Positions 1 to 64,000 of a DNA stretch of 64,000 nucleotides are shown piece by piece. The notes under the pieces were generated by a model. The model searched no databases and was not told where the DNA came from. It worked only from the letters and a program-made list of their open reading frames with translations. Location of the stretch: contig SZXW01000001.1 of NCBI GenBank assembly GCA_005862285.1, forward strand, positions 62,001 to 126,000, written 5' to 3'. Numbering within the stretch: position 1 is the first letter of the stretch; each line of letters begins with the position of its first letter. Source of the DNA: Chlorobium sp. (GTDB taxonomy: Bacteria > Bacteroidota > Chlorobiia > Chlorobiales > Chlorobiaceae). Position numbers and translations under genes: made by a program.

Positions 1-508
1 CCTCACCACCATGGGCAAGATCATCGGCGGCGGTCTTCCGGTCGGCGCATTCGGCGGCAAACGCAAGATCATGGAGCGTGTCGCTCCTCTCGGCGACGTC
101 TACCAGGCCGGCACTCTTTCAGGAAACCCGCTCGCTCTGACAGCAGGTCTCGAGACACTGAAAATCCTCATTGAAGAGAACCCGTATCCGGAGCTCGAAA
201 GGAAAGCCGTCATCCTCGAAGAAGGTTTCGGCGACAACCTGAAGAAACTCGGTCTGAACTACGTTCAGAACCGCGTTGGTTCGATGTCCTGCCTCTTCTT
301 CACCGAAACGCCGGTCGTGAACTACAAAACCGCGATAACGGCGGACACGAAGAAGCATGCAAAGTACTTCCACTCACTGCTCGACCAGGGTATCTACACC
401 GCCCCGTCGCAGTTCGAGGCGATGTTCATCAGCGCCATGCACACCGATGAGGACCTGGAAAAAACCATCAAAGCGAACTACAACGCACTGGTCGCATCAG
501 GCAGCTGA
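1..508 (+). CDS. hemL: Glutamate-1-semialdehyde 2,1-aminomutase, C-terminal part (gene cut by window start)
   Basis: PLP enzyme that converts glutamate-1-semialdehyde to 5-aminolevulinate, the C5 entry to haem and (bacterio)chlorophyll synthesis in the cytoplasm. The frame is already open at base 2 and reads [13 protein letters not shown], the family segment that carries the PLP-binding lysine (here the codon just after the ATG-GGC at 11-16). About 168 residues are visible, which is the C-terminal large-domain end plus the small domain; the rest lies outside the window. The ATG at 11 is an internal methionine, not the start. A strong terminator follows the stop at 508. Heavy tetrapyrrole demand would fit a phototroph, but that is inference. 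Confidence 0.93.
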
Positions 509-536
509 AAACCGATCAACAGCCGAATATGAAAAG

Positions 537-564
537 GGAAGCCGGAAAACGGCTTCCTTTTTTT
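537..564 (+). terminator. Rho-independent terminator after hemL
   Basis: Perfect 8-bp stem (537-544 with 550-557, GGAAGCCG/CGGCTTCC) around a GAAAA loop, followed by seven T (558-564). It starts 28 bases after the hemL stop and precedes the convergent DUF190 gene. Confidence 0.93.
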
Positions 565-582
565 ATTGTGCGGCAGTGTAAC

Positions 583-918
583 CTATTCGATCACACCTGC
601 ACGAACAAGCTCCCGCGTGATCATGACTCGCCCGGCGGAATCGCGCACCATCTGCTGGAGCAGGGGCAGAAAACCGTCGATCTTGGCGGCTTCATCGACA
701 ATTTCGACAACCATGGGAAGGTTGGTGCCGAACTCAATGATTTTGGAGGTTTTGATCAGCAAGTCGTGACCGTACGACAGCACTCCCCTGAGCACCGTCG
801 CTCCGGCCAGCTCCTTCAGGCGTGCTTCGCGCACGATCTCTTCGTAGAGCGGATGATGGCCGTAACGGGTCTGTTCACCGACAAAGATCCGAAGCAGTTC
901 AAGGTTCTGTAATTCCAT
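583..918 (-). CDS. DUF190 family PII-like protein, CrcB partner
   Basis: Small soluble protein of the DUF190/COG1993 family, which has a PII-like ferredoxin fold and is often encoded next to crcB; a regulatory role on the channel is suspected in the literature but not settled. The chosen start (918) gives 111 residues beginning MELQNLELLRIFVGE, matching the usual family start; an in-frame ATG at 945 would overlap crcB by 20 bases. It lies just behind crcB with 7 bases between them, so the two are probably co-transcribed and translationally linked. No transmembrane segment or signal peptide is visible. Confidence 0.8.
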   Translation of the reverse strand: MELQNLELLRIFVGEQTRYGHHPLYEEIVREARLKELAGATVLRGVLSYGHDLLIKTSKIIEFGTNLPMVVEIVDEAAKIDGFLPLLQQMVRDSAGRVMITRELVRAGVIE

Positions 919-925
919 GATCTTT

Positions 926-1309
926 TCATGTCCAAAGTTTTGCAAGATTCATTCCAAGATAGAAGGCCGCGATACCTCCGGCAATGCTGCCCGCGAGGTA
1001 GATACCTGCGTAGAAAACCTGTCCGTCCCTGAGCAGGGATGCATGCTCGAACATATAGGCTGAAAACGTGGTGAACCCGCCGCAAAAACCGGTTACGAGA
1101 AAAAGCCTCGCTTCAGGGGAGACAAGGGTTGTGGAAACTGCGAGCTCGCTGAGGAACCCGATAAGGAAACTGCCGAAAATGTTTACGGAAAGGGTTGAAA
1201 ACGGAAACCATGCGCCAACCGGAGCAAGCATGAGCGCCACCATGTAGCGGGCGACGGAACCGAGAAAGCCGCCGGTGCCGACAAGGATCATCGCTCCGGC
1301 GTGTTTCAT
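926..1309 (-). CDS. crcB: Fluoride ion channel CrcB/Fluc
   Basis: Inner-membrane dimeric fluoride channel that lets toxic fluoride leave the cell. The 127-residue length and four hydrophobic segments are typical of single-domain Fluc. Family signatures are present: GGFLGSVARY at 13-22, Asn43 in the second helix, and GFCGGFTTFS at 74-83, which supplies the phenylalanines and the central Na+ site. A strong Shine-Dalgarno (GGAGGAGG, 6 bases before the ATG) fixes the start. I looked for the crcB-type fluoride riboswitch in the roughly 100 bases upstream and saw no convincing match, so regulation is unclear. Confidence 0.93.
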   Translation of the reverse strand: MKHAGAMILVGTGGFLGSVARYMVALMLAPVGAWFPFSTLSVNIFGSFLIGFLSELAVSTTLVSPEARLFLVTGFCGGFTTFSAYMFEHASLLRDGQVFYAGIYLAGSIAGGIAAFYLGMNLAKLWT

Positions 1310-1408
1310 GAAGCCTCCTCCAGTCCAAAGGCATTCACGCTGAACCCTGAAACAACTTCCCGTACCGTATGGGGAACCCGCAACGGATTCACTGCCGCCC
1401 TAACCCGC

Positions 1409-1642
1409 TCAGCGTTCATGGCTGCAGGTCTGCCTCTCTTCGATACGTTTGTGCGCACAGCACATCTCGTCATGGATACCGATCAGGATATTGAATATCC
1501 CGAGACATATGATCGTCGGTGCCCATAATCCGATAAAAATGGCTATCAGCTCATGATTGGCCCCCGTCCCGAAAATGAAAACATAAATTGAAAGCAGGAT
1601 GGAGAGCGCTGCTCCGACAAAATAGTAATAATGCGTCTTCAT
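1409..1642 (-). CDS. Small two-helix membrane protein of unknown function
   Basis: Predicted 77-residue protein with two clear hydrophobic segments (about residues 5-26 and 31-55), then a short hydrophilic tail with a Cys pair (CCAHK) near residue 61. No family recognised. It sits 99 bases upstream of crcB on the same strand and could share its transcript. No good Shine-Dalgarno precedes the ATG, so it might be a chance frame, but the membrane-like composition and lack of a competing gene favour a real one. Confidence 0.5.
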   Translation of the reverse strand: MKTHYYYFVGAALSILLSIYVFIFGTGANHELIAIFIGLWAPTIICLGIFNILIGIHDEMCCAHKRIEERQTCSHER

Positions 1643-1745
1643 ACAGAGAATGGATTAAATGACCGGAACCTTTTCAAAATGTAACAATTAGAAAAACAGG
1701 AAAAAACAGGCTGTCGCACTTCTCGTAAAGACTCCGGTCATACCG

Positions 1746-2366
1746 TCACTCGATGTCGATATGCACTTCGTTCCTCCGCATGAAAGGAATGGTCCAGGGC
1801 GGATCGTAACTTGCCGCCCTTGGCTGTGAAAGCACCCTGCGGCCTTTCTTTTCAAGCCACCCTGTCAGTTTTTCCGAATAGGAGCGCAGGTTGCTTTCCG
1901 AATGCAGGCCGGAGTACCTTATGACCGCAACTTTCCTTCCCGGCACCATGCGCAGGGTGACCAGGGGATCAAGCGGTTCCGGCAGCGATGCAAGCGTGGA
2001 GCCCTCGGGCATCACGAACGCCATCACCCAGGCAGTTCCTTTCTTTTCCTGAAGAACCGGCGCGGTCATCGGCAGTTTCTCGCTGGCAGGCTCCTGAATG
2101 ACGGGAGCGGTCATCGAAATTTTTTCTTTTTTTCGGTTCTTTCCGAATATGTACCCTGCAAGGCGGCTGAAGGCCGTTCCGCTTGTCCTCGAATACTCCC
2201 CTTCAACCACTGTCTCGGCAACAACCATCTCCCCGTACTGCCTGATCTCGCAATCGCCCTCCTCCAGAATCACTTTATAAGGAGGTTCCGCCGCCTCCCG
2301 TTTTCCAAGTACCGAACAGCCTGCAAGCAGAACACTCGTTGCAAGCAGCATCAATAATCCGTTCAT
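1746..2366 (-). CDS. SOUL-family haem-binding lipoprotein
   Basis: SOUL/HBP-family protein, probably a tetrapyrrole-binding lipoprotein anchored in the envelope. The start at 2366 is set by a strong Shine-Dalgarno (AAGGAGGAA, 2371-2379); an ATG 24 bases further upstream has none. Residues 1-17 form a lipoprotein signal ending in LLAGC, with Cys17 the lipidated residue. The rest (206 residues in all) shows the SOUL pattern: [16 protein letters not shown] near the N terminus, [10 protein letters not shown] and LPMTAPVLQ in the middle, and [12 protein letters not shown] later. The ligand is inferred from the family; no haem-ligating residue can be assigned from sequence alone. Confidence 0.88.
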
Positions 2367-2475
2367 TTTCTTCCTCCTTTTTTCTGTCATTTCTATTCAT
2401 TGAACAATTGTCAGGTGAAAAAGGTTTGGATGGTTCGGTATCGAATTTGTAAACTTCCGGCAGTACCCCGCTTTC

Positions 2476-2961
2476 ATGTCGAAGCGGGTTCTATCTGCAT
2501 CCGAAAAAGACATAAAACAGAAGGAGACGCATATCGGCCTTTCGATAAAAAAAAGGGTGCTCGCCATCGATTACGGAACGAAGCGCATCGGGCTCGCCCA
2601 GAGCGATCCGCTTGGGCTTTTCGCGCAGCCGGTCGGCACATTCGACCGGGAGGGTCTCTTCGGAACCCTGCGAAAGCTGCTTGATAACGGCGATGTGGAG
2701 AAGGTGATTGTCGGCTACCCGCTCAGCGAAAACGGAGAACAGAACCCCATGACCGTTGTTGTCGACCGTTTTATTGCAGACCTCCGGGAAACCTTCCCTG
2801 ACCTGGCGGTTGAAACACGCAACGAACACGCATCATCGGCAGAGGCCCTCCGGATCCTCATAACATCGGGCACTTCGAAGAAAAAGAGGCAGGAGAAGGG
2901 GCGCCTCGACAGTGCTGCCGCCTGCTTGCTGCTCACCGGGTATCTCGAATCCCTCAGGTAA
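2476..2961 (+). CDS. ruvX: YqgF/RuvX family nuclease (pre-16S rRNA / Holliday-junction resolvase fold)
   Basis: RNase H-fold nuclease implicated in 16S rRNA 5'-end maturation and described as a putative Holliday junction resolvase. Motifs: LAIDYGTKRIGLAQSD (Asp32, first catalytic carboxylate), VIVGYPLSENGEQ, RNEHASSAEA, and RLDSAAACLLL at the C terminus supplying another carboxylate. The 161 residues include about 24 extra at the N terminus compared with the usual roughly 140. The ATG at 2476 has no Shine-Dalgarno, whereas AAGGAG at 2521-2526 is followed by no standard start at proper spacing, so the true start is uncertain. First gene of a plus-strand cluster with pyrE, tyrA and nadK. Confidence 0.88.
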   Translation: MSKRVLSASEKDIKQKETHIGLSIKKRVLAIDYGTKRIGLAQSDPLGLFAQPVGTFDREGLFGTLRKLLDNGDVEKVIVGYPLSENGEQNPMTVVVDRFIADLRETFPDLAVETRNEHASSAEALRILITSGTSKKKRQEKGRLDSAAACLLLTGYLESLR

Positions 2962-3082
2962 AGCCGCCGGAACAGCCTGTCTGCTGTCAAAGCTGTTTTT
3001 CATTTAGCTTTTCAGCAAGGCTTCTGTATCTTTACCATGATTGAAAATATACCCTCGTTCAACGTTTTCCGCTTTACTGTTC

Positions 3083-3667
3083 ATGAGCAATTCCACCACC
3101 ATGCTTGACGTTTTCAAGTCCACAGGCGCACTGCTCGACGGCCATTTCAGGCTGACATCCGGCAGGCACAGCAACACCTATTTCCAGTGCGCGAAGGTCC
3201 TTCAGCACCCTGAGCACCTTTCCGGCGTCTGCAGCCTGATAGCAGAGCACTTTTCCGGCAAGGGCATTGAGACCGTCATTTCCCCGGCTATCGGGGGTAT
3301 CGTGGTTGGAACGGAGGTTGGCCGGCAGCTCGGTGTAAAAACCATCTTCGCCGAACGCAAGGATGGAAATATGACGATCCGGCGAGGCTTCACCATCGAA
3401 CCGGGAGAAAATGTGCTCGTGATCGAGGATGTCATTACTACCGGCGGTTCCGTCGCAGAAGTTATCGAACTGATAAAGAATGCCGGGGCCACGCTTGTAG
3501 GTGTCGGTTCGGTCGTCGACCGCAGCAAAGGAAAAGTCCGGCTTGCCGATGACCAGTATTCCGTGCTTGTCATGGAAGTGGTGAGCTTCGCACCTGAAGA
3601 GTGCCCTCTCTGCAGGGAAGGATTACCGATCGACGCACCCGGCAGCAGGCTGAACAAGCAGAACTGA
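3083..3667 (+). CDS. pyrE: Orotate phosphoribosyltransferase
   Basis: Transfers the phosphoribosyl group of PRPP to orotate to make OMP in de novo pyrimidine synthesis. The PRPP-binding loop reads [17 protein letters not shown], and [19 protein letters not shown] near the N terminus is the orotate/phosphate-binding start of the family. The ATG at 3083 gives 194 residues; a further ATG at 3101 and a TTG at 3041 are alternatives. The C-terminal ECPLC is a short Cys pair common in this subgroup. Only 4 bases separate its stop from tyrA, so co-transcription is likely. Confidence 0.95.
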
Positions 3668-3671
3668 CCTC

Positions 3672-4541
3672 ATGACTGAGCATCCACCAATAAGGAGCAT
3701 CTCCTTTATCGGGCTCGGCCTGATAGGCATGTCCCTTTTGCGGGCGATGAAACGATCGCCTCTTGCGGTCGGGAAGAGGATCGTCTTCCAGGGTTACGAT
3801 CCCTGTTTTTCCTCTGAAGACCGGCTCTTTGCGTCCGAACTCGGCCTCGACCGGTTTATCGAGGATAAATCAAAACTTTACTCCGCCGACCTGATCATCC
3901 TCGCAGCTCCGGTGGAAATAAACATTGCCCTCCTCGACGAAATCAAACGGTTCGCTCCCCCGGACACGCTGGTGAGCGATATTTCAAGCACGAAATCCAT
4001 TATCGTCCGGAAAGCCATGGAACTCGACATCCCCTTCATCGGCATGCACCCGATGGCCGGCAAGGAACAGCAGGGATACCGTGAAAGCCATGAGGAACTG
4101 CTGCAGGGCCGCCGCGTTATCCTGTGTGATGAAAAAGGGCTGCTTTCGGGTGAAAAAGGCAAGTTTCTCGTAACCCTTCTCGAGTCGGCCGGGTGCAGGA
4201 CCCTTTCGATGGGAGCCGATGAACATGACCGTGTAATTGCAAAAGTAAGTCATCTGCCCCAGCTTCTTTCAACGCTGCTGATGACCCACTGCGGGGATTC
4301 CTTAAGCAGATCCGGTCCCGGTTTTGCCACATTTGCAAGGCTGGCTGGCAGCCCGTGGCTGATCTGGCGAGATATCATCGCAACGAACAGCGACAACATC
4401 GCCGAAGAGCTCGACCGTTTTTCAGAGGAGATCAACCGCCTTTCTGCGGAGGTCAAACAGCGCAGGTTTGAACGGATCGAATCGCGATTCAACGAATCCA
4501 ACCGGCTCTATGAAACCCTTAAAGAGATGAACCGCCAATGA
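3672..4541 (+). CDS. tyrA: Prephenate (or arogenate) dehydrogenase
   Basis: NAD(P)-dependent oxidative decarboxylation of prephenate in tyrosine synthesis. The Rossmann motif [10 protein letters not shown] is at residues 13-22; [13 protein letters not shown] is the typical substrate-binding stretch and [13 protein letters not shown] the family helix with the conserved His. The 289 residues match monofunctional enzymes without chorismate mutase or ACT domains. Prephenate versus arogenate preference cannot be told from sequence. The stop overlaps the nadK start by 4 bases (ATGA). Confidence 0.93.
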
Positions 4542-5395
4542 AATTAGCGATTGTTGTCTACATTTTGAGGGAACAGGCCCTGGACCTTGCCCGAAAGCTT
4601 GCCGCCTGGCTGGACGAACGGAACATCGACTATGTTTTTGAATCAAAATCGGCAGAAAAGCTGCTGATATCGAGGTCGGCCCCGATCGAAGAGCTGAACA
4701 TACTCTGTGACGCATTCATCTCCCTCGGCGGCGACGGCACCCTGCTTTTCACGTCGCATTTTGCCATGTCAAAACCCGTAATCGGCGTCAATGCCGGATA
4801 TCTGGGATTCCTCACGGAATTTACGCAGGACGAAATGTTTCCGGCAATTGAAAAGCTCCTGAACGGTACGCACTCCATCCACAACCGTTCACAGCTCGAA
4901 GCACAGGTGCCCTGCAAAGACGGAGTGACGCATTTCCGGGCCCTGAACGATGTGGTCATAGAAAAGGGAGCATACCCGCGAATCCCGACCTTTGTCATCA
5001 GCCTGGACGGACAACTGCTCAGCGCCTACCGCGCCGACGGTATCATTATCGCCACATCCACAGGCTCCACTGCATATTCAATGTCCGCAGGCGGGCCAAT
5101 CATCGCCCCCAAATCGAGTGTGTTCGTCATAACGCCGATCTGCCCCCACATGCTGACCGTCCGCCCTGTCGTCATCAGCGACGACAAGATCATCGAGGTC
5201 TCGGTGGATGCGCCTGACGGAGAATTTCCCCTCAACTGCGACGGCCACCTCAGGAAAATGCTCACCCCGCAGGAAGTGGTGACAGTCAGAAAATCGAGCG
5301 AGACCATCAATCTCGTCGCCAACGAAAACCGTAATTACTTCGAAATACTCCGCACCAAGCTGCTGTGGGGCCGGGAGCACAATTTCGGTCTGTAA
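4538..5395 (+). CDS. nadK: NAD kinase
   Basis: Phosphorylates NAD+ to NADP+. Shows the GGDGT motif ([10 protein letters not shown], about residues 63-72), the NDVVIEKG segment, and the [15 protein letters not shown] glycine-rich stretch characteristic of this kinase family. Length 285, usual for bacterial enzymes. Starts inside the tyrA stop, so translation is probably coupled; stops 11 bases before the next gene. Confidence 0.95.
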
Positions 5396-5406
5396 CCATA
5401 CAGGGT

Positions 5407-6861
5407 ATGCGAATCAGTTCAAAAGCGCTCAACAATCTTCTCGGCATCCATCCCGAAACCCCTCTCGATCTCGACGGGATGTGCAGAAAGCTCAGGCCGG
5501 TCATCTACCCGGCCCCGCTCCTTACGGAACGTCTCGAGCGGTTCTGCTCAAATCTGGCTGCAGGAATGCAGGCGCTCGGCATCCCTGTGCTTTCCGAAGA
5601 CGATGCCGCAGGCCCTGACGGACGTTTCAGTCCGGGAACGGTGATTTTCGCGCCCGGAAATTTTCCGGACAGCCTGCTCGCCATAAACCGGGTTTCGACG
5701 CTGTATAACAATATCATCGTCGGCATTTACGATGAACCGCCGCCGCTCGACAGCAGCTCGATGCCCCAGGAGCGTCTTGACGCCATTGTCGGCAGGCTTG
5801 CAAGGGATATGGTGCATATCCTGATTTTCGTTACCGAGAGATCGTGGACCATCTGCACCATGAACGGAGGAGTGGTGACACTCAGCACTCCGTTTCCTTC
5901 GGTTGACGACATACAGAACACGCTCGTTCCGAAACTTACCGCACAGGTTGTCCCGCCCCGTCCCGAAGACCTCGACATCAGGCATGGAGAGCTCTGCACG
6001 GAAAACAGGGAATTCAGAAGCGCCGCCCAGGATTTCATGGATTGCAGCGCGCTCTGGAAACACAACCGCTGCCTTGTCACGCATACTTCAACCGCCGGTC
6101 TCGAATACCGGAATGCCTTTTATAAACGCATCGTCGCCCGTTACCTCGATCAGCGCAGCGGCATGAGCTACGGATTTTTCGCCCGCCAGCGCCCGGTTGA
6201 GGTCGCGCCTGCGCGTTACGACTTTCACACATGCGATGAAAGCAAGGCACATGACACGGTTATGGTACAGCTTGAAAACAGGGCACTGCTTGTTCCCGTG
6301 CCGACGGTCAGCGTCCTGACGACAAGGTCGGGATGCAGGAAACACCTTTTGGACCCGGAAAAAGATCTCGTTGAAATCGGTATTACCGGCGGACGGGCAT
6401 GGATGAAAACCCCTGCAGCTTTTCATGAGGAATATGACGTAAAACCGTCATTCGATACCCTGACCATCCTTGCGCACGCCATCGGAAACGCACTGACGGC
6501 AAGCATCCTGAAAACGATCAGGCCGGAAGCCCGCTTTGCCTGCCATCTTGAACGGTACGGGGCATCGATGACCCACTGGCATGATTATCCGAAAGAAGAA
6601 CTGATGCCGGAAGGGTATCACCGGCACGGGCACCTTAACCCTCCGGTATCCTGCTCTACGCCGCAGTCCGCGGCCTACAGCCTGCTGGGGAAACTTTCAG
6701 CACTTGAACAGGTGCTGGAAGAGGGTAAAGAGTACCGCGGAGATGTGCATATCGAACCGAACCATGGCACCAACGTCGTGGGAATGCTCACGCTTGCGGA
6801 AACAGCCGCGGCCATGAACCCGGAGCTGAAAAGCGGCATGCAGAGAAACGGAACCCTATAA
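5407..6861 (+). CDS. Uncharacterised 484-residue protein with His-rich C-terminal motifs
   Basis: I do not recognise this family. Start ATG 5407 lies 11 bases after nadK; a GTG at 5365 inside nadK is less likely. No signal peptide or membrane helix is visible, so it should be cytoplasmic. The second half has clustered motifs that look catalytic or metal-binding: HWHDYP at residues 390-395, HRHGH at 405-409 followed by LNPPVSCSTPQSA, and HIEPNHGTNVVG from 448. A central region has GITGGRAWM. Composition and codon use match the neighbours. As last gene of the yqgF-pyrE-tyrA-nadK cluster it may have a housekeeping or cofactor-related role, but that is only context. Confidence 0.85.
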   Translation: MRISSKALNNLLGIHPETPLDLDGMCRKLRPVIYPAPLLTERLERFCSNLAAGMQALGIPVLSEDDAAGPDGRFSPGTVIFAPGNFPDSLLAINRVSTLYNNIIVGIYDEPPPLDSSSMPQERLDAIVGRLARDMVHILIFVTERSWTICTMNGGVVTLSTPFPSVDDIQNTLVPKLTAQVVPPRPEDLDIRHGELCTENREFRSAAQDFMDCSALWKHNRCLVTHTSTAGLEYRNAFYKRIVARYLDQRSGMSYGFFARQRPVEVAPARYDFHTCDESKAHDTVMVQLENRALLVPVPTVSVLTTRSGCRKHLLDPEKDLVEIGITGGRAWMKTPAAFHEEYDVKPSFDTLTILAHAIGNALTASILKTIRPEARFACHLERYGASMTHWHDYPKEELMPEGYHRHGHLNPPVSCSTPQSAAYSLLGKLSALEQVLEEGKEYRGDVHIEPNHGTNVVGMLTLAETAAAMNPELKSGMQRNGTL

Positions 6862-6888
6862 CGGCAGGAAGAGACAGGCGCCGGCCGT

Positions 6889-7428
6889 TCAGGCACCTTC
6901 CTGGACAGCTTCCACATAAGGCCATTTACCCTGACGGGAGAGTATCATTTCGACGATTTCCCGAACACATCCGTTTCCGCCTTCATATCCTGAAATATAC
7001 CCCACCCTGTTCCTCAGGTAATCCGTCCCGTTGATGGGAGTGGCGGGAAACCCCGCTTTTTCGAGTACCGCGATATCTCCGACATCATCGCCGATATAGG
7101 CGCACTCTTCGTCTGAAAGTCCATGGGCATCCCTGAAATCCTCATATGCTGAAACCAGGTCTTTCGATCCGAGGTAAAGGTCGGTAACCCCGAGAACCTC
7201 CAGGAGCGGTCGGTAACTTTCAGCATCCCTGTCGGAAACGACTCCGATATGAAGACCGTGTTTAAGCGCCTCCCTGATGGCAACCGCATCCCTGACCGCT
7301 ATGGAACAAAGCTCCTGCCCGCTGCTGTCACGGGTAATCCTTCCACCGTTCAGCACTCCGTCAACAGGGAAGAGAAGCCCTCTTACCATCTTCAGCGCCT
7401 GCTCGACCCTCGATGAAGGATCTGCCAT
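6889..7428 (-). CDS. KdsC-like HAD protein lacking the catalytic Asp nucleophile
   Basis: Homologue of 3-deoxy-D-manno-octulosonate-8-phosphate phosphatase (HAD subfamily IIIA), 179 residues from ATG 7428, which has GGAG upstream; ATG 7440 and TTG 7464 are alternatives. It follows kdsA on the same strand, the expected place. HAD motif I normally reads DxDGVLTDG; here it is P21-V-D23-G-V-L-N-G-G, so the first Asp (the phosphorylated nucleophile) is Pro, encoded at 7366-7368. Other motifs stay: VVSDRD (motif II Ser), the Lys of GSKDL, GDDVGDIAVL (motif IV), and the GGNGCVREI tail. Either the protein is not a phosphatase, or it works by another residue; sequence error is a third option. Confidence 0.85.
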   Translation of the reverse strand: MADPSSRVEQALKMVRGLLFPVDGVLNGGRITRDSSGQELCSIAVRDAVAIREALKHGLHIGVVSDRDAESYRPLLEVLGVTDLYLGSKDLVSAYEDFRDAHGLSDEECAYIGDDVGDIAVLEKAGFPATPINGTDYLRNRVGYISGYEGGNGCVREIVEMILSRQGKWPYVEAVQEGA

Positions 7429-7478
7429 GGAAGGCTCCATGCCGAAATATTGAAAACCTGACAAGATCGTATTATGTT

Positions 7479-8312
7479 TTAAAGTGATTGAAGAGACTGC
7501 ACGCAGCGATATAACTGCAGCAGCTGTTTGACAATGGCACCGAAATCCGCAAGGGCGACCTGGACGGCAGCGTCCGAGAGTGCCTTCGGCGGGTCCGGGT
7601 GAATTTCGAAAAACATCCCGTTCACACCGGCGGCAACAGCCGCTCTGGCAAGAGGCATGAGGTACTGGCGCTCCCCTCCTGAAACGCCATGCCCTGCGCC
7701 CGGCAGCTGAAGGCTGTGCGTCGCGTCATACAGCACAGGATATCCCGTTTCGCCCATCTTCACTATTCCCCTGAAATCGACGACCAGATTGTGGTAACCA
7801 AAACTCGATCCGCGCTCGGTAAGCATCACCCGACGGTTTCCGGTCTGAGCTACCTTTGCCGCCGCAAGGACCATATCCTCGGGAGCCATGAACTGCCCTT
7901 TCTTGATATTGACTGCGAGGCCGCTCTCTCCGGCAGCAACCAGAAGCTCCGTCTGTCTGCAGAGAAAAGCAGGGATCTGCAGCAGATCGACATGACGGGA
8001 TGCAAGTTCGACCTCCTTCGTCTCATGAACATCGGTCGTTACCGGCATTCCGAAGGTCTCGCGAATGGCGGCAAGCACCTCGAGCGCTTCCCTGTCGCCG
8101 ATTCCCGTAAACGAGGCACCGGAAGAACGGTTGGCTTTCCTGTACGAGCCCTTGAAAATGAAAGGAACCCCTTCCTCACGGCTGATACGCTGCAGTTCGG
8201 CGGCAATTTCGAAAGCCATTGCCCTGCTTTCAATGACGCATGGCCCGGCTATCAGAAACGGAACGCTTTCATCAGGAACGCTTACTTGTCCGACCGAGAA
8301 CTTTTGCACCAT
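7479..8312 (-). CDS. kdsA: KDO-8-phosphate synthase
   Basis: Condenses phosphoenolpyruvate with arabinose-5-phosphate to KDO-8-phosphate, the first committed step to the KDO of the LPS core. TIM-barrel DAHP/KDOPS family: [12 protein letters not shown] at 18-29, [33 protein letters not shown], and [12 protein letters not shown]. Cys25 stands where metal-dependent (class II) enzymes have Cys and the metal-independent E. coli type has Asn, so metal dependence is likely. Length 277, normal. Divergent from clpB with 116 bases between; the KdsC-like gene follows downstream. Confidence 0.96.
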
Positions 8313-8428
8313 GTTATCTGTTGTTCTTTTATGGTTTAACGGATCAGACCGTTACAACTTTGCTGATTTAAGCATTAAATTTACAACAATATTTCCTATT
8401 CACAGCCCGAATCAAATCTGAAAAAAGC

Positions 8429-9748
<1,320 letters not shown>

Positions 9749-9771
9749 CAAAGGATCAAGAAGTTCACCCG

Positions 9772-10896
9772 ATGAAAAAAAAGCCCCTGAAAACCGCTGT
9801 TCTGCTGTTCCTTTTCATGTTGCCGCTTGCTTCCCATGCAACCGGACGGCAGGACAGCCTTGACGTTAAAATAGGACAGATGCTCATGATCGGCTTCAGG
9901 GGTTTCAGCGTATCCGATGCGCCGGGCATTGCCGAGGACATAAAAAAAAGGCATATAGGCGGAGTGGTGCTTTTTGATTATGATGTGACGTCACATACGG
10001 CTGCAAGGAATATCAGCAGCCCTGAACAGCTTTCCAGCCTTACACTCGACCTGCAGAACCTTTCTGAAATCCCGCTTCTGATAGCCATCGACCAGGAAGG
10101 CGGAAAAGTTTGCCGCCTCAAAACGGCAAGGGGTTTTCCTTCGACGGTTTCCGCCGCTCACCTCGGCCAACTCGACATTCCCGACAGCACGAGAGCCGTT
10201 GCACTCAGGACAGCTCGCACTCTCAAAGCCATGCATATCGGCATGAACTTCGCACCGGTCGCCGATGTGAATGTCAATCCTCAGAACCCCGTAATCGGCA
10301 AACTCGACAGGAGCTTTTCACCTGATCCGGCACTGGTGGCCCTGCATGCAGGCATTACCGCCGATACCTTCCAGGACGAGGGGATCGTCTCGACCCTGAA
10401 GCATTTCCCCGGCCACGGCAGCTCCACGACGGACACGCATCTCGATTTCACGGACATCACCGCAAGCTGGTCCGAAAAAGAGCTGGAACCTTACCGGGCA
10501 CTCATTTCAGGTGGTTTCCACGACGCAGTGATGACCGCTCATGTGTATAACAGCAAACTCGACCCGCTCTACCCTGCAACACTTTCAAAAAACACGCTTG
10601 ACGGACTCTTGCGCAAAAAGCTCGGCTTCGGAGGCATTATCGTCAGCGATGACATGCAGATGAAAGCAATAGCCGACCGTTACGGCCTTGAACAGGCGAT
10701 CCGCCTTGCCGTGGAAGCCGGGGTCGATATCCTGCTGTTCGGAAACAACGTGAGTTATGACCCCGATATTGCTTCAAAAGCCACCGATATACTGCACTCG
10801 CTCGTCGAAAAAAGGATCATATCTGAAAAACGCATCGATCTCTCCTATCGCAGGATAATGGATCTCAAGAAACGGTATCTGTTCAGCTGCAAATAA
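9772..10896 (+). CDS. Secreted glycoside hydrolase family 3 (beta-N-acetylhexosaminidase-like)
   Basis: GH3 enzyme of the NagZ type, expected to cleave N-acetylglucosamine from peptidoglycan fragments. Residues 1-23 form a signal peptide ending LASHA, so it is exported, unlike cytosolic NagZ. The family loop KHFPGHGSSTTDTH starts at Lys210 and carries the His/Asp acid-base dyad; VSDDMQMKAI contains the nucleophile Asp (293 or 294). IDQEGGKVCRL and NFAPVADVNVNP are other GH3 signatures. The length of 374 fits a single-domain form. Located 23 bases after clpB, possibly co-transcribed. Confidence 0.92.
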   Translation: MKKKPLKTAVLLFLFMLPLASHATGRQDSLDVKIGQMLMIGFRGFSVSDAPGIAEDIKKRHIGGVVLFDYDVTSHTAARNISSPEQLSSLTLDLQNLSEIPLLIAIDQEGGKVCRLKTARGFPSTVSAAHLGQLDIPDSTRAVALRTARTLKAMHIGMNFAPVADVNVNPQNPVIGKLDRSFSPDPALVALHAGITADTFQDEGIVSTLKHFPGHGSSTTDTHLDFTDITASWSEKELEPYRALISGGFHDAVMTAHVYNSKLDPLYPATLSKNTLDGLLRKKLGFGGIIVSDDMQMKAIADRYGLEQAIRLAVEAGVDILLFGNNVSYDPDIASKATDILHSLVEKRIISEKRIDLSYRRIMDLKKRYLFSCK

Positions 10897-11015
10897 ACCG
10901 GCATCAGCTACTGAACCGCAAAGAGAAATACTTCCCCCGGCCGGCTCCGGACAGCTTCAGGATGCAGTTGTTCAACCCAAGACAGAATCAGCCTTTACAT
11001 TCCTGTTTAGATCGT

Positions 11016-11264
11016 TCATTTTTTAATAGTCGGATCAGGCGGCTTGGGAGGTTCTGGCTGAGGGTTCAGCCAGTTTTTACCGACGCGCTTGTATTTTACA
11101 TGCGACTTTGGCGGTAATGGTTGGGGATTAAGTGTAATTTTTTCACCTGGCATTGCAACTGTTTCCTGCTTGCCGGAAGTTTGTACCTGGTCCGCCGCAT
11201 AGGAAACTCCGCAAAACATTCCCATGGCAGCAAGAGCCAGAACACCTGCGACTGATTTTTTCAT
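11016..11264 (-). CDS. Tiny secreted proline-rich protein with LNPQP repeats
   Basis: 82 residues from ATG 11264. Residues 1-23 are a signal peptide (MKKSVAGVLALAAMGMFCGV, cleavage after SYA). The mature part of about 60 residues carries a repeated motif, LNPQPLPPK and WLNPQPEPPKPPDP, separated by a basic stretch. Nothing catalytic is visible. Short exported proteins with NPQPLPP repeats occur in other bacteria as hypothetical proteins; I know no assigned function. Stands alone, tail-to-tail with the GH3 gene and divergent from sixA. No clear Shine-Dalgarno. Confidence 0.7.
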   Translation of the reverse strand: MKKSVAGVLALAAMGMFCGVSYAADQVQTSGKQETVAMPGEKITLNPQPLPPKSHVKYKRVGKNWLNPQPEPPKPPDPTIKK

Positions 11265-11645
11265 AATCGGTTGTTTCTTGTGGTTTCGAGGAAATTCAGT
11301 ATGAAAAGGTGCTGATTTCAGATAATAATACATGAAAAAACTGCTTCATGAAAGAAGTACAAACGGAAAAACGAGGTTCAAAAATATTGTTTGATTTGGC
11401 CGTTATTTACATTTCAAGTATTACCTTTATACGCTGTCCAGGACATCATGTCTTTTTAACGGCCTTATCCCCACTTTAACGTTGAATGCACTTATACTTC
11501 AGGATCGAAAGATGAGAATGCCCCCCCTTTTTCCAACTTGATTTTACTTGAACAACATGATTCAAAGTCAGGAAAACCCTATCTTGTCAAAGTCCTTATC
11601 GAAAATATGAGGAATGAGGGAACATAAAGAACAGTTCATGCGCTG
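11265..11645. other. Gene-free divergent region between the Pro-rich gene and sixA
   Basis: 381 bases, AT-richer than the surrounding genes. It must hold promoters for both flanking genes. A C7T5 homopolymer run is at about 11521-11532. I see no RNA gene, operator palindrome or terminator I can support. Confidence 0.6.
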
Positions 11646-12182
11646 ATGAAGACGCTCTACATTGTCCGGCATGCCAAATCCGGATGGGAACACGGGGTCA
11701 AAACCGATTTTGATCGCACGCTCAGTAAGCGCGGTATGCGAACAGCTCCTCTCATGGCATCGGTGCTGAAAGAAAAAAAAGTGATGCCGGATCTTGTGAT
11801 TTCAAGCCCGGCAAACAGGGCGATCACCACAGCAAAACTTTTCTGCGAAGTTCTCAACTACCCTGATAACCTCATTCAGCAGAAATTCGAACTGTATGAA
11901 GGGGAAACGGGCGTATTGCTCGATACCATACGTGAAATCCCCGACAGCTGCAGGACAGCAATGATCTTCGGACACAATCCTTGCCTTCTGGAATTTGCCA
12001 ACCTCTTTCCGGGAAAAAAAGTCGACAGCTTTGCTCCCTGCGGTATCGTGCGTATCGACCTGGATGTCCGGTTCTGGAAGGAAAGCGCCTACAGTAAAGG
12101 GAAAACGATCTGCTATGAAATGCCGGAAAAACATACCTATCCGGTACTTAATCCCGTTCCCCCTTCGGATCGCGAGCCATAA
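11646..12182 (+). CDS. sixA: SixA-type phosphohistidine phosphatase (histidine phosphatase superfamily)
   Basis: Small branch-1 histidine phosphatase. The catalytic RHAKSGW motif is at residues 8-14; SSPANRA and the second His in FGHNP complete the active site. E. coli SixA dephosphorylates phosphohistidine on HPt domains and PtsO-type carriers; the substrate here is unknown. Length 178, near the family norm. Its 3' end overlaps the convergent gpsA by 35 bases. The upstream region is AT-rich and probably carries its own promoter. Confidence 0.88.
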
Positions 12183-13149
12183 GGTCAAGGATTGCCTGCT
12201 GTACCGGTTTTTTCTCGAAAAGCATCTCGTAAACCGTCCGGATAATAGGCATATCTACACCAAGCGACCTGCTGAGGTCAAACACCGCCCTCGAAGTCAG
12301 TACCCCTTCGGCGATCATGTTCATATGGCAGATGACATCGTCGAGCGTACGCCCTTTTCCGATCTCTTCACCGACATATCTGTTCCTGCTGTGCCGGCTG
12401 AGGCAGGTCACCACCAGGTCGCCGATACCGGAAAGTCCGGATATGGTCATCGGATCACCACCAAGCCGGACACAGAGCCTTGAAATTTCGGCAAGTCCCC
12501 TCGTGATGATCGCCGCCTTGGCGTTGTCGCCGAACCCTATGCCGTCTGAAATACCTGCTGCAATAGCAATGATGTTCTTGACCGAACCAGCGATTTCAAC
12601 CCCGACGATGTCGCTGTTGACATAAACCCGGAACATGCTGGTATGGAACACTTCCTGTACTTTTTCAGCGGTCTGGAGCGAAGAAGATGATGCGACCACT
12701 GTCGTGGGCTGCTCTTTCGCGACCTCTTCGGCATGGCTCGGCCCGTAAAGAACGGTAACCTGGTCTGAGTGGAGACCGGGCAGTGCTTCGAGCAGCACTT
12801 CGGACATCCGTTTTCCTGTTCCAAGTTCAATGCCCTTGGCGACATTGACAAGAATTTTGCCATCGAGCGGCATATCGCTGAAACCGCTCACCGTTTCCCG
12901 TACGGCCTGGGACGGCACGGCCGTGACAATCATCCGTGCCCATGAGACGAGATCCCTGAGGTCTTCGACAGCCCTCAGATTTTCTGGAAACCGCACTCCC
13001 TTGAGATAACGGCGGTTCTCACGCTCGATTTCAAGCTGGGCGGCGAACTCCGGACGGTGGGCCCAGAGACGGACTGGATAGTTTTTTTTTGCAAGAAGAA
13101 CGGCAAGGGTGGTCCCCCAGCTGCCGGCTCCCAGAACGGCAATTTTCAT
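12148..13149 (-). CDS. gpsA: Glycerol-3-phosphate dehydrogenase [NAD(P)+]
   Basis: Reduces dihydroxyacetone phosphate to sn-glycerol-3-phosphate, the backbone for phospholipids. Rossmann motif [11 protein letters not shown] at 6-16, VAKGIE, and the catalytic-lysine stretch [13 protein letters not shown] plus the glycerophosphate-binding segment [18 protein letters not shown]. Length 333, standard. It follows plsY after 15 bases, so synthesis of glycerol-3-phosphate and its first acylation are encoded side by side. Confidence 0.96.
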
Positions 13150-13164
13150 CGGATTGAAAAACCG

Positions 13165-13908
13165 TTACGCATGTTTGCCGAACCTGACGCGGTTTTCGGT
13201 GCCGGAAAACAGCCTTTTGATATTCGTGCGGTGCGTGTACAGTATTCCAAGAGCGACGATCAGTCCGAAAATGATGAGATGATAGTCAAGACTGTCATGA
13301 ATGGAAACTGAAGACCCGAAGAGCCTGATGTAGTAGTCAAGGCCGCTTCCCAGTTCGAAAATATACTTCCGGATTACGATGATGAGCGGAAAAGCGATTG
13401 CAGCCAGTATGGACGCAACGGAAACGTACCGGGAAATATAAACGGTCAGCAGGAATACCCCGATAACCATCAGCATGCTTACCGGAGCTATACCGATCAG
13501 CATTCCGGCGGCAGTGCTGACCCCTTTCCCCCCCCTGAAACCGGCAAAAAGCGTGAAGACATGGCCGATGACAGCACTCATTCCTGCAAGCAGGCGAAGG
13601 GCGACTTCGTTTATGTCAGGAAAAGTCCCGAGCGGATGATGCCTGAAATAGGCCACCACTGAAACGGCGGCCACGATGCCCTTCAGAATATCGATGAGCG
13701 TGACGGTGAGACCGGCTTTCCAGCCGAGTACCCTGAAAGCGTTCGTTCCACCGGCGTTGCCGCTGCCGAACTGACGGATGTCAATGCCTTTGAGCGTCTT
13801 TCCGGCAATCAGGCTGGTCGGAATGGAGCCTATGACATAGCTCACCAGTAATATCGCTATCAACGTGACCATAGATCGGTATGATTTGAGTTCCTGAAGC
13901 AGGGGCAT
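13165..13908 (-). CDS. plsY: Glycerol-3-phosphate acyltransferase PlsY
   Basis: Membrane acyltransferase that uses acyl-phosphate to acylate glycerol-3-phosphate, first step of phospholipid synthesis. Conserved motifs: [12 protein letters not shown] (first loop), [14 protein letters not shown] (phosphate-binding), and the late [12 protein letters not shown]. About five to six hydrophobic helices; 247 residues, slightly long because of an insertion near the C terminus ([19 protein letters not shown]). The ATG overlaps the purM stop as TGATG, a sign of translational coupling; an ATG at 13872 is a less likely start. Confidence 0.94.
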
Positions 13909-14897
13909 CAGTTAGAGCATACCTGCCCTATAATGTAAGCATTTTCCTGTCGAGATTTCAACTCTTCGGATATCCGGTCCGCAGCATTCCTTTCCACGAC
14001 CATGACCAACCCGATACCGAGATTGAACGTTCTCCGCATGTCCTCCTCGGGGACGTTGCCTTCCCTGCGGATAATGTCGAAAATCAGGGGTTCCGGCCAT
14101 GAGTTCCAGTCTACGTCGAGCTTCAGCCCTTCGGGTATGATACGCATGGTATTGCCCGTCAGGCCTCCGCCGGTAATGTGTGAAAGCCCCTTGATATCCG
14201 CCGAACCAAGGAAAGGCTCGACAAGCGAAAGATATGAACGGTGGATTTTCAGGAGCTCTTCGCCGACCGTACCTTCGAGACCGGCAAAGGTCCGGTTCAT
14301 CCTTCCCTCGAAAACCTTCCGGGCGAGGGAGTAGCCGTTGGTATGCAGCCCTTTTGAGGGAATGCCGAGCAGCACGTCGCCAGGCTTTATCGATGCGCCG
14401 TTGACGATTCTGCCATGATCGACGACACCGACGATGGAACCGGCAAGATCGAAATCCTCCGTCTGGTAGAGACCGGGCATTTCGGCGGTTTCTCCTCCGA
14501 TCAGGGCGCATCCGTTTTCGCGGCAGGCGCTCACCATGCCTTTCACCACTTCAGCGGCAATGGCCGGAGTCAGCTTCCCGCATGCATAGTAATCGAGGAA
14601 AAAGAGAGGCTTCGCGCCGCAGGCGAGGATATCGTTCACGCAATGGTTCACGAGACAGGAGCCGACGGTATTGTATACTCCAAGTTCGACGGCAATCTTG
14701 AGCTTTGTACCGACACCGTCGATACTGCTGACAAGAACCGGTTTTTCATACCCGGAAAAATCCGGCATGAAAAAGCCCCCGAACGCACCGATATCGGTTA
14801 TGACCCCTCTGGTGAAAGTCCCTCGCACATCGGACTTTATCATGCGGACAAACTCTTCCCCGGCACTGATATCAACCCCGGCTTTTTTATAATCCAT
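13908..14897 (-). CDS. purM: Phosphoribosylformylglycinamidine cyclo-ligase (AIR synthetase)
   Basis: ATP-dependent ring closure of FGAM to AIR in purine synthesis. Signatures: [15 protein letters not shown] at the N terminus, [38 protein letters not shown], and [10 protein letters not shown]. Length 329 is close to the usual 340. Lies 41 bases downstream of lysC and overlaps plsY by one base, so it belongs to the minus-strand lysC-purM-plsY-gpsA cluster. Confidence 0.96.
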
Positions 14898-14938
14898 CTT
14901 CAGCCTCTCTCTTTAAATCATTGAATAACATTTCGACA

Positions 14939-16363
14939 TTAAGGCCTGCCGGCCGGCACTTCAAAGATTCCTTCAGCTTCAAGGCCCGAGAAAAACTCCC
15001 GGTGAAGGTTGTTCACCGCGGTAACGACATCCTTCTCCTCGACCACAAAACCGACATTGATCTCCGAGGCCCCCTGGGAGATCATTCTGATATTCACATC
15101 TTTCAGGTCACTGAATATCCTGCCTGCAACCCCGCGGGACATCCGGAGATTGTCGCCTACGACACTGACAGTGGCGACGTTATGCTCGATTTCGACATCC
15201 GCAAAGCTTTTCAGGTCATCGATCAGATCGTTGCTGAAGCTTTTTTCGTCGACCGTAAGCGAAACCGAAACCTCGCTGGTCGAAATCATCTCGACAGAAA
15301 CTCCGTAACGAGAGAATACGCCGAACAGCTCGTTCATGAACCCGTGACGTCCGAACATGCGGTTCGAATGGATGTTGATGATGCACTGGCCTTTCTTCAC
15401 GGCGATAGATTTCACGAGGCCTTTGTAGCTCATACCGGCAAGCCTTTCGGGGTCATTGGTGATAATGGTGCCTTTAGCATCAGGATGCCAGGAGTTCAGC
15501 ACATAGACCGGAATATTCTTCTCCACTGCCGGAGCGATGGTGTCGGGATGCAGCACCTTGGCGCCAAGATAAGCCAGTTCGGCCGCCTCGGAAAAGGTCA
15601 TCACCCTGATACTCCTTGCTTCAGGTACAAGCCGCGGATCGCAGGTCATGACTCCATCGACATCGGTCCAGATCTGGATCGAGTTATCGTCGAGCCAGGC
15701 GCCGAGCAGCGCTGCCGAAAAGTCGGAACCGCCTCTCCCAAGCGTCGTGGTTTTGCCCTCTTTCGTAGCCCCGATATATCCCTGGGTGATGACAATCGTG
15801 CCCCTCTCGAGCAAAGGCCTGATTATCCGGCGGACATTCTCTTCGCAAATCTCGTTGAGGGGACGGGCGAAACCGAAGTTGCCGTCGGTGATCATGACCG
15901 TACGGACATCGATCCACTGGGCATCGTATCCCTGATCCTTCATTGCCGCAGCGAAAACCGTCGTCGAGAGCAGTTCACCGAACGAGCAGAACATATCCTT
16001 CGTCCGCTCGGTCAGTTCTCCCACGATCTCGATACCTTTGATCAGCATTTCGAGCCGGGAGACATATTTATCTATTGTCGTACAGAGCTCATCCCTCCGA
16101 GCCTGATCGGTTACAAGCGCTGCGGCAAGATCGAGATGATGTCTGCGGACATCCGCTGCAAGGGCCATCGCATCGTCGAGCGAGCTGCGGCCTGCAGCAT
16201 CCGCGATCTGTATCAGTTTATTGGTAATGCCGCTGCAGGCACTGAGCACGACAAGTGGAGCCGCATTCTCCTTTTCCCTTGCCACAATGGTTATCGCCTG
16301 CTGCATCGCCTGAGCCGTTCCAACGGAGGTCCCGCCGAATTTCATTACAGCCATATCATTCAA
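14939..16363 (-). CDS. lysC: Aspartate kinase (monofunctional LysC type)
   Basis: Phosphorylates aspartate at the head of Lys/Met/Thr (and diaminopimelate) synthesis. [12 protein letters not shown] at 6-17 is the ATP/aspartate-binding start; [15 protein letters not shown] is the kinase glycine loop; from about residue 310 two ACT-like regulatory domains follow ([35 protein letters not shown]). No homoserine dehydrogenase domain is fused. Length 474. The start may be Met4 (16354), since family members often begin MAVMKFGG. I found no lysine riboswitch upstream. Confidence 0.95.
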
Positions 16364-16878
16364 AAAATGGATTTTCTGATATCTTACGCTTCTCTTAAAG
16401 TCTTTTTATTATTTCCTGAAAACCAGCCGATTCTTTTCGGACTCCTCACATCAGTGATCACATTCAGGAAATTAAAATTCCTTTCCGCAACCTTCCTTCC
16501 ATCATGCAACGACCAATGGCAGACCGGACAGTTCCTCTGCTTCACCACCGGAACGCTGTTCGGCATATCCGGCTGCAGGAGTTTCCATGCAGGTTCAGTC
16601 TTCGATCAGGATTGCAAATATAATTTAAAAAAGAGAAAATCGTATATCTCCTGTCTGCCCGAGGAAAGCGGTTCTTCGGCACTCAGGCCGCTGCCGCTGA
16701 AAGTTGCCTGGAAATCGTCTTCCTTTGAAACGCAGATGCCTGGTCATCGAAAATCATGACTGGAGAATTAGGTTATCCCGGAAGAGAGGTAATCCGGCAA
16801 TGCTCTTTAACCGGCGAAATCATATATTGGGCAGAAATCCTGAATCCGGAAATCAATGAAAAACCTTTCCCTTTTACA
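16364..16878. other. 515-base region between divergent lysC and prmA, no gene assigned
   Basis: Holds the divergent promoters. A TATAAT hexamer is at 16619-16624 on the plus strand, followed by AT-rich sequence and a hairpin-prone stretch at about 16670-16700 (AGCGG with CCGCT). The prmA frame stays open up to 16756 but homology begins only at 16879. A 60-codon minus-strand frame at 16384-16566 contains a CPVC pair but resembles nothing I know. No riboswitch or known RNA was recognised. Confidence 0.5.
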
Positions 16879-17745
16879 ATGACACAAACCGGAACGCACA
16901 ATTATATCGAACTGGCCATCGAGATCGGGCCGTCACTTCATGAACTGTACATCGCGCTGCTTGCCGGGGAAGGAATAGAATGTTTCCAGGAAGAGGATCA
17001 GCGCCTTCTGGCCTACCTGCCCGAAACCGGGTGGACGCCTGAAAAAGAACAGTCCATCTGCGATATGCTGAAAGAACGGTTCGGAAGCATTCCGCCATAC
17101 AAGGCCAGCCTAATAGCCGACAGGAACTGGAATGCCGAATGGGAAGCCCACCTGCAGCCGATCGAAATCTCGGACCGCATCGTGATCGTCCAGAAAAACA
17201 AGGACTTTGCGCTTAAACCAGGTCAGATCGTCATCGAGATCAATCCGAAAATGTCATTCGGCACCGGATACCACGCAACCACGCGCCTGATGCTCAGGCA
17301 GATGGAAAACCTCGAGCTCAGGGACAGGAAAATCATGGATATCGGCACCGGCACCGGCGTGCTGGCCATCGCAGCCCGCAAGCTCGGCAACAAACTTCCG
17401 ATCCTTGCGTTCGACAACAACTCCTGGGCTGCGGAAAATGCCATTGAAAACGTCGTGGAAAACAACGCACCGGACATCGAGGTAAAGCTTCTCGATGCCG
17501 AGGAAGATCTCGTGGCAAACCTGAAAGAAGGATACGACCTCATCCTCGCCAACATCAACAAGAACGTGATCGACCGTGTCCTGCCGGTTATCAGGATCAA
17601 TGCGCCGAATGCGGAAGTCCTGCTTTCCGGCATCCTGATCTACGATGAACCCTGGCTGAAAAAGCTCATAAAGCTGCTCGGGTATGACGTCGTTCGTACT
17701 GTTTACGAAGATGAATGGCTCTCGAGCCTTGTTCACCCCATCTGA
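16879..17745 (+). CDS. prmA: Ribosomal protein L11 methyltransferase
   Basis: SAM-dependent enzyme that trimethylates ribosomal protein L11. The ATG at 16879 gives 288 residues, the normal length; an ATG at 16756 would add 41 residues without homology. The N-terminal substrate-recognition domain is about 1-100, then the linker and methyltransferase domain with FGTGYHATTRLML, motif I DIGTGTGVLAIAA at 154-166, and the post-motif LILANINKNVI. Ends 28 bases before ppx. Confidence 0.92.
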   Translation: MTQTGTHNYIELAIEIGPSLHELYIALLAGEGIECFQEEDQRLLAYLPETGWTPEKEQSICDMLKERFGSIPPYKASLIADRNWNAEWEAHLQPIEISDRIVIVQKNKDFALKPGQIVIEINPKMSFGTGYHATTRLMLRQMENLELRDRKIMDIGTGTGVLAIAARKLGNKLPILAFDNNSWAAENAIENVVENNAPDIEVKLLDAEEDLVANLKEGYDLILANINKNVIDRVLPVIRINAPNAEVLLSGILIYDEPWLKKLIKLLGYDVVRTVYEDEWLSSLVHPI

Positions 17746-17773
17746 TGATCAACTCCACTACAGCATACAGATT

Positions 17774-18715
17774 ATGAAAAGGGTTTCATGCATCGATATC
17801 GGTACAAATACCGCTCTTCTGCTTATCGCCGATCTCGAGCCGGAAAGCGGCATGATCATACCGGTATTCCACAAACAGACCATCGTGAGGCTTGGAAAAA
17901 ACGTGGATGCGTATAAAATAATCGATCCCGAAGCCCTTAAGCGTCTGATCAACTGCCTTGAGGATTACCGTTCGATCAGTAGCGAACATGGATGCGAAGC
18001 CATCATCGCAGCGGGAACGAGTGCACTTAGAGATGCCGGAAACCGTCAGGACATCATCTCCGAGGTGGAAGCCCGCACGGGCATCACGATCGAGTGCATT
18101 ACTGGAGGGGAAGAAGCCGAACTGACATTTTTCGGTGCCGTAGCCGGTATGGACGATATTCCTGAACTTTTCACGGTGCTCGACATCGGCGGAGGCAGCA
18201 CGGAAATTTCGATGGGATCGCTCTGCGGCGTTTCGGAAAGTGTCAGTATCGATATCGGTTCGGTAAGGCTCTCCGAACGTTTTTTTACAGACCTTCCGCC
18301 TTCCAGAAAAGAGTTCGATGCTGCAAAGAGTGCAATAAACGAAGCATTGACTTCGGGCATCATACCTTTTTTCGCATCAAGAACCCATGTCTATGGAGTG
18401 GCCGGAACGCTGACAAGCATCGCGCAGCTCGCACAGGGGCTGAAGCATTTCGACGCCATGAAAGTTCATAACTACGCGCTTGGCTATCAGAACGTGCATT
18501 CGATCCTCGAAACACTGAAGAAAAGCACCCTTGAAGAGATCATCGAACTCGGCGTACCTGAAGGAAGGGCCGACGTCATCACGATGGGGACCCTGATCCT
18601 GCATCAGTTCATGCGCCTGCTCGGCATTCCTGAAATCCGGGTCAGCATTCAGGGTCTCCGCTTCGGAATAGCCCAGAAAGAACTGCTTCGCCTTCAGGAA
18701 AGCCTGCGGCAGTAA
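17774..18715 (+). CDS. ppx: Ppx/GppA-family exopolyphosphatase
   Basis: Actin-fold phosphatase that removes terminal phosphate from polyphosphate and/or converts pppGpp to ppGpp; which one cannot be decided here. P1 motif CIDIGTNTALLLIAD at 6-20, AAGTSALRDA, the second phosphate loop VLDIGGGSTEIS near 135-146, and GVAGTLTSIA. Length 313 is that of the short Ppx form without the C-terminal HD domain. Start ATG 17774. The 3' end overlaps the convergent methyltransferase by 22 bases. Confidence 0.92.
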   Translation: MKRVSCIDIGTNTALLLIADLEPESGMIIPVFHKQTIVRLGKNVDAYKIIDPEALKRLINCLEDYRSISSEHGCEAIIAAGTSALRDAGNRQDIISEVEARTGITIECITGGEEAELTFFGAVAGMDDIPELFTVLDIGGGSTEISMGSLCGVSESVSIDIGSVRLSERFFTDLPPSRKEFDAAKSAINEALTSGIIPFFASRTHVYGVAGTLTSIAQLAQGLKHFDAMKVHNYALGYQNVHSILETLKKSTLEEIIELGVPEGRADVITMGTLILHQFMRLLGIPEIRVSIQGLRFGIAQKELLRLQESLRQ

Positions 18716-19905
18716 ATGCAGACCGGAGCGTTTGAACGGTCCCGGGTAAAAAAAAGAAAATGCATGTCGTTTTCCTTCAGTCTGAATTTTTTCCGGAGTT
18801 CATCCGCAGGGTGGGGAAAATCACGCCGCTGGATGCTTGCCCCGGTTTGCATGAGATCGTGCATCTCGAGAAATGCCGCGAAGGTTTTCGGCTTGTACGA
18901 AACGATATCCACCGTTCGGAACGACCTGCCGGGAAAAGGTACGACCAGGGAATCTGACGTAAGGTAATCGACCGTCCGGTTTACAAATCCCAGACCATAG
19001 TGAGAGGCAAACTGTCCGCAAAGTCTCGCCTTGATGATCGCGGGATCGGGTTCGTAGAAAAACGCTTTCACGGATTCTGCAACAATTTTTCCTGCATCTC
19101 CGACACTGGTTATCTCCACAATCTCATCCTGACCGGAACCGAGACAGACTGCTTTCATGGAAACAGGAGAACCGGCAGGACGTTCGCGATCGAGAAACAG
19201 CATGATTTCCTTGCACTCCCCCTGAACCGAAACCACCAGGATCGATGAAAGCGAAGGAAGCAGCTGCTCAAGGCCGCTTGTTTCAAGGGCGGGAGATGCC
19301 TTGATGCACACATGCCGTGCTTTCCTCAGCATCAGATCATGGCCGGCGATAACATCCGGGCTCGAAGCATGAAGCCCGACCGATTTCCGCCCATGCTCCC
19401 TTCTGGCCGGATCGGCAAATATCCAGTCGAAAGAGTCGTCCGGACAGGAAGCGAGCAGCTCCATGCTTTCACCATGATGTATCACGACATTTGAAATACC
19501 TGCACTTGGCATATTGTATGCCGCAAGTGCGCAAAGCACCTCGTCACGTTCGCAGTAGACCACCTCCTGAAATACACGGGCAAGATACATACAATCCACT
19601 CCGAGCCCGCCGCTCAGGTCAATCATTCTCTTCCCGGAAAAAAGAGATGCCCTGTAACCCGCCATGCGCTCTCCGGAAGACTGTTCGAGGGCAAGAGCGG
19701 TATAGAGCAGTCCTGCATGTGAAAGGCGGGGCAATTTCTTCAGGGCTTTTTTCCTGCAGGAAAGCTGTTCGGCGATTGCCCTGACCGGTAAATCCCTGCG
19801 GTTGTGAAACTGCATGGCAAAAGCGGCAGGATCGTCCGAAGCGTGCCGCGTAAGAACGTCCTGCACTTCCGGCTCAAGCAGCTTCTGCAGTTCTTCGAGG
19901 GTCAA
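18694..19905 (-). CDS. SAM-dependent methyltransferase with THUMP-like C-terminal domain
   Basis: 403-residue class I methyltransferase of a family common in Bacteroidetes/Chlorobi. Motif I is MIDLSGGLGVDCMYLA at 94-109; the acidic Y-C-E at 117-119 ends beta-2; IFADPARR at 162-169 sits where DNA/RNA N-methyltransferases have D/N-PPY-like motifs. The C-terminal 100 residues resemble the THUMP-like domain often paired with this fold, suggesting an RNA substrate. Which base is modified is unknown. Follows fadD after 9 bases. Confidence 0.82.
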   Translation of the reverse strand: MTLEELQKLLEPEVQDVLTRHASDDPAAFAMQFHNRRDLPVRAIAEQLSCRKKALKKLPRLSHAGLLYTALALEQSSGERMAGYRASLFSGKRMIDLSGGLGVDCMYLARVFQEVVYCERDEVLCALAAYNMPSAGISNVVIHHGESMELLASCPDDSFDWIFADPARREHGRKSVGLHASSPDVIAGHDLMLRKARHVCIKASPALETSGLEQLLPSLSSILVVSVQGECKEIMLFLDRERPAGSPVSMKAVCLGSGQDEIVEITSVGDAGKIVAESVKAFFYEPDPAIIKARLCGQFASHYGLGFVNRTVDYLTSDSLVVPFPGRSFRTVDIVSYKPKTFAAFLEMHDLMQTGASIQRRDFPHPADELRKKFRLKENDMHFLFFTRDRSNAPVCIYCRRLS

Positions 19906-19914
19906 AGCAGTACC

Positions 19915-21606
19915 TCAAGCCTCGCTTTCGGCAAGGTGTGCTTCTACAAGCTTGCGGCGGAGCACTTTGCCGACCGTTGACTTGGGCAGTGTCGGGGTAA
20001 ATTCGAAATGTTTGGGAACCTTGTATGCCGCAAGGTCTTTCCGGCAATGTTCACGAAGCTCCTCGGCCGTCAGTGAATGGCCCTGGCGCAGGACCACCCA
20101 GGCTTTCACCGCTTCTCCATAGTAGGCATCTGGAACACCGGCGACCCCTACTTCGAACACTGCCGGATGCGCGGCTATGGACTCCTCCACATCGCGCGGC
20201 CAGACCTGGAAACCGCTTGCCTTGATGACATCTTTCTTGCGGTCCACTATAAAGAGATATCCGTCTTCGTCAAGATAGCCGAGATCGCCTGTATAAAGCC
20301 ATCCGTCGCGGAGAACAAGGGCTGTCTCCTCGGGATGCTGCCAGTACTCCTTCATGAGCTGCGGAGCCCGCATGACGATTTCCCCGATTTCAAGATCGGG
20401 AAGAACATCGAGACCTTTTTCCGATTCGACGATCCTCACCTCTACATCAGGCAGCGGAACACCGACCGAGCCATGCTTGTAGGTACCCAGGATAGGGGTG
20501 AACACCGATGCAAGCGATGATTCGGTAAGACTGTACGCATCGATGATCCTGCCTCCTGTCAGTTCTTCAAAACGTCTCTTCGTTTCGAGCATGAGCGGGG
20601 CCGCGCCGGAAACACTCAGCTTCACCGATTTCAGGATCGTATTGTCACGTTTGACCCTCGGATGGTTGATCAGAGCTGAAAAGAGTGTCGGAACACCCGG
20701 AAGCACCGCCGGTTTGAGGGTCTTGATGGTATGCAGCAGGTCGTCGATATCCTTCGGATTCGGAATGACTGCGAGCGGAAAACGTTCGATAATCGCTGCG
20801 GTCAGGATCCCTGCCTGGGCATAGACATGGAAGAGCGGAAGGTTGAGAAGAATGATGTCTTTTTCCTTTTCGAGGATCACCTTGAACCAGCTTGCGATCT
20901 GCAAGCCGGTAATCACCATGTTCTGATGGGTGATGACCACACACTTGGGGTTACCTGTCGTGCCTCCGGAAAAAAGAAATATCGCCGGAGCGTCATGACG
21001 AACGTTCGGCGACATCGATTCCGCCGATGAATGGGCCGATATAAGCTCCTGCAGCCAGAAATCCCCTTTCCGCAGCTTTATCCGGTGCCCGTCCTTTTTT
21101 TCCTTGAACAGCGAAAAAAGAACCTTGTTTGTCGTAGACAGGTACTCCTTGATGCTGGTTGCGATAACCCTCGTAACCCTTGAATCCGGCTGCACTCTCT
21201 TTAATTTTTCATAAAAGGGGGTGAGAACGATCGCAATCTCGGCACCGCACTCGTTCAACGCGTATTCAAGTTCGTTTTCCGTATAGAGCGGATTCACCGG
21301 AACGGCAATTGCTCCTGCCTTCCAGATTGCTAATTCGCATATGATCATCTGGGGAGAGTTGGGCATCAGCATTACGACTCGGTCGCCTTTTCCGACACCG
21401 AGGTCCAGCAGAGCACAAGTCAGAGCATTGCTCTTCCTTTCAAGTTCGCCATATGAAACGGTTGCACCCTTGAAAAAAAGTGCCGGACGTTCAGGATGCT
21501 CCTGGGCGTTCCTGCGCACGAAGTGAGTGAGGCTCTCTTCGGGATAAGGTGCAAGTGAATGAGGAACGTTTTTATCGTAGTGCTTGATCCAGGGTTTTTC
21601 TGACAT
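19915..21606 (-). CDS. fadD: Long-chain fatty-acid-CoA ligase
   Basis: AMP-forming ligase that activates fatty acids to acyl-CoA. ANL-superfamily motifs: A3 FLFSGGTTGNPKCVVITH (the usual Gly after PK is Cys here), A5 DAYSLTESS, A7 GWLYTGDLGYLDEDGYL, A8 IVDRKKDVIKASGFQVWP and the A10 catalytic Lys near KSTVGKVLRRKL. 563 residues from ATG 21606; a TTG two codons upstream is less likely. Starts 62 bases behind bioA and may be read through from the biotin operon, since I see no terminator between them. Confidence 0.92.
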   Translation of the reverse strand: MSEKPWIKHYDKNVPHSLAPYPEESLTHFVRRNAQEHPERPALFFKGATVSYGELERKSNALTCALLDLGVGKGDRVVMLMPNSPQMIICELAIWKAGAIAVPVNPLYTENELEYALNECGAEIAIVLTPFYEKLKRVQPDSRVTRVIATSIKEYLSTTNKVLFSLFKEKKDGHRIKLRKGDFWLQELISAHSSAESMSPNVRHDAPAIFLFSGGTTGNPKCVVITHQNMVITGLQIASWFKVILEKEKDIILLNLPLFHVYAQAGILTAAIIERFPLAVIPNPKDIDDLLHTIKTLKPAVLPGVPTLFSALINHPRVKRDNTILKSVKLSVSGAAPLMLETKRRFEELTGGRIIDAYSLTESSLASVFTPILGTYKHGSVGVPLPDVEVRIVESEKGLDVLPDLEIGEIVMRAPQLMKEYWQHPEETALVLRDGWLYTGDLGYLDEDGYLFIVDRKKDVIKASGFQVWPRDVEESIAAHPAVFEVGVAGVPDAYYGEAVKAWVVLRQGHSLTAEELREHCRKDLAAYKVPKHFEFTPTLPKSTVGKVLRRKLVEAHLAESEA

Positions 21607-21668
21607 ATGCAACCAGCGGGATAATTAACGGATTAAACTGTATTGTACGTTCTTCAAGATAAAAAAAT

Positions 21669-22961
21669 TCAGGCGATTGCATGCACCACATCGCACACCG
21701 CCCTGGTCAATACGCCGAGCTCGGCGTCCTGGATGATAAAGGGCGGCATGAGGTAAACAAGCTTACCGAATGGACGCACCCAGACCCCTTTTTCGACAAA
21801 TGCATACTGGATCGAGACCATATCGACCGGATTACGAAGTTCCACGACGCCGATCGCGCCAAGCACACGGACATCTTCCACCCCGCTGCATGAACGGCAT
21901 GGATCGAGACCGAGACGAAGTCCGGATTCGATGCGTTTTACCGATTCCTGCCAGTCGAATGTTTCAAGCAACCTGATACTCGCAGCCGCAACAGCGCAGG
22001 CGAGAGGGTTGGCCATGAACGTCGGGCCGTGCATGAAGAGACCAGGTTCCCCCGAACATATCACGTCAGCTACCTGGCCCGTCGCAAGCGTCGCGGCAAG
22101 CGTCATATAGCCTCCCGTGAGGGCTTTGCCGACACACATTATATCCGGAACAACGGAGGCATGCTCAAGCGCGAACATTTTACCCGTCCGTCCGAAACCG
22201 GTGGCGATCTCGTCAAAGATCAGGAGCACATCGAACCGGTCGCACAGCTCCCTGAGGCGGGAAAGATACTGCGGCGAGTAAAAACGCATCCCCCCGGCGC
22301 CCTGGACAACCGGCTCGATAATGACGGCGGCGATTTCATGCCGGTGCCGTTCGAGTTTCATGGCAAGATCGGCGATATCGTCATCACCGCAGGGTTCGTC
22401 AAACCTGCATGCAGGGGCCTCGGCAAAGTACTGATCGGGCATGATCCCCCTGAAGAGGCCGTGCATGCCGGTTACCGGGTCACACACCGACATGGCAGCA
22501 AACGTGTCGCCGTGGTATCCTGAACGGACTGTGAGAAGACTTTTCTTTTCGGGCCGGCCAAGGGAAACCCAGTACTGTATCGACATCTTGATGGCAACCT
22601 CGACGGAAACCGAACCGGAATCACTGAAAAAAACCTTCTCGAGTGCATCAGGGACCAGCCCGCAGAGAAGCTTCGCCAGCGTGACCGCAGGCTCATGGGT
22701 GAGCCCTCCGAACATGACGTGACTCATCCGCTGAAGCTGCTCTGCGACAGCATCATTGAGCACAGGATGATTGTACCCGTGTATGGCCGACCACCATGAC
22801 GACATGCCGTCAACAAGCCTGCGCCCGTCCTCGAGCTCGAGAAAAACCTCGTAAGCCCGCCGTACAGGCCAGACCGGAAGGGGATCCGTTACCGAAGCGT
22901 AAGGATGCCAGATATGAAGACGGTCGAAACCGGTATCGATAGTGCCGGAAGGAATCATCAT
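21669..22961 (-). CDS. bioA: Adenosylmethionine-8-amino-7-oxononanoate aminotransferase
   Basis: PLP transaminase that makes DAPA from KAPA using S-adenosylmethionine as amino donor, third-last step of biotin synthesis. [15 protein letters not shown] at the N terminus, [46 protein letters not shown], and the PLP lysine Lys279 in [11 protein letters not shown] are BioA signatures rather than those of lysine-using homologues. Length 430. Last gene of the birA-bioBFGCDA cluster, 36 bases after bioD. Confidence 0.96.
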
Positions 22962-22997
22962 CGAAACAATCGTGGTTGATTGATCAGGAAAACGCGT

Positions 22998-23669
22998 TTA
23001 AAAAAGGCTCCAGATAACTTCATGTTCAAAAACACCGTCCCTCAGGCCGACAACCGGTGCCGAAGAGCCCTCTCTGGCAAGGAAACGGACGATCACATCC
23101 TGTGTATCGCCGGTTATTTCAGGACCGGCATCCTGATAATGGTTGAAGATCACCGCCCTGATGGCAATACCCCTTTTCATGCATGATTCAATCGACAGAA
23201 GGGTATGATTGATGCTTCCGAGCCTTGGCACCGTTACAAGGATCACTCCGTATCCGGCATCCCTGAGATAATCGGCAAAGAGCAGATCGGGAGTGAGAGG
23301 CACCAGGAGCCCGCCGGCCCCTTCGAGAAGCACGATCTCGTAGTTGCGCTGCAGGGTGAAAGTCATGCGCCTGATACGCATGATGTCGATTTCCGCTCCT
23401 TCCATGCGGGCTGCAAGGTGCGGCGATGCCGGATAGCTGAAGACATAGGGACAGGTGATGCCTTCACTGTCGGCATCCTGCAGACCGGTTCCCATTAGGC
23501 GGCGATGTTCGACGATATCTTCCGGAATACCCGCACAGCCGGTCTGGACTATTTTCTGGGTTATGACCTTCCGGCCTTTTCCAAGCAATCCGGCGGCAAG
23601 CAGTCCGGTGACAAAAGTTTTTCCGATCCCTGTATCGATCCCGGTAACGGCGGTAACGGTTCCTTTCAT
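22998..23669 (-). CDS. bioD: Dethiobiotin synthetase
   Basis: ATP-dependent carboxylation and ring closure of DAPA to dethiobiotin. From ATG 23669 the protein has 223 residues and begins MKGTVTAVTGIDTGIGKT, with the Walker A P-loop at 10-18. LLEGAGGLLVPL is the second conserved segment. The ATG overlaps the bioC stop by 4 bases (ATGA), which fixes the start; the open frame extends further upstream inside bioC without meaning. Confidence 0.95.
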   Translation of the reverse strand: MKGTVTAVTGIDTGIGKTFVTGLLAAGLLGKGRKVITQKIVQTGCAGIPEDIVEHRRLMGTGLQDADSEGITCPYVFSYPASPHLAARMEGAEIDIMRIRRMTFTLQRNYEIVLLEGAGGLLVPLTPDLLFADYLRDAGYGVILVTVPRLGSINHTLLSIESCMKRGIAIRAVIFNHYQDAGPEITGDTQDVIVRFLAREGSSAPVVGLRDGVFEHEVIWSLF

Positions 23670-24448
23670 GACATCTTTTTTTTCAGGCAGCAGTAAACCG
23701 GATGGTAGGTGAGCGAAACGCCGCTCCCGGATGCAAATCGCTGCCGGTAGCTTTCGAGAAAATTCATATACCGGCTTTTTGTCCACAACCGCCGGGTAAT
23801 GCCGTTGACCCCAGTCTCGCGTATATGACGCAACGCCAATTCCGGTGTGCTGAATTCAAGCACAATTTCTTCCTCACGGCTCTCCACAAGCTCGAAATAC
23901 CTGCCGGCAAGCCGTTCAAGCTCCTCGAGGGAACGATAGGCAAGCCCGACGTTCTCGATATTTGCAATTTCACGCATGTTCGACGGGCCGAAAGAACTGA
24001 ATGCAAGCAACCCTCCGGGCCTGATACAGCGGGAAATCCTGTTGAACAAACCGTCGAGGTCCTGAAGCCACTGCAGGGTTGCGTTTGATACCACACAATC
24101 GAGTTCTGACGGAAGTGCAGCGCATGACTCGATATCGCCGGCAAAAAAACGGAGTTCAGTGCCGGGAAAATTCCCGATAACGTCATCGAGGAACGGTCGG
24201 CTCTCTTCGACGATATCATTGGCATAATAGAGCTTCACACGGCTTCTTTTCAGCATTTCCGCGGTCAGGGCCCCTGTACCTGAACCCACCTCGAGCACCC
24301 GCTCAAAAAGCCTTCCCGGATGTTCGCGGCATACCATATCCGAAAGCCCGGCAGCCATGGCATTCTGAACCACCGCATGGCGGGCATAGCTTTTGAGGGA
24401 TCTGCGGAAACGTTCCCTGACAAGCCTCTTGTCGATCAGGAAAGGCAT
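23666..24448 (-). CDS. bioC: Malonyl-ACP O-methyltransferase
   Basis: Methylates the free carboxyl of malonyl-ACP so that fatty-acid synthase can extend it to pimeloyl-ACP methyl ester. SAM-binding VLEVGSGTGALTAEML at 51-66, CVVSNATLQWLQD and GGLLAFSSFG are class I methyltransferase and BioC features. Length 260. Overlaps bioG upstream by 13 bases and bioD downstream by 4, so expression is tightly linked. Confidence 0.94.
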   Translation of the reverse strand: MPFLIDKRLVRERFRRSLKSYARHAVVQNAMAAGLSDMVCREHPGRLFERVLEVGSGTGALTAEMLKRSRVKLYYANDIVEESRPFLDDVIGNFPGTELRFFAGDIESCAALPSELDCVVSNATLQWLQDLDGLFNRISRCIRPGGLLAFSSFGPSNMREIANIENVGLAYRSLEELERLAGRYFELVESREEEIVLEFSTPELALRHIRETGVNGITRRLWTKSRYMNFLESYRQRFASGSGVSLTYHPVYCCLKKKMS

Positions 24449-25119
24449 GCAAGCACCTCCGTCAGGTTCCTTAATCGGTTAAAAGGAAAATGTGGCATAC
24501 CGGGAATCACCGTCCGGGGCACCTCCTGCCATGCATTGAGCTGATGCCGTGCAGGAAATACAAGGTCTTTTTCACCGATTATCGCATGGTCGTAATGCCA
24601 TGAAACCGGGCCGGGAAAATCCGCCTCAAGATATTCACGTAAACATTCCAGTTCCTGCATCTGGTCTGCCGTCTCCCGCTCCGGCGATATGGTTTCGAAC
24701 AAAGAGAACGCTTCACCGCCGCCGCACATCCGGCGGTTGAACCGCTGACGGGTTTCGTCGGAGTAGCCGGAGAGCGTGGCATGGAATACCGCAGGGGAGA
24801 TGCCGCTGGTATCGCTCACCGGATTCAGTGTCCCGTTTATGGCTATGGCACGGTCGACGAACGCGGGCACGGCATAACGCGCAGCCCAGACGCCGAATGA
24901 CCAGGCGACCAGCGTTATCCTTCGGTAACGCTGCCTCATCTGTTGAAAATCAGTTTCAGGCAGAAGCGAACGGTAGTCATGGCAGGCAAGGAAATCTCCC
25001 GTGAAGGACTTCCCGCACTCCCCGAAAAGAAATGCCGCGATACGGTGATCCATGCCCCATCCGTTGAAAAACAGCAGCAGTTCATCCGAACCGTCATTTC
25101 TCAGCCATACGGTTTTCAT
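24436..25119 (-). CDS. bioG: Pimeloyl-ACP methyl ester esterase BioG
   Basis: Alpha/beta hydrolase (DUF452/BioG type) that removes the methyl group from pimeloyl-ACP methyl ester, ending the BioC cycle; it replaces E. coli BioH. 227 residues from ATG 25119. LLLFFNGWGMDH near 14-25 gives the oxyanion region, nucleophile Ser74 lies in VAWSFGVWAA, and GMPHFPF near the C terminus holds the catalytic His. The ATG overlaps the bioF stop (ATGA). BioG occurs in several phyla and is one of a set of interchangeable esterases. Confidence 0.9.
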   Translation of the reverse strand: MKTVWLRNDGSDELLLFFNGWGMDHRIAAFLFGECGKSFTGDFLACHDYRSLLPETDFQQMRQRYRRITLVAWSFGVWAARYAVPAFVDRAIAINGTLNPVSDTSGISPAVFHATLSGYSDETRQRFNRRMCGGGEAFSLFETISPERETADQMQELECLREYLEADFPGPVSWHYDHAIIGEKDLVFPARHQLNAWQEVPRTVIPGMPHFPFNRLRNLTEVLACLS

Positions 25120-26288
25120 GAAGCCATCCCCCCGGTAAAAAGTCCGGGAAGCGCCGAGATATCCTCCCATTCGAGGATCGAACGGAGCGACAGCCGGATA
25201 CGGGCACTGTTCGGCGGAACGGTCGGAGGCCGGACGGGGAGGCAGAGAAAACCGGCATCCCTAAGTCTGGCTGCAAGGGAAACCGCCTTTTCATTCGAAC
25301 CGGTGATGACCGGCACGATATGGCTTTCACCCGGAACGTCGAATCCTTCTGCAATGAGGGCATCGCGAAGTTTCGCGGCAAGCTGCAGGAGCTGCTGCCT
25401 TTCTCTCGACATCGAAGACTGTATTTCAAGGGTCAGCAAGCTCCAGCCGAGCACCGCAGGCGGAAGGGCCGTGGTGAAAATGAACGGCCGCATGGTGTTC
25501 GTCAGGTACTCCCTGAAAATGTTGTCCATGACGGCATAGGCGCCGGTCGAGGCAAAGGACTTTCCAAATGTGCCGACAATGATATCGATGTCAGGAACAA
25601 CTCCTGCCGTTTCGCAAAGTCCGAGACCGCGCTCTCCGAACACGCCCGCTCCGTGCGCTTCGTCAACAATGAGGAGCGCATCGTAACGCTTTTTCAGTTC
25701 GACAAGCCGCAAAAGATCGGCAAGATCGCCATCCATGCTGAACACGGATTCGGAAAGGATGAATATCTGCCGGTAACGCCCCGCTGCCGCATCAAGAAGC
25801 TCTTCAAGATGATCGTAATCACGGTGCCTGAAGCGCTGTGAAGAACCTTCGGCAATCTTCATGCCGTCAATGATACTCGCATGATTGAGCCTGTCGCTGA
25901 GCACAAGGTCGTGACGGCCGCACAGAGCCGGAAGGATCCCTATATTGGCATGGTATCCGCTGTTGAACACCATCGCGCTTTCCCTGCCGTACAGAGCGGC
26001 AAGCGCCTCTTCAAGCTCTCCGTATAGCGGATGGTTGCCTGTCAGGAGGCGGGAAGAGGAACTGGTCATGGCATATCCCCTTTCGATGCACTGCTCAAGG
26101 TATCCTGCAAGCAGCGCCCTTTCGTCTCCAAGTCCAAGATAATCGTTCGACGAAAGGTTCACAAGCGGCTTACCTTCCAGCTCGATGTACTTTCCCCGGC
26201 GTGCGGTTACGTGCGGAAGCGTCCTGTAACGGTCCTGCCTGCCGAGCTCTTCGAGCTCGCGTTTAATCCTCTCCCTCAGTTCCTGCAT
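25116..26288 (-). CDS. bioF: 8-amino-7-oxononanoate synthase
   Basis: PLP-dependent decarboxylative condensation of pimeloyl-ACP (or -CoA) with alanine to KAPA. LSSNDYLGLG, SGYHANIGILPAL, DEAHGAGVFGERGLG, and Lys243 in VGTFGKSFASTG are alpha-oxoamine synthase signatures. The ATG at 26288 has a purine-rich GAGGAAGGGA upstream and gives 390 residues; an in-frame GTG at 26306 is inside that Shine-Dalgarno region. Follows bioB after 18 bases. Confidence 0.96.
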   Translation of the reverse strand: MQELRERIKRELEELGRQDRYRTLPHVTARRGKYIELEGKPLVNLSSNDYLGLGDERALLAGYLEQCIERGYAMTSSSSRLLTGNHPLYGELEEALAALYGRESAMVFNSGYHANIGILPALCGRHDLVLSDRLNHASIIDGMKIAEGSSQRFRHRDYDHLEELLDAAAGRYRQIFILSESVFSMDGDLADLLRLVELKKRYDALLIVDEAHGAGVFGERGLGLCETAGVVPDIDIIVGTFGKSFASTGAYAVMDNIFREYLTNTMRPFIFTTALPPAVLGWSLLTLEIQSSMSRERQQLLQLAAKLRDALIAEGFDVPGESHIVPVITGSNEKAVSLAARLRDAGFLCLPVRPPTVPPNSARIRLSLRSILEWEDISALPGLFTGGMAS

Positions 26289-26306
26289 TGCATTTCCCTT
26301 CCTCAC

Positions 26307-27305
26307 TCAGTTGAAACAGGCAATCTGAGCGGTAAATCTGCGGTCCTCGGCAATATCACGCCCCCTCGTGGTAAGATAGCCGCCTGTCAGGAACCCGTTA
26401 GCACCCGACAGCATGAGCAGTCCCTGGAAATCCTTCATGATCGTCTCCCTCCCTGCGGCAAACTTGATGATTTTCGAAGGGTGGGCGAGGCGGCAGATCG
26501 CGAAGGTTTTCACGATGTCCGAAACACATACGGGGTCGTTCCCTGCTAAAGGCGTGCCGTCGATCGGAACAAGGACATTGAGAGGGATAACGGTGACATC
26601 GAGATCCTGCAGTGCGAAAATCATGTCGATCCGCTCGGCCATGGTTTCACCTACCCCCATGATACCTCCGCAGCACACCGAAATATTGTTTTTCCTCAAA
26701 AGTTTTATGGTCTCGATCCGTTCTTCCACACCATGCGTGTCGGCAATGAGTTCCCTGTACCGGTGGGGCGCTACCTGGATATTGATATTGTAGTGCGCTA
26801 TGCCATGACTGGCAAGCGCGGCGGCGGTCTCCTCGCTGAGGACACCGAGCGACGCGCAGACGTTCAGTCCGGGCAGCTCGGCATGCAGCCTGTCGATCAT
26901 GTCAAGCACCCGCTGAAACTCGCTGTTGATTCGCTTGTATCCATATCCGCTGGTCACGATGCCGAAATGCGATACACCTTCAGCGACAGAATGGCGGGCC
27001 TCGATAAGCACGGACTCTTCGTTGACGAGATCGTAAACCTCGATATTCGAATTGTTGTGCCGCGACTGGGCGCAGAACCTGCAGTTCTCGGCGCAAACAC
27101 CGGATTTTGCATTCATGATGGAACAGGCGTGCATCGTTCCGATTTCGGAAGCGTACCTGTTTTTTACCCTGTTTGCCGCCGAGGCAAGGTCGAGCACGAA
27201 CTCTCCCGGCAGTTCCGCAAGCCTCTGTGCATCTTCCCTGCTTATGGGTTCACCGGTTTCAAGTACACGGTATGCTGGTGAAAGTAAAGTATGTATCTGG
27301 TTCAT
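26307..27305 (-). CDS. bioB: Biotin synthase
   Basis: Radical SAM enzyme that inserts sulfur into dethiobiotin. The [4Fe-4S] motif [11 protein letters not shown] has Cys71, Cys75 and Cys78; [28 protein letters not shown] and [13 protein letters not shown] complete the family pattern including the auxiliary [2Fe-2S] cluster residues. Length 332. Second gene of the operon, 14 bases after birA. Confidence 0.97.
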
Positions 27306-27319
27306 TGAAATTCCTCGTA

Positions 27320-28306
27320 TCAGGTTGGTTCTTTTCTGAGATGGGCTTCCCCCGAAGAGACAAGTATGCTGCGGCCGTCGGCGCCGACAAGCTTCAGTTC
27401 CCCTCCGGGAGCTATTCCGTTCACCGTTCCCCGTATTGACTGCCTGAACTGCTCGACGGTCACGTCCCTGGAGAGCAGAAAAGAATGCTCTTCGAGATAG
27501 GGAACGATGAACGAAAGATCAGCCGTTCCAAGCCATTCGTCAAATAGCGGCTCAAAATGGTTGAGCACATCCGCAAGCAGATGCGCCCTCGAAACGGAGC
27601 TGCCGGACTCATTGGCGAGCGAAGTCGCCAGATGCCGGAGCTCGGGAGAAAAAACGGACTGGTTCACGTTGATGCCTACACCTACAATAACGAAATGCGT
27701 GAGATCGGGCTCCGACTGCATTTCACACAGGACACCGCATACTTTCCTGCCGCCGATGAGAATATCGTTGGGCCATTTGACCTTCGGCTGAATACCGGGA
27801 ACATGGCTGCCCAGAGCCCGATGAATTGCCGCAGCGACAAGCAGCGTCAGCTGCGGAACCCGGAGCGAAGGAACAGCAGGACGGAGAACGAACGAAAAAT
27901 AGAGGTTCACACCGGGAGGAGAGTACCAGCTCCTTCCCATCCTGCCCCTGCCGCCTGACTGGGAATCGGCCACGACGAGCGACCCTTCAGGAGCACCTTC
28001 CTGGGCAAGGCCCTTGGCAAGAGTGTTGGTGGATGAAGCCTCCGGATGATAGGAAAAATATTTTCCGATCCGTCCGGTGTTGAGGAACATACCTACCTCT
28101 GCCTCCACGGGCCTTCCGCTTAGTCCTGCCAAACGATACCCTCTGCCGGTAACGGCGTCGATCCGGTATCCCTCCTCCCTCAGCAGCTCTATATGCTTCC
28201 AAACGGCGCTGCGGGTTATCGAGAACTCCCGGCACAGTTTTTCACCGGACACAAATCCCCCTGCACTGGTGAGGGAATGAAAAATTCCGGTTGTGACACT
28301 GTTCAT
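27320..28306 (-). CDS. birA: Bifunctional biotin-protein ligase / biotin operon repressor
   Basis: 328 residues. N-terminal winged helix (about 1-60, [20 protein letters not shown] is the recognition helix) shows it is the DNA-binding form. The catalytic domain has the biotinyl-AMP loop GRGRMGRSW at 119-127 and KVKWPNDI at 175-182. It attaches biotin to carboxylase carrier domains and, as holo-repressor, should bind the operator found 37 bases upstream of its own ATG. The frame is open far upstream but homology begins at ATG 28306. First gene of the biotin operon. Confidence 0.95.
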
Positions 28307-28342
28307 TGTTCCTGAAAAAACTTCGGTATAAGACACTAAAAA

Positions 28343-28374
28343 TTGTAAACCGGAATTTATAGCGAGGTTGACAA
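28343..28374 (-). promoter_or_regulatory. BirA operator overlapping a probable birA promoter
   Basis: Inverted half-sites TTGTAAACC (28343-28351) and GGTTGACAA (28366-28374) separated by 14 bases match the known bacterial BirA box (TTGTAAACC, 14-16 bases, GGTTTACAA) with a single change. On the minus strand a -10-like TATAAA (28361-28356) lies inside the spacer and a -35-like TTGCAT (28382-28377) just upstream, 15 bases apart. Binding here would block transcription of birA-bioBFGCDA. Confidence 0.9.
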
Positions 28375-28382
28375 CTATGCAA

Positions 28383-28407
28383 TAAAAAAAGCACGCAAAA
28401 CCGTGCT
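28383..28407 (-). terminator. Rho-independent terminator after the amidase gene
   Basis: Stem AGCACG/CGTGCT (28402-28407 with 28390-28395, minus strand) and a run of seven U (28389-28383). It separates the amidase gene from the birA promoter immediately downstream. Confidence 0.85.
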
Positions 28408-28430
28408 CCCTGTTACTGGAAACGACTCTT

Positions 28431-30167
28431 TCACCTCTGCTCCATGGCCGACATTGTAGATGAATCGTAATTCCGGCGGTAAGCCTGGATTCCCTTGAAA
28501 ATCGCGTATGCAATCTTCGTCTGATCCTCGCGGTTGCGCAGATGTTCCTCTTCGTTCGGATTCGAAAGATATCCCACCTCGACCAGGGCGCTCGGCATGG
28601 AAGGGGTCCAGAGCACCATGAAACCGGCCTGGCGCACCCCGCGGGCGGTGTTGAAAGAGTGCGGTTCGTCGGGTTTGAGAATATCCTGGGAAAGAATCGT
28701 CGACTGCTTGACAAAAGCGCTCTGCGCCATACTGCTCATGATGAGGTATTCCTCTGAAAATCCCTTGTACTGTTCCTTGTAGTCGGACTCCTGCCGGATA
28801 ACGGCGTTTTCCATCATAGCCACGGCAAGGGAGGCCTGTGTTTTATGGGGACCCAGAATATATACCTCGGAACCATGTGCCGACGCGTTCGGGCTCGAAT
28901 TGCAGTGCACACTGACAAAGAGCTTGCCGCTGCTGCGGTTGGCAATCCTTCCCCGCTCGTGCAGGGGAATGAAAGTGTCGTCATTCCTCGTGTAGACGAC
29001 CCTGACGTCCGGCCAAGCCTGTCTTATGAAATTACCGAGATCGTGTACGATATTGATCACGACATCCTTTTCTCTGGTCCCGGTCACGCCTATCGCTCCC
29101 GGATCCTTGCCGCCATGTCCTGCATCGAGCACAATGGTATTGATTTTCCACTTTTCAATATCACGGCTTATCACCTTTTCGATCTGCCGGGCTTTCTCGG
29201 ATCTGTGAATTTCTTCAACATTGACATCGTTCCGGATATAGATCATATACCGGCTGTTTTTTTCATCCCGCTGCAGTTCGACCGATTTTATAATAAATGA
29301 CCTGTTGTCAAGCGCTATGGTAAACTGCATTCCGGCGTCTTCGAACTTTTTCGGCGTTATCGATCGGACTACCCCGCCGCTGTAGATTTTCGACAATGCT
29401 TGGACATCGCATGATGCTTTTTCCAGGGACAGATAGGCATAGCCCTGTTCATCGGGTTTCAGAAGAGATGCCTCCGTCAATGCACCGGAAACCTGAAGCA
29501 TGATAATCGCACCGTTTGCACGGTTTTCAACTTCGATACCCTTTATGAAGGTTTCTCCTGAAACTGCTGTTGGATTGTTTCCCTCCGCGGTAAGCGGAAC
29601 CTGTTCCTCACTGCCTACGATCCCGGTTGCCTCGGCTTTACCGGAAAACCGGCGGGTGTCAAAACGGGCGTTTATTTTTTCCGGCGTTTTCGTATATGTT
29701 ATCTCTCTGTCAAGCCAGAGTTCGAAAAGCCTGCAGGCATCTGCAACCGGCAGGTAGATTCCTGACTGCCGCTCAACCATTGGCGAACGAAGCTGAATGA
29801 CCCTCCGGGGAAGCTGGGTGTCCCTGGATACAATACGGGCAAAGTTATTTCCGGCAAGGACCGTGCACAAGCTCCCGGGATTCCCCATTCCTTCCTCGAT
29901 GACAAAGGAACCTTTCTCCCTGCGCGAGCTCAGGCGTAACGATCTTACCATGGATTCAAGATCGACAAAAAGCCTACCGTCATTTCTTATGGAAAGCACA
30001 TGGATTACATAACCCTGGTTGTTTCCCGTGGAGACTACCACTGGGACGGTTATCCTTGCCGACGGATCAGGAAGCGCCGCATTTGAAGAACAGAAAGGAT
30101 ATACCGGCAGGATCAGCAGCAGCAGCACGAATAAATGATATCGCACAGAAAACAGAACGTTGGGCAT
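28431..30167 (-). CDS. Exported N-acetylmuramoyl-L-alanine amidase (AmiC-like)
   Basis: Zinc amidase that cuts the stem peptide from MurNAc in the periplasm, usually during cell separation. Residues 1-31 are a signal peptide. About 40-330 hold an AMIN-like and linker region; the Amidase_3 catalytic domain begins near 345 with IVLDAGHGGKDPGAIG (first Zn ligand His), followed by LFVSVHCNSSPN and the catalytic Glu in ALVEVGYLSNP. The domain has a long insertion typical of autoinhibited AmiA/C-type enzymes. 578 residues. Divergent from topA. Confidence 0.92.
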   Translation of the reverse strand: MPNVLFSVRYHLFVLLLLILPVYPFCSSNAALPDPSARITVPVVVSTGNNQGYVIHVLSIRNDGRLFVDLESMVRSLRLSSRREKGSFVIEEGMGNPGSLCTVLAGNNFARIVSRDTQLPRRVIQLRSPMVERQSGIYLPVADACRLFELWLDREITYTKTPEKINARFDTRRFSGKAEATGIVGSEEQVPLTAEGNNPTAVSGETFIKGIEVENRANGAIIMLQVSGALTEASLLKPDEQGYAYLSLEKASCDVQALSKIYSGGVVRSITPKKFEDAGMQFTIALDNRSFIIKSVELQRDEKNSRYMIYIRNDVNVEEIHRSEKARQIEKVISRDIEKWKINTIVLDAGHGGKDPGAIGVTGTREKDVVINIVHDLGNFIRQAWPDVRVVYTRNDDTFIPLHERGRIANRSSGKLFVSVHCNSSPNASAHGSEVYILGPHKTQASLAVAMMENAVIRQESDYKEQYKGFSEEYLIMSSMAQSAFVKQSTILSQDILKPDEPHSFNTARGVRQAGFMVLWTPSMPSALVEVGYLSNPNEEEHLRNREDQTKIAYAIFKGIQAYRRNYDSSTMSAMEQR

Positions 30168-30262
30168 AAGTGTCGAATGCTTTTAGTATTCCAGGGTATT
30201 GCAGGACATAAACATGGGTGCTTCACCGTTAAAAATACATTTTTTTGCTGTGACTCAACGGC

Positions 30263-30306
30263 TTTTTGTCCATTCCTGAAATCCTGGGGTATAAAGTGGA
30301 CAAAAA
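30263..30306. repeat. Inverted repeat in the amidase/topA divergent region
   Basis: Perfect 10-base arms TTTTTGTCCA (30263-30272) and TGGACAAAAA (30297-30306) around 24 bases. It lies in the 247-base gap holding both promoters. No U-run follows on either strand in the right place, so it is not an obvious terminator; a regulator site or leader structure is possible. Confidence 0.5.
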
Positions 30307-30414
30307 AAGGATTCTGCCGGCGATCATAGTATAAATTTGTTTTTTTCTCTTCAACGTCTATCTTTTTCAAGATTTTACTTTGACACATCACCTTTATTCA
30401 ACAGGGACCGTCCA

Positions 30415-32811
30415 ATGGCATCACAATATTCAACTCCATCGGCCAGAAACCGTACCCTGATTGTTGTAGAATCCCCGTCGAAAGCGAAAACCATCAATAA
30501 ATACCTTGGTGACAAGTATACCGTTTTCGCTTCCGTAGGGCACATCAAAGATCTTCCGAAAAAAGAAATCGGCCTGGATTTCGACCGGCATTACGAACCA
30601 CGCTACGAAGTCATTCCCGGAAAGGAAAAAGTCGTCAGGCAGATAAAAAAGCTTGCTGCCGAAGCAGAAGAGGTCCTTATCGCCACCGACCCTGACCGCG
30701 AAGGTGAAGCCATTGCATGGCACATCGCCAATGAAATCGGGCCGGTAAAAATACCGGTTTCGAGGATACTGTTCAACGAAATCACCAACAATGCCGTCCA
30801 TGCCGCCATACAGGAACCGAGGCAGATAGATTTCCGCCTGGTGCGCTCCCAGCAGACACGCCAGGGGCTCGATAAAATCGTTGGGTACAAGATCAGCCCC
30901 TTCCTGTGGAACGTGGTTCTGCGGGGCCTTTCCGCCGGACGGGTCCAGTCCGTCGCACTCAGGCTGATCTGCGAACGCGAAGAGGAGATAAACAACTTCC
31001 AGGTAAAGGAATACTGGACCATTGCCGCCGATTTCATCACTCCGACGAAAGAAACGTTCAGGGCAAAACTTGTCCTTTTCAACGGAGAGAAGCCCGAAAT
31101 AGCCACTCAGGCCGAAGCAGAGGCTATCGCAGCCCTTATCGTCGGGTGCGACTATTCCATCCGGGAAATCGTGCCGCGCGTTCAGCAGCGCAAACCGCCC
31201 TTTCCGTTTACAACGTCACTGCTGCAGCAGGCCGCATCGAACCAGCTCGGTTTCGGGTCGAAAAAAACCATGCGCCTTGCACAGCAGCTTTACGAAGGAA
31301 TCGATCTCGGCCCGGAAGGAGCAACCGGTCTCATCACCTATATGAGAACGGACTCGACACGTATCGGAGCGGAAGCCGTAGCCCAGGCAAGGGATTATAT
31401 CGGCAGGGAATACGGAAAAGAGTATATCGGGCACGGAGGAGCGGCTAAACAGGGCAAAAATGCCCAGGATGCGCATGAAGCGATACGTCCCACCTCTATT
31501 ACAAGAAAACCCGAACAGCTCGCAAAATACCTCGCCCCGGACCAGTTCAGGCTCTATGAGCTGATCTGGAAACGGTTCCTTTCGGCTATGATGGCTCCGG
31601 CTAAAATAGAGCAGACAAGGGTCGATGTCGGAGAAGATTCTTCGAGGTTCCTCTTCCGTGCAAACGGAAGCAGGGTGCTTTTCCCCGGTTTCATGCGCGT
31701 TTTTGACGACCAGAAGGAGCTCGACTACGAAGCCCAGAGTTCGACCAAGGAAGATGTCGAGAAAGAACAGACCGTACAGCTTCCGGAAAAGCTCGCGGTC
31801 AGGGACCCGCTGAAACTCCGGGATATCGACCGGAAGCAGAGTTTCACCCGTCCTCCGGCCCGGTATACCGAGGCCACTCTTGTGAAGGAGCTCGACAATT
31901 ACGGCATTGGACGTCCTTCCACCTATGCGTCGATCTTTTCAACCCTGCAGGATCGCCGTTATGTGGAGCTCGAGAAGAAAAAAATCATTCCGACCGGCCT
32001 CGGCAAGGATGTATCACTGATCCTCGTGGCAAATTTTCCCGATCTTTTCAATGTCGGCTTCACCGCCTACATGGAAAATGAGCTCGACAAGGTGGCTACA
32101 GGCGAAGACGAATATGAAAAAGTGCTCGACAGTTTCTACAGACCGCTTGAAACCGCATTGAGCCTGCGTAAAAACGACCCGCTCATTCCGCAGAACCGTG
32201 AAGCCGCCGTATGTGAAAAATGCGGAAACGGGCACATGGTCGTCAAATGGACAGCGAGCGGAAAATTCCTCGGCTGCTCCTGTTATCCGAAATGCAAAAA
32301 TATAAAGGCGATCAGCTCGAACAAGGCAAAACCGAGCGATTCCGGCGTGCTCTGTCCGACCTGTAACGAGGGGCACATGCTCCTGCGCAACGGTCGGCTC
32401 GGCCCTTTCCTTGCCTGTTCCAGCTATCCGAAATGCAATACGCTGCTCAACCTCAGCAAACAGCGCCACATCGAACCGCTGAAACCTCCTCCCGTACAGA
32501 CTGATATTGCATGCCCGAAATGCGGCGCTCCGCTCTACCTGAGAAGCGGAAAACGGGGACTGTGGCTCGGCTGTTCGAAATTCCCGAAATGCAGGGGGCG
32601 CCTCGCATGGAGCGCGCTTGACGATAACACCCGCAAAAACTGGGAATCGGTCATGGACGAACACCGGAAAGCCCATCCCGATATAACGCTCATGATGGCG
32701 GATGGCAAACCTGTGCCCATGAACCTCTCGATCGACGAAATCATCCTGAAGGCAGAAGAATCCGGACTGATCTCATCTCCGGTCGAGGAAAATACCGAAA
32801 TCACTGCATGA
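30415..32811 (+). CDS. topA: DNA topoisomerase I
   Basis: Type IA topoisomerase that relaxes negative supercoils. The ATG at 30415 (AGGGA upstream) gives 798 residues. TOPRIM domain: TLIVVESPSKAKTINKYLG at 14-32 and ATDPDREGEAIAWH; active-site Tyr309 in GLITYMRTDST. The C terminus carries three Cys4 zinc ribbons, each starting CxxC and ending in a C-YPKC/C-FPKC pattern at about 32212-32295, 32353-32436 and 32512-32592. The last 11 bases overlap the convergent feoB. Confidence 0.97.
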   Translation: MASQYSTPSARNRTLIVVESPSKAKTINKYLGDKYTVFASVGHIKDLPKKEIGLDFDRHYEPRYEVIPGKEKVVRQIKKLAAEAEEVLIATDPDREGEAIAWHIANEIGPVKIPVSRILFNEITNNAVHAAIQEPRQIDFRLVRSQQTRQGLDKIVGYKISPFLWNVVLRGLSAGRVQSVALRLICEREEEINNFQVKEYWTIAADFITPTKETFRAKLVLFNGEKPEIATQAEAEAIAALIVGCDYSIREIVPRVQQRKPPFPFTTSLLQQAASNQLGFGSKKTMRLAQQLYEGIDLGPEGATGLITYMRTDSTRIGAEAVAQARDYIGREYGKEYIGHGGAAKQGKNAQDAHEAIRPTSITRKPEQLAKYLAPDQFRLYELIWKRFLSAMMAPAKIEQTRVDVGEDSSRFLFRANGSRVLFPGFMRVFDDQKELDYEAQSSTKEDVEKEQTVQLPEKLAVRDPLKLRDIDRKQSFTRPPARYTEATLVKELDNYGIGRPSTYASIFSTLQDRRYVELEKKKIIPTGLGKDVSLILVANFPDLFNVGFTAYMENELDKVATGEDEYEKVLDSFYRPLETALSLRKNDPLIPQNREAAVCEKCGNGHMVVKWTASGKFLGCSCYPKCKNIKAISSNKAKPSDSGVLCPTCNEGHMLLRNGRLGPFLACSSYPKCNTLLNLSKQRHIEPLKPPPVQTDIACPKCGAPLYLRSGKRGLWLGCSKFPKCRGRLAWSALDDNTRKNWESVMDEHRKAHPDITLMMADGKPVPMNLSIDEIILKAEESGLISSPVEENTEITA

Positions 32812-34939
32812 GAAACGCAAGGCGGTAGACAATGAAAGAAAGCACCCAGGCTACAGCAAGGGAGTAGCCCGAATAGAGCAGCACCGGCTTCCACTGGCCG
32901 ACCTCCTTTTTCATGACCCCGATCGATGCCACGCAGGGGATATAGAGCAGCACAAAAACCATCAGGCTCAAGGCTGTCGCCCGGCTGAAGGAAGGATCGC
33001 GCCTCAGCACCGATTTCAGCTCTGTATGAGATCCGTCACCCTGGCCGATCGAGTAGATGGTGCCGAGTGTGGATACGACAACCTCCTTGGCCGTCACTCC
33101 AGTCACAAGGGCGATACCGATCCTCCAGTCAAAACCGAGAGGCCTGATGAGCGGTTCGAACACTTTCCCCGCCCTGCCGGCAGCTGAATATTCGAGCTGC
33201 TCACCTTTTATCCGGACATCGAGTTCCTGCCGCCTGATCTTTTTTTCAGCTTCTCCAAGACCGCTCTGTTCGATACGGTTTTTCTCCGATGAGAGCCTTG
33301 CATCGAGAGCGGCGCTGTGCGGATAGTTGCTTGCCGCCCAGATGACGATAACCGCAGTCAGAATAAGAGTACCGGCTTTTTTGATGTACATCAGGGCTTT
33401 CATCTTCGCCTGGAAAAAAACCGAAGAGAGCGTCGGCCAGCGGTATGGAGGCAGTTCCATGACAAATGGCTCCGAATCGCTTTTCAGGACGGTCGATTTC
33501 AGAAGCTTCGCCGTCAGGAGACCAACGGCTATGCCGAGAAGATAGATCCCGAACATGACGTTGGCCGCTTCGAGAGGAGCGAAAAAAGCTCCGGTCAGCA
33601 GCACGTAGACGGGCAGTTTCGCTCCGCAGCTCATGAACGGGATAATCATGATGGTGGCCAGCCTGTCGGTCGGGTTTTTCAATGTCCTCGTAGCCATCAT
33701 GGCCGGGATCGAGCAGCCGAAGCCGGTGATCATGGGAATGAACGACTTGCCGTGGAGACCGAAACGGTGCATCACCCGGTCGATAACGAAGGCTGCCCGT
33801 GCCATGTAACCCGAGGCTTCGAGAAACGAAAGGCCGATGAACAGCAGTACGATGTTCGGAAGAAAAACCATGACGCCGCCAACCCCGGAAAGAATGCCAT
33901 CGATCAGGATCGAACGCAGGAATTCATTCGGAAGCAAAGGAGAAGCCAGAGACGCGATCTTCCCGAAACACCATTCAAGCCCTGACATTACGGGAGAACC
34001 GAGAGTGAAGGTCAATTGAAAAATTGTCCAGACCACCAGCAGGAAAACCGGAAGCCCAAGCACCCTGTTCAGCACGATCCTGTCGATATGATCCGTCAGG
34101 GTCGCCTTTCCTTCCTCAGTCTGGCGGACACATTCCTTCATCGCTCCGCGGATGAAAGCATGGCGGTCTTCGGAAATCAGCACTTCCGGATCGGTATCGA
34201 AGAGACATTCCGCCTCCCTCAGGGCGTCCTGCAGCGCAAGCTCGACTTTCAGCCAGACAGGGTACTGCTGAACTTCGTGGTAGACTGCACGGTCGTTCTC
34301 GAGCAGCTTGATGGCAAGCCACCGGGGATTGAATCCGTCAAGCTCATGCTGTTTCCGGAGCAAATCCGTAATTTTCGTTATGGCAGCCTCGAGCTCATCC
34401 CGGAAAAAAAGCTTGTTTTTGCGGACTTCGATATCTTTTCCCGAAACCCGTATGACATGATCGAGCAGCGACTCGATACCGATATTCTTTTTTGCCGACG
34501 TCGGAACGATATGGCTGCCCAGCAGTTTCTGCAGCTGTTTTGTCTCGATGAAGATGCCTTTCTCCTGCACTTCGTCTATCATGTTGAGCGCGACGAGAAG
34601 ATCGACTTCGAGTTCCATGAGCTGCGTCGTGAAAAGCAGGCTCCTTTCAAGGTTGGGCCCCTCGAGCACATTGATGACGACGTCCGGGCGCTCCTGAATG
34701 ATGTATTCCCTTGCGACAATCTCCTCAGGGGAATATGGCGTCAGGGAATAGGTGCCCGGCAGATCGACAACGGTGATCCTGTACCCCTTGTAATCGAGGT
34801 ACCCTTCATGTTTTTCAACGGTAACACCTGGAAAATTGCCGACTTTCTGGTGGGAACCAGTCAGCAGGTTGAACAATGAAGATTTTCCGCAATTGGGATT
34901 TCCGGCAAGCGCAACCCGGATTTCCCTCGTTTCGATCAT
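32801..34939 (-). CDS. feoB: Ferrous iron transporter FeoB
   Basis: Inner-membrane Fe2+ uptake protein with an N-terminal GTPase. G1 GNPNCGKSSLFNLL at 14-27, G3 VVDLPGTYSL, G4 NMID; then the membrane core with GFGCSIPAMMATRTL and FMSCGAKLPVYVLL, the Gly-Cys gate segments of the family, and a C-terminal gate repeat (TGVTAKEVVVSTLG). Length 712, usual. Overlaps feoA by 4 bases (ATGA). Confidence 0.97.
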   Translation of the reverse strand: MIETREIRVALAGNPNCGKSSLFNLLTGSHQKVGNFPGVTVEKHEGYLDYKGYRITVVDLPGTYSLTPYSPEEIVAREYIIQERPDVVINVLEGPNLERSLLFTTQLMELEVDLLVALNMIDEVQEKGIFIETKQLQKLLGSHIVPTSAKKNIGIESLLDHVIRVSGKDIEVRKNKLFFRDELEAAITKITDLLRKQHELDGFNPRWLAIKLLENDRAVYHEVQQYPVWLKVELALQDALREAECLFDTDPEVLISEDRHAFIRGAMKECVRQTEEGKATLTDHIDRIVLNRVLGLPVFLLVVWTIFQLTFTLGSPVMSGLEWCFGKIASLASPLLPNEFLRSILIDGILSGVGGVMVFLPNIVLLFIGLSFLEASGYMARAAFVIDRVMHRFGLHGKSFIPMITGFGCSIPAMMATRTLKNPTDRLATIMIIPFMSCGAKLPVYVLLTGAFFAPLEAANVMFGIYLLGIAVGLLTAKLLKSTVLKSDSEPFVMELPPYRWPTLSSVFFQAKMKALMYIKKAGTLILTAVIVIWAASNYPHSAALDARLSSEKNRIEQSGLGEAEKKIRRQELDVRIKGEQLEYSAAGRAGKVFEPLIRPLGFDWRIGIALVTGVTAKEVVVSTLGTIYSIGQGDGSHTELKSVLRRDPSFSRATALSLMVFVLLYIPCVASIGVMKKEVGQWKPVLLYSGYSLAVAWVLSFIVYRLAFLMQ

Positions 34940-35229
34940 TCCAGACCTCCGGCCGCAAGCACCGTTTCGCCGTATTCTTCCAGAACTCTCTCCTCATCGT
35001 CATGCACAGTTTTTCTTACCAGAATTCCGTTTGCCTCGTTTTTTCTCAATGCGAGATAAAGACCCTTGAAATAAATTTCTATGGGGTCACCGAGAGGAGC
35101 AACCCTGAGTACCTTGAATGTGGTGCCTTTTATAAGTCCCATGTCCATGATCCTGCGCCTTACAACCTGTTCTGCCTTTATGCCTGTAACTTCAGCCGTA
35201 TCGCCAATTTTCAAATCAGATAGATTCAT
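34936..35229 (-). CDS. feoA: Ferrous iron transport accessory protein FeoA
   Basis: Small SH3-like cytoplasmic protein needed for FeoB function. 97 residues; LSDLKIGDTAEVTGI, RRRIMDMGLIKGTTFKVLRVAPLGDPIEI and the closing YLALRKNEANGI are the FeoA core. A 20-residue acidic tail follows. Overlaps feoB and is first in the feoAB unit, behind a DtxR-like palindrome. Confidence 0.95.
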   Translation of the reverse strand: MNLSDLKIGDTAEVTGIKAEQVVRRRIMDMGLIKGTTFKVLRVAPLGDPIEIYFKGLYLALRKNEANGILVRKTVHDDEERVLEEYGETVLAAGGLE

Positions 35230-35261
35230 AACAAAACCTTTATTAAAGACAATTATATTAA

Positions 35262-35276
35262 TTGGATTAAATCTAA
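35262..35276. promoter_or_regulatory. DtxR/IdeR-like palindrome upstream of feoAB
   Basis: TTGGATT-A-AATCTAA, a 7-1-7 palindrome with one mismatch, centred about 40 bases before the feoA start. The arms resemble the DtxR-family box half TTAGGTTAG. Position and target gene fit an iron-responsive repressor site; the match is by eye and the regulator is not in the window. Confidence 0.5.
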
Positions 35277-35333
35277 ATAACAGAAAGGAAACATTAAAAA
35301 TTCCAGTGCATTTTCTTCCGGAAAAACCAGGGG

Positions 35334-38045
35334 CTATTGCCGCCCGGCCATCTTTCGAAGAACCGAGGGCAGGATGCCTCCGTTCATGTAATAGTCCGCT
35401 TCAACAGGAGTATCGACCCTGCACCGGACACTGAACATCTTTTCACTGCCTTTTTGAAGATCGATGGCCCGAACATCGATCCTGCTGCCGGGAACGATGG
35501 TGTCCGGCAGGCCAATCGTGAAATACTCCCTGCCGGTGAGCCGGTGGGTATCGGCACTTTCACCATCGATGAACTCGAGAGGAAGAATTCCCATTCCGAT
35601 AAGGTTGAAGCGGTGGATCCGTTCGAAGCTGCAGGCGATGACCGCCCGCACACCGAGAAGCAGACATCCTTTAGCCGCCCAGTCCCTGCTGCTTCCCATA
35701 CCGTAGTCTTTTCCGGCAAGTACCACGAGCGGAACCCGATCGGTTCTGTACAGCATCGCAGCATCATAGATGGTCATGAGCTCCCCGTCGCCGGCACCTT
35801 GCGTAAAATGGAGGGTAAATCCTCCCTCGGTTCCTCCGGCCATCCTGTTGCGGAGGCGGATATTCCCGAAGGTACCCCTTACCATCACCTCATGATTGCC
35901 CCGGCGTGAACCGAAACTGTTGAATTCCTCACTCCTGACACCAAGAGAAGCGAGGTAGAGGCCTGCAGGCTGAGTAGGCTTTATCGACCCTGCCGGGCTG
36001 ATGTGGTCCGTAGTGACCGAGTCGCCGAAGAAAGCGAGGCAGCGGGCCTGTTCGATCTTTGCTGGAGAATCAGGCTCGTGTGTGATCCGTTCGAGGAAAG
36101 GAGGCTTCCGAATATAGGTGGACAAGTCATCCCATGCATACCGGTCTCCTTCGGGTATCTTTATGGCATTCCATTGCTCCGTACCGGTGAAAACATCGGA
36201 ATACCTCTGTTTGAACATTTCATTGGATACATACTTTTCCGCCTGTTTTCCGATCTCTTCGTCACGGGGCCAGAGATCGCGAAGATAGACCGGAGCTCCC
36301 TGCCTGTCGATGGCAAGCGGTTCCAGGGTCAGGTCTATGCTCATGGTACCGGCAATGGCATACGCGACCACAAGCGGCGGACTTGCAAGATAACTTGCCC
36401 TGACCTGAGGATGGATCCTACCCTCGAAATTCCTGTTTCCTGAAAGCACGGCACAAACCGAAATGTTTTCGTTCTCGATTGCCTCAGCAACCGCTTCTGG
36501 CAGGGGACCGGAATTTCCGATACAGGTCGTACATCCATATCCGACCGTAGCAAAACCAAGGGCCTCGAGATCATCGGAGAGACCTGATTTGTCGAGATAA
36601 TCGGTCACGACCCTCGACCCCGGAGCCAGGGATGTCTTGACCCAGGGCTTTACCGTAATTCCCCTAACCCTCGCTGCCCTTGCAAGCAGGCCTGCGGCTA
36701 TCATGACCGATGGATTGCTGGTATTGGTGCAGGACGTTATTGCCGCTATGACAACGGCACCGTCACCCGGCAGCAGAGAAACGGATGCTTTCACCGGCCC
36801 GGAAGAGAATTCGGCTGCCGATCCGCCTCCTTCGAACAGCATCTCCCGGTTGGAGAGATCATCCGGATCGTTTCGCCATTCCGAAGCCGCACTGGAGAGA
36901 GGAACCCGGTCTTGCGGCCTTCTTGGGCCGGCCAGTGAAGGTTCGATCGATTGCAGGTCGAGTGAAAGAATCCTTGAAAATGCCGGAACCGCATCCGCAT
37001 CCCGCCATAAACCCTGCGCTCTGCAGTAGCGATCGACGAGATCGCAGGCATTTTCCCTTCCTGTCAGCCTGAGGTAATCGAGTGTTTTGTCGTCGACAGG
37101 AAAAAATGCCATCGTTGCACCGAATTCGGGCGCCATGTTGGCAACAGTTGCCCTGTCCGGCAGAGCAAGCCCGTCAAGGCCCGGACCGAAAAACTCGACG
37201 AAATCATTGACAACACCAACCTGACGGAGCATCTCGGTCACCCTGAGAACAAGATCGGTCGCAGTCGATCCGGGAGGAAGCTTTCCGTCCAGGCGCACAC
37301 CGGTAACTTGCGGCAGCTGCATATAGATCGGCTGACCGAGCATGACAGCTTCCGCCTCGATGCCGCCCACACCCCATCCGGCAACACCGAGCCCGTTGAT
37401 CATCGTGGTATGGCTGTCGGTGCCGACAAGCGAATCAGGGCAGGTCATACCATCATTGTTCAGAACGACCGGAGAAAGATATTCGAGATTGACCTGGTGA
37501 ACGATGCCGGTTCCGGGAGGAACGACCCTGAAATTCCTGAACGCTTTCTGTCCCCACTTGAGAAAAGCATACCTCTCGTGGTTGCGCCTGAACTCCATGT
37601 CGAGGTTTTTACGAAGGGCATCGGGAGATGCATAAAAATCGACCTGCAGCGAATGATCGACGACAAGATCGCAGGGAACGAGAGGATTGATGCGTTCCGG
37701 GTCACCTCCGAGCCTGATGCAGGCTTCGCGCATGGCGGCAAGATCGACAACCGCCGGAACGCCGGTGAAATCCTGAAGCACTACCCTCGAAGGCTTGAAT
37801 GGGACCTCAGTGGAGCCGGGCAGGGAAGATGCCCATCCGGCAAGGGCAAGAATGTCTTTTTCCCTGACGGCATAGCCGTCAAAATGCCTCAGGGCTGCCT
37901 CGAGCAGGACAAGTATGGATTTCGGCAGGTTTGAAACCGGCAGTCCAGTTTTTTCCTCGAAGGCCCGGAGGGAATAGCAGGATACCTTTCCATCAGCTGT
38001 ATCAAGCGACCTAACGACGCCAAAAGGATCCTTTGCCGTTTGCAT
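35334..38045 (-). CDS. acnA: Aconitate hydratase (AcnA type)
   Basis: Interconverts citrate and isocitrate via a [4Fe-4S] cluster. 903 residues in the IRP/AcnA arrangement: N-terminal three domains with VVDHSLQVD, DSLVGTDSHTTMINGLGV, cluster cysteines in AITSCTNTSNPS and GCTTCIGNSGPL, then the swivel domain with VLAGKDYGMGSSRDWAAKG. AGGAG lies 9 bases before the ATG. In an organism running the reductive TCA cycle it works toward citrate. The HIT-protein gene lies 23 bases upstream on the same strand. Confidence 0.96.
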   Translation of the reverse strand: MQTAKDPFGVVRSLDTADGKVSCYSLRAFEEKTGLPVSNLPKSILVLLEAALRHFDGYAVREKDILALAGWASSLPGSTEVPFKPSRVVLQDFTGVPAVVDLAAMREACIRLGGDPERINPLVPCDLVVDHSLQVDFYASPDALRKNLDMEFRRNHERYAFLKWGQKAFRNFRVVPPGTGIVHQVNLEYLSPVVLNNDGMTCPDSLVGTDSHTTMINGLGVAGWGVGGIEAEAVMLGQPIYMQLPQVTGVRLDGKLPPGSTATDLVLRVTEMLRQVGVVNDFVEFFGPGLDGLALPDRATVANMAPEFGATMAFFPVDDKTLDYLRLTGRENACDLVDRYCRAQGLWRDADAVPAFSRILSLDLQSIEPSLAGPRRPQDRVPLSSAASEWRNDPDDLSNREMLFEGGGSAAEFSSGPVKASVSLLPGDGAVVIAAITSCTNTSNPSVMIAAGLLARAARVRGITVKPWVKTSLAPGSRVVTDYLDKSGLSDDLEALGFATVGYGCTTCIGNSGPLPEAVAEAIENENISVCAVLSGNRNFEGRIHPQVRASYLASPPLVVAYAIAGTMSIDLTLEPLAIDRQGAPVYLRDLWPRDEEIGKQAEKYVSNEMFKQRYSDVFTGTEQWNAIKIPEGDRYAWDDLSTYIRKPPFLERITHEPDSPAKIEQARCLAFFGDSVTTDHISPAGSIKPTQPAGLYLASLGVRSEEFNSFGSRRGNHEVMVRGTFGNIRLRNRMAGGTEGGFTLHFTQGAGDGELMTIYDAAMLYRTDRVPLVVLAGKDYGMGSSRDWAAKGCLLLGVRAVIACSFERIHRFNLIGMGILPLEFIDGESADTHRLTGREYFTIGLPDTIVPGSRIDVRAIDLQKGSEKMFSVRCRVDTPVEADYYMNGGILPSVLRKMAGRQ

Positions 38046-38068
38046 TAGACTGACTCCTGATCATATTG

Positions 38069-38449
38069 TTATCCATGCTCCGTTGCAATCCCCGGAAAAG
38101 GGGGCCAGCCCATGGTTTTGCCCCCTATAAGGTGCCCGTGGATATGAAACACGCTCTGCAGGGCATCTCTGCCGTTATTGAACACCAGGCGGTAGCCTGA
38201 TTCCCTGATCCCTAAAATTTCCGCGACTTTACCGGCAGCCAGAAGGATATGCCCGGCTATTGCCTCGTCTTCAGGGGAAAGATCGTTAAGTGAAGAGATA
38301 TGCTTGAGGGGAATGATCAGCACATGGTCAGGAGCGACAGGAGTGATATCCCTGAACGCCATGACATGATCGTTCCGGTAGACCTCAGCAGCAGGGATCT
38401 CTCCCTTGACAATACGGCAGAACAGGCAATTGGAATCGTGAGGTGACAT
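38069..38449 (-). CDS. HIT-family nucleotide hydrolase/transferase
   Basis: 126-residue histidine-triad protein of the HINT type, acting on nucleoside phosphoramidates or similar AMP conjugates. CLFCRIVKGEIPA with a CxxC pair at the N terminus, VLIIPLKHISSLNDL, and the triad HIHGHLIGG near 103-111. Cellular substrate unknown. Probably co-transcribed with acnA. Confidence 0.93.
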   Translation of the reverse strand: MSPHDSNCLFCRIVKGEIPAAEVYRNDHVMAFRDITPVAPDHVLIIPLKHISSLNDLSPEDEAIAGHILLAAGKVAEILGIRESGYRLVFNNGRDALQSVFHIHGHLIGGKTMGWPPFPGIATEHG

Positions 38450-38494
38450 GTGCTATTTTGTTATATATTGTTCCTGTCCGGAAAAGTTATGGCA

Positions 38495-39013
38495 TCAGTT
38501 CTCTTTCACAACGGTAAGAGATGCATTGCTGTTTCCGGTAATCAGGGCAACTTTAAGTTTATCCTTTTCTCCGGTTATGCTGCCGCCTTCTCCCTCGCCG
38601 GATGTGATAATTGTTGAAACTGTCTTGAATCCGCTGCTTTTCAGAGCGTTATCATAACTCTTGATAATATTGCCGGGAACATTTTCACAGAGCACTGACC
38701 AGCTTCTGCCTTCAGGCGTATCGGAGCGGGTAACCGCCTTTATCTTGCCGTAGGTAAATTTCGGAACATCCCCTGGCAGGTCCGCGGGCCAGACACCGGA
38801 TGTGCTTCCCTGGATTTCTATTTTCTGCCCTTCCGACTGGATCGTGATATTCTGTCCTCCGCTGCTGATATCAACCTTCTTTCCGGTGGACTGCTCGATC
38901 GCTTTTTCCATAATCACATCACCAGCTTTCTTCTGGCATGAGGACAAGGTTCCGCAGATCCCGAAAAGCATCAGGGAAATCACTGAAACGTTTGCTGTTG
39001 ATTTTATTCGCAT
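38495..39013 (-). CDS. Putative lipoprotein of unknown function
   Basis: 172 residues with a lipoprotein signal ending LSSC (Cys26). The mature part is hydrophilic, with short beta-prone repeats (GGQNITIQSEGQKIEIQG) then a domain around WPADLPGDVPKF and a long Gly/Glu loop. I recognise similar small envelope lipoproteins in Bacteroidetes/Chlorobi but no function. Lies 45 bases upstream of the HIT gene on the same strand. Confidence 0.75.
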   Translation of the reverse strand: MRIKSTANVSVISLMLFGICGTLSSCQKKAGDVIMEKAIEQSTGKKVDISSGGQNITIQSEGQKIEIQGSTSGVWPADLPGDVPKFTYGKIKAVTRSDTPEGRSWSVLCENVPGNIIKSYDNALKSSGFKTVSTIITSGEGEGGSITGEKDKLKVALITGNSNASLTVVKEN

Positions 39014-39121
39014 GGGAGGTGCCGTTTTGGTTGTGAAAAATGGAAGATAAAGTCATAAGGAGCAATTTACGGAAAAGTATGCATCAGGGAAAGACTGAAC
39101 CTGTCCCAGTCAGACCGACTC

Positions 39122-40471
39122 TCATGAATTCCGGGGCAAATCATCAGGCTCGCCTCGTTGAGAGGCTTTCGCCTCCGGCATGGGAGAAGCAAGAACCTTG
39201 TCGATCCGCTGACCGTCGAGATCGACTATTTCCAGGTTCCAGTTTTCCCAGGTCACGATATCGCCGGTCTGCGGCATCCTGCCAAGGAGAAGCATCATCA
39301 TTCCGCTCAATGTGTGATACCGGCCCTTGTCTTCCTCGGGAACGCTCTTCAATTCGAGCGAATCCATGAGCTCAGGCACGGGAATGAGTCCGTCGAGCAG
39401 CCATGAACCATCCTCACGTTCCAGAGCCCAGGAATCCTCGCTGTTGCGGGGAACGAACTCTCCGGTTACAGCTTCGAGAAGGTCCTGCAGGGTGACCAGA
39501 CCCTGAATCTCGCCGTATTCATCGACCACAAAAACCATCTGGGTACCGGATGTCCGGAAATGGTCGAGAAGCTCCATACCTGTTAAAGACTCTGGCACAT
39601 AGACACAGGGCTGCAACTGTGAGGTAAACTCCGTCAGCCCTCCTTTCAGTGTCTGGGAAAGAAGCTGCTTGGAATTGACGACGCCGAGAAGCGACTGCAG
39701 GCCTCCGTTACAGACCGGAAATCGGGAGTGTTCCGATTCCGTGACGCGAAGGATATTTTCTTCAAGCGGGCGGGTTACATCGAGAAAAACGATATCCGCT
39801 CTCGGGACCATCAGAGAACCAAGCTGCCGGTCATCGAGGCGGAACACGTTTCGGACCATCTCATGCTCCTGCTGCTCGATAACTCCCGCTTCCGAACCCT
39901 CTTCGAGCATGGCATGGATCTCTTCTTCCGTTACGCTCGGCATGGCATGGGGATGTTTGCCCATCAGACGGAGGATCGCGTCGGTCGATGCCGAAAGAAG
40001 CCTGCCGAAAGGACGGGTTATGGCCGCGAGTGTCTGCATTGGAATCGCGACCACACAGGCAATGCCTTCGGGATTGAACTGTCCCAGACGTTTCGGAACC
40101 AGCTCACCTACGACAATCGTCACATAAGTGATGGAAACGACAACGAGAATGGTTGACACGACATGGCTGATCTGATTATCCATCCCTATAGACTGAAGAC
40201 GCAGTGCCAAAGGTGCCGCAAGGGTGCTTTCGCCGAATATGCCGTTAAGTATGATGATGGTGGTCATCCCGATCTGAACGGTAGAAAGAAATTTGGTAGG
40301 CTCATGACCGAGCTTCAGTGCAGCGGCCGCAGCCTTGTTACCTTCTTCCGCCAGCTTTGAAAGCCGTGAACGCTTCGCAGTCACCAGTGCAATTTCAGAC
40401 ATGGCGAAAAAACCGTTGAAAACGATCAGGATAAACAGAATGATAATTTCCATATATGAGTGGTTGAACAT
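39122..40471 (-). CDS. CNNM/CBS-domain membrane protein (TlyC/CorC family)
   Basis: 449 residues: an N-terminal CNNM transmembrane domain (about 1-190, several helices, FNGFFAMSEIALVTAKRSR), a CBS pair (about 210-340, MVPRADIVFLDVTRPL, VFVVDEYGEIQGLVTLQDLLEA) and a C-terminal CorC_HlyC domain. The family is called haemolysin in older annotations but members transport or regulate Mg2+/Co2+ efflux. Start may be Met7. Stands alone, 108 bases upstream of the lipoprotein gene. Confidence 0.9.
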   Translation of the reverse strand: MFNHSYMEIIILFILIVFNGFFAMSEIALVTAKRSRLSKLAEEGNKAAAAALKLGHEPTKFLSTVQIGMTTIIILNGIFGESTLAAPLALRLQSIGMDNQISHVVSTILVVVSITYVTIVVGELVPKRLGQFNPEGIACVVAIPMQTLAAITRPFGRLLSASTDAILRLMGKHPHAMPSVTEEEIHAMLEEGSEAGVIEQQEHEMVRNVFRLDDRQLGSLMVPRADIVFLDVTRPLEENILRVTESEHSRFPVCNGGLQSLLGVVNSKQLLSQTLKGGLTEFTSQLQPCVYVPESLTGMELLDHFRTSGTQMVFVVDEYGEIQGLVTLQDLLEAVTGEFVPRNSEDSWALEREDGSWLLDGLIPVPELMDSLELKSVPEEDKGRYHTLSGMMMLLLGRMPQTGDIVTWENWNLEIVDLDGQRIDKVLASPMPEAKASQRGEPDDLPRNS

Positions 40472-40813
40472 TCAGGCAACATCGATACTCAACGCACTGT
40501 GACCCGCCGATCGATGTTCAGATGATCCCGTGAATATCCAGTTCCTTTGTCTTTTACAATGTTTCTGTGTTGGAGAGCGTGCTTTCAATTATGCAATTCC
40601 AGAAAAAAGGAGCTCTCCTAAATACTTTCATGATATTATAAGTGCCAACAATAAAAGAAGGTAAAAGATTTCATGGCATATCCTACTGAAGAATTGAAAA
40701 TGTTAGCACGGTGAGGTTATCAATGAATTATGCAATAAAAAAACAACCCTGCAGAACGTTTTTTCATATTACCGTTATGCAGGATTGAAACGAAAATCCG
40801 AAAACAGGAAGGC
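40472..40813. other. Gene-free region between the CNNM gene and the TonB receptor gene
   Basis: 342 AT-rich bases. Its right end carries the terminator of the TonB-receptor gene (40736-40783). The rest should contain the CNNM promoter; no other structure is supported. Confidence 0.6.
40736..40783 (-). terminator. Rho-independent terminator after the TonB receptor gene
   Basis: Minus-strand hairpin CCTGCA-AACG / CGTT-TGCAGG with one bulged base each side (40748-40758 with 40773-40783), followed by GTTG and a seven-U run. It begins 30 bases after the receptor stop. Confidence 0.85.
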
Positions 40814-43069
40814 TCAGAACTTGTATTTCATCCCCACATAAACCGAACGCCCCATACCAGGAACGGCGATACCGTAGGGAGTGCCCGTAGTACTCATGGT
40901 CATGCCTTGGCCTGTATAGGCACCTCCGAGCGGAAGGTAGTAGAACCTGTCCAAGATGTTGTCCACCCCGAAATCGAAGCGCAAGTTTTTATAGGTATAG
41001 CTGCCGCTCCAGTTGACCAGGGCGTACCCAGGCGTGGAGATTTCCTGCCGCGGTTGCGACACCTCCGTTTTCGATTTCACTGCTACGAGTTCCAGTGTAT
41101 TGCTCCATCCGGCGGATTTCTGCTGAAGGGCGACCTTCGCATTGAGCGGCATGATATTGTACAAACCGCTGCCGGTGTCGAGGTTGGATCCGTTAACGTA
41201 GCTCAAAAGGCCTTTCATGCTCCAGTCGCCAAGTGCATTTTTCCCCAGTGGAGTGCGGCCTGAAAAATCCACGCCATAGAGCCTTGCCTCCTGGTTCATG
41301 AATTTCAGGATGCCGAACTGCCCGGGAGCGTTTGTTCCCGGCAAATTGGTCGTCCGGTTCCATTGAACGGCATCGATGTAATCGTGTACCAGCGTAAAGT
41401 ACGGACTGACCTTGAGTTCCCTGGACTTGTCCGCGTTGTGCCAGCTGAGGCCTGCACTGAATGTATATGCAACTTCGGGTTTAAGGTCGGGATTGCCGAG
41501 GTACCCGTTGCCGTCACCAACGAAGTTGTTCATGATGAGCGCCATGGAGTTGCGGGACCATGAATAGCGTTCATACAGGTTCGGCGTGCGGGTTTTCCGT
41601 GCGAAACCGAACTCGTAGGTCTGCCTGTCGTCGGGAGTGTAACGTGCAAGGGCCGTCAGGTCGAAATTTATATCCGTTCGCTGCCTGTCGAGCGCGTTGA
41701 ACTGGTTCGCCGCCAGAAGGTAGCCGCTATAATACATCCCTGTTGGATCGTTGTTGTAACCCTGCACGTTTCCGGCATCTGTCTTAACCATTTCAACGCG
41801 AGTTCCCAGCATGGTCGTCCACGCAGGGTTCCATTTCGCTTCCCATTCCGCGAATATCGCATAACGGTCACGTTTGCCGTTGTTGATGTTCCAGAAGGTG
41901 TTCGGGGCCATGCCTGCTGAATGGTATCCGGTCATTGGATTGGTCCAGCCGGCGGGAAGTTCCGACGGTGAGGGCGGCCACCAGTCGTCAAGGCGGTACC
42001 ATTGCATTTCTGTCCCTACCCGCATCACATCCTTGCTGGAGAGATTAATATCGGCTTTCAGTGCCGCCCCTAACGTGACCCCGTTTGTATACATCGGCAT
42101 GCCGGAAGCGATAACCGGCGCACTTCCATAATAGTACTGCTTGTCCTGGCCGAAATCCATGTAGTGATCGACGTTTTCAGCATAGAACCGCGCATCGAGC
42201 TTTCCCCAACCCTTCTTGCCCAGGTAATGGAGGTTCAGACTGCTCTCCTTGTTGTCCAGCATATCCATCCGCTGGTTCGGATAGAGCTGGCAGGGAATAT
42301 GCTGATACCCGAGCTTCACTTCATACAGATCGTCACTGTTTCGCCAGGCCATATCCAGTGCATGGTTCTGCGTTTCATATGCAGTGGAACCGACTTCATT
42401 CTTCGGAAGGTCCCTGCCCGGTCTTCCGGTGGCGGTGAAAGACTTGAAATCATCGCCCGCCTTGTAGTTGTCTGCCTGTGCATAGGCACCGCGATAGGTG
42501 ATGCTGAACGTTTCGGTAGCGTGCGTTGCAGAGATGTTGCCCCCGATTGCATGGCTGTTGCCGCGGTAAAATGCGCCCACTTCACCCTTGTTGATGCTCT
42601 TCTGCTGCGGCGAGGCAAATTCAGGTTCCGGGGAATTAACGACAATGGTACCCCCGATGCTGTCCCCTCCGAGGCTTACGGGCACTATGCCTGCAAAGAC
42701 TTTAATCTCACCGACCTGGTTCGGGTTGATTGTCGACATCGGCGGGTTCATGTGGTTGGGGCAAGAACAGATCAGGCCCATACCGTCCAGTATGATACGC
42801 AAACGGTCATCAGCCAGACCGTCAATGACAGGCAGACTGGAAGCCCCTCCTCCGGTGGCAAGGCTGACCCCTGGCGTATCGTTGAGCATGGCTGCCGTAT
42901 CGCTGGTTTTTGCGCGCTTCTCAGCAAGAGGTTTTGATGCTTTTTCCGCCGGGGCGGTAACGACTATTTCATCGCTTTTAGCCTCCACGCACAGACCATT
43001 CCGGGGTAAGCCCGAAGCAAGAAGAACGACAGCAAGCGGTATTATGGATTTTCTTCGGATTTTTTTCAT
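40814..43069 (-). CDS. TonB-dependent outer-membrane receptor, OprC-like (probable copper importer)
   Basis: 751 residues with a signal peptide, a TonB box-like DEIVVTA at 33-39, a plug domain and a C-terminal beta barrel ending in aromatic F (VGMKYKF). The plug has ICSCPNHMNPPMS, giving Cys103-xxx-Met107, and the barrel has His302-Tyr-Met304. OprC of Pseudomonas binds copper through a CxxxM and an HxM site, so both halves are present. The VSLGGDSIGGTI stretch is also typical of that subfamily. Copper is therefore the best guess, though other metals are possible. A Cys-rich membrane protein is encoded upstream. Confidence 0.85.
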   Translation of the reverse strand: MKKIRRKSIIPLAVVLLASGLPRNGLCVEAKSDEIVVTAPAEKASKPLAEKRAKTSDTAAMLNDTPGVSLATGGGASSLPVIDGLADDRLRIILDGMGLICSCPNHMNPPMSTINPNQVGEIKVFAGIVPVSLGGDSIGGTIVVNSPEPEFASPQQKSINKGEVGAFYRGNSHAIGGNISATHATETFSITYRGAYAQADNYKAGDDFKSFTATGRPGRDLPKNEVGSTAYETQNHALDMAWRNSDDLYEVKLGYQHIPCQLYPNQRMDMLDNKESSLNLHYLGKKGWGKLDARFYAENVDHYMDFGQDKQYYYGSAPVIASGMPMYTNGVTLGAALKADINLSSKDVMRVGTEMQWYRLDDWWPPSPSELPAGWTNPMTGYHSAGMAPNTFWNINNGKRDRYAIFAEWEAKWNPAWTTMLGTRVEMVKTDAGNVQGYNNDPTGMYYSGYLLAANQFNALDRQRTDINFDLTALARYTPDDRQTYEFGFARKTRTPNLYERYSWSRNSMALIMNNFVGDGNGYLGNPDLKPEVAYTFSAGLSWHNADKSRELKVSPYFTLVHDYIDAVQWNRTTNLPGTNAPGQFGILKFMNQEARLYGVDFSGRTPLGKNALGDWSMKGLLSYVNGSNLDTGSGLYNIMPLNAKVALQQKSAGWSNTLELVAVKSKTEVSQPRQEISTPGYALVNWSGSYTYKNLRFDFGVDNILDRFYYLPLGGAYTGQGMTMSTTGTPYGIAVPGMGRSVYVGMKYKF

Positions 43070-43340
43070 AACTGTTTTAAAGAAAAAATGGTTGTAAACA
43101 TACCCTGTCTTTGAAAAACGTACAAAACTTCCATCCCAACAGCACCTGCCCGGAACATAATCCGCAGATCTTGTCCCCGAGCAGGAAAGCGTGGTCGATT
43201 AATCGCCCTGAGGGACGAATGTATCCCCAAAGCGGTAGCTTCCGCGAGTGCTGGCTCTCCAGAAACATCATTGTTGCCGGCAGTTCAGGACAAACCTGAT
43301 GGCACTGGCAGATGGCGGCTTTAAACGTCGATTTTGAAAA

Positions 43341-43730
43341 TCAGGTTTTCGGAGGGTGGTCTATCGTTCCCTTGACCCCGTCAAGAAGTAAAATATGCTG
43401 AGGGATAGAGTAAGCTGATGTGGAGGGAATTTTTACATATATGTTGACTTTGCCGGGCAAGATGCCGGGCATCGCTCCAAGCAGTTCTTCGAAGGTTTTT
43501 GACTGCGGCAGCTTTTCAGCCGGTGCTGCCGGGGCATCATCGGTCACCTCGGCTATTTTTTTCTGCAGGAAACAGTGACCGCAACAGTTTTTCACTTTCT
43601 TTTCACAGACCGTTTCGGCAATGGCTTTCCGGTTCAGGAAATAAAGCCCATAGCTGGCAACAACAATATTGATCTGCAGAAGCATTCCGATAAGCATCAG
43701 AACTGCGATGTACCGGTTTGCTGAAATCAT
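43341..43730 (-). CDS. Small membrane protein with a CCGHC cysteine cluster
   Basis: 129 residues from ATG 43730. An N-terminal hydrophobic helix (about 6-32) is followed by CEKKVKNCCGHCFLQKK with Cys42, Cys49, Cys50 and Cys53, then a Pro/Ala linker and a C-terminal segment. Proteins with a C...CxGxC-L-K pattern next to TonB receptors are common in Bacteroidetes and remain hypothetical. The cysteines suggest metal or thiol chemistry. It is 271 bases upstream of the receptor gene on the same strand and divergent from the cytochrome. Confidence 0.75.
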   Translation of the reverse strand: MISANRYIAVLMLIGMLLQINIVVASYGLYFLNRKAIAETVCEKKVKNCCGHCFLQKKIAEVTDDAPAAPAEKLPQSKTFEELLGAMPGILPGKVNIYVKIPSTSAYSIPQHILLLDGVKGTIDHPPKT

Positions 43731-43972
43731 GATACTGAAGTGATAAGACAAATTGCGAGTTGCAATTGTTAAGGTACGTGATCCGGAGATGAAATCATAA
43801 CCACCGTAAAAAGTAAAGGGAAGCAGCAATACCTGCCTCTATGATTTCCCTTTTATAACCGAAACACAAAAAAACTTTTTTGTCAAAAGACGGATAATGT
43901 TTAAAATCGGGACATTCAAGCTTATGCCGCCATGTAAACCGGATAAATTGAGTGTTCAAATTTAAAACGACA

Positions 43973-44350
43973 ATGAAAACCAGCCTTCTTCTTCTGCCCC
44001 TTGCCTTTCTGCTTCTCGGGGCTTGTGCCCAGGAAAAAAAAATCGATACCAAAACACAGACTGAATCCGCTTCAAAAGTTCTCGACGAACAGAAAATCGC
44101 CGAAGCGAAAACAATTTACGATACAAACTGCGCATCCTGCCATGACACAGGCATGACGGATGCCCCGAAACCCGGGGACACTGAGGAATGGAACAAACGT
44201 ATGGCTCAGGGTTTCGACGTCGTCATCAATAAATCAATCGAAGGGTTTGAAGGAAAAAAAGGAACGATGCCTGCAAAAGGGGGAAACGAAAATCTGTCGG
44301 AAAGTGAAATAACAAAGGCAGTTTCCTACATGTCGGGCAGATTGAAGTAG
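43973..44350 (+). CDS. Lipoprotein c-type cytochrome (cytochrome c5-like)
   Basis: 125-residue monohaem cytochrome. A lipoprotein signal ends LLLGAC (Cys18). The haem motif CASCH is at 53-57, and Met99 in KGTMPAKGG is the likely axial ligand; APKPGD and EWNKRMAQGF fit the c5/c555 class. Periplasmic, membrane-tethered electron carrier; partner unknown. ATG 43973 chosen; a GTG at 43952 would add seven residues. Divergent from the Cys-rich gene. Confidence 0.9.
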   Translation: MKTSLLLLPLAFLLLGACAQEKKIDTKTQTESASKVLDEQKIAEAKTIYDTNCASCHDTGMTDAPKPGDTEEWNKRMAQGFDVVINKSIEGFEGKKGTMPAKGGNENLSESEITKAVSYMSGRLK

Positions 44351-44394
44351 AGCGGACTGCCGCCCTGCTTCTCCCTGTCCGGCTGATTCAGCGT

Positions 44395-44811
44395 TTACTT
44401 CTGGGCACCAGAAAAAAAAGCTTTCACTTTCGCTACGATCTGGTTTTCTGTAAGACGATCGCTTGGTTCGACAATTCTGATCTTCTTCTGAAGATCTCCC
44501 GCCTTTTCAATTTCATTTTCAAGCTCTGTTTTCGCTTCGCCGGGACCGAAGATTGCCAGATCGCTCGAGTCAATGATCGTTTCTATGACTTTTTTGTAAA
44601 ACGCATGGTACTGATGCTTCCGTCGCTCTTCGTCCGCATGTTCGTTTGAAACTGTCTGCGCTACTGAAGTTCCACCGGCTTTCCAGCCTCCGGACGGTTT
44701 ATAGTGCCTGTCAGCCCCGGACTCAATGAGCCGGACATTCACCTGATCGCCTTCAAGCGAAACCACGATGGCTTCCATGTGGTCAATCCATATGCCTGTC
44801 TGTTTTTTCAT
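44395..44811 (-). CDS. Conserved hypothetical, eRF1/host-attachment-like fold
   Basis: 138 residues from ATG 44811 (ATG 44820 also possible). The C-terminal part, LAIFGPGEAKTELENEIEK and RLTENQIVAKVKAFF, resembles the bacterial eRF1-domain/host-attachment-protein group, a set of small uncharacterised proteins. The N terminus has KKQTGIWIDHMEAIVVSL. No membrane segment. Same strand as the sigma-factor pair upstream, but with over 100 bases between. Confidence 0.7.
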   Translation of the reverse strand: MKKQTGIWIDHMEAIVVSLEGDQVNVRLIESGADRHYKPSGGWKAGGTSVAQTVSNEHADEERRKHQYHAFYKKVIETIIDSSDLAIFGPGEAKTELENEIEKAGDLQKKIRIVEPSDRLTENQIVAKVKAFFSGAQK

Positions 44812-44934
44812 GACCGTCATACTTGATATTGTTTGAACGGATAACCTCCACCTGTCAATATACTCATTATTGAGATTATTGAGCTTTTCCATTCGCTTCA
44901 AGCATTGCATTGGCATACCATGCCCGCAATGTCA

Positions 44935-45723
44935 TCAAGGTGCGGGTTTTTCCGGTTGTTGATCTACAGGAAAAGTTTTTTGCCTGCTGACTGGTCTTTT
45001 ATGGTACTTTTTTTCCCAGGACTGGATTTCATGCGCCTCAAACTGGCGATTACCTGTTTTCAAGCCGGTTATTTTCACATATTTACCCGGTTCAACAATT
45101 GTCCCTGCCTGTATTTCGGCTTTTCTGATATCCACCCGCCAGGTACATTTTCTGAAATTCCTGAGAATAACCAGACCGTTCTGTTTATCATATGATATAA
45201 TCCTGCCGCCCAGGCGTCCTTTTTCCGATTGAGACCATCGATGTTCGTTCGAGTAGATGAGTTTGTTGTAGGCATGAACGTTTTCGATAAGATAATGGTG
45301 AATGATACCACCTACATCGGTAATATTCAGACCAAGGCTGATAAACAGGCTCACGAGCAGGGAACCGGCAATTACTTTCACTGTCGGATACCGGTAACCT
45401 CTTTTTGTATGCCGGAATCCGTAATAGGCCACGAGAATAAACAGAGCGAGAGCCGCAATCCAGATGTACGGTATGCTTTTAATGATATCGGCGATAACGG
45501 GTTGCTCTGTCAGGTACTGATGAATGACTCGCTGATCTTCAGTAAAGTCGTTATCAAGAAAAACATAGATAGCCGTAGCCATGGCAAGGCTTCCGGTCAG
45601 GACCGAAATCGTTGCCAGCGTCCAGAAAGCGAAATGCCTGATATAAAAATGCCAGCGGGGAATCGGCTCTACATTCCTTTTTTCTATCTCCTGAAGTATT
45701 GATCCTGATCTGTCTTCGGGCAT
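44935..45723 (-). CDS. Membrane protein paired with the ECF sigma factor (putative regulator)
   Basis: 262 residues: a 25-residue cytoplasmic-looking head, three hydrophobic segments (about 29-54, 86-106, 115-137) and a soluble tail of about 120 residues rich in basic and aromatic residues (NEHRWSQSEKGRLGGRI, RKCTWRVDIRKAEI). It starts 8 bases after the sigma gene, the place of an anti-sigma factor, but lacks the HxxxCxxC zinc motif of ZAS-type anti-sigmas. Function unknown. Confidence 0.75.
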   Translation of the reverse strand: MPEDRSGSILQEIEKRNVEPIPRWHFYIRHFAFWTLATISVLTGSLAMATAIYVFLDNDFTEDQRVIHQYLTEQPVIADIIKSIPYIWIAALALFILVAYYGFRHTKRGYRYPTVKVIAGSLLVSLFISLGLNITDVGGIIHHYLIENVHAYNKLIYSNEHRWSQSEKGRLGGRIISYDKQNGLVILRNFRKCTWRVDIRKAEIQAGTIVEPGKYVKITGLKTGNRQFEAHEIQSWEKKYHKRPVSRQKTFPVDQQPEKPAP

Positions 45724-45731
45724 GGTATCTC

Positions 45732-46316
45732 TCAGTGTCTCCTTTCTAAAAGCTCTCTTATTTTCTTCTTTGCACGATTTATCAATGTGGCGACCGTTCC
45801 AAGGGGCATCTGCAATATGTCGGATATCTCATCATAACTTTTTTCTTCAAAGAATTTCAGAACGATGATATCCCGGTACTTCGGCTCAAGTCCGTTGACA
45901 GCATCCTGTATCTCTGCGGCATTGAATCGTTTTCCTTCATGAGTCGAAAGTCCTGCATCATCGGCAATATTGTCAAAAATGAAAAAATCAGTCTCCTTCT
46001 TTAGTACGTTCGGGCGCGTCTTTTCCTTTCGGTAGGAGCTGACTATTTCATTATGGGCAATTCTGTATATCCAGGATGAAAAGGAAAGGGAAGGATCGTA
46101 ATCGTTGAGATGAATATAGGCTTTGATAAATATTTCCTGGAGCAGATCCTGCGCCGAAGAATTGTCTTTCCAGCCCATGCGGAGGATATAACGGAACAGC
46201 GGTGCGTCATAACGGCGAACGAGCAATGAAAACGCCTGTTTGTCCGCAAGCGTCCGGATAACCAGTTCCTGATCGGTTTCCTGGTTTTTTTCACGTTTTA
46301 TGGACGTATCAGCCAT
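45732..46316 (-). CDS. ECF-type RNA polymerase sigma factor
   Basis: 194 residues. Region 2 has RYDAPLFRYILRM, DLLQEIFIKAYIHL and FSSWIYRIAHNEIVSSYRKEK (the -10 recognition helix); region 4 has YRDIIVLKFFEEKSYDEIS and LGTVATLINRAKKKIREL (the -35 helix-turn-helix). No extra C-terminal domain. It directs a set of stress or envelope genes not identifiable here; the adjacent membrane protein probably controls it. Confidence 0.92.
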   Translation of the reverse strand: MADTSIKREKNQETDQELVIRTLADKQAFSLLVRRYDAPLFRYILRMGWKDNSSAQDLLQEIFIKAYIHLNDYDPSLSFSSWIYRIAHNEIVSSYRKEKTRPNVLKKETDFFIFDNIADDAGLSTHEGKRFNAAEIQDAVNGLEPKYRDIIVLKFFEEKSYDEISDILQMPLGTVATLINRAKKKIRELLERRH

Positions 46317-46367
46317 TCTTCGTTACAAGTTCCGGATAAGTATGATGATAAAAAAGCATGGACGTTT

Positions 46368-46865
46368 TCAAAGGTCAGCTTCTGTCCGTGATTCAACACT
46401 CTTCCCGAACGTATAATGCCGCTTTTTCAGGGAAAAAACCTCGATGGCCATGTAAAGAATAACGAGAAGGTTTACCGCGACAAGAACTGTCTTCAGCCAT
46501 GTAAAGCCTTTGGAAAGTTCGTAAAGTTCAACGGGAAGGTAAATGCCGCCGCTGAGCAAGGCGAACCATTCAGCCCATCGTTTTCCGAACCACAGACCAT
46601 AAGCTTCGATATACCTGACAGCGGAATATAACAGAGCAAAAAACGCAAGCATCCTCAATCGGCCGTCGGTCAGATGACCGGCTGATTCCACAAGAATTCT
46701 CGGAACATGTCTGGCAGGATTAAGATGCATATGCTGTACAAGCTGTTCTGCAACAACCTGAACGTTTTCATGAATCAGAGAAAATGCCGTAAGGCCTGCC
46801 AACATGACAAGGGCACCCTTGCAGGCTTCAAAAAAAGCTATAGCCCTGAGACCTTTATTTATCAT
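46368..46865 (-). CDS. DUF2127 family membrane protein
   Basis: 165 residues with about four hydrophobic segments, beginning LRAIAFFEACKGALVMLAG and containing VRYIEAYGLWFGKRWAEWFAL, both typical of DUF2127. Function unknown. Precedes the sigma factor by 51 bases on the same strand and could be in its transcript. Confidence 0.85.
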   Translation of the reverse strand: MINKGLRAIAFFEACKGALVMLAGLTAFSLIHENVQVVAEQLVQHMHLNPARHVPRILVESAGHLTDGRLRMLAFFALLYSAVRYIEAYGLWFGKRWAEWFALLSGGIYLPVELYELSKGFTWLKTVLVAVNLLVILYMAIEVFSLKKRHYTFGKSVESRTEADL

Positions 46866-47142
46866 GTGATCCTCAATAAAACACCCGTAGTGATCATAAC
46901 CGTTTACATATGAATCCAGAGGAGAGACATTTGAATTGTTCCTCTGAAAAAACCTTCATCCGGGAAAAAGGTAAAAAAAGACGGGTTACCGTAATTGTTC
47001 GCGGAGTTCATTATGAGATAAAAGCATAAACTTTTTTTCCGAACTCCGCAAACAGGTAAAACGATGAGGCATCAAGGCAGGCATTCCGGAACCATAACTA
47101 TCGTATTCCCGACATCTGGAAATGAAAGGTACGATGTTTCTG

Positions 47143-47916
47143 CTAAAGCGATTCCCTGATGATCTTCTCTTTCTCCGAAACGAGCTTTGCATGGAGAAAC
47201 TGCCGGTTCATACGGGCGATGTTGATGACAGAGATCCCTTTGGGACATTCCGCTTCACAGGCATAGGTGTTGCTGCAGCTGCCGAAACCAAGCTCGTCCA
47301 TCCTGGCAACCATGCTCTGCACCCTTTTAGAAGCTTCTATCCTTCCCTGCGGAAGCAGAGCAAGATGCGAAACCTTTGCCCCGATAAAGAGCATGGCCGC
47401 GGCATTCGAACAGGATGCCACGCATGCGCCGCATCCGATGCAGGTGGCGGCATCGAAAGCCGCATCGGAATCGTGTTTCGGCACCGGAATCGAGTTGGCA
47501 TCGGGAACACCACCTGAATTGACGGAAATATAACCGCCGGCCTGAATGATCCTGTCGAAAGCGCTCCGGTTCACAATCAGGTCTCTGATAACTGGAAATG
47601 CACGCGCCCTCCAGGGCTCGATGTGGATTGTATCGCCGTCCCTGAACGAACGCATGTGCAGCTGACATGTTGTTACACCCTTCACCGGTCCATGCGGCCG
47701 CCCGTTGATATAGAGGCTGCAGGTTCCGCAGATACCTTCCCGACAGTCATGGTCGAATGCAACAGGGTCGCCCCCGCTGATGATAAGCTGCTGGTTCAGG
47801 AAGTCGAGCATTTCAAAAAAAGAGCTGTCAGGAGAGATTCCCGTAACATCGTAGGAAACCATCCCTCCTTTTTCTTTAGCGTTCTTCTGTCTCCAGATCT
47901 TCAGTTTGAAGTTCAT
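47143..47916 (-). CDS. frdB: Fumarate reductase/succinate dehydrogenase iron-sulfur subunit
   Basis: 257 residues. The [2Fe-2S] ligands are in [15 protein letters not shown] (Cys58, Cys63, Cys66) plus a later Cys; [11 protein letters not shown] and the final CEAECPKGI carry the [4Fe-4S] and [3Fe-4S] ligands. Passes electrons from the membrane subunit to the flavoprotein. In green sulfur bacteria it works as fumarate reductase in the reductive TCA cycle; direction is inferred. AGGA before the ATG; 9 bases after frdA. Confidence 0.95.
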
Positions 47917-47925
47917 GATATCCTG

Positions 47926-49866
47926 TTATTTATAGCTCCTCTGGGAGAGCTTGATCTCTTTGAATTGAAGGTCTTCTTTGTGCATGCCTGCGGCAATGTC
48001 GCGCCCTTTATATTCCCATGCGGCAACATAGGCGAAATGACTGTCGTCGCGAAGGGCTTCACCGTCGCTTGTCTGGTATTCTTCCCTGAAATGACCGCCG
48101 CACGATTCGCGCCGCTGCAGGGCATCCCGGACCATGAGCTCGCCAAGATCGATGAAATCCGCAACCCTGCATGCTTTCTCGAGTTCCGGGTTGTATTCGT
48201 CCATCGCTCCCGGTATTTTTACCCCTTTTGCGAAATCGTAGCGAAGTTCGTTAAGCAGGTACAGCGCTTCCGTAAGGCCGGCATCGTTTCGGGCCATGCC
48301 GCAATGTTCCCACATGATCTTGCCGAGATGCCGGTGGAAATGATCGACGGTCTCTTTTCCTCCATTGTTTTTCAGTTTGTTGAGGCGGTCGGAGACTTCG
48401 GAAGCCGCAACCTTGAACTCCGGAAGGTCATTATCGATACGCGGCGTATGAATTTCATTAGCCAGATAGTTGCCGATAGTGTAAGGCAGAACGAAATAAC
48501 CGTCGGCAAGACCCTGCATGAGGGCCGATGCGCCGAGGCGGTTCGCTCCATGGTCTGAAAAATTGCACTCTCCGATGGCAAACAGACCTGGAATGGTGGT
48601 CATCAGCTCATAGTCAACCCAGAGGCCGCCCATTGTGTAATGCACCGCCGGGTAGATCATCATCGGTGTTTCATAGGGGCTGTCAGCCACGATCTGCTCA
48701 TACATCTGGAACAGGTTGCCGTAAAGCGAATCGATCGTGTCGTGCCCTTTGCGCTTGATAGCATCGGCAAAATCGAGGAAGACTGCGAATCCGGTGCTGC
48801 CGACGCCGAATCCCGCATCGCAGCGTTCTTTCGCTGCACGGGAAGCGACGTCACGGGGCACGAGATTGCCGAAAGCCGGGTAACGGCGTTCCAGATAATA
48901 ATCACGGTCCTCATCAGGAATATCGGACGGCTTTATTTCCTTGTTGCGCAGCCTTTCGACATCCTTCATTTTGGCCGGGACCCAGATTCTGCCGTCGTTT
49001 CGGAGGCTTTCGCTCATCAGGGTGAGTTTCGACTGATAATCTCCATGGACTGGAATGCAGGTCGGATGGATCTGGGTAAAGCAGGGATTGGCGAAAAAGG
49101 CGCCCTTCCTGTAGGCGCTCCATGCCGGAGTCACATTGGAGCCCATGGCATTGGTGGAAAGGAAAAAAACGTTGCCGTACCCACCGTTCGCAAGCACCAC
49201 CGTATGTGCTGCATGGCGCTCGATTTCACCGGTGACGAGGTTTCTGGCAATGATGCCTCTGGCTTTGCCATCGACAATGACCATGTCGAGAACGTCCCGC
49301 CGGTTGAACAACTGAACCTTGCCTGCGGCAATCTGACGGCTGAGAGCTCCGTATGCTCCAAGCAGAAGCTGCTGCCCTGTCTGACCCCTCGCATAGAAGG
49401 TCCTCGACACCTGGGCACCGCCGAAAGAGCGGTTGGTGAGCAGGCCGCCGTATTCCCTTGCAAAAGGGACTCCCTGCGCGACGCACAGATCTATGATATT
49501 CGTGCTGACGTCAGCAAGGCGATAGACATTCGCTTCACGGGCACGGTAGTCGCCGCCCTTGATCGTATCGTAAAACAGCCGGTAAACGCTGTCACCGTCG
49601 TTCTGGTAATTCTTAGCAGCGTTGATTCCTCCCTGTGCGGCAATGCTGTGCGCACGGCGGGGAGTATCCTGATAGCAGAATACCTTAACATTGTAACCAA
49701 GCTCACCGAGAGACGCAGCTGCAGATGCTCCTGCAAGGCCGGTGCCGATCACGATGATATCAAGTTTTCTCTTGTTGTTCGGATTTACCAGTTTGCAGCC
49801 TGACTTGTAGGCTTTCCATTTTTCAGCCAACGGTCCTTCAGGAATCCTGGCATTGAGGCGTGTCAT
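47926..49866 (-). CDS. frdA: Fumarate reductase/succinate dehydrogenase flavoprotein subunit
   Basis: 646 residues with FAD-binding [10 protein letters not shown] at 41-50, the covalent-FAD His73 in [11 protein letters not shown], the substrate loop [17 protein letters not shown], and [10 protein letters not shown]. The length and sequence are of the type B enzyme shared with Bacteroidetes and epsilon-proteobacteria. Middle gene of the frdC-frdA-frdB set. Confidence 0.96.
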
Positions 49867-49922
49867 TGAAGCGGGTGATAAGGATTGTTTGCGGGAAAAA
49901 TCACGGTTCTCATCAGTTGTGC

Positions 49923-50582
49923 TTATTTAAAAAAGCAGATATAGAGCGGCACGATACTGAAGCCTGCCGAGACAAGCACAGAATATGCCGATCCGATCAC
50001 CTTCACTGCACCCATATAACGGCTGTGGTTCAGGCCGAGGGTCTGGAATGCGGACTGGAATGCGTGGTTCAGATGAAAACCGAGAAATATGAAACAGACG
50101 ATGTAAATGCCTGAATACAAAGGGCTTGAAAACAGAACGAGGGAACGGCTATAGAAATCATGGCTCTCGATTCCCGGAGGAGGAGCGACAAGACCGATCT
50201 TGATGAAATAGAAATCGATGAAATGCAGGATGAGGAAGATGAGGACGATAATGCCGGTGTGAAACATGTACTTGGAAAGCAAGGACGTTTCAGACCTGTT
50301 TCCTATGACGTAAGAAATTTTTCTTGCGGAGCGGTTCTGACCGGAATTCAGAATACCGAAAATAATATGGATGAGAAAGCCCGAAAAAAGAACTGTCTCG
50401 GCAACCCTGATAAACGGATTTGTGCCCATGAACCGGGCAGCTGCCGTGAACGCCCTTCCTCCATCGTCTTTCAGAAGCATCAGGTTAATACCGAGATGCA
50501 CACACAGGAACGAAACAAGAAAAAGGCCTGCCAGCGCCATGAGCACCTTCCTGGTGATGGATGAAAACAACATAGTGTTCAT
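49923..50582 (-). CDS. frdC: Fumarate reductase/succinate dehydrogenase cytochrome b subunit
   Basis: 219 residues, five transmembrane helices, no hydrophilic domain: the single membrane anchor of type B succinate:quinone oxidoreductases. Candidate haem-ligating His residues lie in [30 protein letters not shown] and [12 protein letters not shown]. Exchanges electrons with menaquinone. First gene of the operon, 56 bases before frdA. Confidence 0.92.
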
Positions 50583-50670
50583 TCAATAGTTGATTCGATG
50601 TAAAAGAACAGCGGATTATCTCCTGAGTGCCAAAATGTAACGCTCCGTTACGGAACTTCCAATAAAAAAA

Positions 50671-51324
50671 TCACGGATTTCCGTTTTCGTCAACAAGAGC
50701 CACCGCCCTGACCGGAACAGCTTCGGCCCCGGAAATTTTCAACGGAAAACAGCAGAACGTGAAATGACAGGAAAGCAGGACGGAAAGAGAACAAAGGTTT
50801 TCAACAATGATCAAACCTTTTTCAAGCAACAGGTTATGGACAGGATAACGATCATCCCCGGCCGCATCCGCAGAAATCATATCAAAGCCGATACCCTTGA
50901 GATTGAAACCGCAGAGCCATCTTGCCGCATCCGGGGATAGAACAGGATAATCCTCGAAATATCGGGCTGTGCCCCAGTAACTGCTCCAGCCGGAACAAAA
51001 CAGCAGATATTCACATAAACGCAACTGCTCCTCGAACCTATGCAGAAAAGCCGCCGATATCGATTCTCCTGCTGCCATTCGAACATCAACGACACATCCT
51101 TTGCCATAAAAGCGCTCGATCGGAAAATCATCGAGGGAGCGGCCGTTTTCGATCATATGTGACGGCAGGTCGATGTGCGTACCCGTATGAGAAGAAAACG
51201 TGTAAAGCCGCTCGGCAAAACCGCCTTCCGCTATTGAAGACAGAGAACTAAACTCGGGTCCCGGAGTACCGGGATACCGGGGCATGTGCGGCTCGATTGA
51301 CTGGTTCAGGTCAAGGATTCTCAT
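50671..51324 (-). CDS. Cyclase-family metal hydrolase (kynurenine-formamidase-like)
   Basis: 217 residues with the family signature SSHTGTHIDLPSHM (HxGTHxDxPxH), which binds a divalent metal. Members hydrolyse formylkynurenine, isatin and related amides; I cannot pick a substrate, and no tryptophan-degradation gene is nearby. GIGFDMISAD and the late FCCFPLKI fit the fold. Downstream of the 88-base gap to frdC on the same strand. Confidence 0.88.
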   Translation of the reverse strand: MRILDLNQSIEPHMPRYPGTPGPEFSSLSSIAEGGFAERLYTFSSHTGTHIDLPSHMIENGRSLDDFPIERFYGKGCVVDVRMAAGESISAAFLHRFEEQLRLCEYLLFCSGWSSYWGTARYFEDYPVLSPDAARWLCGFNLKGIGFDMISADAAGDDRYPVHNLLLEKGLIIVENLCSLSVLLSCHFTFCCFPLKISGAEAVPVRAVALVDENGNP

Positions 51325-51853
51325 GGAAAAGGTGTTTTTGGCTGGATAGAACCATGAATTATAGAGAATAACCGGCTGTCTTCATCTGTTCCCACAGTCC
51401 ATGATGCTGCCGGAGCAGATACGCGCTCTTTTTCCCGCAGATATACCGCTTTCGACAAGAACAACAGAATCACGCTGACACAACATGACACACATACAGC
51501 GCCGTACCAACATGACACAATAATTGCCGAAAAATCAACACAAAAAGGGCCTATCTAATTACAGATAAACACTTTAAAGAAAAAATAACACAATTGTTCC
51601 ATCTTTTCTGAATAACCCCCCGTAAAAACCGGTTTTCTCCTGCCGCGACAATGATACACGACTGTGACGAACTATTTCAGTGTTGATACATTCTGACACA
51701 AAGTTGCCGTCATAAATAAATGGATCATACTGACACAACAGCCTAAGGATCAAAGCCTGTAAATTATTACATAATAAACATATATATCGTTCGGCACGGT
51801 ATTTGATGATCTTCTCCTGAAAACGAAAAACAGAGAAGCAACGGAGGGTCATC
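51325..51853. other. 529-base gene-free region upstream of the secreted protease, with TGACACA repeats
   Basis: AT-rich, no convincing gene. The plus strand has five TGACACA copies (starts 51476, 51486, 51513, 51694, 51731), four of them TGACACAA. A strong Shine-Dalgarno (GGAGG, 51843-51847) sits at the right end for the protease gene. Confidence 0.7.
51476..51738 (+). repeat. Cluster of five TGACACA(A) direct repeats
   Basis: Same-orientation copies at 51476-51483, 51486-51492, 51513-51520, 51694-51701 and 51731-51738, with start spacings of 10, 27, 181 and 37. Only the second lacks the final A. Possible binding sites for a regulator of the downstream secreted protease. Confidence 0.6.
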
Positions 51854-52495
51854 ATGAAACACGCAACCTTAAAAAAACTGGCAACCGCAGCAGCAATCAT
51901 CCTGTCAGTGTTCTCTCCTGCAAAGTCCCATGCATCGGTTGACTTGACTCCTGCAGCGACACTCAGCGAAGCGGAACAGGTTGCAAAGCAGTCTACCCTC
52001 TTCATAGCATACAACAACAGCCCTTACGGTGAAAGCATCTCTGAAACAGAGAGGCTCAACAGGCTGAACAGAATCAACAGCGAGATAAAGAGAGTCAGCG
52101 AAACCTACTCGATCTCCCTTCCTAAAGTTTCCCGCATGCATATAGTTGACAGCATCAGGGGCATGTACAACCCTTCAAGAGACGAGATAGTTTTCTCGAC
52201 AAACAACATGGAACGCACCCTTCGCCACGAGTTCGCACATGTTATCGACGTCAGACTCGGGATCAACAACAGCGAATGGAAAGAACTGGTCAGGACAATG
52301 GAAAGCAAATATGATTTCGCACCGAGCGCATATGCAAGAAACAACGAATCCGAATACTGGGCAGAAACATTTGCGGTCTACACTTCTCCGAACTATGGAA
52401 AGACCATCAACAGGCTCCCGGCAGAACTTGAAAGCTTCGTCCAGAAAGTTATCGCAAGAATAAGCACCGTAAAGGTCATGACAGCATCGAGATAA
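51854..52495 (+). CDS. Secreted HExxH zinc metallopeptidase-like protein
   Basis: 213 residues. Signal peptide 1-27 (ending KSHA). LRHEFAHVID gives Zn ligands His125 and His129 with Glu126; SEYWAETFAVY supplies Glu171 about 42 residues later, the arrangement of gluzincins and of the lethal-factor-like/Pro-Pro endopeptidase group. The N-terminal 90 residues are helical and may be a pro-region. Start fixed by GGAGG 6 bases before the ATG. Stands alone with its own terminator. Protease activity is inferred. Confidence 0.82.
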   Translation: MKHATLKKLATAAAIILSVFSPAKSHASVDLTPAATLSEAEQVAKQSTLFIAYNNSPYGESISETERLNRLNRINSEIKRVSETYSISLPKVSRMHIVDSIRGMYNPSRDEIVFSTNNMERTLRHEFAHVIDVRLGINNSEWKELVRTMESKYDFAPSAYARNNESEYWAETFAVYTSPNYGKTINRLPAELESFVQKVIARISTVKVMTASR

Positions 52496-52540
52496 CATAA
52501 ACTGAAAACCGGGACGGCCAGAGAGCCTAAGTGTCCTGGA

Positions 52541-52582
52541 AAAAAACCGGAAGGCCCTTGAGTTAAGGGGCCTTCCGGTTTT
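52541..52582. terminator. Bidirectional terminator between the protease and PagL-like genes
   Basis: Long hairpin CCGGAAGGCCCTT (52547-52559) with AAGGGGCCTTCCGG (52565-52578), one unpaired G. The minus strand ends in seven U, the plus strand in four, so it can serve both convergent genes. Confidence 0.9.
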
Positions 52583-52633
52583 CATACAATAGTGAGAGAG
52601 GATGCAGAAAAATTTGTTTCGGAGGGGCCGGGA

Positions 52634-53257
52634 TCAGTAGAACCATGTAAATCCGGCAACAATTGCATTCGAGTTGATTCCGATATTCGGTCGGTCCACA
52701 AGACCGGCATGGGAGATATGCCTGAAACGGTAGCCGGTATAAAAAGCATGATTTTCGGAGAGCTGGCATTGAATGCCGACACCGATCTGGTCAAGGAAGT
52801 TGAACCCTTTACCTCCCTGTTCAAAAGTATCAACGCTGAGGTACATCGGCCCGACGCTTCCTTCTATATAATAATCAACCGGTCCCGAAAGCTCGTGACG
52901 AAAGCGAAGGCCGACACTGCATCCGGTTTCGTAACCAGTCACCGGGTTGTCTATGAGGTTATAGAACGGTTCCAGGACAAGATGCATCGATTTGTTATGA
53001 CTTTTGATGCCGAAGAGCGAGTTGCAGTTGAAACCCAGATGGATAAATGCAGGATAAACGGTCAGATTTCCGGTTTTCTGCTTCAATGCTCCCCAGACAT
53101 ACCCTGAACCGACTCCGATTTCATTGGAAGAAAAGGATGCGGCCTTTTCGCTCAGCGTTTGCCGGCCGGCTTCGTCAGCACGTGCAGACGCAGTAACGAA
53201 GGCCATTGAACAGAAAAGAAACAACGGATATGCAAAAGCTTTCATGCTGTATTTCAT
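52634..53257 (-). CDS. PagL-like lipid A deacylase / acyloxyacyl hydrolase family outer-membrane protein
   Basis: 207 residues with a signal peptide ending ASARA and a predicted small beta barrel ending in aromatic FTWFY. The C-terminal RFRHISHAGLVDRPNIGINSN resembles the PagL active-site region with its His-Ser pair. PagL removes the 3-O acyl chain of lipid A in the outer membrane. The start is either this ATG or one four codons later. Confidence 0.83.
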   Translation of the reverse strand: MKYSMKAFAYPLFLFCSMAFVTASARADEAGRQTLSEKAASFSSNEIGVGSGYVWGALKQKTGNLTVYPAFIHLGFNCNSLFGIKSHNKSMHLVLEPFYNLIDNPVTGYETGCSVGLRFRHELSGPVDYYIEGSVGPMYLSVDTFEQGGKGFNFLDQIGVGIQCQLSENHAFYTGYRFRHISHAGLVDRPNIGINSNAIVAGFTWFY

Positions 53258-53461
53258 GTGTTAAAAAGTCTTTGTTGGCTTTGAAAAATGAAATCTAACA
53301 ATCTGGAACTTGGAAAATAAATGGAAAAGGATCAACCCGTTTAAAAAAAATTAAAAAAATCAGTATTACCCGTTATTGCAGAGAACACTTATATGGTAAA
53401 AGTGATTATCTATGCTTATATCTGTTTTTCAAAGATTTCATGCACGGAGATTATTCCAGCC

Positions 53462-53971
53462 ATGCGCAGATTTTTACTTGGAGGATGCATCCTCCTGCCG
53501 TTGATACTCTCATCCTGCTCAACAACAACACCGTTCACCACTACCGGACCGGAATCGATCGGGCTCTCTCCGGAAGAGGCATACAGGCTTGGCAAAATCA
53601 AAAACAACCCCTATGTCATCAACGGGAAAGTTTACGTTCCCATGGCATATGAAGAGGCGATCTCCTATGAAGAAACGGGAATAGCTTCATGGTACGGCCA
53701 GGAGACGCTCGATCAGCACAACGGACAGTCAACGGCCTACGGGGAGGTTTTCGATCCGTCAAAACCAAGTGCGGCGCATAAATACCTACCGTTGCCGGCC
53801 CTTGTGAAAGTCACCAATCTCGAGACAAACGCCTCCATTATCGTCAGGGTGAACGACCGGGGACCCTTCGTCGATAACCGGGTGATCGATCTGAGCGCAG
53901 AAGCGGCGAAAAGGCTGGGATTCTATGGAAAAGGAACGGCGCCTGTTAAAATCGAAGTGCTATCGAGATGA
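53462..53971 (+). CDS. rlpA: RlpA-family lipoprotein (DPBB peptidoglycan hydrolase)
   Basis: 169 residues from ATG 53462. A lipoprotein signal ends LSSC (Cys19). The double-psi beta-barrel domain has GIASWYGQETLDQHNGQSTAYGE (split over 94-116), VKVTNLETNASIIVRVNDRGPF and VIDLSAEAAKRLGF. RlpA proteins bind or cleave denuded glycan at the septum; no SPOR domain is present here. A hairpin follows the stop. Confidence 0.92.
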   Translation: MRRFLLGGCILLPLILSSCSTTTPFTTTGPESIGLSPEEAYRLGKIKNNPYVINGKVYVPMAYEEAISYEETGIASWYGQETLDQHNGQSTAYGEVFDPSKPSAAHKYLPLPALVKVTNLETNASIIVRVNDRGPFVDNRVIDLSAEAAKRLGFYGKGTAPVKIEVLSR

Positions 53972-53976
53972 GGAAA

Positions 53977-54012
53977 AAGCCGGTAAAAAGCACACATGAC
54001 CTTTACCGGCTT
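53977..54012. terminator. Hairpin after rlpA
   Basis: Perfect 11-bp stem AAGCCGGTAAA/TTTACCGGCTT (53977-53987 with 54002-54012). No proper U-run on either side, so termination strength is uncertain; it lies between convergent rlpA and the transaldolase gene. Confidence 0.65.
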
Positions 54013-54076
54013 ATCATAATAATTGATCCATCCTGGAACTCTTACTCTGTCAGTAATACAGAGTTCTTCAAGACGA

Positions 54077-54745
54077 TCACTTCTTCATTACCGTAGCATC
54101 TTCCATGAACTTCTTCAGTCCTGCGTCAGTGAGCGGGTGGTTGACCAGCTGCTTGATGACGCTGAAAGGAATCGTTGCGATATCGGCTCCCATCATCGCG
54201 GATTCCACAACATGTTGCGGATGCCTGATGCTTGCAACGATGACCTCGGTCGGATATCCGTAATTTTCGTAGATGGTAACGATCTGTTCGACGAGGGCCA
54301 TGCCTTCCGAGCTGATATCATCGAGCCTTCCAACGAACGGGCTGACATAATCGGCCCCCGCCTTGGCGGCGAGCAATGCCTGGTTCGGTGAGAATACCAG
54401 CGTGGCGTTGGTGCGGATGCCGTGATCTGAAAAATGCCTGACCGCCTTGAGCCCATCGAGCGTCAATGGACATTTTATGACGACATTCTCATGAATATCG
54501 GCAAGCTCTTCACCCTCCGCGATCATTTCGCCGGCGTTGAGACTGGTCACCTCGGCGCTGACCGGACCATCGACGATATCGCAGATCCTGGCGATATGGT
54601 CCTTGAAATCCTGATAGGTGAAGTTGGAAGGATCACTGACGATTTTGGCGATCAGCGATGGATTTGTCGTTACGCCGTCGAGCATTCCAAGCTCGGCAGC
54701 CGATCTTATTTCATCAAGATTTGCAGTATCGATAAAAAATTTCAT
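54077..54745 (-). CDS. tal: Transaldolase (small subfamily)
   Basis: Transfers a dihydroxyacetone unit between sugar phosphates in the non-oxidative pentose phosphate pathway. [28 protein letters not shown], and the Schiff-base Lys91 in [12 protein letters not shown]; the 222-residue length is that of TalC/fructose-6-P-aldolase-like transaldolase. True transaldolase versus FSA activity is not decided by these motifs. Nine bases after the deoxyhypusine-synthase-like gene. Confidence 0.93.
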
Positions 54746-54754
54746 GGTGGGTCC

Positions 54755-55804
54755 TTATGCGTTTACCTGTTGACGATCGAGCATTGCATTGAAATTCTTC
54801 GCCTGGCGGCCTTCCCAGTTTCGTTTGTGATAGGCATATCCGGCAATAAGCGGCATGGCGATCGTTGCTTCCGCAAAAACCATCTGCTCGTAAACCGTAT
54901 CGACCTTGCCCCAAGAGCTGGCCTCCTTGAGTGTGGAACCGGAAAGCGCACCGTCGCGTTCATCGGCAACCGTGACCTGGACGGCATAGGTATGCATGGT
55001 GACATCTTCGTATCCGAGCACTTCGGCTGCGACAACGATATCCTGGGTGAAATTTTTCGGAACACCGCCGCCGATCATGAAAATACCGGTCTTGTCGTTC
55101 TCGATCTTGATCCTGGTAAGCTCACGGAAATCCTTTACGGAATCGATCGCAACATGCTTGTCCGGATTGTTCCACTGGTGGTGCACCAGCCCGAACCCTG
55201 CCGAACAGTCGGAAAATGCCGGGCAGAAAATGGGTACGCCCTTTTCATAGGCTTTGTAGACTATCGAATTTTTGTCAAGGTTGTTGGCTTCGATATACCT
55301 GGCCATCTCCACGATAAATTCGCGTGAAGAATAGGTGACGGGCTGCATGGAGTTAGCGATGATCGCCATGGTGTCGTCGCAGACACGAAGATCGTCCTCA
55401 TCGATATAGGTGTCGTAGATACGGTCGATGTGCATCTCCCTGAGAATTGCATCATCGATGAACGGTGTTCCCTTGTAGTGACGGAAACCGAGCGCCTCGA
55501 AAAAGTCCTGGTCTACGATATTGGCCCCGGTCGAAACGATCGCATCGACCATATGATTGTCGATCATGTCGATGATGACCTGCTTCAGTCCAGCGCTGAT
55601 CAGAGATCCCGCAAGAGTGAGAATGACGGCGCAATCCTTGTCCTGCTGCATGAGGTCAACAATTGAAGCGGCCCTTGCCAGGTTTCTCGCCTGGAAAGCG
55701 GTATCTCCCATCTGATCGATGAGCGGAACAATATTAAGCTGCTTGATATCAATATGCCTTACAGGCTCGCTCAGTAACTCTTCTTTTCTGACTCCTGATT
55801 CCAT
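54755..55804 (-). CDS. Deoxyhypusine synthase-like protein
   Basis: 349 residues, NAD-dependent spermidine-using family. The catalytic lysine motif is kept: SSWGKVDTVYEQ with Lys300, matching the human enzyme's Lys in SWGK. VSTGAN and the GGGVPKNFTQDI glycine loop bind NAD. Bacteria lack eIF5A, so the product is likely another polyamine conjugate such as homospermidine; this is inference. ATG 55804 has GGGAG upstream; the frame runs on upstream into the ffs gene but that part is not coding. Co-transcribed with tal. Confidence 0.9.
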   Translation of the reverse strand: MESGVRKEELLSEPVRHIDIKQLNIVPLIDQMGDTAFQARNLARAASIVDLMQQDKDCAVILTLAGSLISAGLKQVIIDMIDNHMVDAIVSTGANIVDQDFFEALGFRHYKGTPFIDDAILREMHIDRIYDTYIDEDDLRVCDDTMAIIANSMQPVTYSSREFIVEMARYIEANNLDKNSIVYKAYEKGVPIFCPAFSDCSAGFGLVHHQWNNPDKHVAIDSVKDFRELTRIKIENDKTGIFMIGGGVPKNFTQDIVVAAEVLGYEDVTMHTYAVQVTVADERDGALSGSTLKEASSWGKVDTVYEQMVFAEATIAMPLIAGYAYHKRNWEGRQAKNFNAMLDRQQVNA

Positions 55805-55850
55805 ATAAGCTCCCGACCTGTTAGTAGTGAATTGTTTTGAAATAAAAAAA

Positions 55851-55950
55851 GAGAGTAAGCTTGCTATATCACACACTCAATTTACCGGATGCTGCTTCCT
55901 TCCGGACCTGACATGGTTGGGCAACTGAATGTTGTATAGGACTTACTCTC
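55851..55950 (-). ncRNA. ffs: Signal recognition particle RNA, small bacterial type
   Basis: The minus strand has GGTCCGGAAGGAAGCAG, the universal Ffh-binding helix 8 core. The ends pair perfectly (CUUACUCUC, 55950-55942, with GAGAGUAAG, 55859-55851), closing a 100-nucleotide hairpin; seven U follow (55850-55844), so the closing helix also makes the terminator. Works with Ffh to target membrane proteins. Lies between the deoxyhypusine-synthase-like gene and divergent trpS. Confidence 0.95.
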
Positions 55951-56185
55951 CTAATATAATGGGTTTCGAGTTCTTCTTTAACGAGAAATCGAAACAAGTG
56001 GCTTAATATAGCGGATTGAAAACAAAAAACAAATAAAAAGCCTTTTATCTTTCTGTCAACTGTTATAACTTCTTGAGCGCTTTTTAAACATGCACAGCAC
56101 TTTTTTCTTAATCGATTATCACAACAAACCGGTCCTGCGTGAAAACGGCTATCCATGCCGCAAAAGGGTAAGACCAAACCACGAT

Positions 56186-57232
56186 ATGGGAACACTGCGA
56201 ATTTTAAGCGGGATGCGGCCAACAGGAAAACTTCATCTCGGACATTATACCGGCGCCCTTGAAAACTGGGTTGAGCAACAGAACCTGCTTGATGAAAACG
56301 GTTCAAGGGTTTACCAAACCTGCTTTCTCATTGCCGACTACCATAACCTCACAACTTCGCTCGATACCGGAGAGATCTATACACATACGATCGATATGCT
56401 GATCGACTGGCTCGCCGCCGGGGTGGATCCTGAAAAAAGCCCGGTGTTCCGCCAGTCTCAGATAAAGGAACATGCTGAACTCTTCCTGATATTCTCGATG
56501 CTCATCACCTCTTCAAGGCTCGAAAGAAACCCGACCCTGAAAGAGCAGGTCCGCGACCTGAACATGGAATCGCTCGTTTACGGCCACCTTGGCTATCCGG
56601 TCCTTCAGGCGGCAGATATTCTGCTGTACAAAGGCAATGTGGTCCCGGTAGGTGAAGACCAGATCCCTCATGTGGAAATCACCAGAGAGATCGCGCGGAA
56701 ATTCAACAACCACTATTCACATCCTGTGCTCGGCGAAGTCTTCCCGGAACCCGAACCGAAAATCACGAAATTCTCCCGGCTGGTGGGTCTTGACGGCAAA
56801 GCCAAGATGTCGAAGTCTCTCGGCAACACCATTTTCCTTTCCGATACTCCCGACGAGATACTGAAAAAAATGAGGAACGCCGTTACCGACACACAGAAGA
56901 TCAGGAAAAACGACCCGGGGCGCCCGGAAGTCTGCACGGTGTTCAGCTACCACGAGAAATTCACCGGCGGGGAAGAGCTCGCAGGTATTGAAGCGGGATG
57001 CCGCTCGGGTTCGCTCGGCTGTGTGGACTGCAAGAAGCTCTGTGCAGAAAATATATCGAAGGAACTGGCCCCACTGATCGAAAAAAGGCGTTATTACGAA
57101 TCAAACCTCGATCTCGTCAAAAACATCCTGATCGAAGGCGAAAACAAGGCCCGGGAGATTGCCGGACATACGATGCAGGAAGTCAGGACCGCAATGCAGC
57201 TTGGAGAAACAACGTTCAGCAGGAATTTTTAG
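56186..57232 (+). CDS. trpS: Tryptophanyl-tRNA synthetase
   Basis: Class I synthetase charging tRNA-Trp. 348 residues from ATG 56186, starting GTLRILSGMRPTGKLHLGH with HLGH at 17-20; KMSKS at 207-211. FLIADYHNLTT and VPVGEDQIPHVEITREIA are family segments. The frame extends upstream to 56090 without homology. Four bases-scale spacing (5 bases) to the following HAD gene suggests co-transcription with it and argS. Confidence 0.96.
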   Translation: MGTLRILSGMRPTGKLHLGHYTGALENWVEQQNLLDENGSRVYQTCFLIADYHNLTTSLDTGEIYTHTIDMLIDWLAAGVDPEKSPVFRQSQIKEHAELFLIFSMLITSSRLERNPTLKEQVRDLNMESLVYGHLGYPVLQAADILLYKGNVVPVGEDQIPHVEITREIARKFNNHYSHPVLGEVFPEPEPKITKFSRLVGLDGKAKMSKSLGNTIFLSDTPDEILKKMRNAVTDTQKIRKNDPGRPEVCTVFSYHEKFTGGEELAGIEAGCRSGSLGCVDCKKLCAENISKELAPLIEKRRYYESNLDLVKNILIEGENKAREIAGHTMQEVRTAMQLGETTFSRNF

Positions 57233-57237
57233 AACCT

Positions 57238-57942
57238 ATGCAGCAGGAACGCAGATACGCCTTTATTTTCGACATGGACGGGGTGCTGACAGACAACATG
57301 AGGTTCCACGCCGAATCATGGGTCGAACTGTTCAGGGACTTCGGCCTCGAAGGGATGGATGCCGAAAGGTACCTGGTAGAAACAGCCGGTATGAGGGGCC
57401 TCGATGTGCTTCGTTACTTCCTCGACCCGAACATCAGCCACACTGAAGCCGAACGACTTACCGATTTCAAGGATTTCCTCTACAGGGTCATGTCCCGTGA
57501 CCGGATAAAACCGATGCCCGGCCTCGGAGCATTCCTCGATACCTCGGCATACACGCAGATCAGGCTCGCTCTCGGTACCGGGTCCGGTCCGACCAATATC
57601 AGATACGTTCTCGGTCTCCTGAACCTCTCGAATGCCTTCGACGCTGTCGTGAGCGCATACGATGTCGAGAATGGCAAACCTCATCCGGACATTTTTCTCC
57701 GCGCCGCCGAGCTGCTCGAAGTCAATCCTGCGGGCTGTATCGTTTTCGAGGATGCGCTCCCCGGAATCGAGGCTGCAAGGAATGCCGGCATGCAGTGCGT
57801 AGCCGTCACGACGACAAACAAGGCCGCAGCTTTTGAGGGATTCGACAATGTTCTTCAGGTTATCGACGATTTTACGCAGCTTGCGCCGGGCGATCTCATC
57901 GAGAAACTCTCGGCGAAGCACTCATCAATGACCCTTTTATAA
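57238..57942 (+). CDS. HAD-superfamily phosphatase (phosphoglucomutase-like)
   Basis: 234 residues, subfamily IA with a helical cap. Motif I FDMDGVLTDN with Asp12 (nucleophile) and Asp14 intact; motif II LALGTGSGPTN; motif IV VFEDALPGIEAARNAGM. Resembles beta-phosphoglucomutase and sugar-phosphate phosphatases, substrate unknown. Sits between trpS (5 bases) and argS (14 bases). Confidence 0.9.
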   Translation: MQQERRYAFIFDMDGVLTDNMRFHAESWVELFRDFGLEGMDAERYLVETAGMRGLDVLRYFLDPNISHTEAERLTDFKDFLYRVMSRDRIKPMPGLGAFLDTSAYTQIRLALGTGSGPTNIRYVLGLLNLSNAFDAVVSAYDVENGKPHPDIFLRAAELLEVNPAGCIVFEDALPGIEAARNAGMQCVAVTTTNKAAAFEGFDNVLQVIDDFTQLAPGDLIEKLSAKHSSMTLL

Positions 57943-57956
57943 ACATCAATAAATAA

Positions 57957-59609
57957 ATGAAAGATTTTCTTTACAACGCCTTAGAAAAAGCTCTTGAAGC
58001 AAAAGGCATAGAGCCAAATAAGACATTTCAGATTGAAACGCCTACAAATAAAAATTTTGGCAATTATTCAGCAAACACTGCGTTAATATTTGCCAAATCA
58101 TGTGATACCAACCCACGTATTTTAGCTGAAGAAATAATTCAAAAACTTGAAGTCCCTCAGGCAGAAAAAATTGAAGTAGCTGGACCTGGGTTCATTAACT
58201 TTTTCCTCTCTTCAAACTGCATAATGGAGTCTGTAGAAAAGATTCTTAAGGAAGGAGACCATTATGGCAAAGGCACTGAGGGAATGGGCAAAACCGCCAT
58301 CGTCGAGTATGTCAGCGCCAATCCAACGGGACCGCTCACGATCGGCAGAGGAAGAGGCGGGGTGCTCGGTGACTGCATTGCCAATCTTCTCGATGCCCAG
58401 GGGTACAGCGTTACCCGTGAATATTACTACAACGATGCTGGGAAGCAGATGAAGATTCTCGCTGAATCCGTCCGATTCCGCTACCTCCAGCTCTGCGGTC
58501 AGGATATCGTTTTCCCGGAATCGCACTACCAGGGTGATTATATCAGGGATATTGCCGAAGTGCTCTTCATGGAACACAGTTCCGGACTTGTCGAGACCGC
58601 TGAACTTGAAATTTTCAAGGAAGCTGCCGAAACAATAATTTTCAGTTCAATAAGGAAAACCCTCGAACGGCTTGGCATTCTCCATGACTCTTTTTTCAAC
58701 GAGCATACGCTGTATATCGCTTCGAACGACGGTGTCTCGCCCAACCAGGGGGTGATCGACGCGCTCCGTTCAAAAGGATTCATCGGTGAATATGACGGCG
58801 CCACATGGTTTATGACCACAAAACTCGGGCAGGAAAAAGACAAGGTCCTTATAAAATCATCGGGCGAGCCCAGTTACAGGCTTCCCGACATAGCCTATCA
58901 TATTACCAAGTTTGACCGTAACTTCGACAGGATGGTCAATGTTTTCGGTGCTGACCATATCGACGAGTATCCCGATGTACTGGAAGCACTGAACATTCTC
59001 GGTTACGAAACCGACCGTATCGATATCGCGATCAACCAGTTTGTAACGACCACGGTTGACGGGCAGACCCTGAAAATGTCGACCCGAAAAGGCAATGCCG
59101 ACCTGCTCGACGACCTGATAGAGGATGTCGGCCCCGATGCCACCCGTCTGTTCTTCATTATGCGAAGCAAGGATTCACACCTGAATTTCGATGTGGAACT
59201 TGCCAAAAAGCAATCCAAGGACAATCCGGTCTTTTATCTGCAGTATGCCCATGCGAGAATCTGCAGCCTTCTGAGGATGGCAAAACAGGAAACGGGTTTC
59301 GACCCTGAATCCGATACGGATTATCATGTGATGCAGCAGCTCCTGTCTCCTTCGGAAATCCAGCTTGGGTTCGCCCTGCTCGAATATCCTCACTGGATAA
59401 AGACCAGCCTGCGGCTGCTCGAACCACAGAAGATGGTTGAGTACCTGCATACTCTTGCGGAGCAGTATCACCGGTTTTACCAGGAATGTCCGATTATCAA
59501 GGCCGAACCGGAAATTTCAAAAGCAAGGCTCATGCTGTCGGTGGCGACGAGGCAGGTTTTGCGCAACGGCTTCAAGGTGCTCGGTATATCAGCCCCTGAA
59601 TCGATGTGA
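57957..59609 (+). CDS. argS: Arginyl-tRNA synthetase with compositionally distinct N-terminal part
   Basis: Class I synthetase charging tRNA-Arg, 550 residues. N-terminal Add-1 domain 1-100, then [17 protein letters not shown] in place of the HIGH signature (T128-I-G-R131) and MSTRKGN as the KMSKS counterpart; DALR anticodon-binding domain at the C terminus. The first 100 codons are AT-rich: by hand count 28 of 100 third positions are G/C against 26 of the next 40. The change falls near 58260. The frame is uninterrupted, so the gene should be functional. This looks like recombination replacing the 5' end, or strong local selection on codons. Confidence 0.95.
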
Positions 59610-59617
59610 TGACGTCT

Positions 59618-60220
59618 TTATTTCCTGTAGAGACCCTGTTCGGTGATATATCGGCGGACTGAAGGAGGAACGAGGTTTTCAATAGACCGTCCGGTTGCCG
59701 CAAGCTCCCTGATATCCGTTGATGAAACAGGATAACTGAAATCGATGAATGTCACATTTTCCGGCAGATCCTTCCATTCATCCGTTGCTGCAGTCAAGTA
59801 CTCTTTTTCAGTTGTCATCCTTCTGAAAACAGCTATCCGGCATAATGAACAGAGCTTTTCATGCTCTTTCCAGAGAGGAAATTCCCTGAAACTGTCTTCG
59901 CCGAGCAGAAGAGTGATTCCGGCTTTAGGATAAAGATTTTTGATATAATGCAGAAGATCGACCGTGTATGATGGCTGACGCTTCTCGAGCTCCCATCCGC
60001 TCACTTCGCACGTTGTACCGGTAAGATTTATTTCAGCGGCGAAAAGCTCAGCCATATGCTTTCGTTGCGAATCGGAAGCACCCCTTGTCTGTTTGAGGGG
60101 ATTGTTGGATACGGAAATAACGATGCGGTCGATGGCAAGAAGCTCTCTGGCGAAAAGACAGAGAGCGAGATGACCATTATGCGGGGGATCGAATGTTCCG
60201 CCGAAAACCGCCAGATGCAC
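59618..60220 (-). CDS. nadD: Nicotinate-nucleotide adenylyltransferase
   Basis: Makes nicotinate adenine dinucleotide from NaMN and ATP in NAD synthesis. VFGGTFDPPHNGHLAL is the nucleotide-binding start, SNNPLKQ and SSTDIRELAATGRSI follow the family. 200 residues; the start is GTG (60220), reading MHLAVFGG. Twelve bases after bamD. Together with nadK it is one of two NAD(P)-pathway genes in the window. Confidence 0.95.
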   Translation of the reverse strand: MHLAVFGGTFDPPHNGHLALCLFARELLAIDRIVISVSNNPLKQTRGASDSQRKHMAELFAAEINLTGTTCEVSGWELEKRQPSYTVDLLHYIKNLYPKAGITLLLGEDSFREFPLWKEHEKLCSLCRIAVFRRMTTEKEYLTAATDEWKDLPENVTFIDFSYPVSSTDIRELAATGRSIENLVPPSVRRYITEQGLYRK

Positions 60221-60232
60221 TGTCAGAAAGGA

Positions 60233-61129
60233 TTAGCTGTTCTTCAGATTCTGGGAAATTTTCTCCCTGATGCCCTGCATCTGTTTCTGTTTTTCCGGAT
60301 AAATCTGAAGGTACAGATCAAGGGCCTGACTGGCATCGAACCATTTCTTGCGTTTTACCAGCATATCGATTTTCCCTGTCCAGGCCTGCTGAATAAAGCT
60401 TGAATCCGGATAACGCCGTATGATTTCATCATAGTAGATTCCTGCAGCTCTGTACTTTTTAAGCTGAACATAGTTCTTTGCTATAAAAAACGAATGTTTG
60501 GCAAGCTTTTCTTTCAGAACCGGAATAGCTTTTGCCGCATACCGCAACGTATCGATCTTTCCAAACTGTGCTTTTGTCGATTCATAACTTTCCCTGTAGG
60601 ATGGATTGTCCGGATTGACCTTCATTAACTGCCGGTAGGTCTCGAGGTCATTTGTAATCTTTGCTGAATCGGCCTCAGGATAAAGCTCCAGAAAGAGGGA
60701 AAACTGTTCGATTGCCTTGACGGAATGCTGCTGGTCGAGTTCAAACTGGGGTGAAAGCTTTTCATAGGATTTTGCGAGCATGAACTGGGCGGCCTTTGCA
60801 TACCTTGATGAAGGAACCTGTTTGAGAAGACGGGAATAGGAGTCAGCTGCGAGCAGATACTGTTTGTCATTATAATAAGACTGCGCAAGCAGGAACAGCA
60901 CATCACCTTCAAGAGCTGTCGCCCTTGATGTAAAAATCAGCGACTCGAGCTTGAGAGCTGCTTCATCGTATTTTCTTTTATCATAAAGAGTCTGTGCCTT
61001 AGCAAAATCTTCCTTGACTTTTGATGAGGCAGAACCTGCAGGCTTCGTTGAGGAACATCCTGAAATTGTCAGTATACCTATGACAAAAAGTGCCAGTACC
61101 GGACGTGCAAACATTCTTACACCAGACAT
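60233..61129 (-). CDS. bamD: Outer-membrane assembly lipoprotein BamD
   Basis: 298 residues. Lipoprotein signal ending ISGC (Cys25), then about five TPR-like repeats (AQTLYDKRKYDEAALKL, AQSYYNDKQYLLAADSY, FMLAKSYEKL, IAKNYVQLKKYRAAGIYYDE). BamD is the essential lipoprotein of the beta-barrel assembly machine in the outer membrane. AAGGGAG eight bases before the first ATG fixes the start. Ends 12 bases before nadD. Confidence 0.93.
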   Translation of the reverse strand: MSGVRMFARPVLALFVIGILTISGCSSTKPAGSASSKVKEDFAKAQTLYDKRKYDEAALKLESLIFTSRATALEGDVLFLLAQSYYNDKQYLLAADSYSRLLKQVPSSRYAKAAQFMLAKSYEKLSPQFELDQQHSVKAIEQFSLFLELYPEADSAKITNDLETYRQLMKVNPDNPSYRESYESTKAQFGKIDTLRYAAKAIPVLKEKLAKHSFFIAKNYVQLKKYRAAGIYYDEIIRRYPDSSFIQQAWTGKIDMLVKRKKWFDASQALDLYLQIYPEKQKQMQGIREKISQNLKNS

Positions 61130-61617
61130 AGAAAATACTCCCTTATCCTTTTTTAAAAAAATATTCAGCTAACAGATCGACATACATAGACTCACGCCCC
61201 ATCAGGAGAATGCATCTATACGCTATCCCCGATCAATCCGGAAAATTCCGGAGGCCGATTTCGTAACCGGATTTATACTGTCCTCGCAACGTCCACATGT
61301 TGAGATATCGAATATCCTGTACAATGCATAGAATTACGGCGAGTTATGGATAACTGTCAACACTAAAATACTATATCTTTCAATATTACTATCTCTTTTA
61401 CTGAGAAGCAAAAATGAATGCTTTTTTCTTCCATCGATCTCTTCCTGTTCGATTTTCCTGATTTCCGTACATTTCAATCAAAAGATAAATAACCGGAATA
61501 TTCATCCGGATTGCAGTCTCGATGATTATGCGTGATGTTCGAACCGGAAAATATATGGAAGGAATAAATGCAGGTTTGAAACAAAAACCGGATTCTATCA
61601 TAAGGCTGGGAGCATGT
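61130..61617. other. Gene-free region between tRNA-Ala and bamD
   Basis: 488 AT-rich bases. Minus-strand promoter for bamD must be at its left end. Short frames here look like chance; no repeat or RNA recognised apart from the adjacent tRNA. Confidence 0.6.
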
Positions 61618-61689
61618 GGAGCTTAGGGGAGTCGAACCCCTGACCTTCTCATTGCGAACGAGACGCTCTACCAACTGAGCTAAAGCCCC
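61618..61689 (-). tRNA. tRNA-Ala, anticodon CGC
   Basis: 72-nucleotide cloverleaf: acceptor GGGGCTT/AAGCTCC with the G3-U70 pair that identifies alanine tRNAs, D arm GCTC/GAGC, anticodon stem with loop TTCGCAA (anticodon CGC, reads GCG), and T arm AGGGG TTCGACT CCCCT. The CCA end is not encoded (ACA follows). Confidence 0.96.
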
Positions 61690-61745
61690 ATCCAGTTTAT
61701 CCGAATTTCATAATCACCCGAAAAGAACTTTATTTATGAAATTGC

Positions 61746-61776
61746 AAAAAAAATAGCCTGCGATCAAGCAGGCTAT
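61746..61776 (-). terminator. Rho-independent terminator after atpH
   Basis: Stem ATAGCCTGC/GCAGGCTAT (61776-61768 with 61761-61753 on the minus strand), loop of six, then a run of seven or eight U. Ends the atpB-E-F-H transcript. Confidence 0.93.
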
Positions 61777-61800
61777 GGTAAAATAAATCGGGAAACAGAT

Positions 61801-62349
61801 TTACAAAGCTATTTCCGATACGAGAGTTTCCTTGAGCTTGAGAAGCTGGTGGCTGATGCTTCCGTCATAGATGGTATCCCCGATCTTGACGGAGACTCCA
61901 CCAAGAAGTTTTTCATCGAGGGACATCCTGGCTCGTACTTTTTTACCCGTTGAAACAGAAAGTTTTTCTATAAGCTGTTCAACCTGCTGATCGGATAGTT
62001 TCACTGCGCTTGTAACATCGACATTGATCACACCTCTCTTTTCATCGAGAAGTTCCTGAAACTCAGCGATGATTTCAGGCAACAATCCGGCACGTTTCTT
62101 CTTCGCGATAAGGCTTAAAAAAAGCAGCATTTTTTCACCGACGGAATCCCTGAAAACAGCTTCAAGAATATGAATTTTCTTATCGCCTTTAATAAGAGGG
62201 CTTCTCAGTGCGTGAACAAGATCCCGGGAGCTCTCAAGAGTCTCACCGATAATTTTAAGCTCATCGACAATCTGATCAAGAAACCCGCCAGCTTGAGCTG
62301 CAGACATAAGTGCTGTAGCATATCGACGGCTTGCAATTACACTTGACAT
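61801..62349 (-). CDS. atpH: ATP synthase delta subunit
   Basis: Peripheral-stalk delta subunit joining F1 to the b subunits. 182 residues; ASRRYATALMSAA at the start, LLPEIIAEFQELLDEKRGV and DEKLLGGVSVKIGDTIYDGSI are family hallmarks. Eleven bases after atpF. A terminator follows, so atpA and atpG are not immediately downstream as they are in most operons. Confidence 0.94.
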   Translation of the reverse strand: MSSVIASRRYATALMSAAQAGGFLDQIVDELKIIGETLESSRDLVHALRSPLIKGDKKIHILEAVFRDSVGEKMLLFLSLIAKKKRAGLLPEIIAEFQELLDEKRGVINVDVTSAVKLSDQQVEQLIEKLSVSTGKKVRARMSLDEKLLGGVSVKIGDTIYDGSISHQLLKLKETLVSEIAL

Positions 62350-62360
62350 GTCGTGCGGTT

Positions 62361-62888
62361 TCAGTTACGTTTTGTTGAAAGATCCTGTATCATGCTGTCA
62401 ACGATCTTTTTCTGAAGATCAGCATCAAGGGTTGTTTTAATTATTTTTTCAGCGCCCTTGACAGCAAGATCGGCCACCTCGTTTCTCAGGACATCGAGTG
62501 CGCGGCGTTTTTCCTGCTCGATTTCATCTTTCGCATTTGAAATCATTTTTTTCGATTCTGCCTGGGCCTTCTCGGAAATATCGGCACGAAGCTTGTCAGC
62601 GTATTCCTTTCCTTCACGGATAATCCTGTCAGCTTCGGCATCGGCTTTTGCAAGCGTATCCCTGTTTTTCTTCAGAATCGCCTCAGCCTCTTCCTTGGCT
62701 TTGTGTGCACGATCGATGGAAGACTGAATTCCTTTCTCACGCTCATCGAGAGCTGAAATAATAGGGCCCCATGCAATCTTTTTAAGAATGATCAGCACAA
62801 TCACGAATGTAATTGCAGTCCAGAAGATAAGACCGGGATTCGGGCTCAGGAGACTGCCGGCAAGAAGTATGTTTCCCGACGTAAGCAT
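62361..62888 (-). CDS. atpF: ATP synthase b subunit
   Basis: 175 residues: N-terminal membrane helix ([20 protein letters not shown], about 19-38) and a long charged coiled coil ([20 protein letters not shown]) forming the stator. ATG 62888 has AAGGAAA eight bases upstream; a TTG two codons earlier is unlikely. Between atpE (101 bases) and atpH. Confidence 0.94.
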
Positions 62889-62989
62889 GAACAATTTTTC
62901 CTTTAACGTGTTAATAAAGCCCGATTGCAGTCTGCCGAAACATCTGCAATCGGGATTTCTCCGGTATCAAGCAGAGGCTTTCCCTCCGA

Positions 62990-63211
62990 TTACTTAAGAG
63001 CGAGAAGCACGCAGATAACTTCGCCGAACAGAGCAACACCTTCAATAAGAGCTGCTGCGATAATCATGGTTGTACGGATATCAGCGGTAGCTTCCGGCTG
63101 ACGAGCAACGCCTTCGGCTGCTGAAGCAGCAACATTACCAATACCGAGGCCAGCACCGATAACAGCAAGACCTGCGCCAATACCTGCTCCTAAAAATCCC
63201 AAACCTTCCAT
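62990..63211 (-). CDS. atpE: ATP synthase c subunit
   Basis: 73-residue rotor-ring hairpin. GAGIGAGLAVIGAGLGIGNV forms helix one, the polar loop ARQPEA follows, and helix two has the ion-carrying Glu in ALIEGVALFGEV. No Na+-type motif is evident, so protons are expected. Strong GGAGG Shine-Dalgarno. Confidence 0.96.
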   Translation of the reverse strand: MEGLGFLGAGIGAGLAVIGAGLGIGNVAASAAEGVARQPEATADIRTTMIIAAALIEGVALFGEVICVLLALK

Positions 63212-63310
63212 ATTTAAATTACCTCCGTTTATTTGTTGTAAGTTTTTTGCTAATTCACTTAGCGTTTTAAAACAAGTTAAGAAAAACCAAGACCGCCTGA
63301 CCGCCTCACA

Positions 63311-64000
63311 TCAATGGTGAGCTGCTCCAGCTTCATGCTCTTCATGTCCTTCGTGAGCTGATGCAAGACCGATGAACAGCGCCGAAAGCATGGTGAAAAT
63401 GAAGGCCTGAAGAAATGCCACGAACAACTCGAGCAGGTAGATGAAAATAGAGAACGGGACCGACATCACTACCGCAACAATATAGCTTTTTAAAATAAAG
63501 CTGATAAAAATAAGGCTGAGAATCACGATGTGCCCGGCCGTCATGTTCGCGAACAACCGGATGGTGAGAGCGACAGGCTTTGTGAACAGTCCGATGAACT
63601 CGATCGGAATCATGATGATCCATAGTGCAGGGTGCGTACCGCCGGTCAGATGGGCCAGATACCCCTTGATGCCATGGGCTTTCAATGCTGCAACCTGGGT
63701 AATGAAGAAAGTGAATGTCGCCAGCGTAAGGGTCACGTTGATGTTGCCGGTAGCTGTCGAACCGTAGGGGACAAGACCGAGAAGGTTACAGAGCAGAATG
63801 AAAAAGAATACCGTCAGGAGATAATCGAGATACTTTGCATAATCCTTTCCGATATTGGCTTTTGCGACATCCACCCGGATAAACTCGACCAGGGCTTCCA
63901 GTGCATTTGTAAGCCCTTTCGGAGCCTGACGAGCGGTCATTTTTTTGTATTTTCCGCCTGCGAGTGCAAAAAGGGCGATAAGTATGGCTGAAACAACCCA
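63311..64000 (-). CDS. atpB: ATP synthase a subunit, 5' end outside the window
   Basis: Proton-channel subunit. The frame is still open at base 64000 (reading [11 protein letters not shown] before the internal Met at 63940), so the gene is cut by the window edge. Helices carry [17 protein letters not shown] with the essential Arg, and LLGLVPYG and [16 protein letters not shown]. The C-terminal tail is His/Glu-rich ([14 protein letters not shown]). First visible gene of atpB-E-F-H. Confidence 0.94.

Follow-up and report, generated by a model that had tools for sequence, protein, structure and literature searches.

The window, a stretch of 64,000 nucleotides from a Chlorobiaceae genome of 2.61 Mb in 15 contigs, carries kdsA and, directly behind it, a gene for a KdsC-like protein that has Pro at the position of the catalytic nucleophile. 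The two genes, the residues of the KdsC-like protein on which the analysis turns, and a related gene elsewhere in the same genome are as follows.

7479..8312, minus strand: kdsA, encoding KDO-8-phosphate synthase, immediately upstream of the KdsC-like gene; 373 bits against NF003543 and 348 bits against TIGR01362, both over the cut-off
6889..7464, minus strand: predicted KdsC-like pseudophosphatase gene (pseudo-kdsC), 191 aa, TTG start at 7464; assigned from TIGR01670, the conserved start and N-terminal peptide, and the AlphaFold2 fold
7366..7368, minus strand: codon CCT, Pro33, at the position of the HAD motif I nucleophile Asp
7360..7362, minus strand: Asp35, the second Asp of motif I
7228..7236, minus strand: motif II region, Ser77-Asp78-Arg79
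7156..7158, minus strand: Leu103, in the column of the motif III Lys
7084..7089, minus strand: motif IV, Asp126-Asp127, the Mg site
6958..6981, minus strand: GGNGCVRE tail motif
C13:87836-88351, own genome, beside neuB: KdsC-family paralogue with all catalytic residues

The product of pseudo-kdsC scores 118.8 bits against TIGR01670, the model of the KdsC subfamily (cut-off 106.95), and so belongs to that family, while its 81.8 bits against NF058599, the model of KDN-9-phosphate phosphatases, lie below the cut-off of 180. The gene occupies the usual place of kdsC behind kdsA, as the sequence-only reading had noted: the kdsA stop lies at 7479 and the next start at 7464, and the two genes are linked at all Chlorobiaceae loci examined. 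That reading had placed the start at an ATG at 7428 (giving 6889-7428), which proves to be internal. A comparison of 80 related loci shows TTG (67) or GTG (2) in line with position 7464 at 69 of them, and never ATG where the start aligns (L223-L298); this, together with the conserved N-terminal peptide GFQYFGM, places the true start at the TTG at 7464. A weak TTG or GTG start conserved in this way may have low expression as a consequence. The open reading frame stands alone, with no fusion to a CMP-sugar synthetase. The window also carries, at 8429-9748 on the plus strand, the C-terminal half only of ClpB (TIGR03346 model positions 428-852), the N-terminal half (positions 1-429) being encoded by a separate gene at G000:C2:60254-61543. 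The same split was found in G102, G005 and ES-bin-17, whereas in other classes of the phylum ClpB is encoded by a single full-length frame.

In active HAD enzymes the first Asp of motif I is the nucleophile and the second is the general acid/base, and where the nucleophile is missing the aspartyl-phosphate intermediate cannot form. The substitution of Pro for this first Asp, originally picked out from the letters of the window, was confirmed as a CCT codon in the minus-strand frame LLFPVDGVLNGG. With catalytic columns counted against E. coli KdsC, Asp occupies the position in 0 of 69 kdsA-type KdsC orthologues of class Chlorobia and in 23 of 23 KdsCs from Bacteroidota of other classes. Six other residues take its place: Pro in all 39 aligned sequences from the genus of the window; Ser (13), Pro (5) and Ala (1) in the 19 sequences of the Chlorobaculum-type genus; Thr in both sequences of family f2; and Asn (4), Ser (3), Thr (1) and Val (1) in family f3. 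The kdsA-linked KdsC (L111) of G102, a genome that is probably Chlorobaculum tepidum strain TLS, reads ISLDGV. The result is the same for 80 loci of named organisms, which overlap the 69 orthologues and are not independent of them: Pro at 59, Ser at 11, Asn at 3, Ala at 1 and Thr at 1, with one locus not covered and Asp confined to ES-bin-17 and three outgroup loci. A sequencing or assembly error at 7366-7368 is ruled out for practical purposes, since Pro recurs in every one of the genus-level orthologues aligned, and these come from independent assemblies. As judged from the alignments, loss of the nucleophile is a class-wide trait, neither an error nor a peculiarity private to one genome. 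No paper on a nucleophile-less KdsC in Chlorobia was found in the open-access literature, which counts as weak evidence of novelty.

Other parts of the active site have fared differently. Motifs II, III and IV had all been read as kept, and this stands for the Ser77 of motif II and the Asp126-Asp127 pair of motif IV, but not for motif III, which reads S-K-D-L in the window, with Leu in the Lys column and the visible Lys two residues off. The motif III Lys is absent from all Chlorobiaceae orthologues (0/58) and present in the 11 deeper-branching orthologues, i.e. the f2 and f3 sequences, as well as in 23 of 23 sequences from other classes. Motif II reads VSDR in the window protein as against the usual TGR of E. 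coli KdsC, so that the Ser/Thr position is kept as Ser while the Gly after it has become Asp; many relatives, and mouse CMAS, have SER here, and in 13 of the 19 Chlorobaculum-type sequences the Ser/Thr position has changed to Ala. Measured against an active phosphatase, then, the window protein lacks the motif I Asp and the motif III Lys and retains the motif II Ser/Thr and the motif IV Asp pair. Retention is complete for Asp35 (69/69) and for the Gly-Gly-x-Gly and Arg of the tail (69/69), both of which are invariant also in A1 and A2, and for the pocket-related residues Arg58-Asp59 and Arg79; the first Asp of motif IV is likewise found in 69/69 and the second in 67/69, with Glu replacing it in two sequences. 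The C-terminal part, which bears the tail motif, extends in KdsC tetramers to the active site of the neighbouring subunit. Because the Asp is absent class-wide and the Lys only in Chlorobiaceae, the active site decayed in steps, and the order of loss read from these columns is nucleophile first, Lys later in Chlorobiaceae, and motif II in part of the Chlorobaculum-type genus.

Such stepwise loss of the Asp, then the Lys, then the Thr/Ser in part of Chlorobaculum might be taken as the mark of a pseudogene on its way out, as might the lack of both pseudo-kdsC and kdsA in G110, a near-complete Chlorobaculum-type MAG of 130 contigs in which a gap is possible. Decay of this kind is nonetheless highly improbable and is disfavoured by selection and conservation alike: the frame is open in almost every genome of the class, 29 columns are invariant across that class, and the median pairwise dN/dS is 0.14, as compared with 0.086 for kdsA and 0.105 for the catalytically complete paralogue (NG86, pairs with dS 0.05-1.2; the figures are descriptive, as the shared ancestry of the pairs makes them non-independent). 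The predicted fold is intact as well. An AlphaFold2 monomer model built from 29 sequences (pLDDT 86.8) superposes on KdsC structures with Z 26-27 and an rmsd of about 1.8 A over 164-172 residues, and thus has the KdsC fold, a HAD core with no large cap. The proposition that selection has kept the fold while the nucleophile is gone is upheld by these data, and the gene product is a functional, predicted non-catalytic protein and not the relic of a decaying gene. A contig edge in G110 cuts through the C-terminal half of clpB (C24:3-569), which means that an assembly gap at the locus, rather than a loss, may account for the missing genes there. A somewhat less improbable alternative, yet still a very unlikely one, is that the protein remains a phosphatase by use of another nucleophile, e.g. 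the second Asp of motif I. The invariance of that residue in all 69 orthologues would fit such a role, but the second Asp is established as the acid/base in HAD enzymes, the first position tolerates Pro, Ser, Thr, Asn, Ala and Val alike, and the motif III Lys has also been lost in Chlorobiaceae.

The nearest sequence to the Pro-bearing protein in the PDB is the KDO8P phosphatase of B. thetaiotaomicron (4hgn, E 1.4e-36), and in the KdsC tree the Chlorobia sequences, including that of ES-bin-17, group with 4hgn and the other Bacteroidota KdsCs (99/92). Together, these two results indicate that the pseudo-KdsC descends from a KdsC that possessed the Asp. ES-bin-17 (G276, JACMJS010000094, Chlorobiales bacterium) is a single MAG, 97% complete and in 420 contigs, whose KdsC reads FDLDGVLTDG and retains every motif, the motif III Lys and motif IV included. 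A tree of topA and clpB places it beside family f3 (95/99), although a single clade of the lineages that lost the Asp is not rejected with the same data (AU p 0.123), and its position is unresolved in the KdsC tree and in the ClpB tree. The trees are therefore compatible with one loss of the Asp or with several, and a single clean origin is not settled by them.

Linkage to kdsA might suggest that the protein works on KdsA, and the sequence-only reading had indeed proposed a regulator or structural partner of that enzyme. This proposal was not borne out. In four deeper-branching genomes of family f3 (G133, G284, G075 and G233) the best kdsA match is of a more divergent type and lies away from the kdsC-like gene, and the nucleophile-less KdsC persists. 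That it is kept alongside an unlinked, divergent kdsA disfavours KdsA as an obligate partner, a candidacy that these four genomes weaken. The kdsA genes concerned (L174-L177) are 47-51% identical to that of the window, as against 57-59% in other f3 genomes, which suggests a replacement of kdsA in part of the family.

Since KDO, a sugar of lipopolysaccharide, has been detected chemically in Chlorobaculum tepidum (PMC12285230), KDO-8-P must be dephosphorylated in these bacteria, and some other enzyme must carry out the step. A search of the window's own genome with TIGR01670 returned only two proteins over the cut-off, the product of the window gene and a paralogue beside neuB, with no further KdsC-family phosphatase (next match 19.8 bits). 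A second KdsC-like HAD protein is thus encoded elsewhere in the genome, and by sequence this paralogue is catalytically complete: the D-x-D, T/S, K and GDD elements are present in all 46 copies examined. It was found in 93 of 98 genomes of the class, next to neuB in nearly all; of the five genomes with no strong match, one is ES-bin-17 and the others (G299, G309, G313 and G315) are MAGs that are fragmentary or less complete. Its closest solved relative is the KDN-9-phosphatase BT1713 (3e81, E 1.3e-28), its score against NF058599 (146.2 bits) lies below the cut-off of 180, and it is only about 27% identical to the window protein, to whose gene its own is unlinked. A neuB-like synthase and a complete KdsC-type phosphatase (L002:440-2004) form a near-universal pair in Chlorobia; the NeuB of L002 reaches 249.6 bits against TIGR03569, whose cut-off is 399.65, so that its product is uncertain. 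Alone among near-complete genomes, ES-bin-17 was found to have neither the paralogue nor a convincing neuB (best neuB-family matches about 1e-12); these weak matches coincide with weak kdsA-type matches and are probably DAHP-synthase-like. Among near-complete genomes, an intact KdsC therefore occurs exactly where the paralogue is missing, a contrast that comes from this one MAG. KdsB-family CMP-sugar transferases and WaaA are also present. These observations make the neuB-linked paralogue the candidate for the real KDO-8-P phosphatase, even if it resembles KDN-9-P phosphatases more closely. A nonspecific phosphatase is also possible for this step, because KdsC is reported to be dispensable in E. 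coli and is absent from many other KDO makers (PMC5615194).

Taken as a whole, the evidence is best accommodated, in our estimation with a fair margin over even chances, by a vertically inherited, kdsA-linked KdsC that lost its Asp and was kept as a non-catalytic protein, serving as a scaffold or regulatory subunit in the KDO pathway while the paralogue hydrolyses KDO-8-P. The catalytic Asp, absent from every sampled lineage but one, would have been lost before the present families of Chlorobia diversified; the motif III Lys went later, in Chlorobiaceae, and the second Asp, motif IV and the tail have been retained, with the gene under purifying selection. Given that HAD chemistry depends on the motif I nucleophile, the protein should not be a KDO-8-P phosphatase and should be inactive on that substrate, whose hydrolysis would fall to the neuB-linked paralogue of KDN-9-phosphatase type, perhaps with some contribution from other HAD phosphatases. 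With less certainty, the dead protein may keep the KdsC tetramer and supply an oligomeric scaffold or a ligand-binding regulatory subunit for a KDO-pathway enzyme, with the CMP-KDO synthetase KdsB, KdsA or the active paralogue as candidate partners. By analogy with the inactive KdsC-like C domain of vertebrate CMP-sialic acid synthetase (CMAS), such a scaffold or regulatory subunit in KDO synthesis is the most likely function.

Two other roles deserve consideration. The protein could be a ligand sensor instead of a scaffold, binding KDO-8-P or KDO without turnover and signalling to KdsA, KdsB or another partner. Linkage to kdsA in most lineages fits this, as does the invariance of Asp35, Arg58-Asp59, Arg79, the GGxGxxR tail and, for the most part, Asp126-Asp127. 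Yet the linkage is broken in the four f3 genomes, and loss of the phosphate-contacting motif III Lys in Chlorobiaceae, compounded by the change of the motif II Ser/Thr to Ala in 13 of 19 Chlorobaculum-type sequences, has probably weakened phosphate binding; we thus consider a sensor unlikely, though not implausible. Less probable again are mixed tetramers with the neuB-linked paralogue, in which the tail of the pseudo-KdsC would close the paralogue's active site and confer specificity for KDO-8-P. In favour are the conservation of the KdsC-family tail motif in all 69 orthologues, the presence of both proteins together in nearly all genomes, and the intact KdsC in the one near-complete genome that lacks the paralogue; against are the identity of about 27%, the unlinked genes and the derivation of the genomic contrast from one MAG. 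Extended to the whole class, the same idea would make the dead KdsC an obligatory non-catalytic subunit that gives the neuB-linked phosphatase its KDO-8-P specificity, one enzyme then serving the KDO and the nonulosonic acid branches, a bolder conjecture that we hold to be more doubtful still.

Whichever partner is involved, the Chlorobia gene is, on sequence evidence, a conserved class-wide pseudophosphatase derived from KdsC. Databases will label it a KDO-8-phosphate phosphatase throughout the class, and by its chemistry it should not be one. Within a core pathway of the cell envelope, the class offers a clear view of how a pseudoenzyme evolves, as lineages that lack only the Asp, lineages that lack both Asp and Lys, and one relative with an intact site are all still found. 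It also defines a gap, the enzyme that dephosphorylates KDO-8-P in green sulfur bacteria, for which the neuB-linked paralogue is a concrete candidate.

Comparison with known systems places the protein more exactly. By sequence, tree, fold and kdsA linkage it is an orthologue of KdsC/YrbI (TIGR01670; E. coli 2r8e, B. thetaiotaomicron 4hgn), with which it shares the second Asp, motif IV and the GGxGxxR tail, and from which it differs in the Pro at the nucleophile site, the missing motif III Lys, VSDR in place of TGR, and a longer conserved N-terminus with a TTG start. The KDN-9-phosphate phosphatase BT1713 (3e81; NF058599) belongs to the same KdsC-type subfamily and shares a TGE motif II and GDDxN with the neuB-linked paralogue; BT1713 is catalytically complete, and the window protein is not its orthologue. 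The closest parallel is the C domain of mouse CMAS (3ewi), a KdsC-like domain with Asn at the nucleophile site, the second Asp kept and the SER form of motif II seen in many Chlorobia. The model of the pseudo-KdsC matches it with Z 22.6, and the two have in common a lost nucleophile and a retained fold, predicted in the case of the Chlorobia protein. According to PMC8636478, which cites Oschlies 2009, the mouse domain has no phosphatase activity, and the tetramer that it forms affects the oligomeric state of the synthetase. The CMAS domain is fused to its synthetase, has lost the acids of motif IV (NE for DD) and keeps the Lys, whereas the Chlorobia protein is unfused, retains motif IV and, in Chlorobiaceae, has lost the Lys; the two have separate origins in the tree, where the mouse branch is very long. 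The Chlorobia protein would accordingly represent a free-standing bacterial counterpart of this inactive domain of vertebrate CMAS, the purpose of which is still debated.
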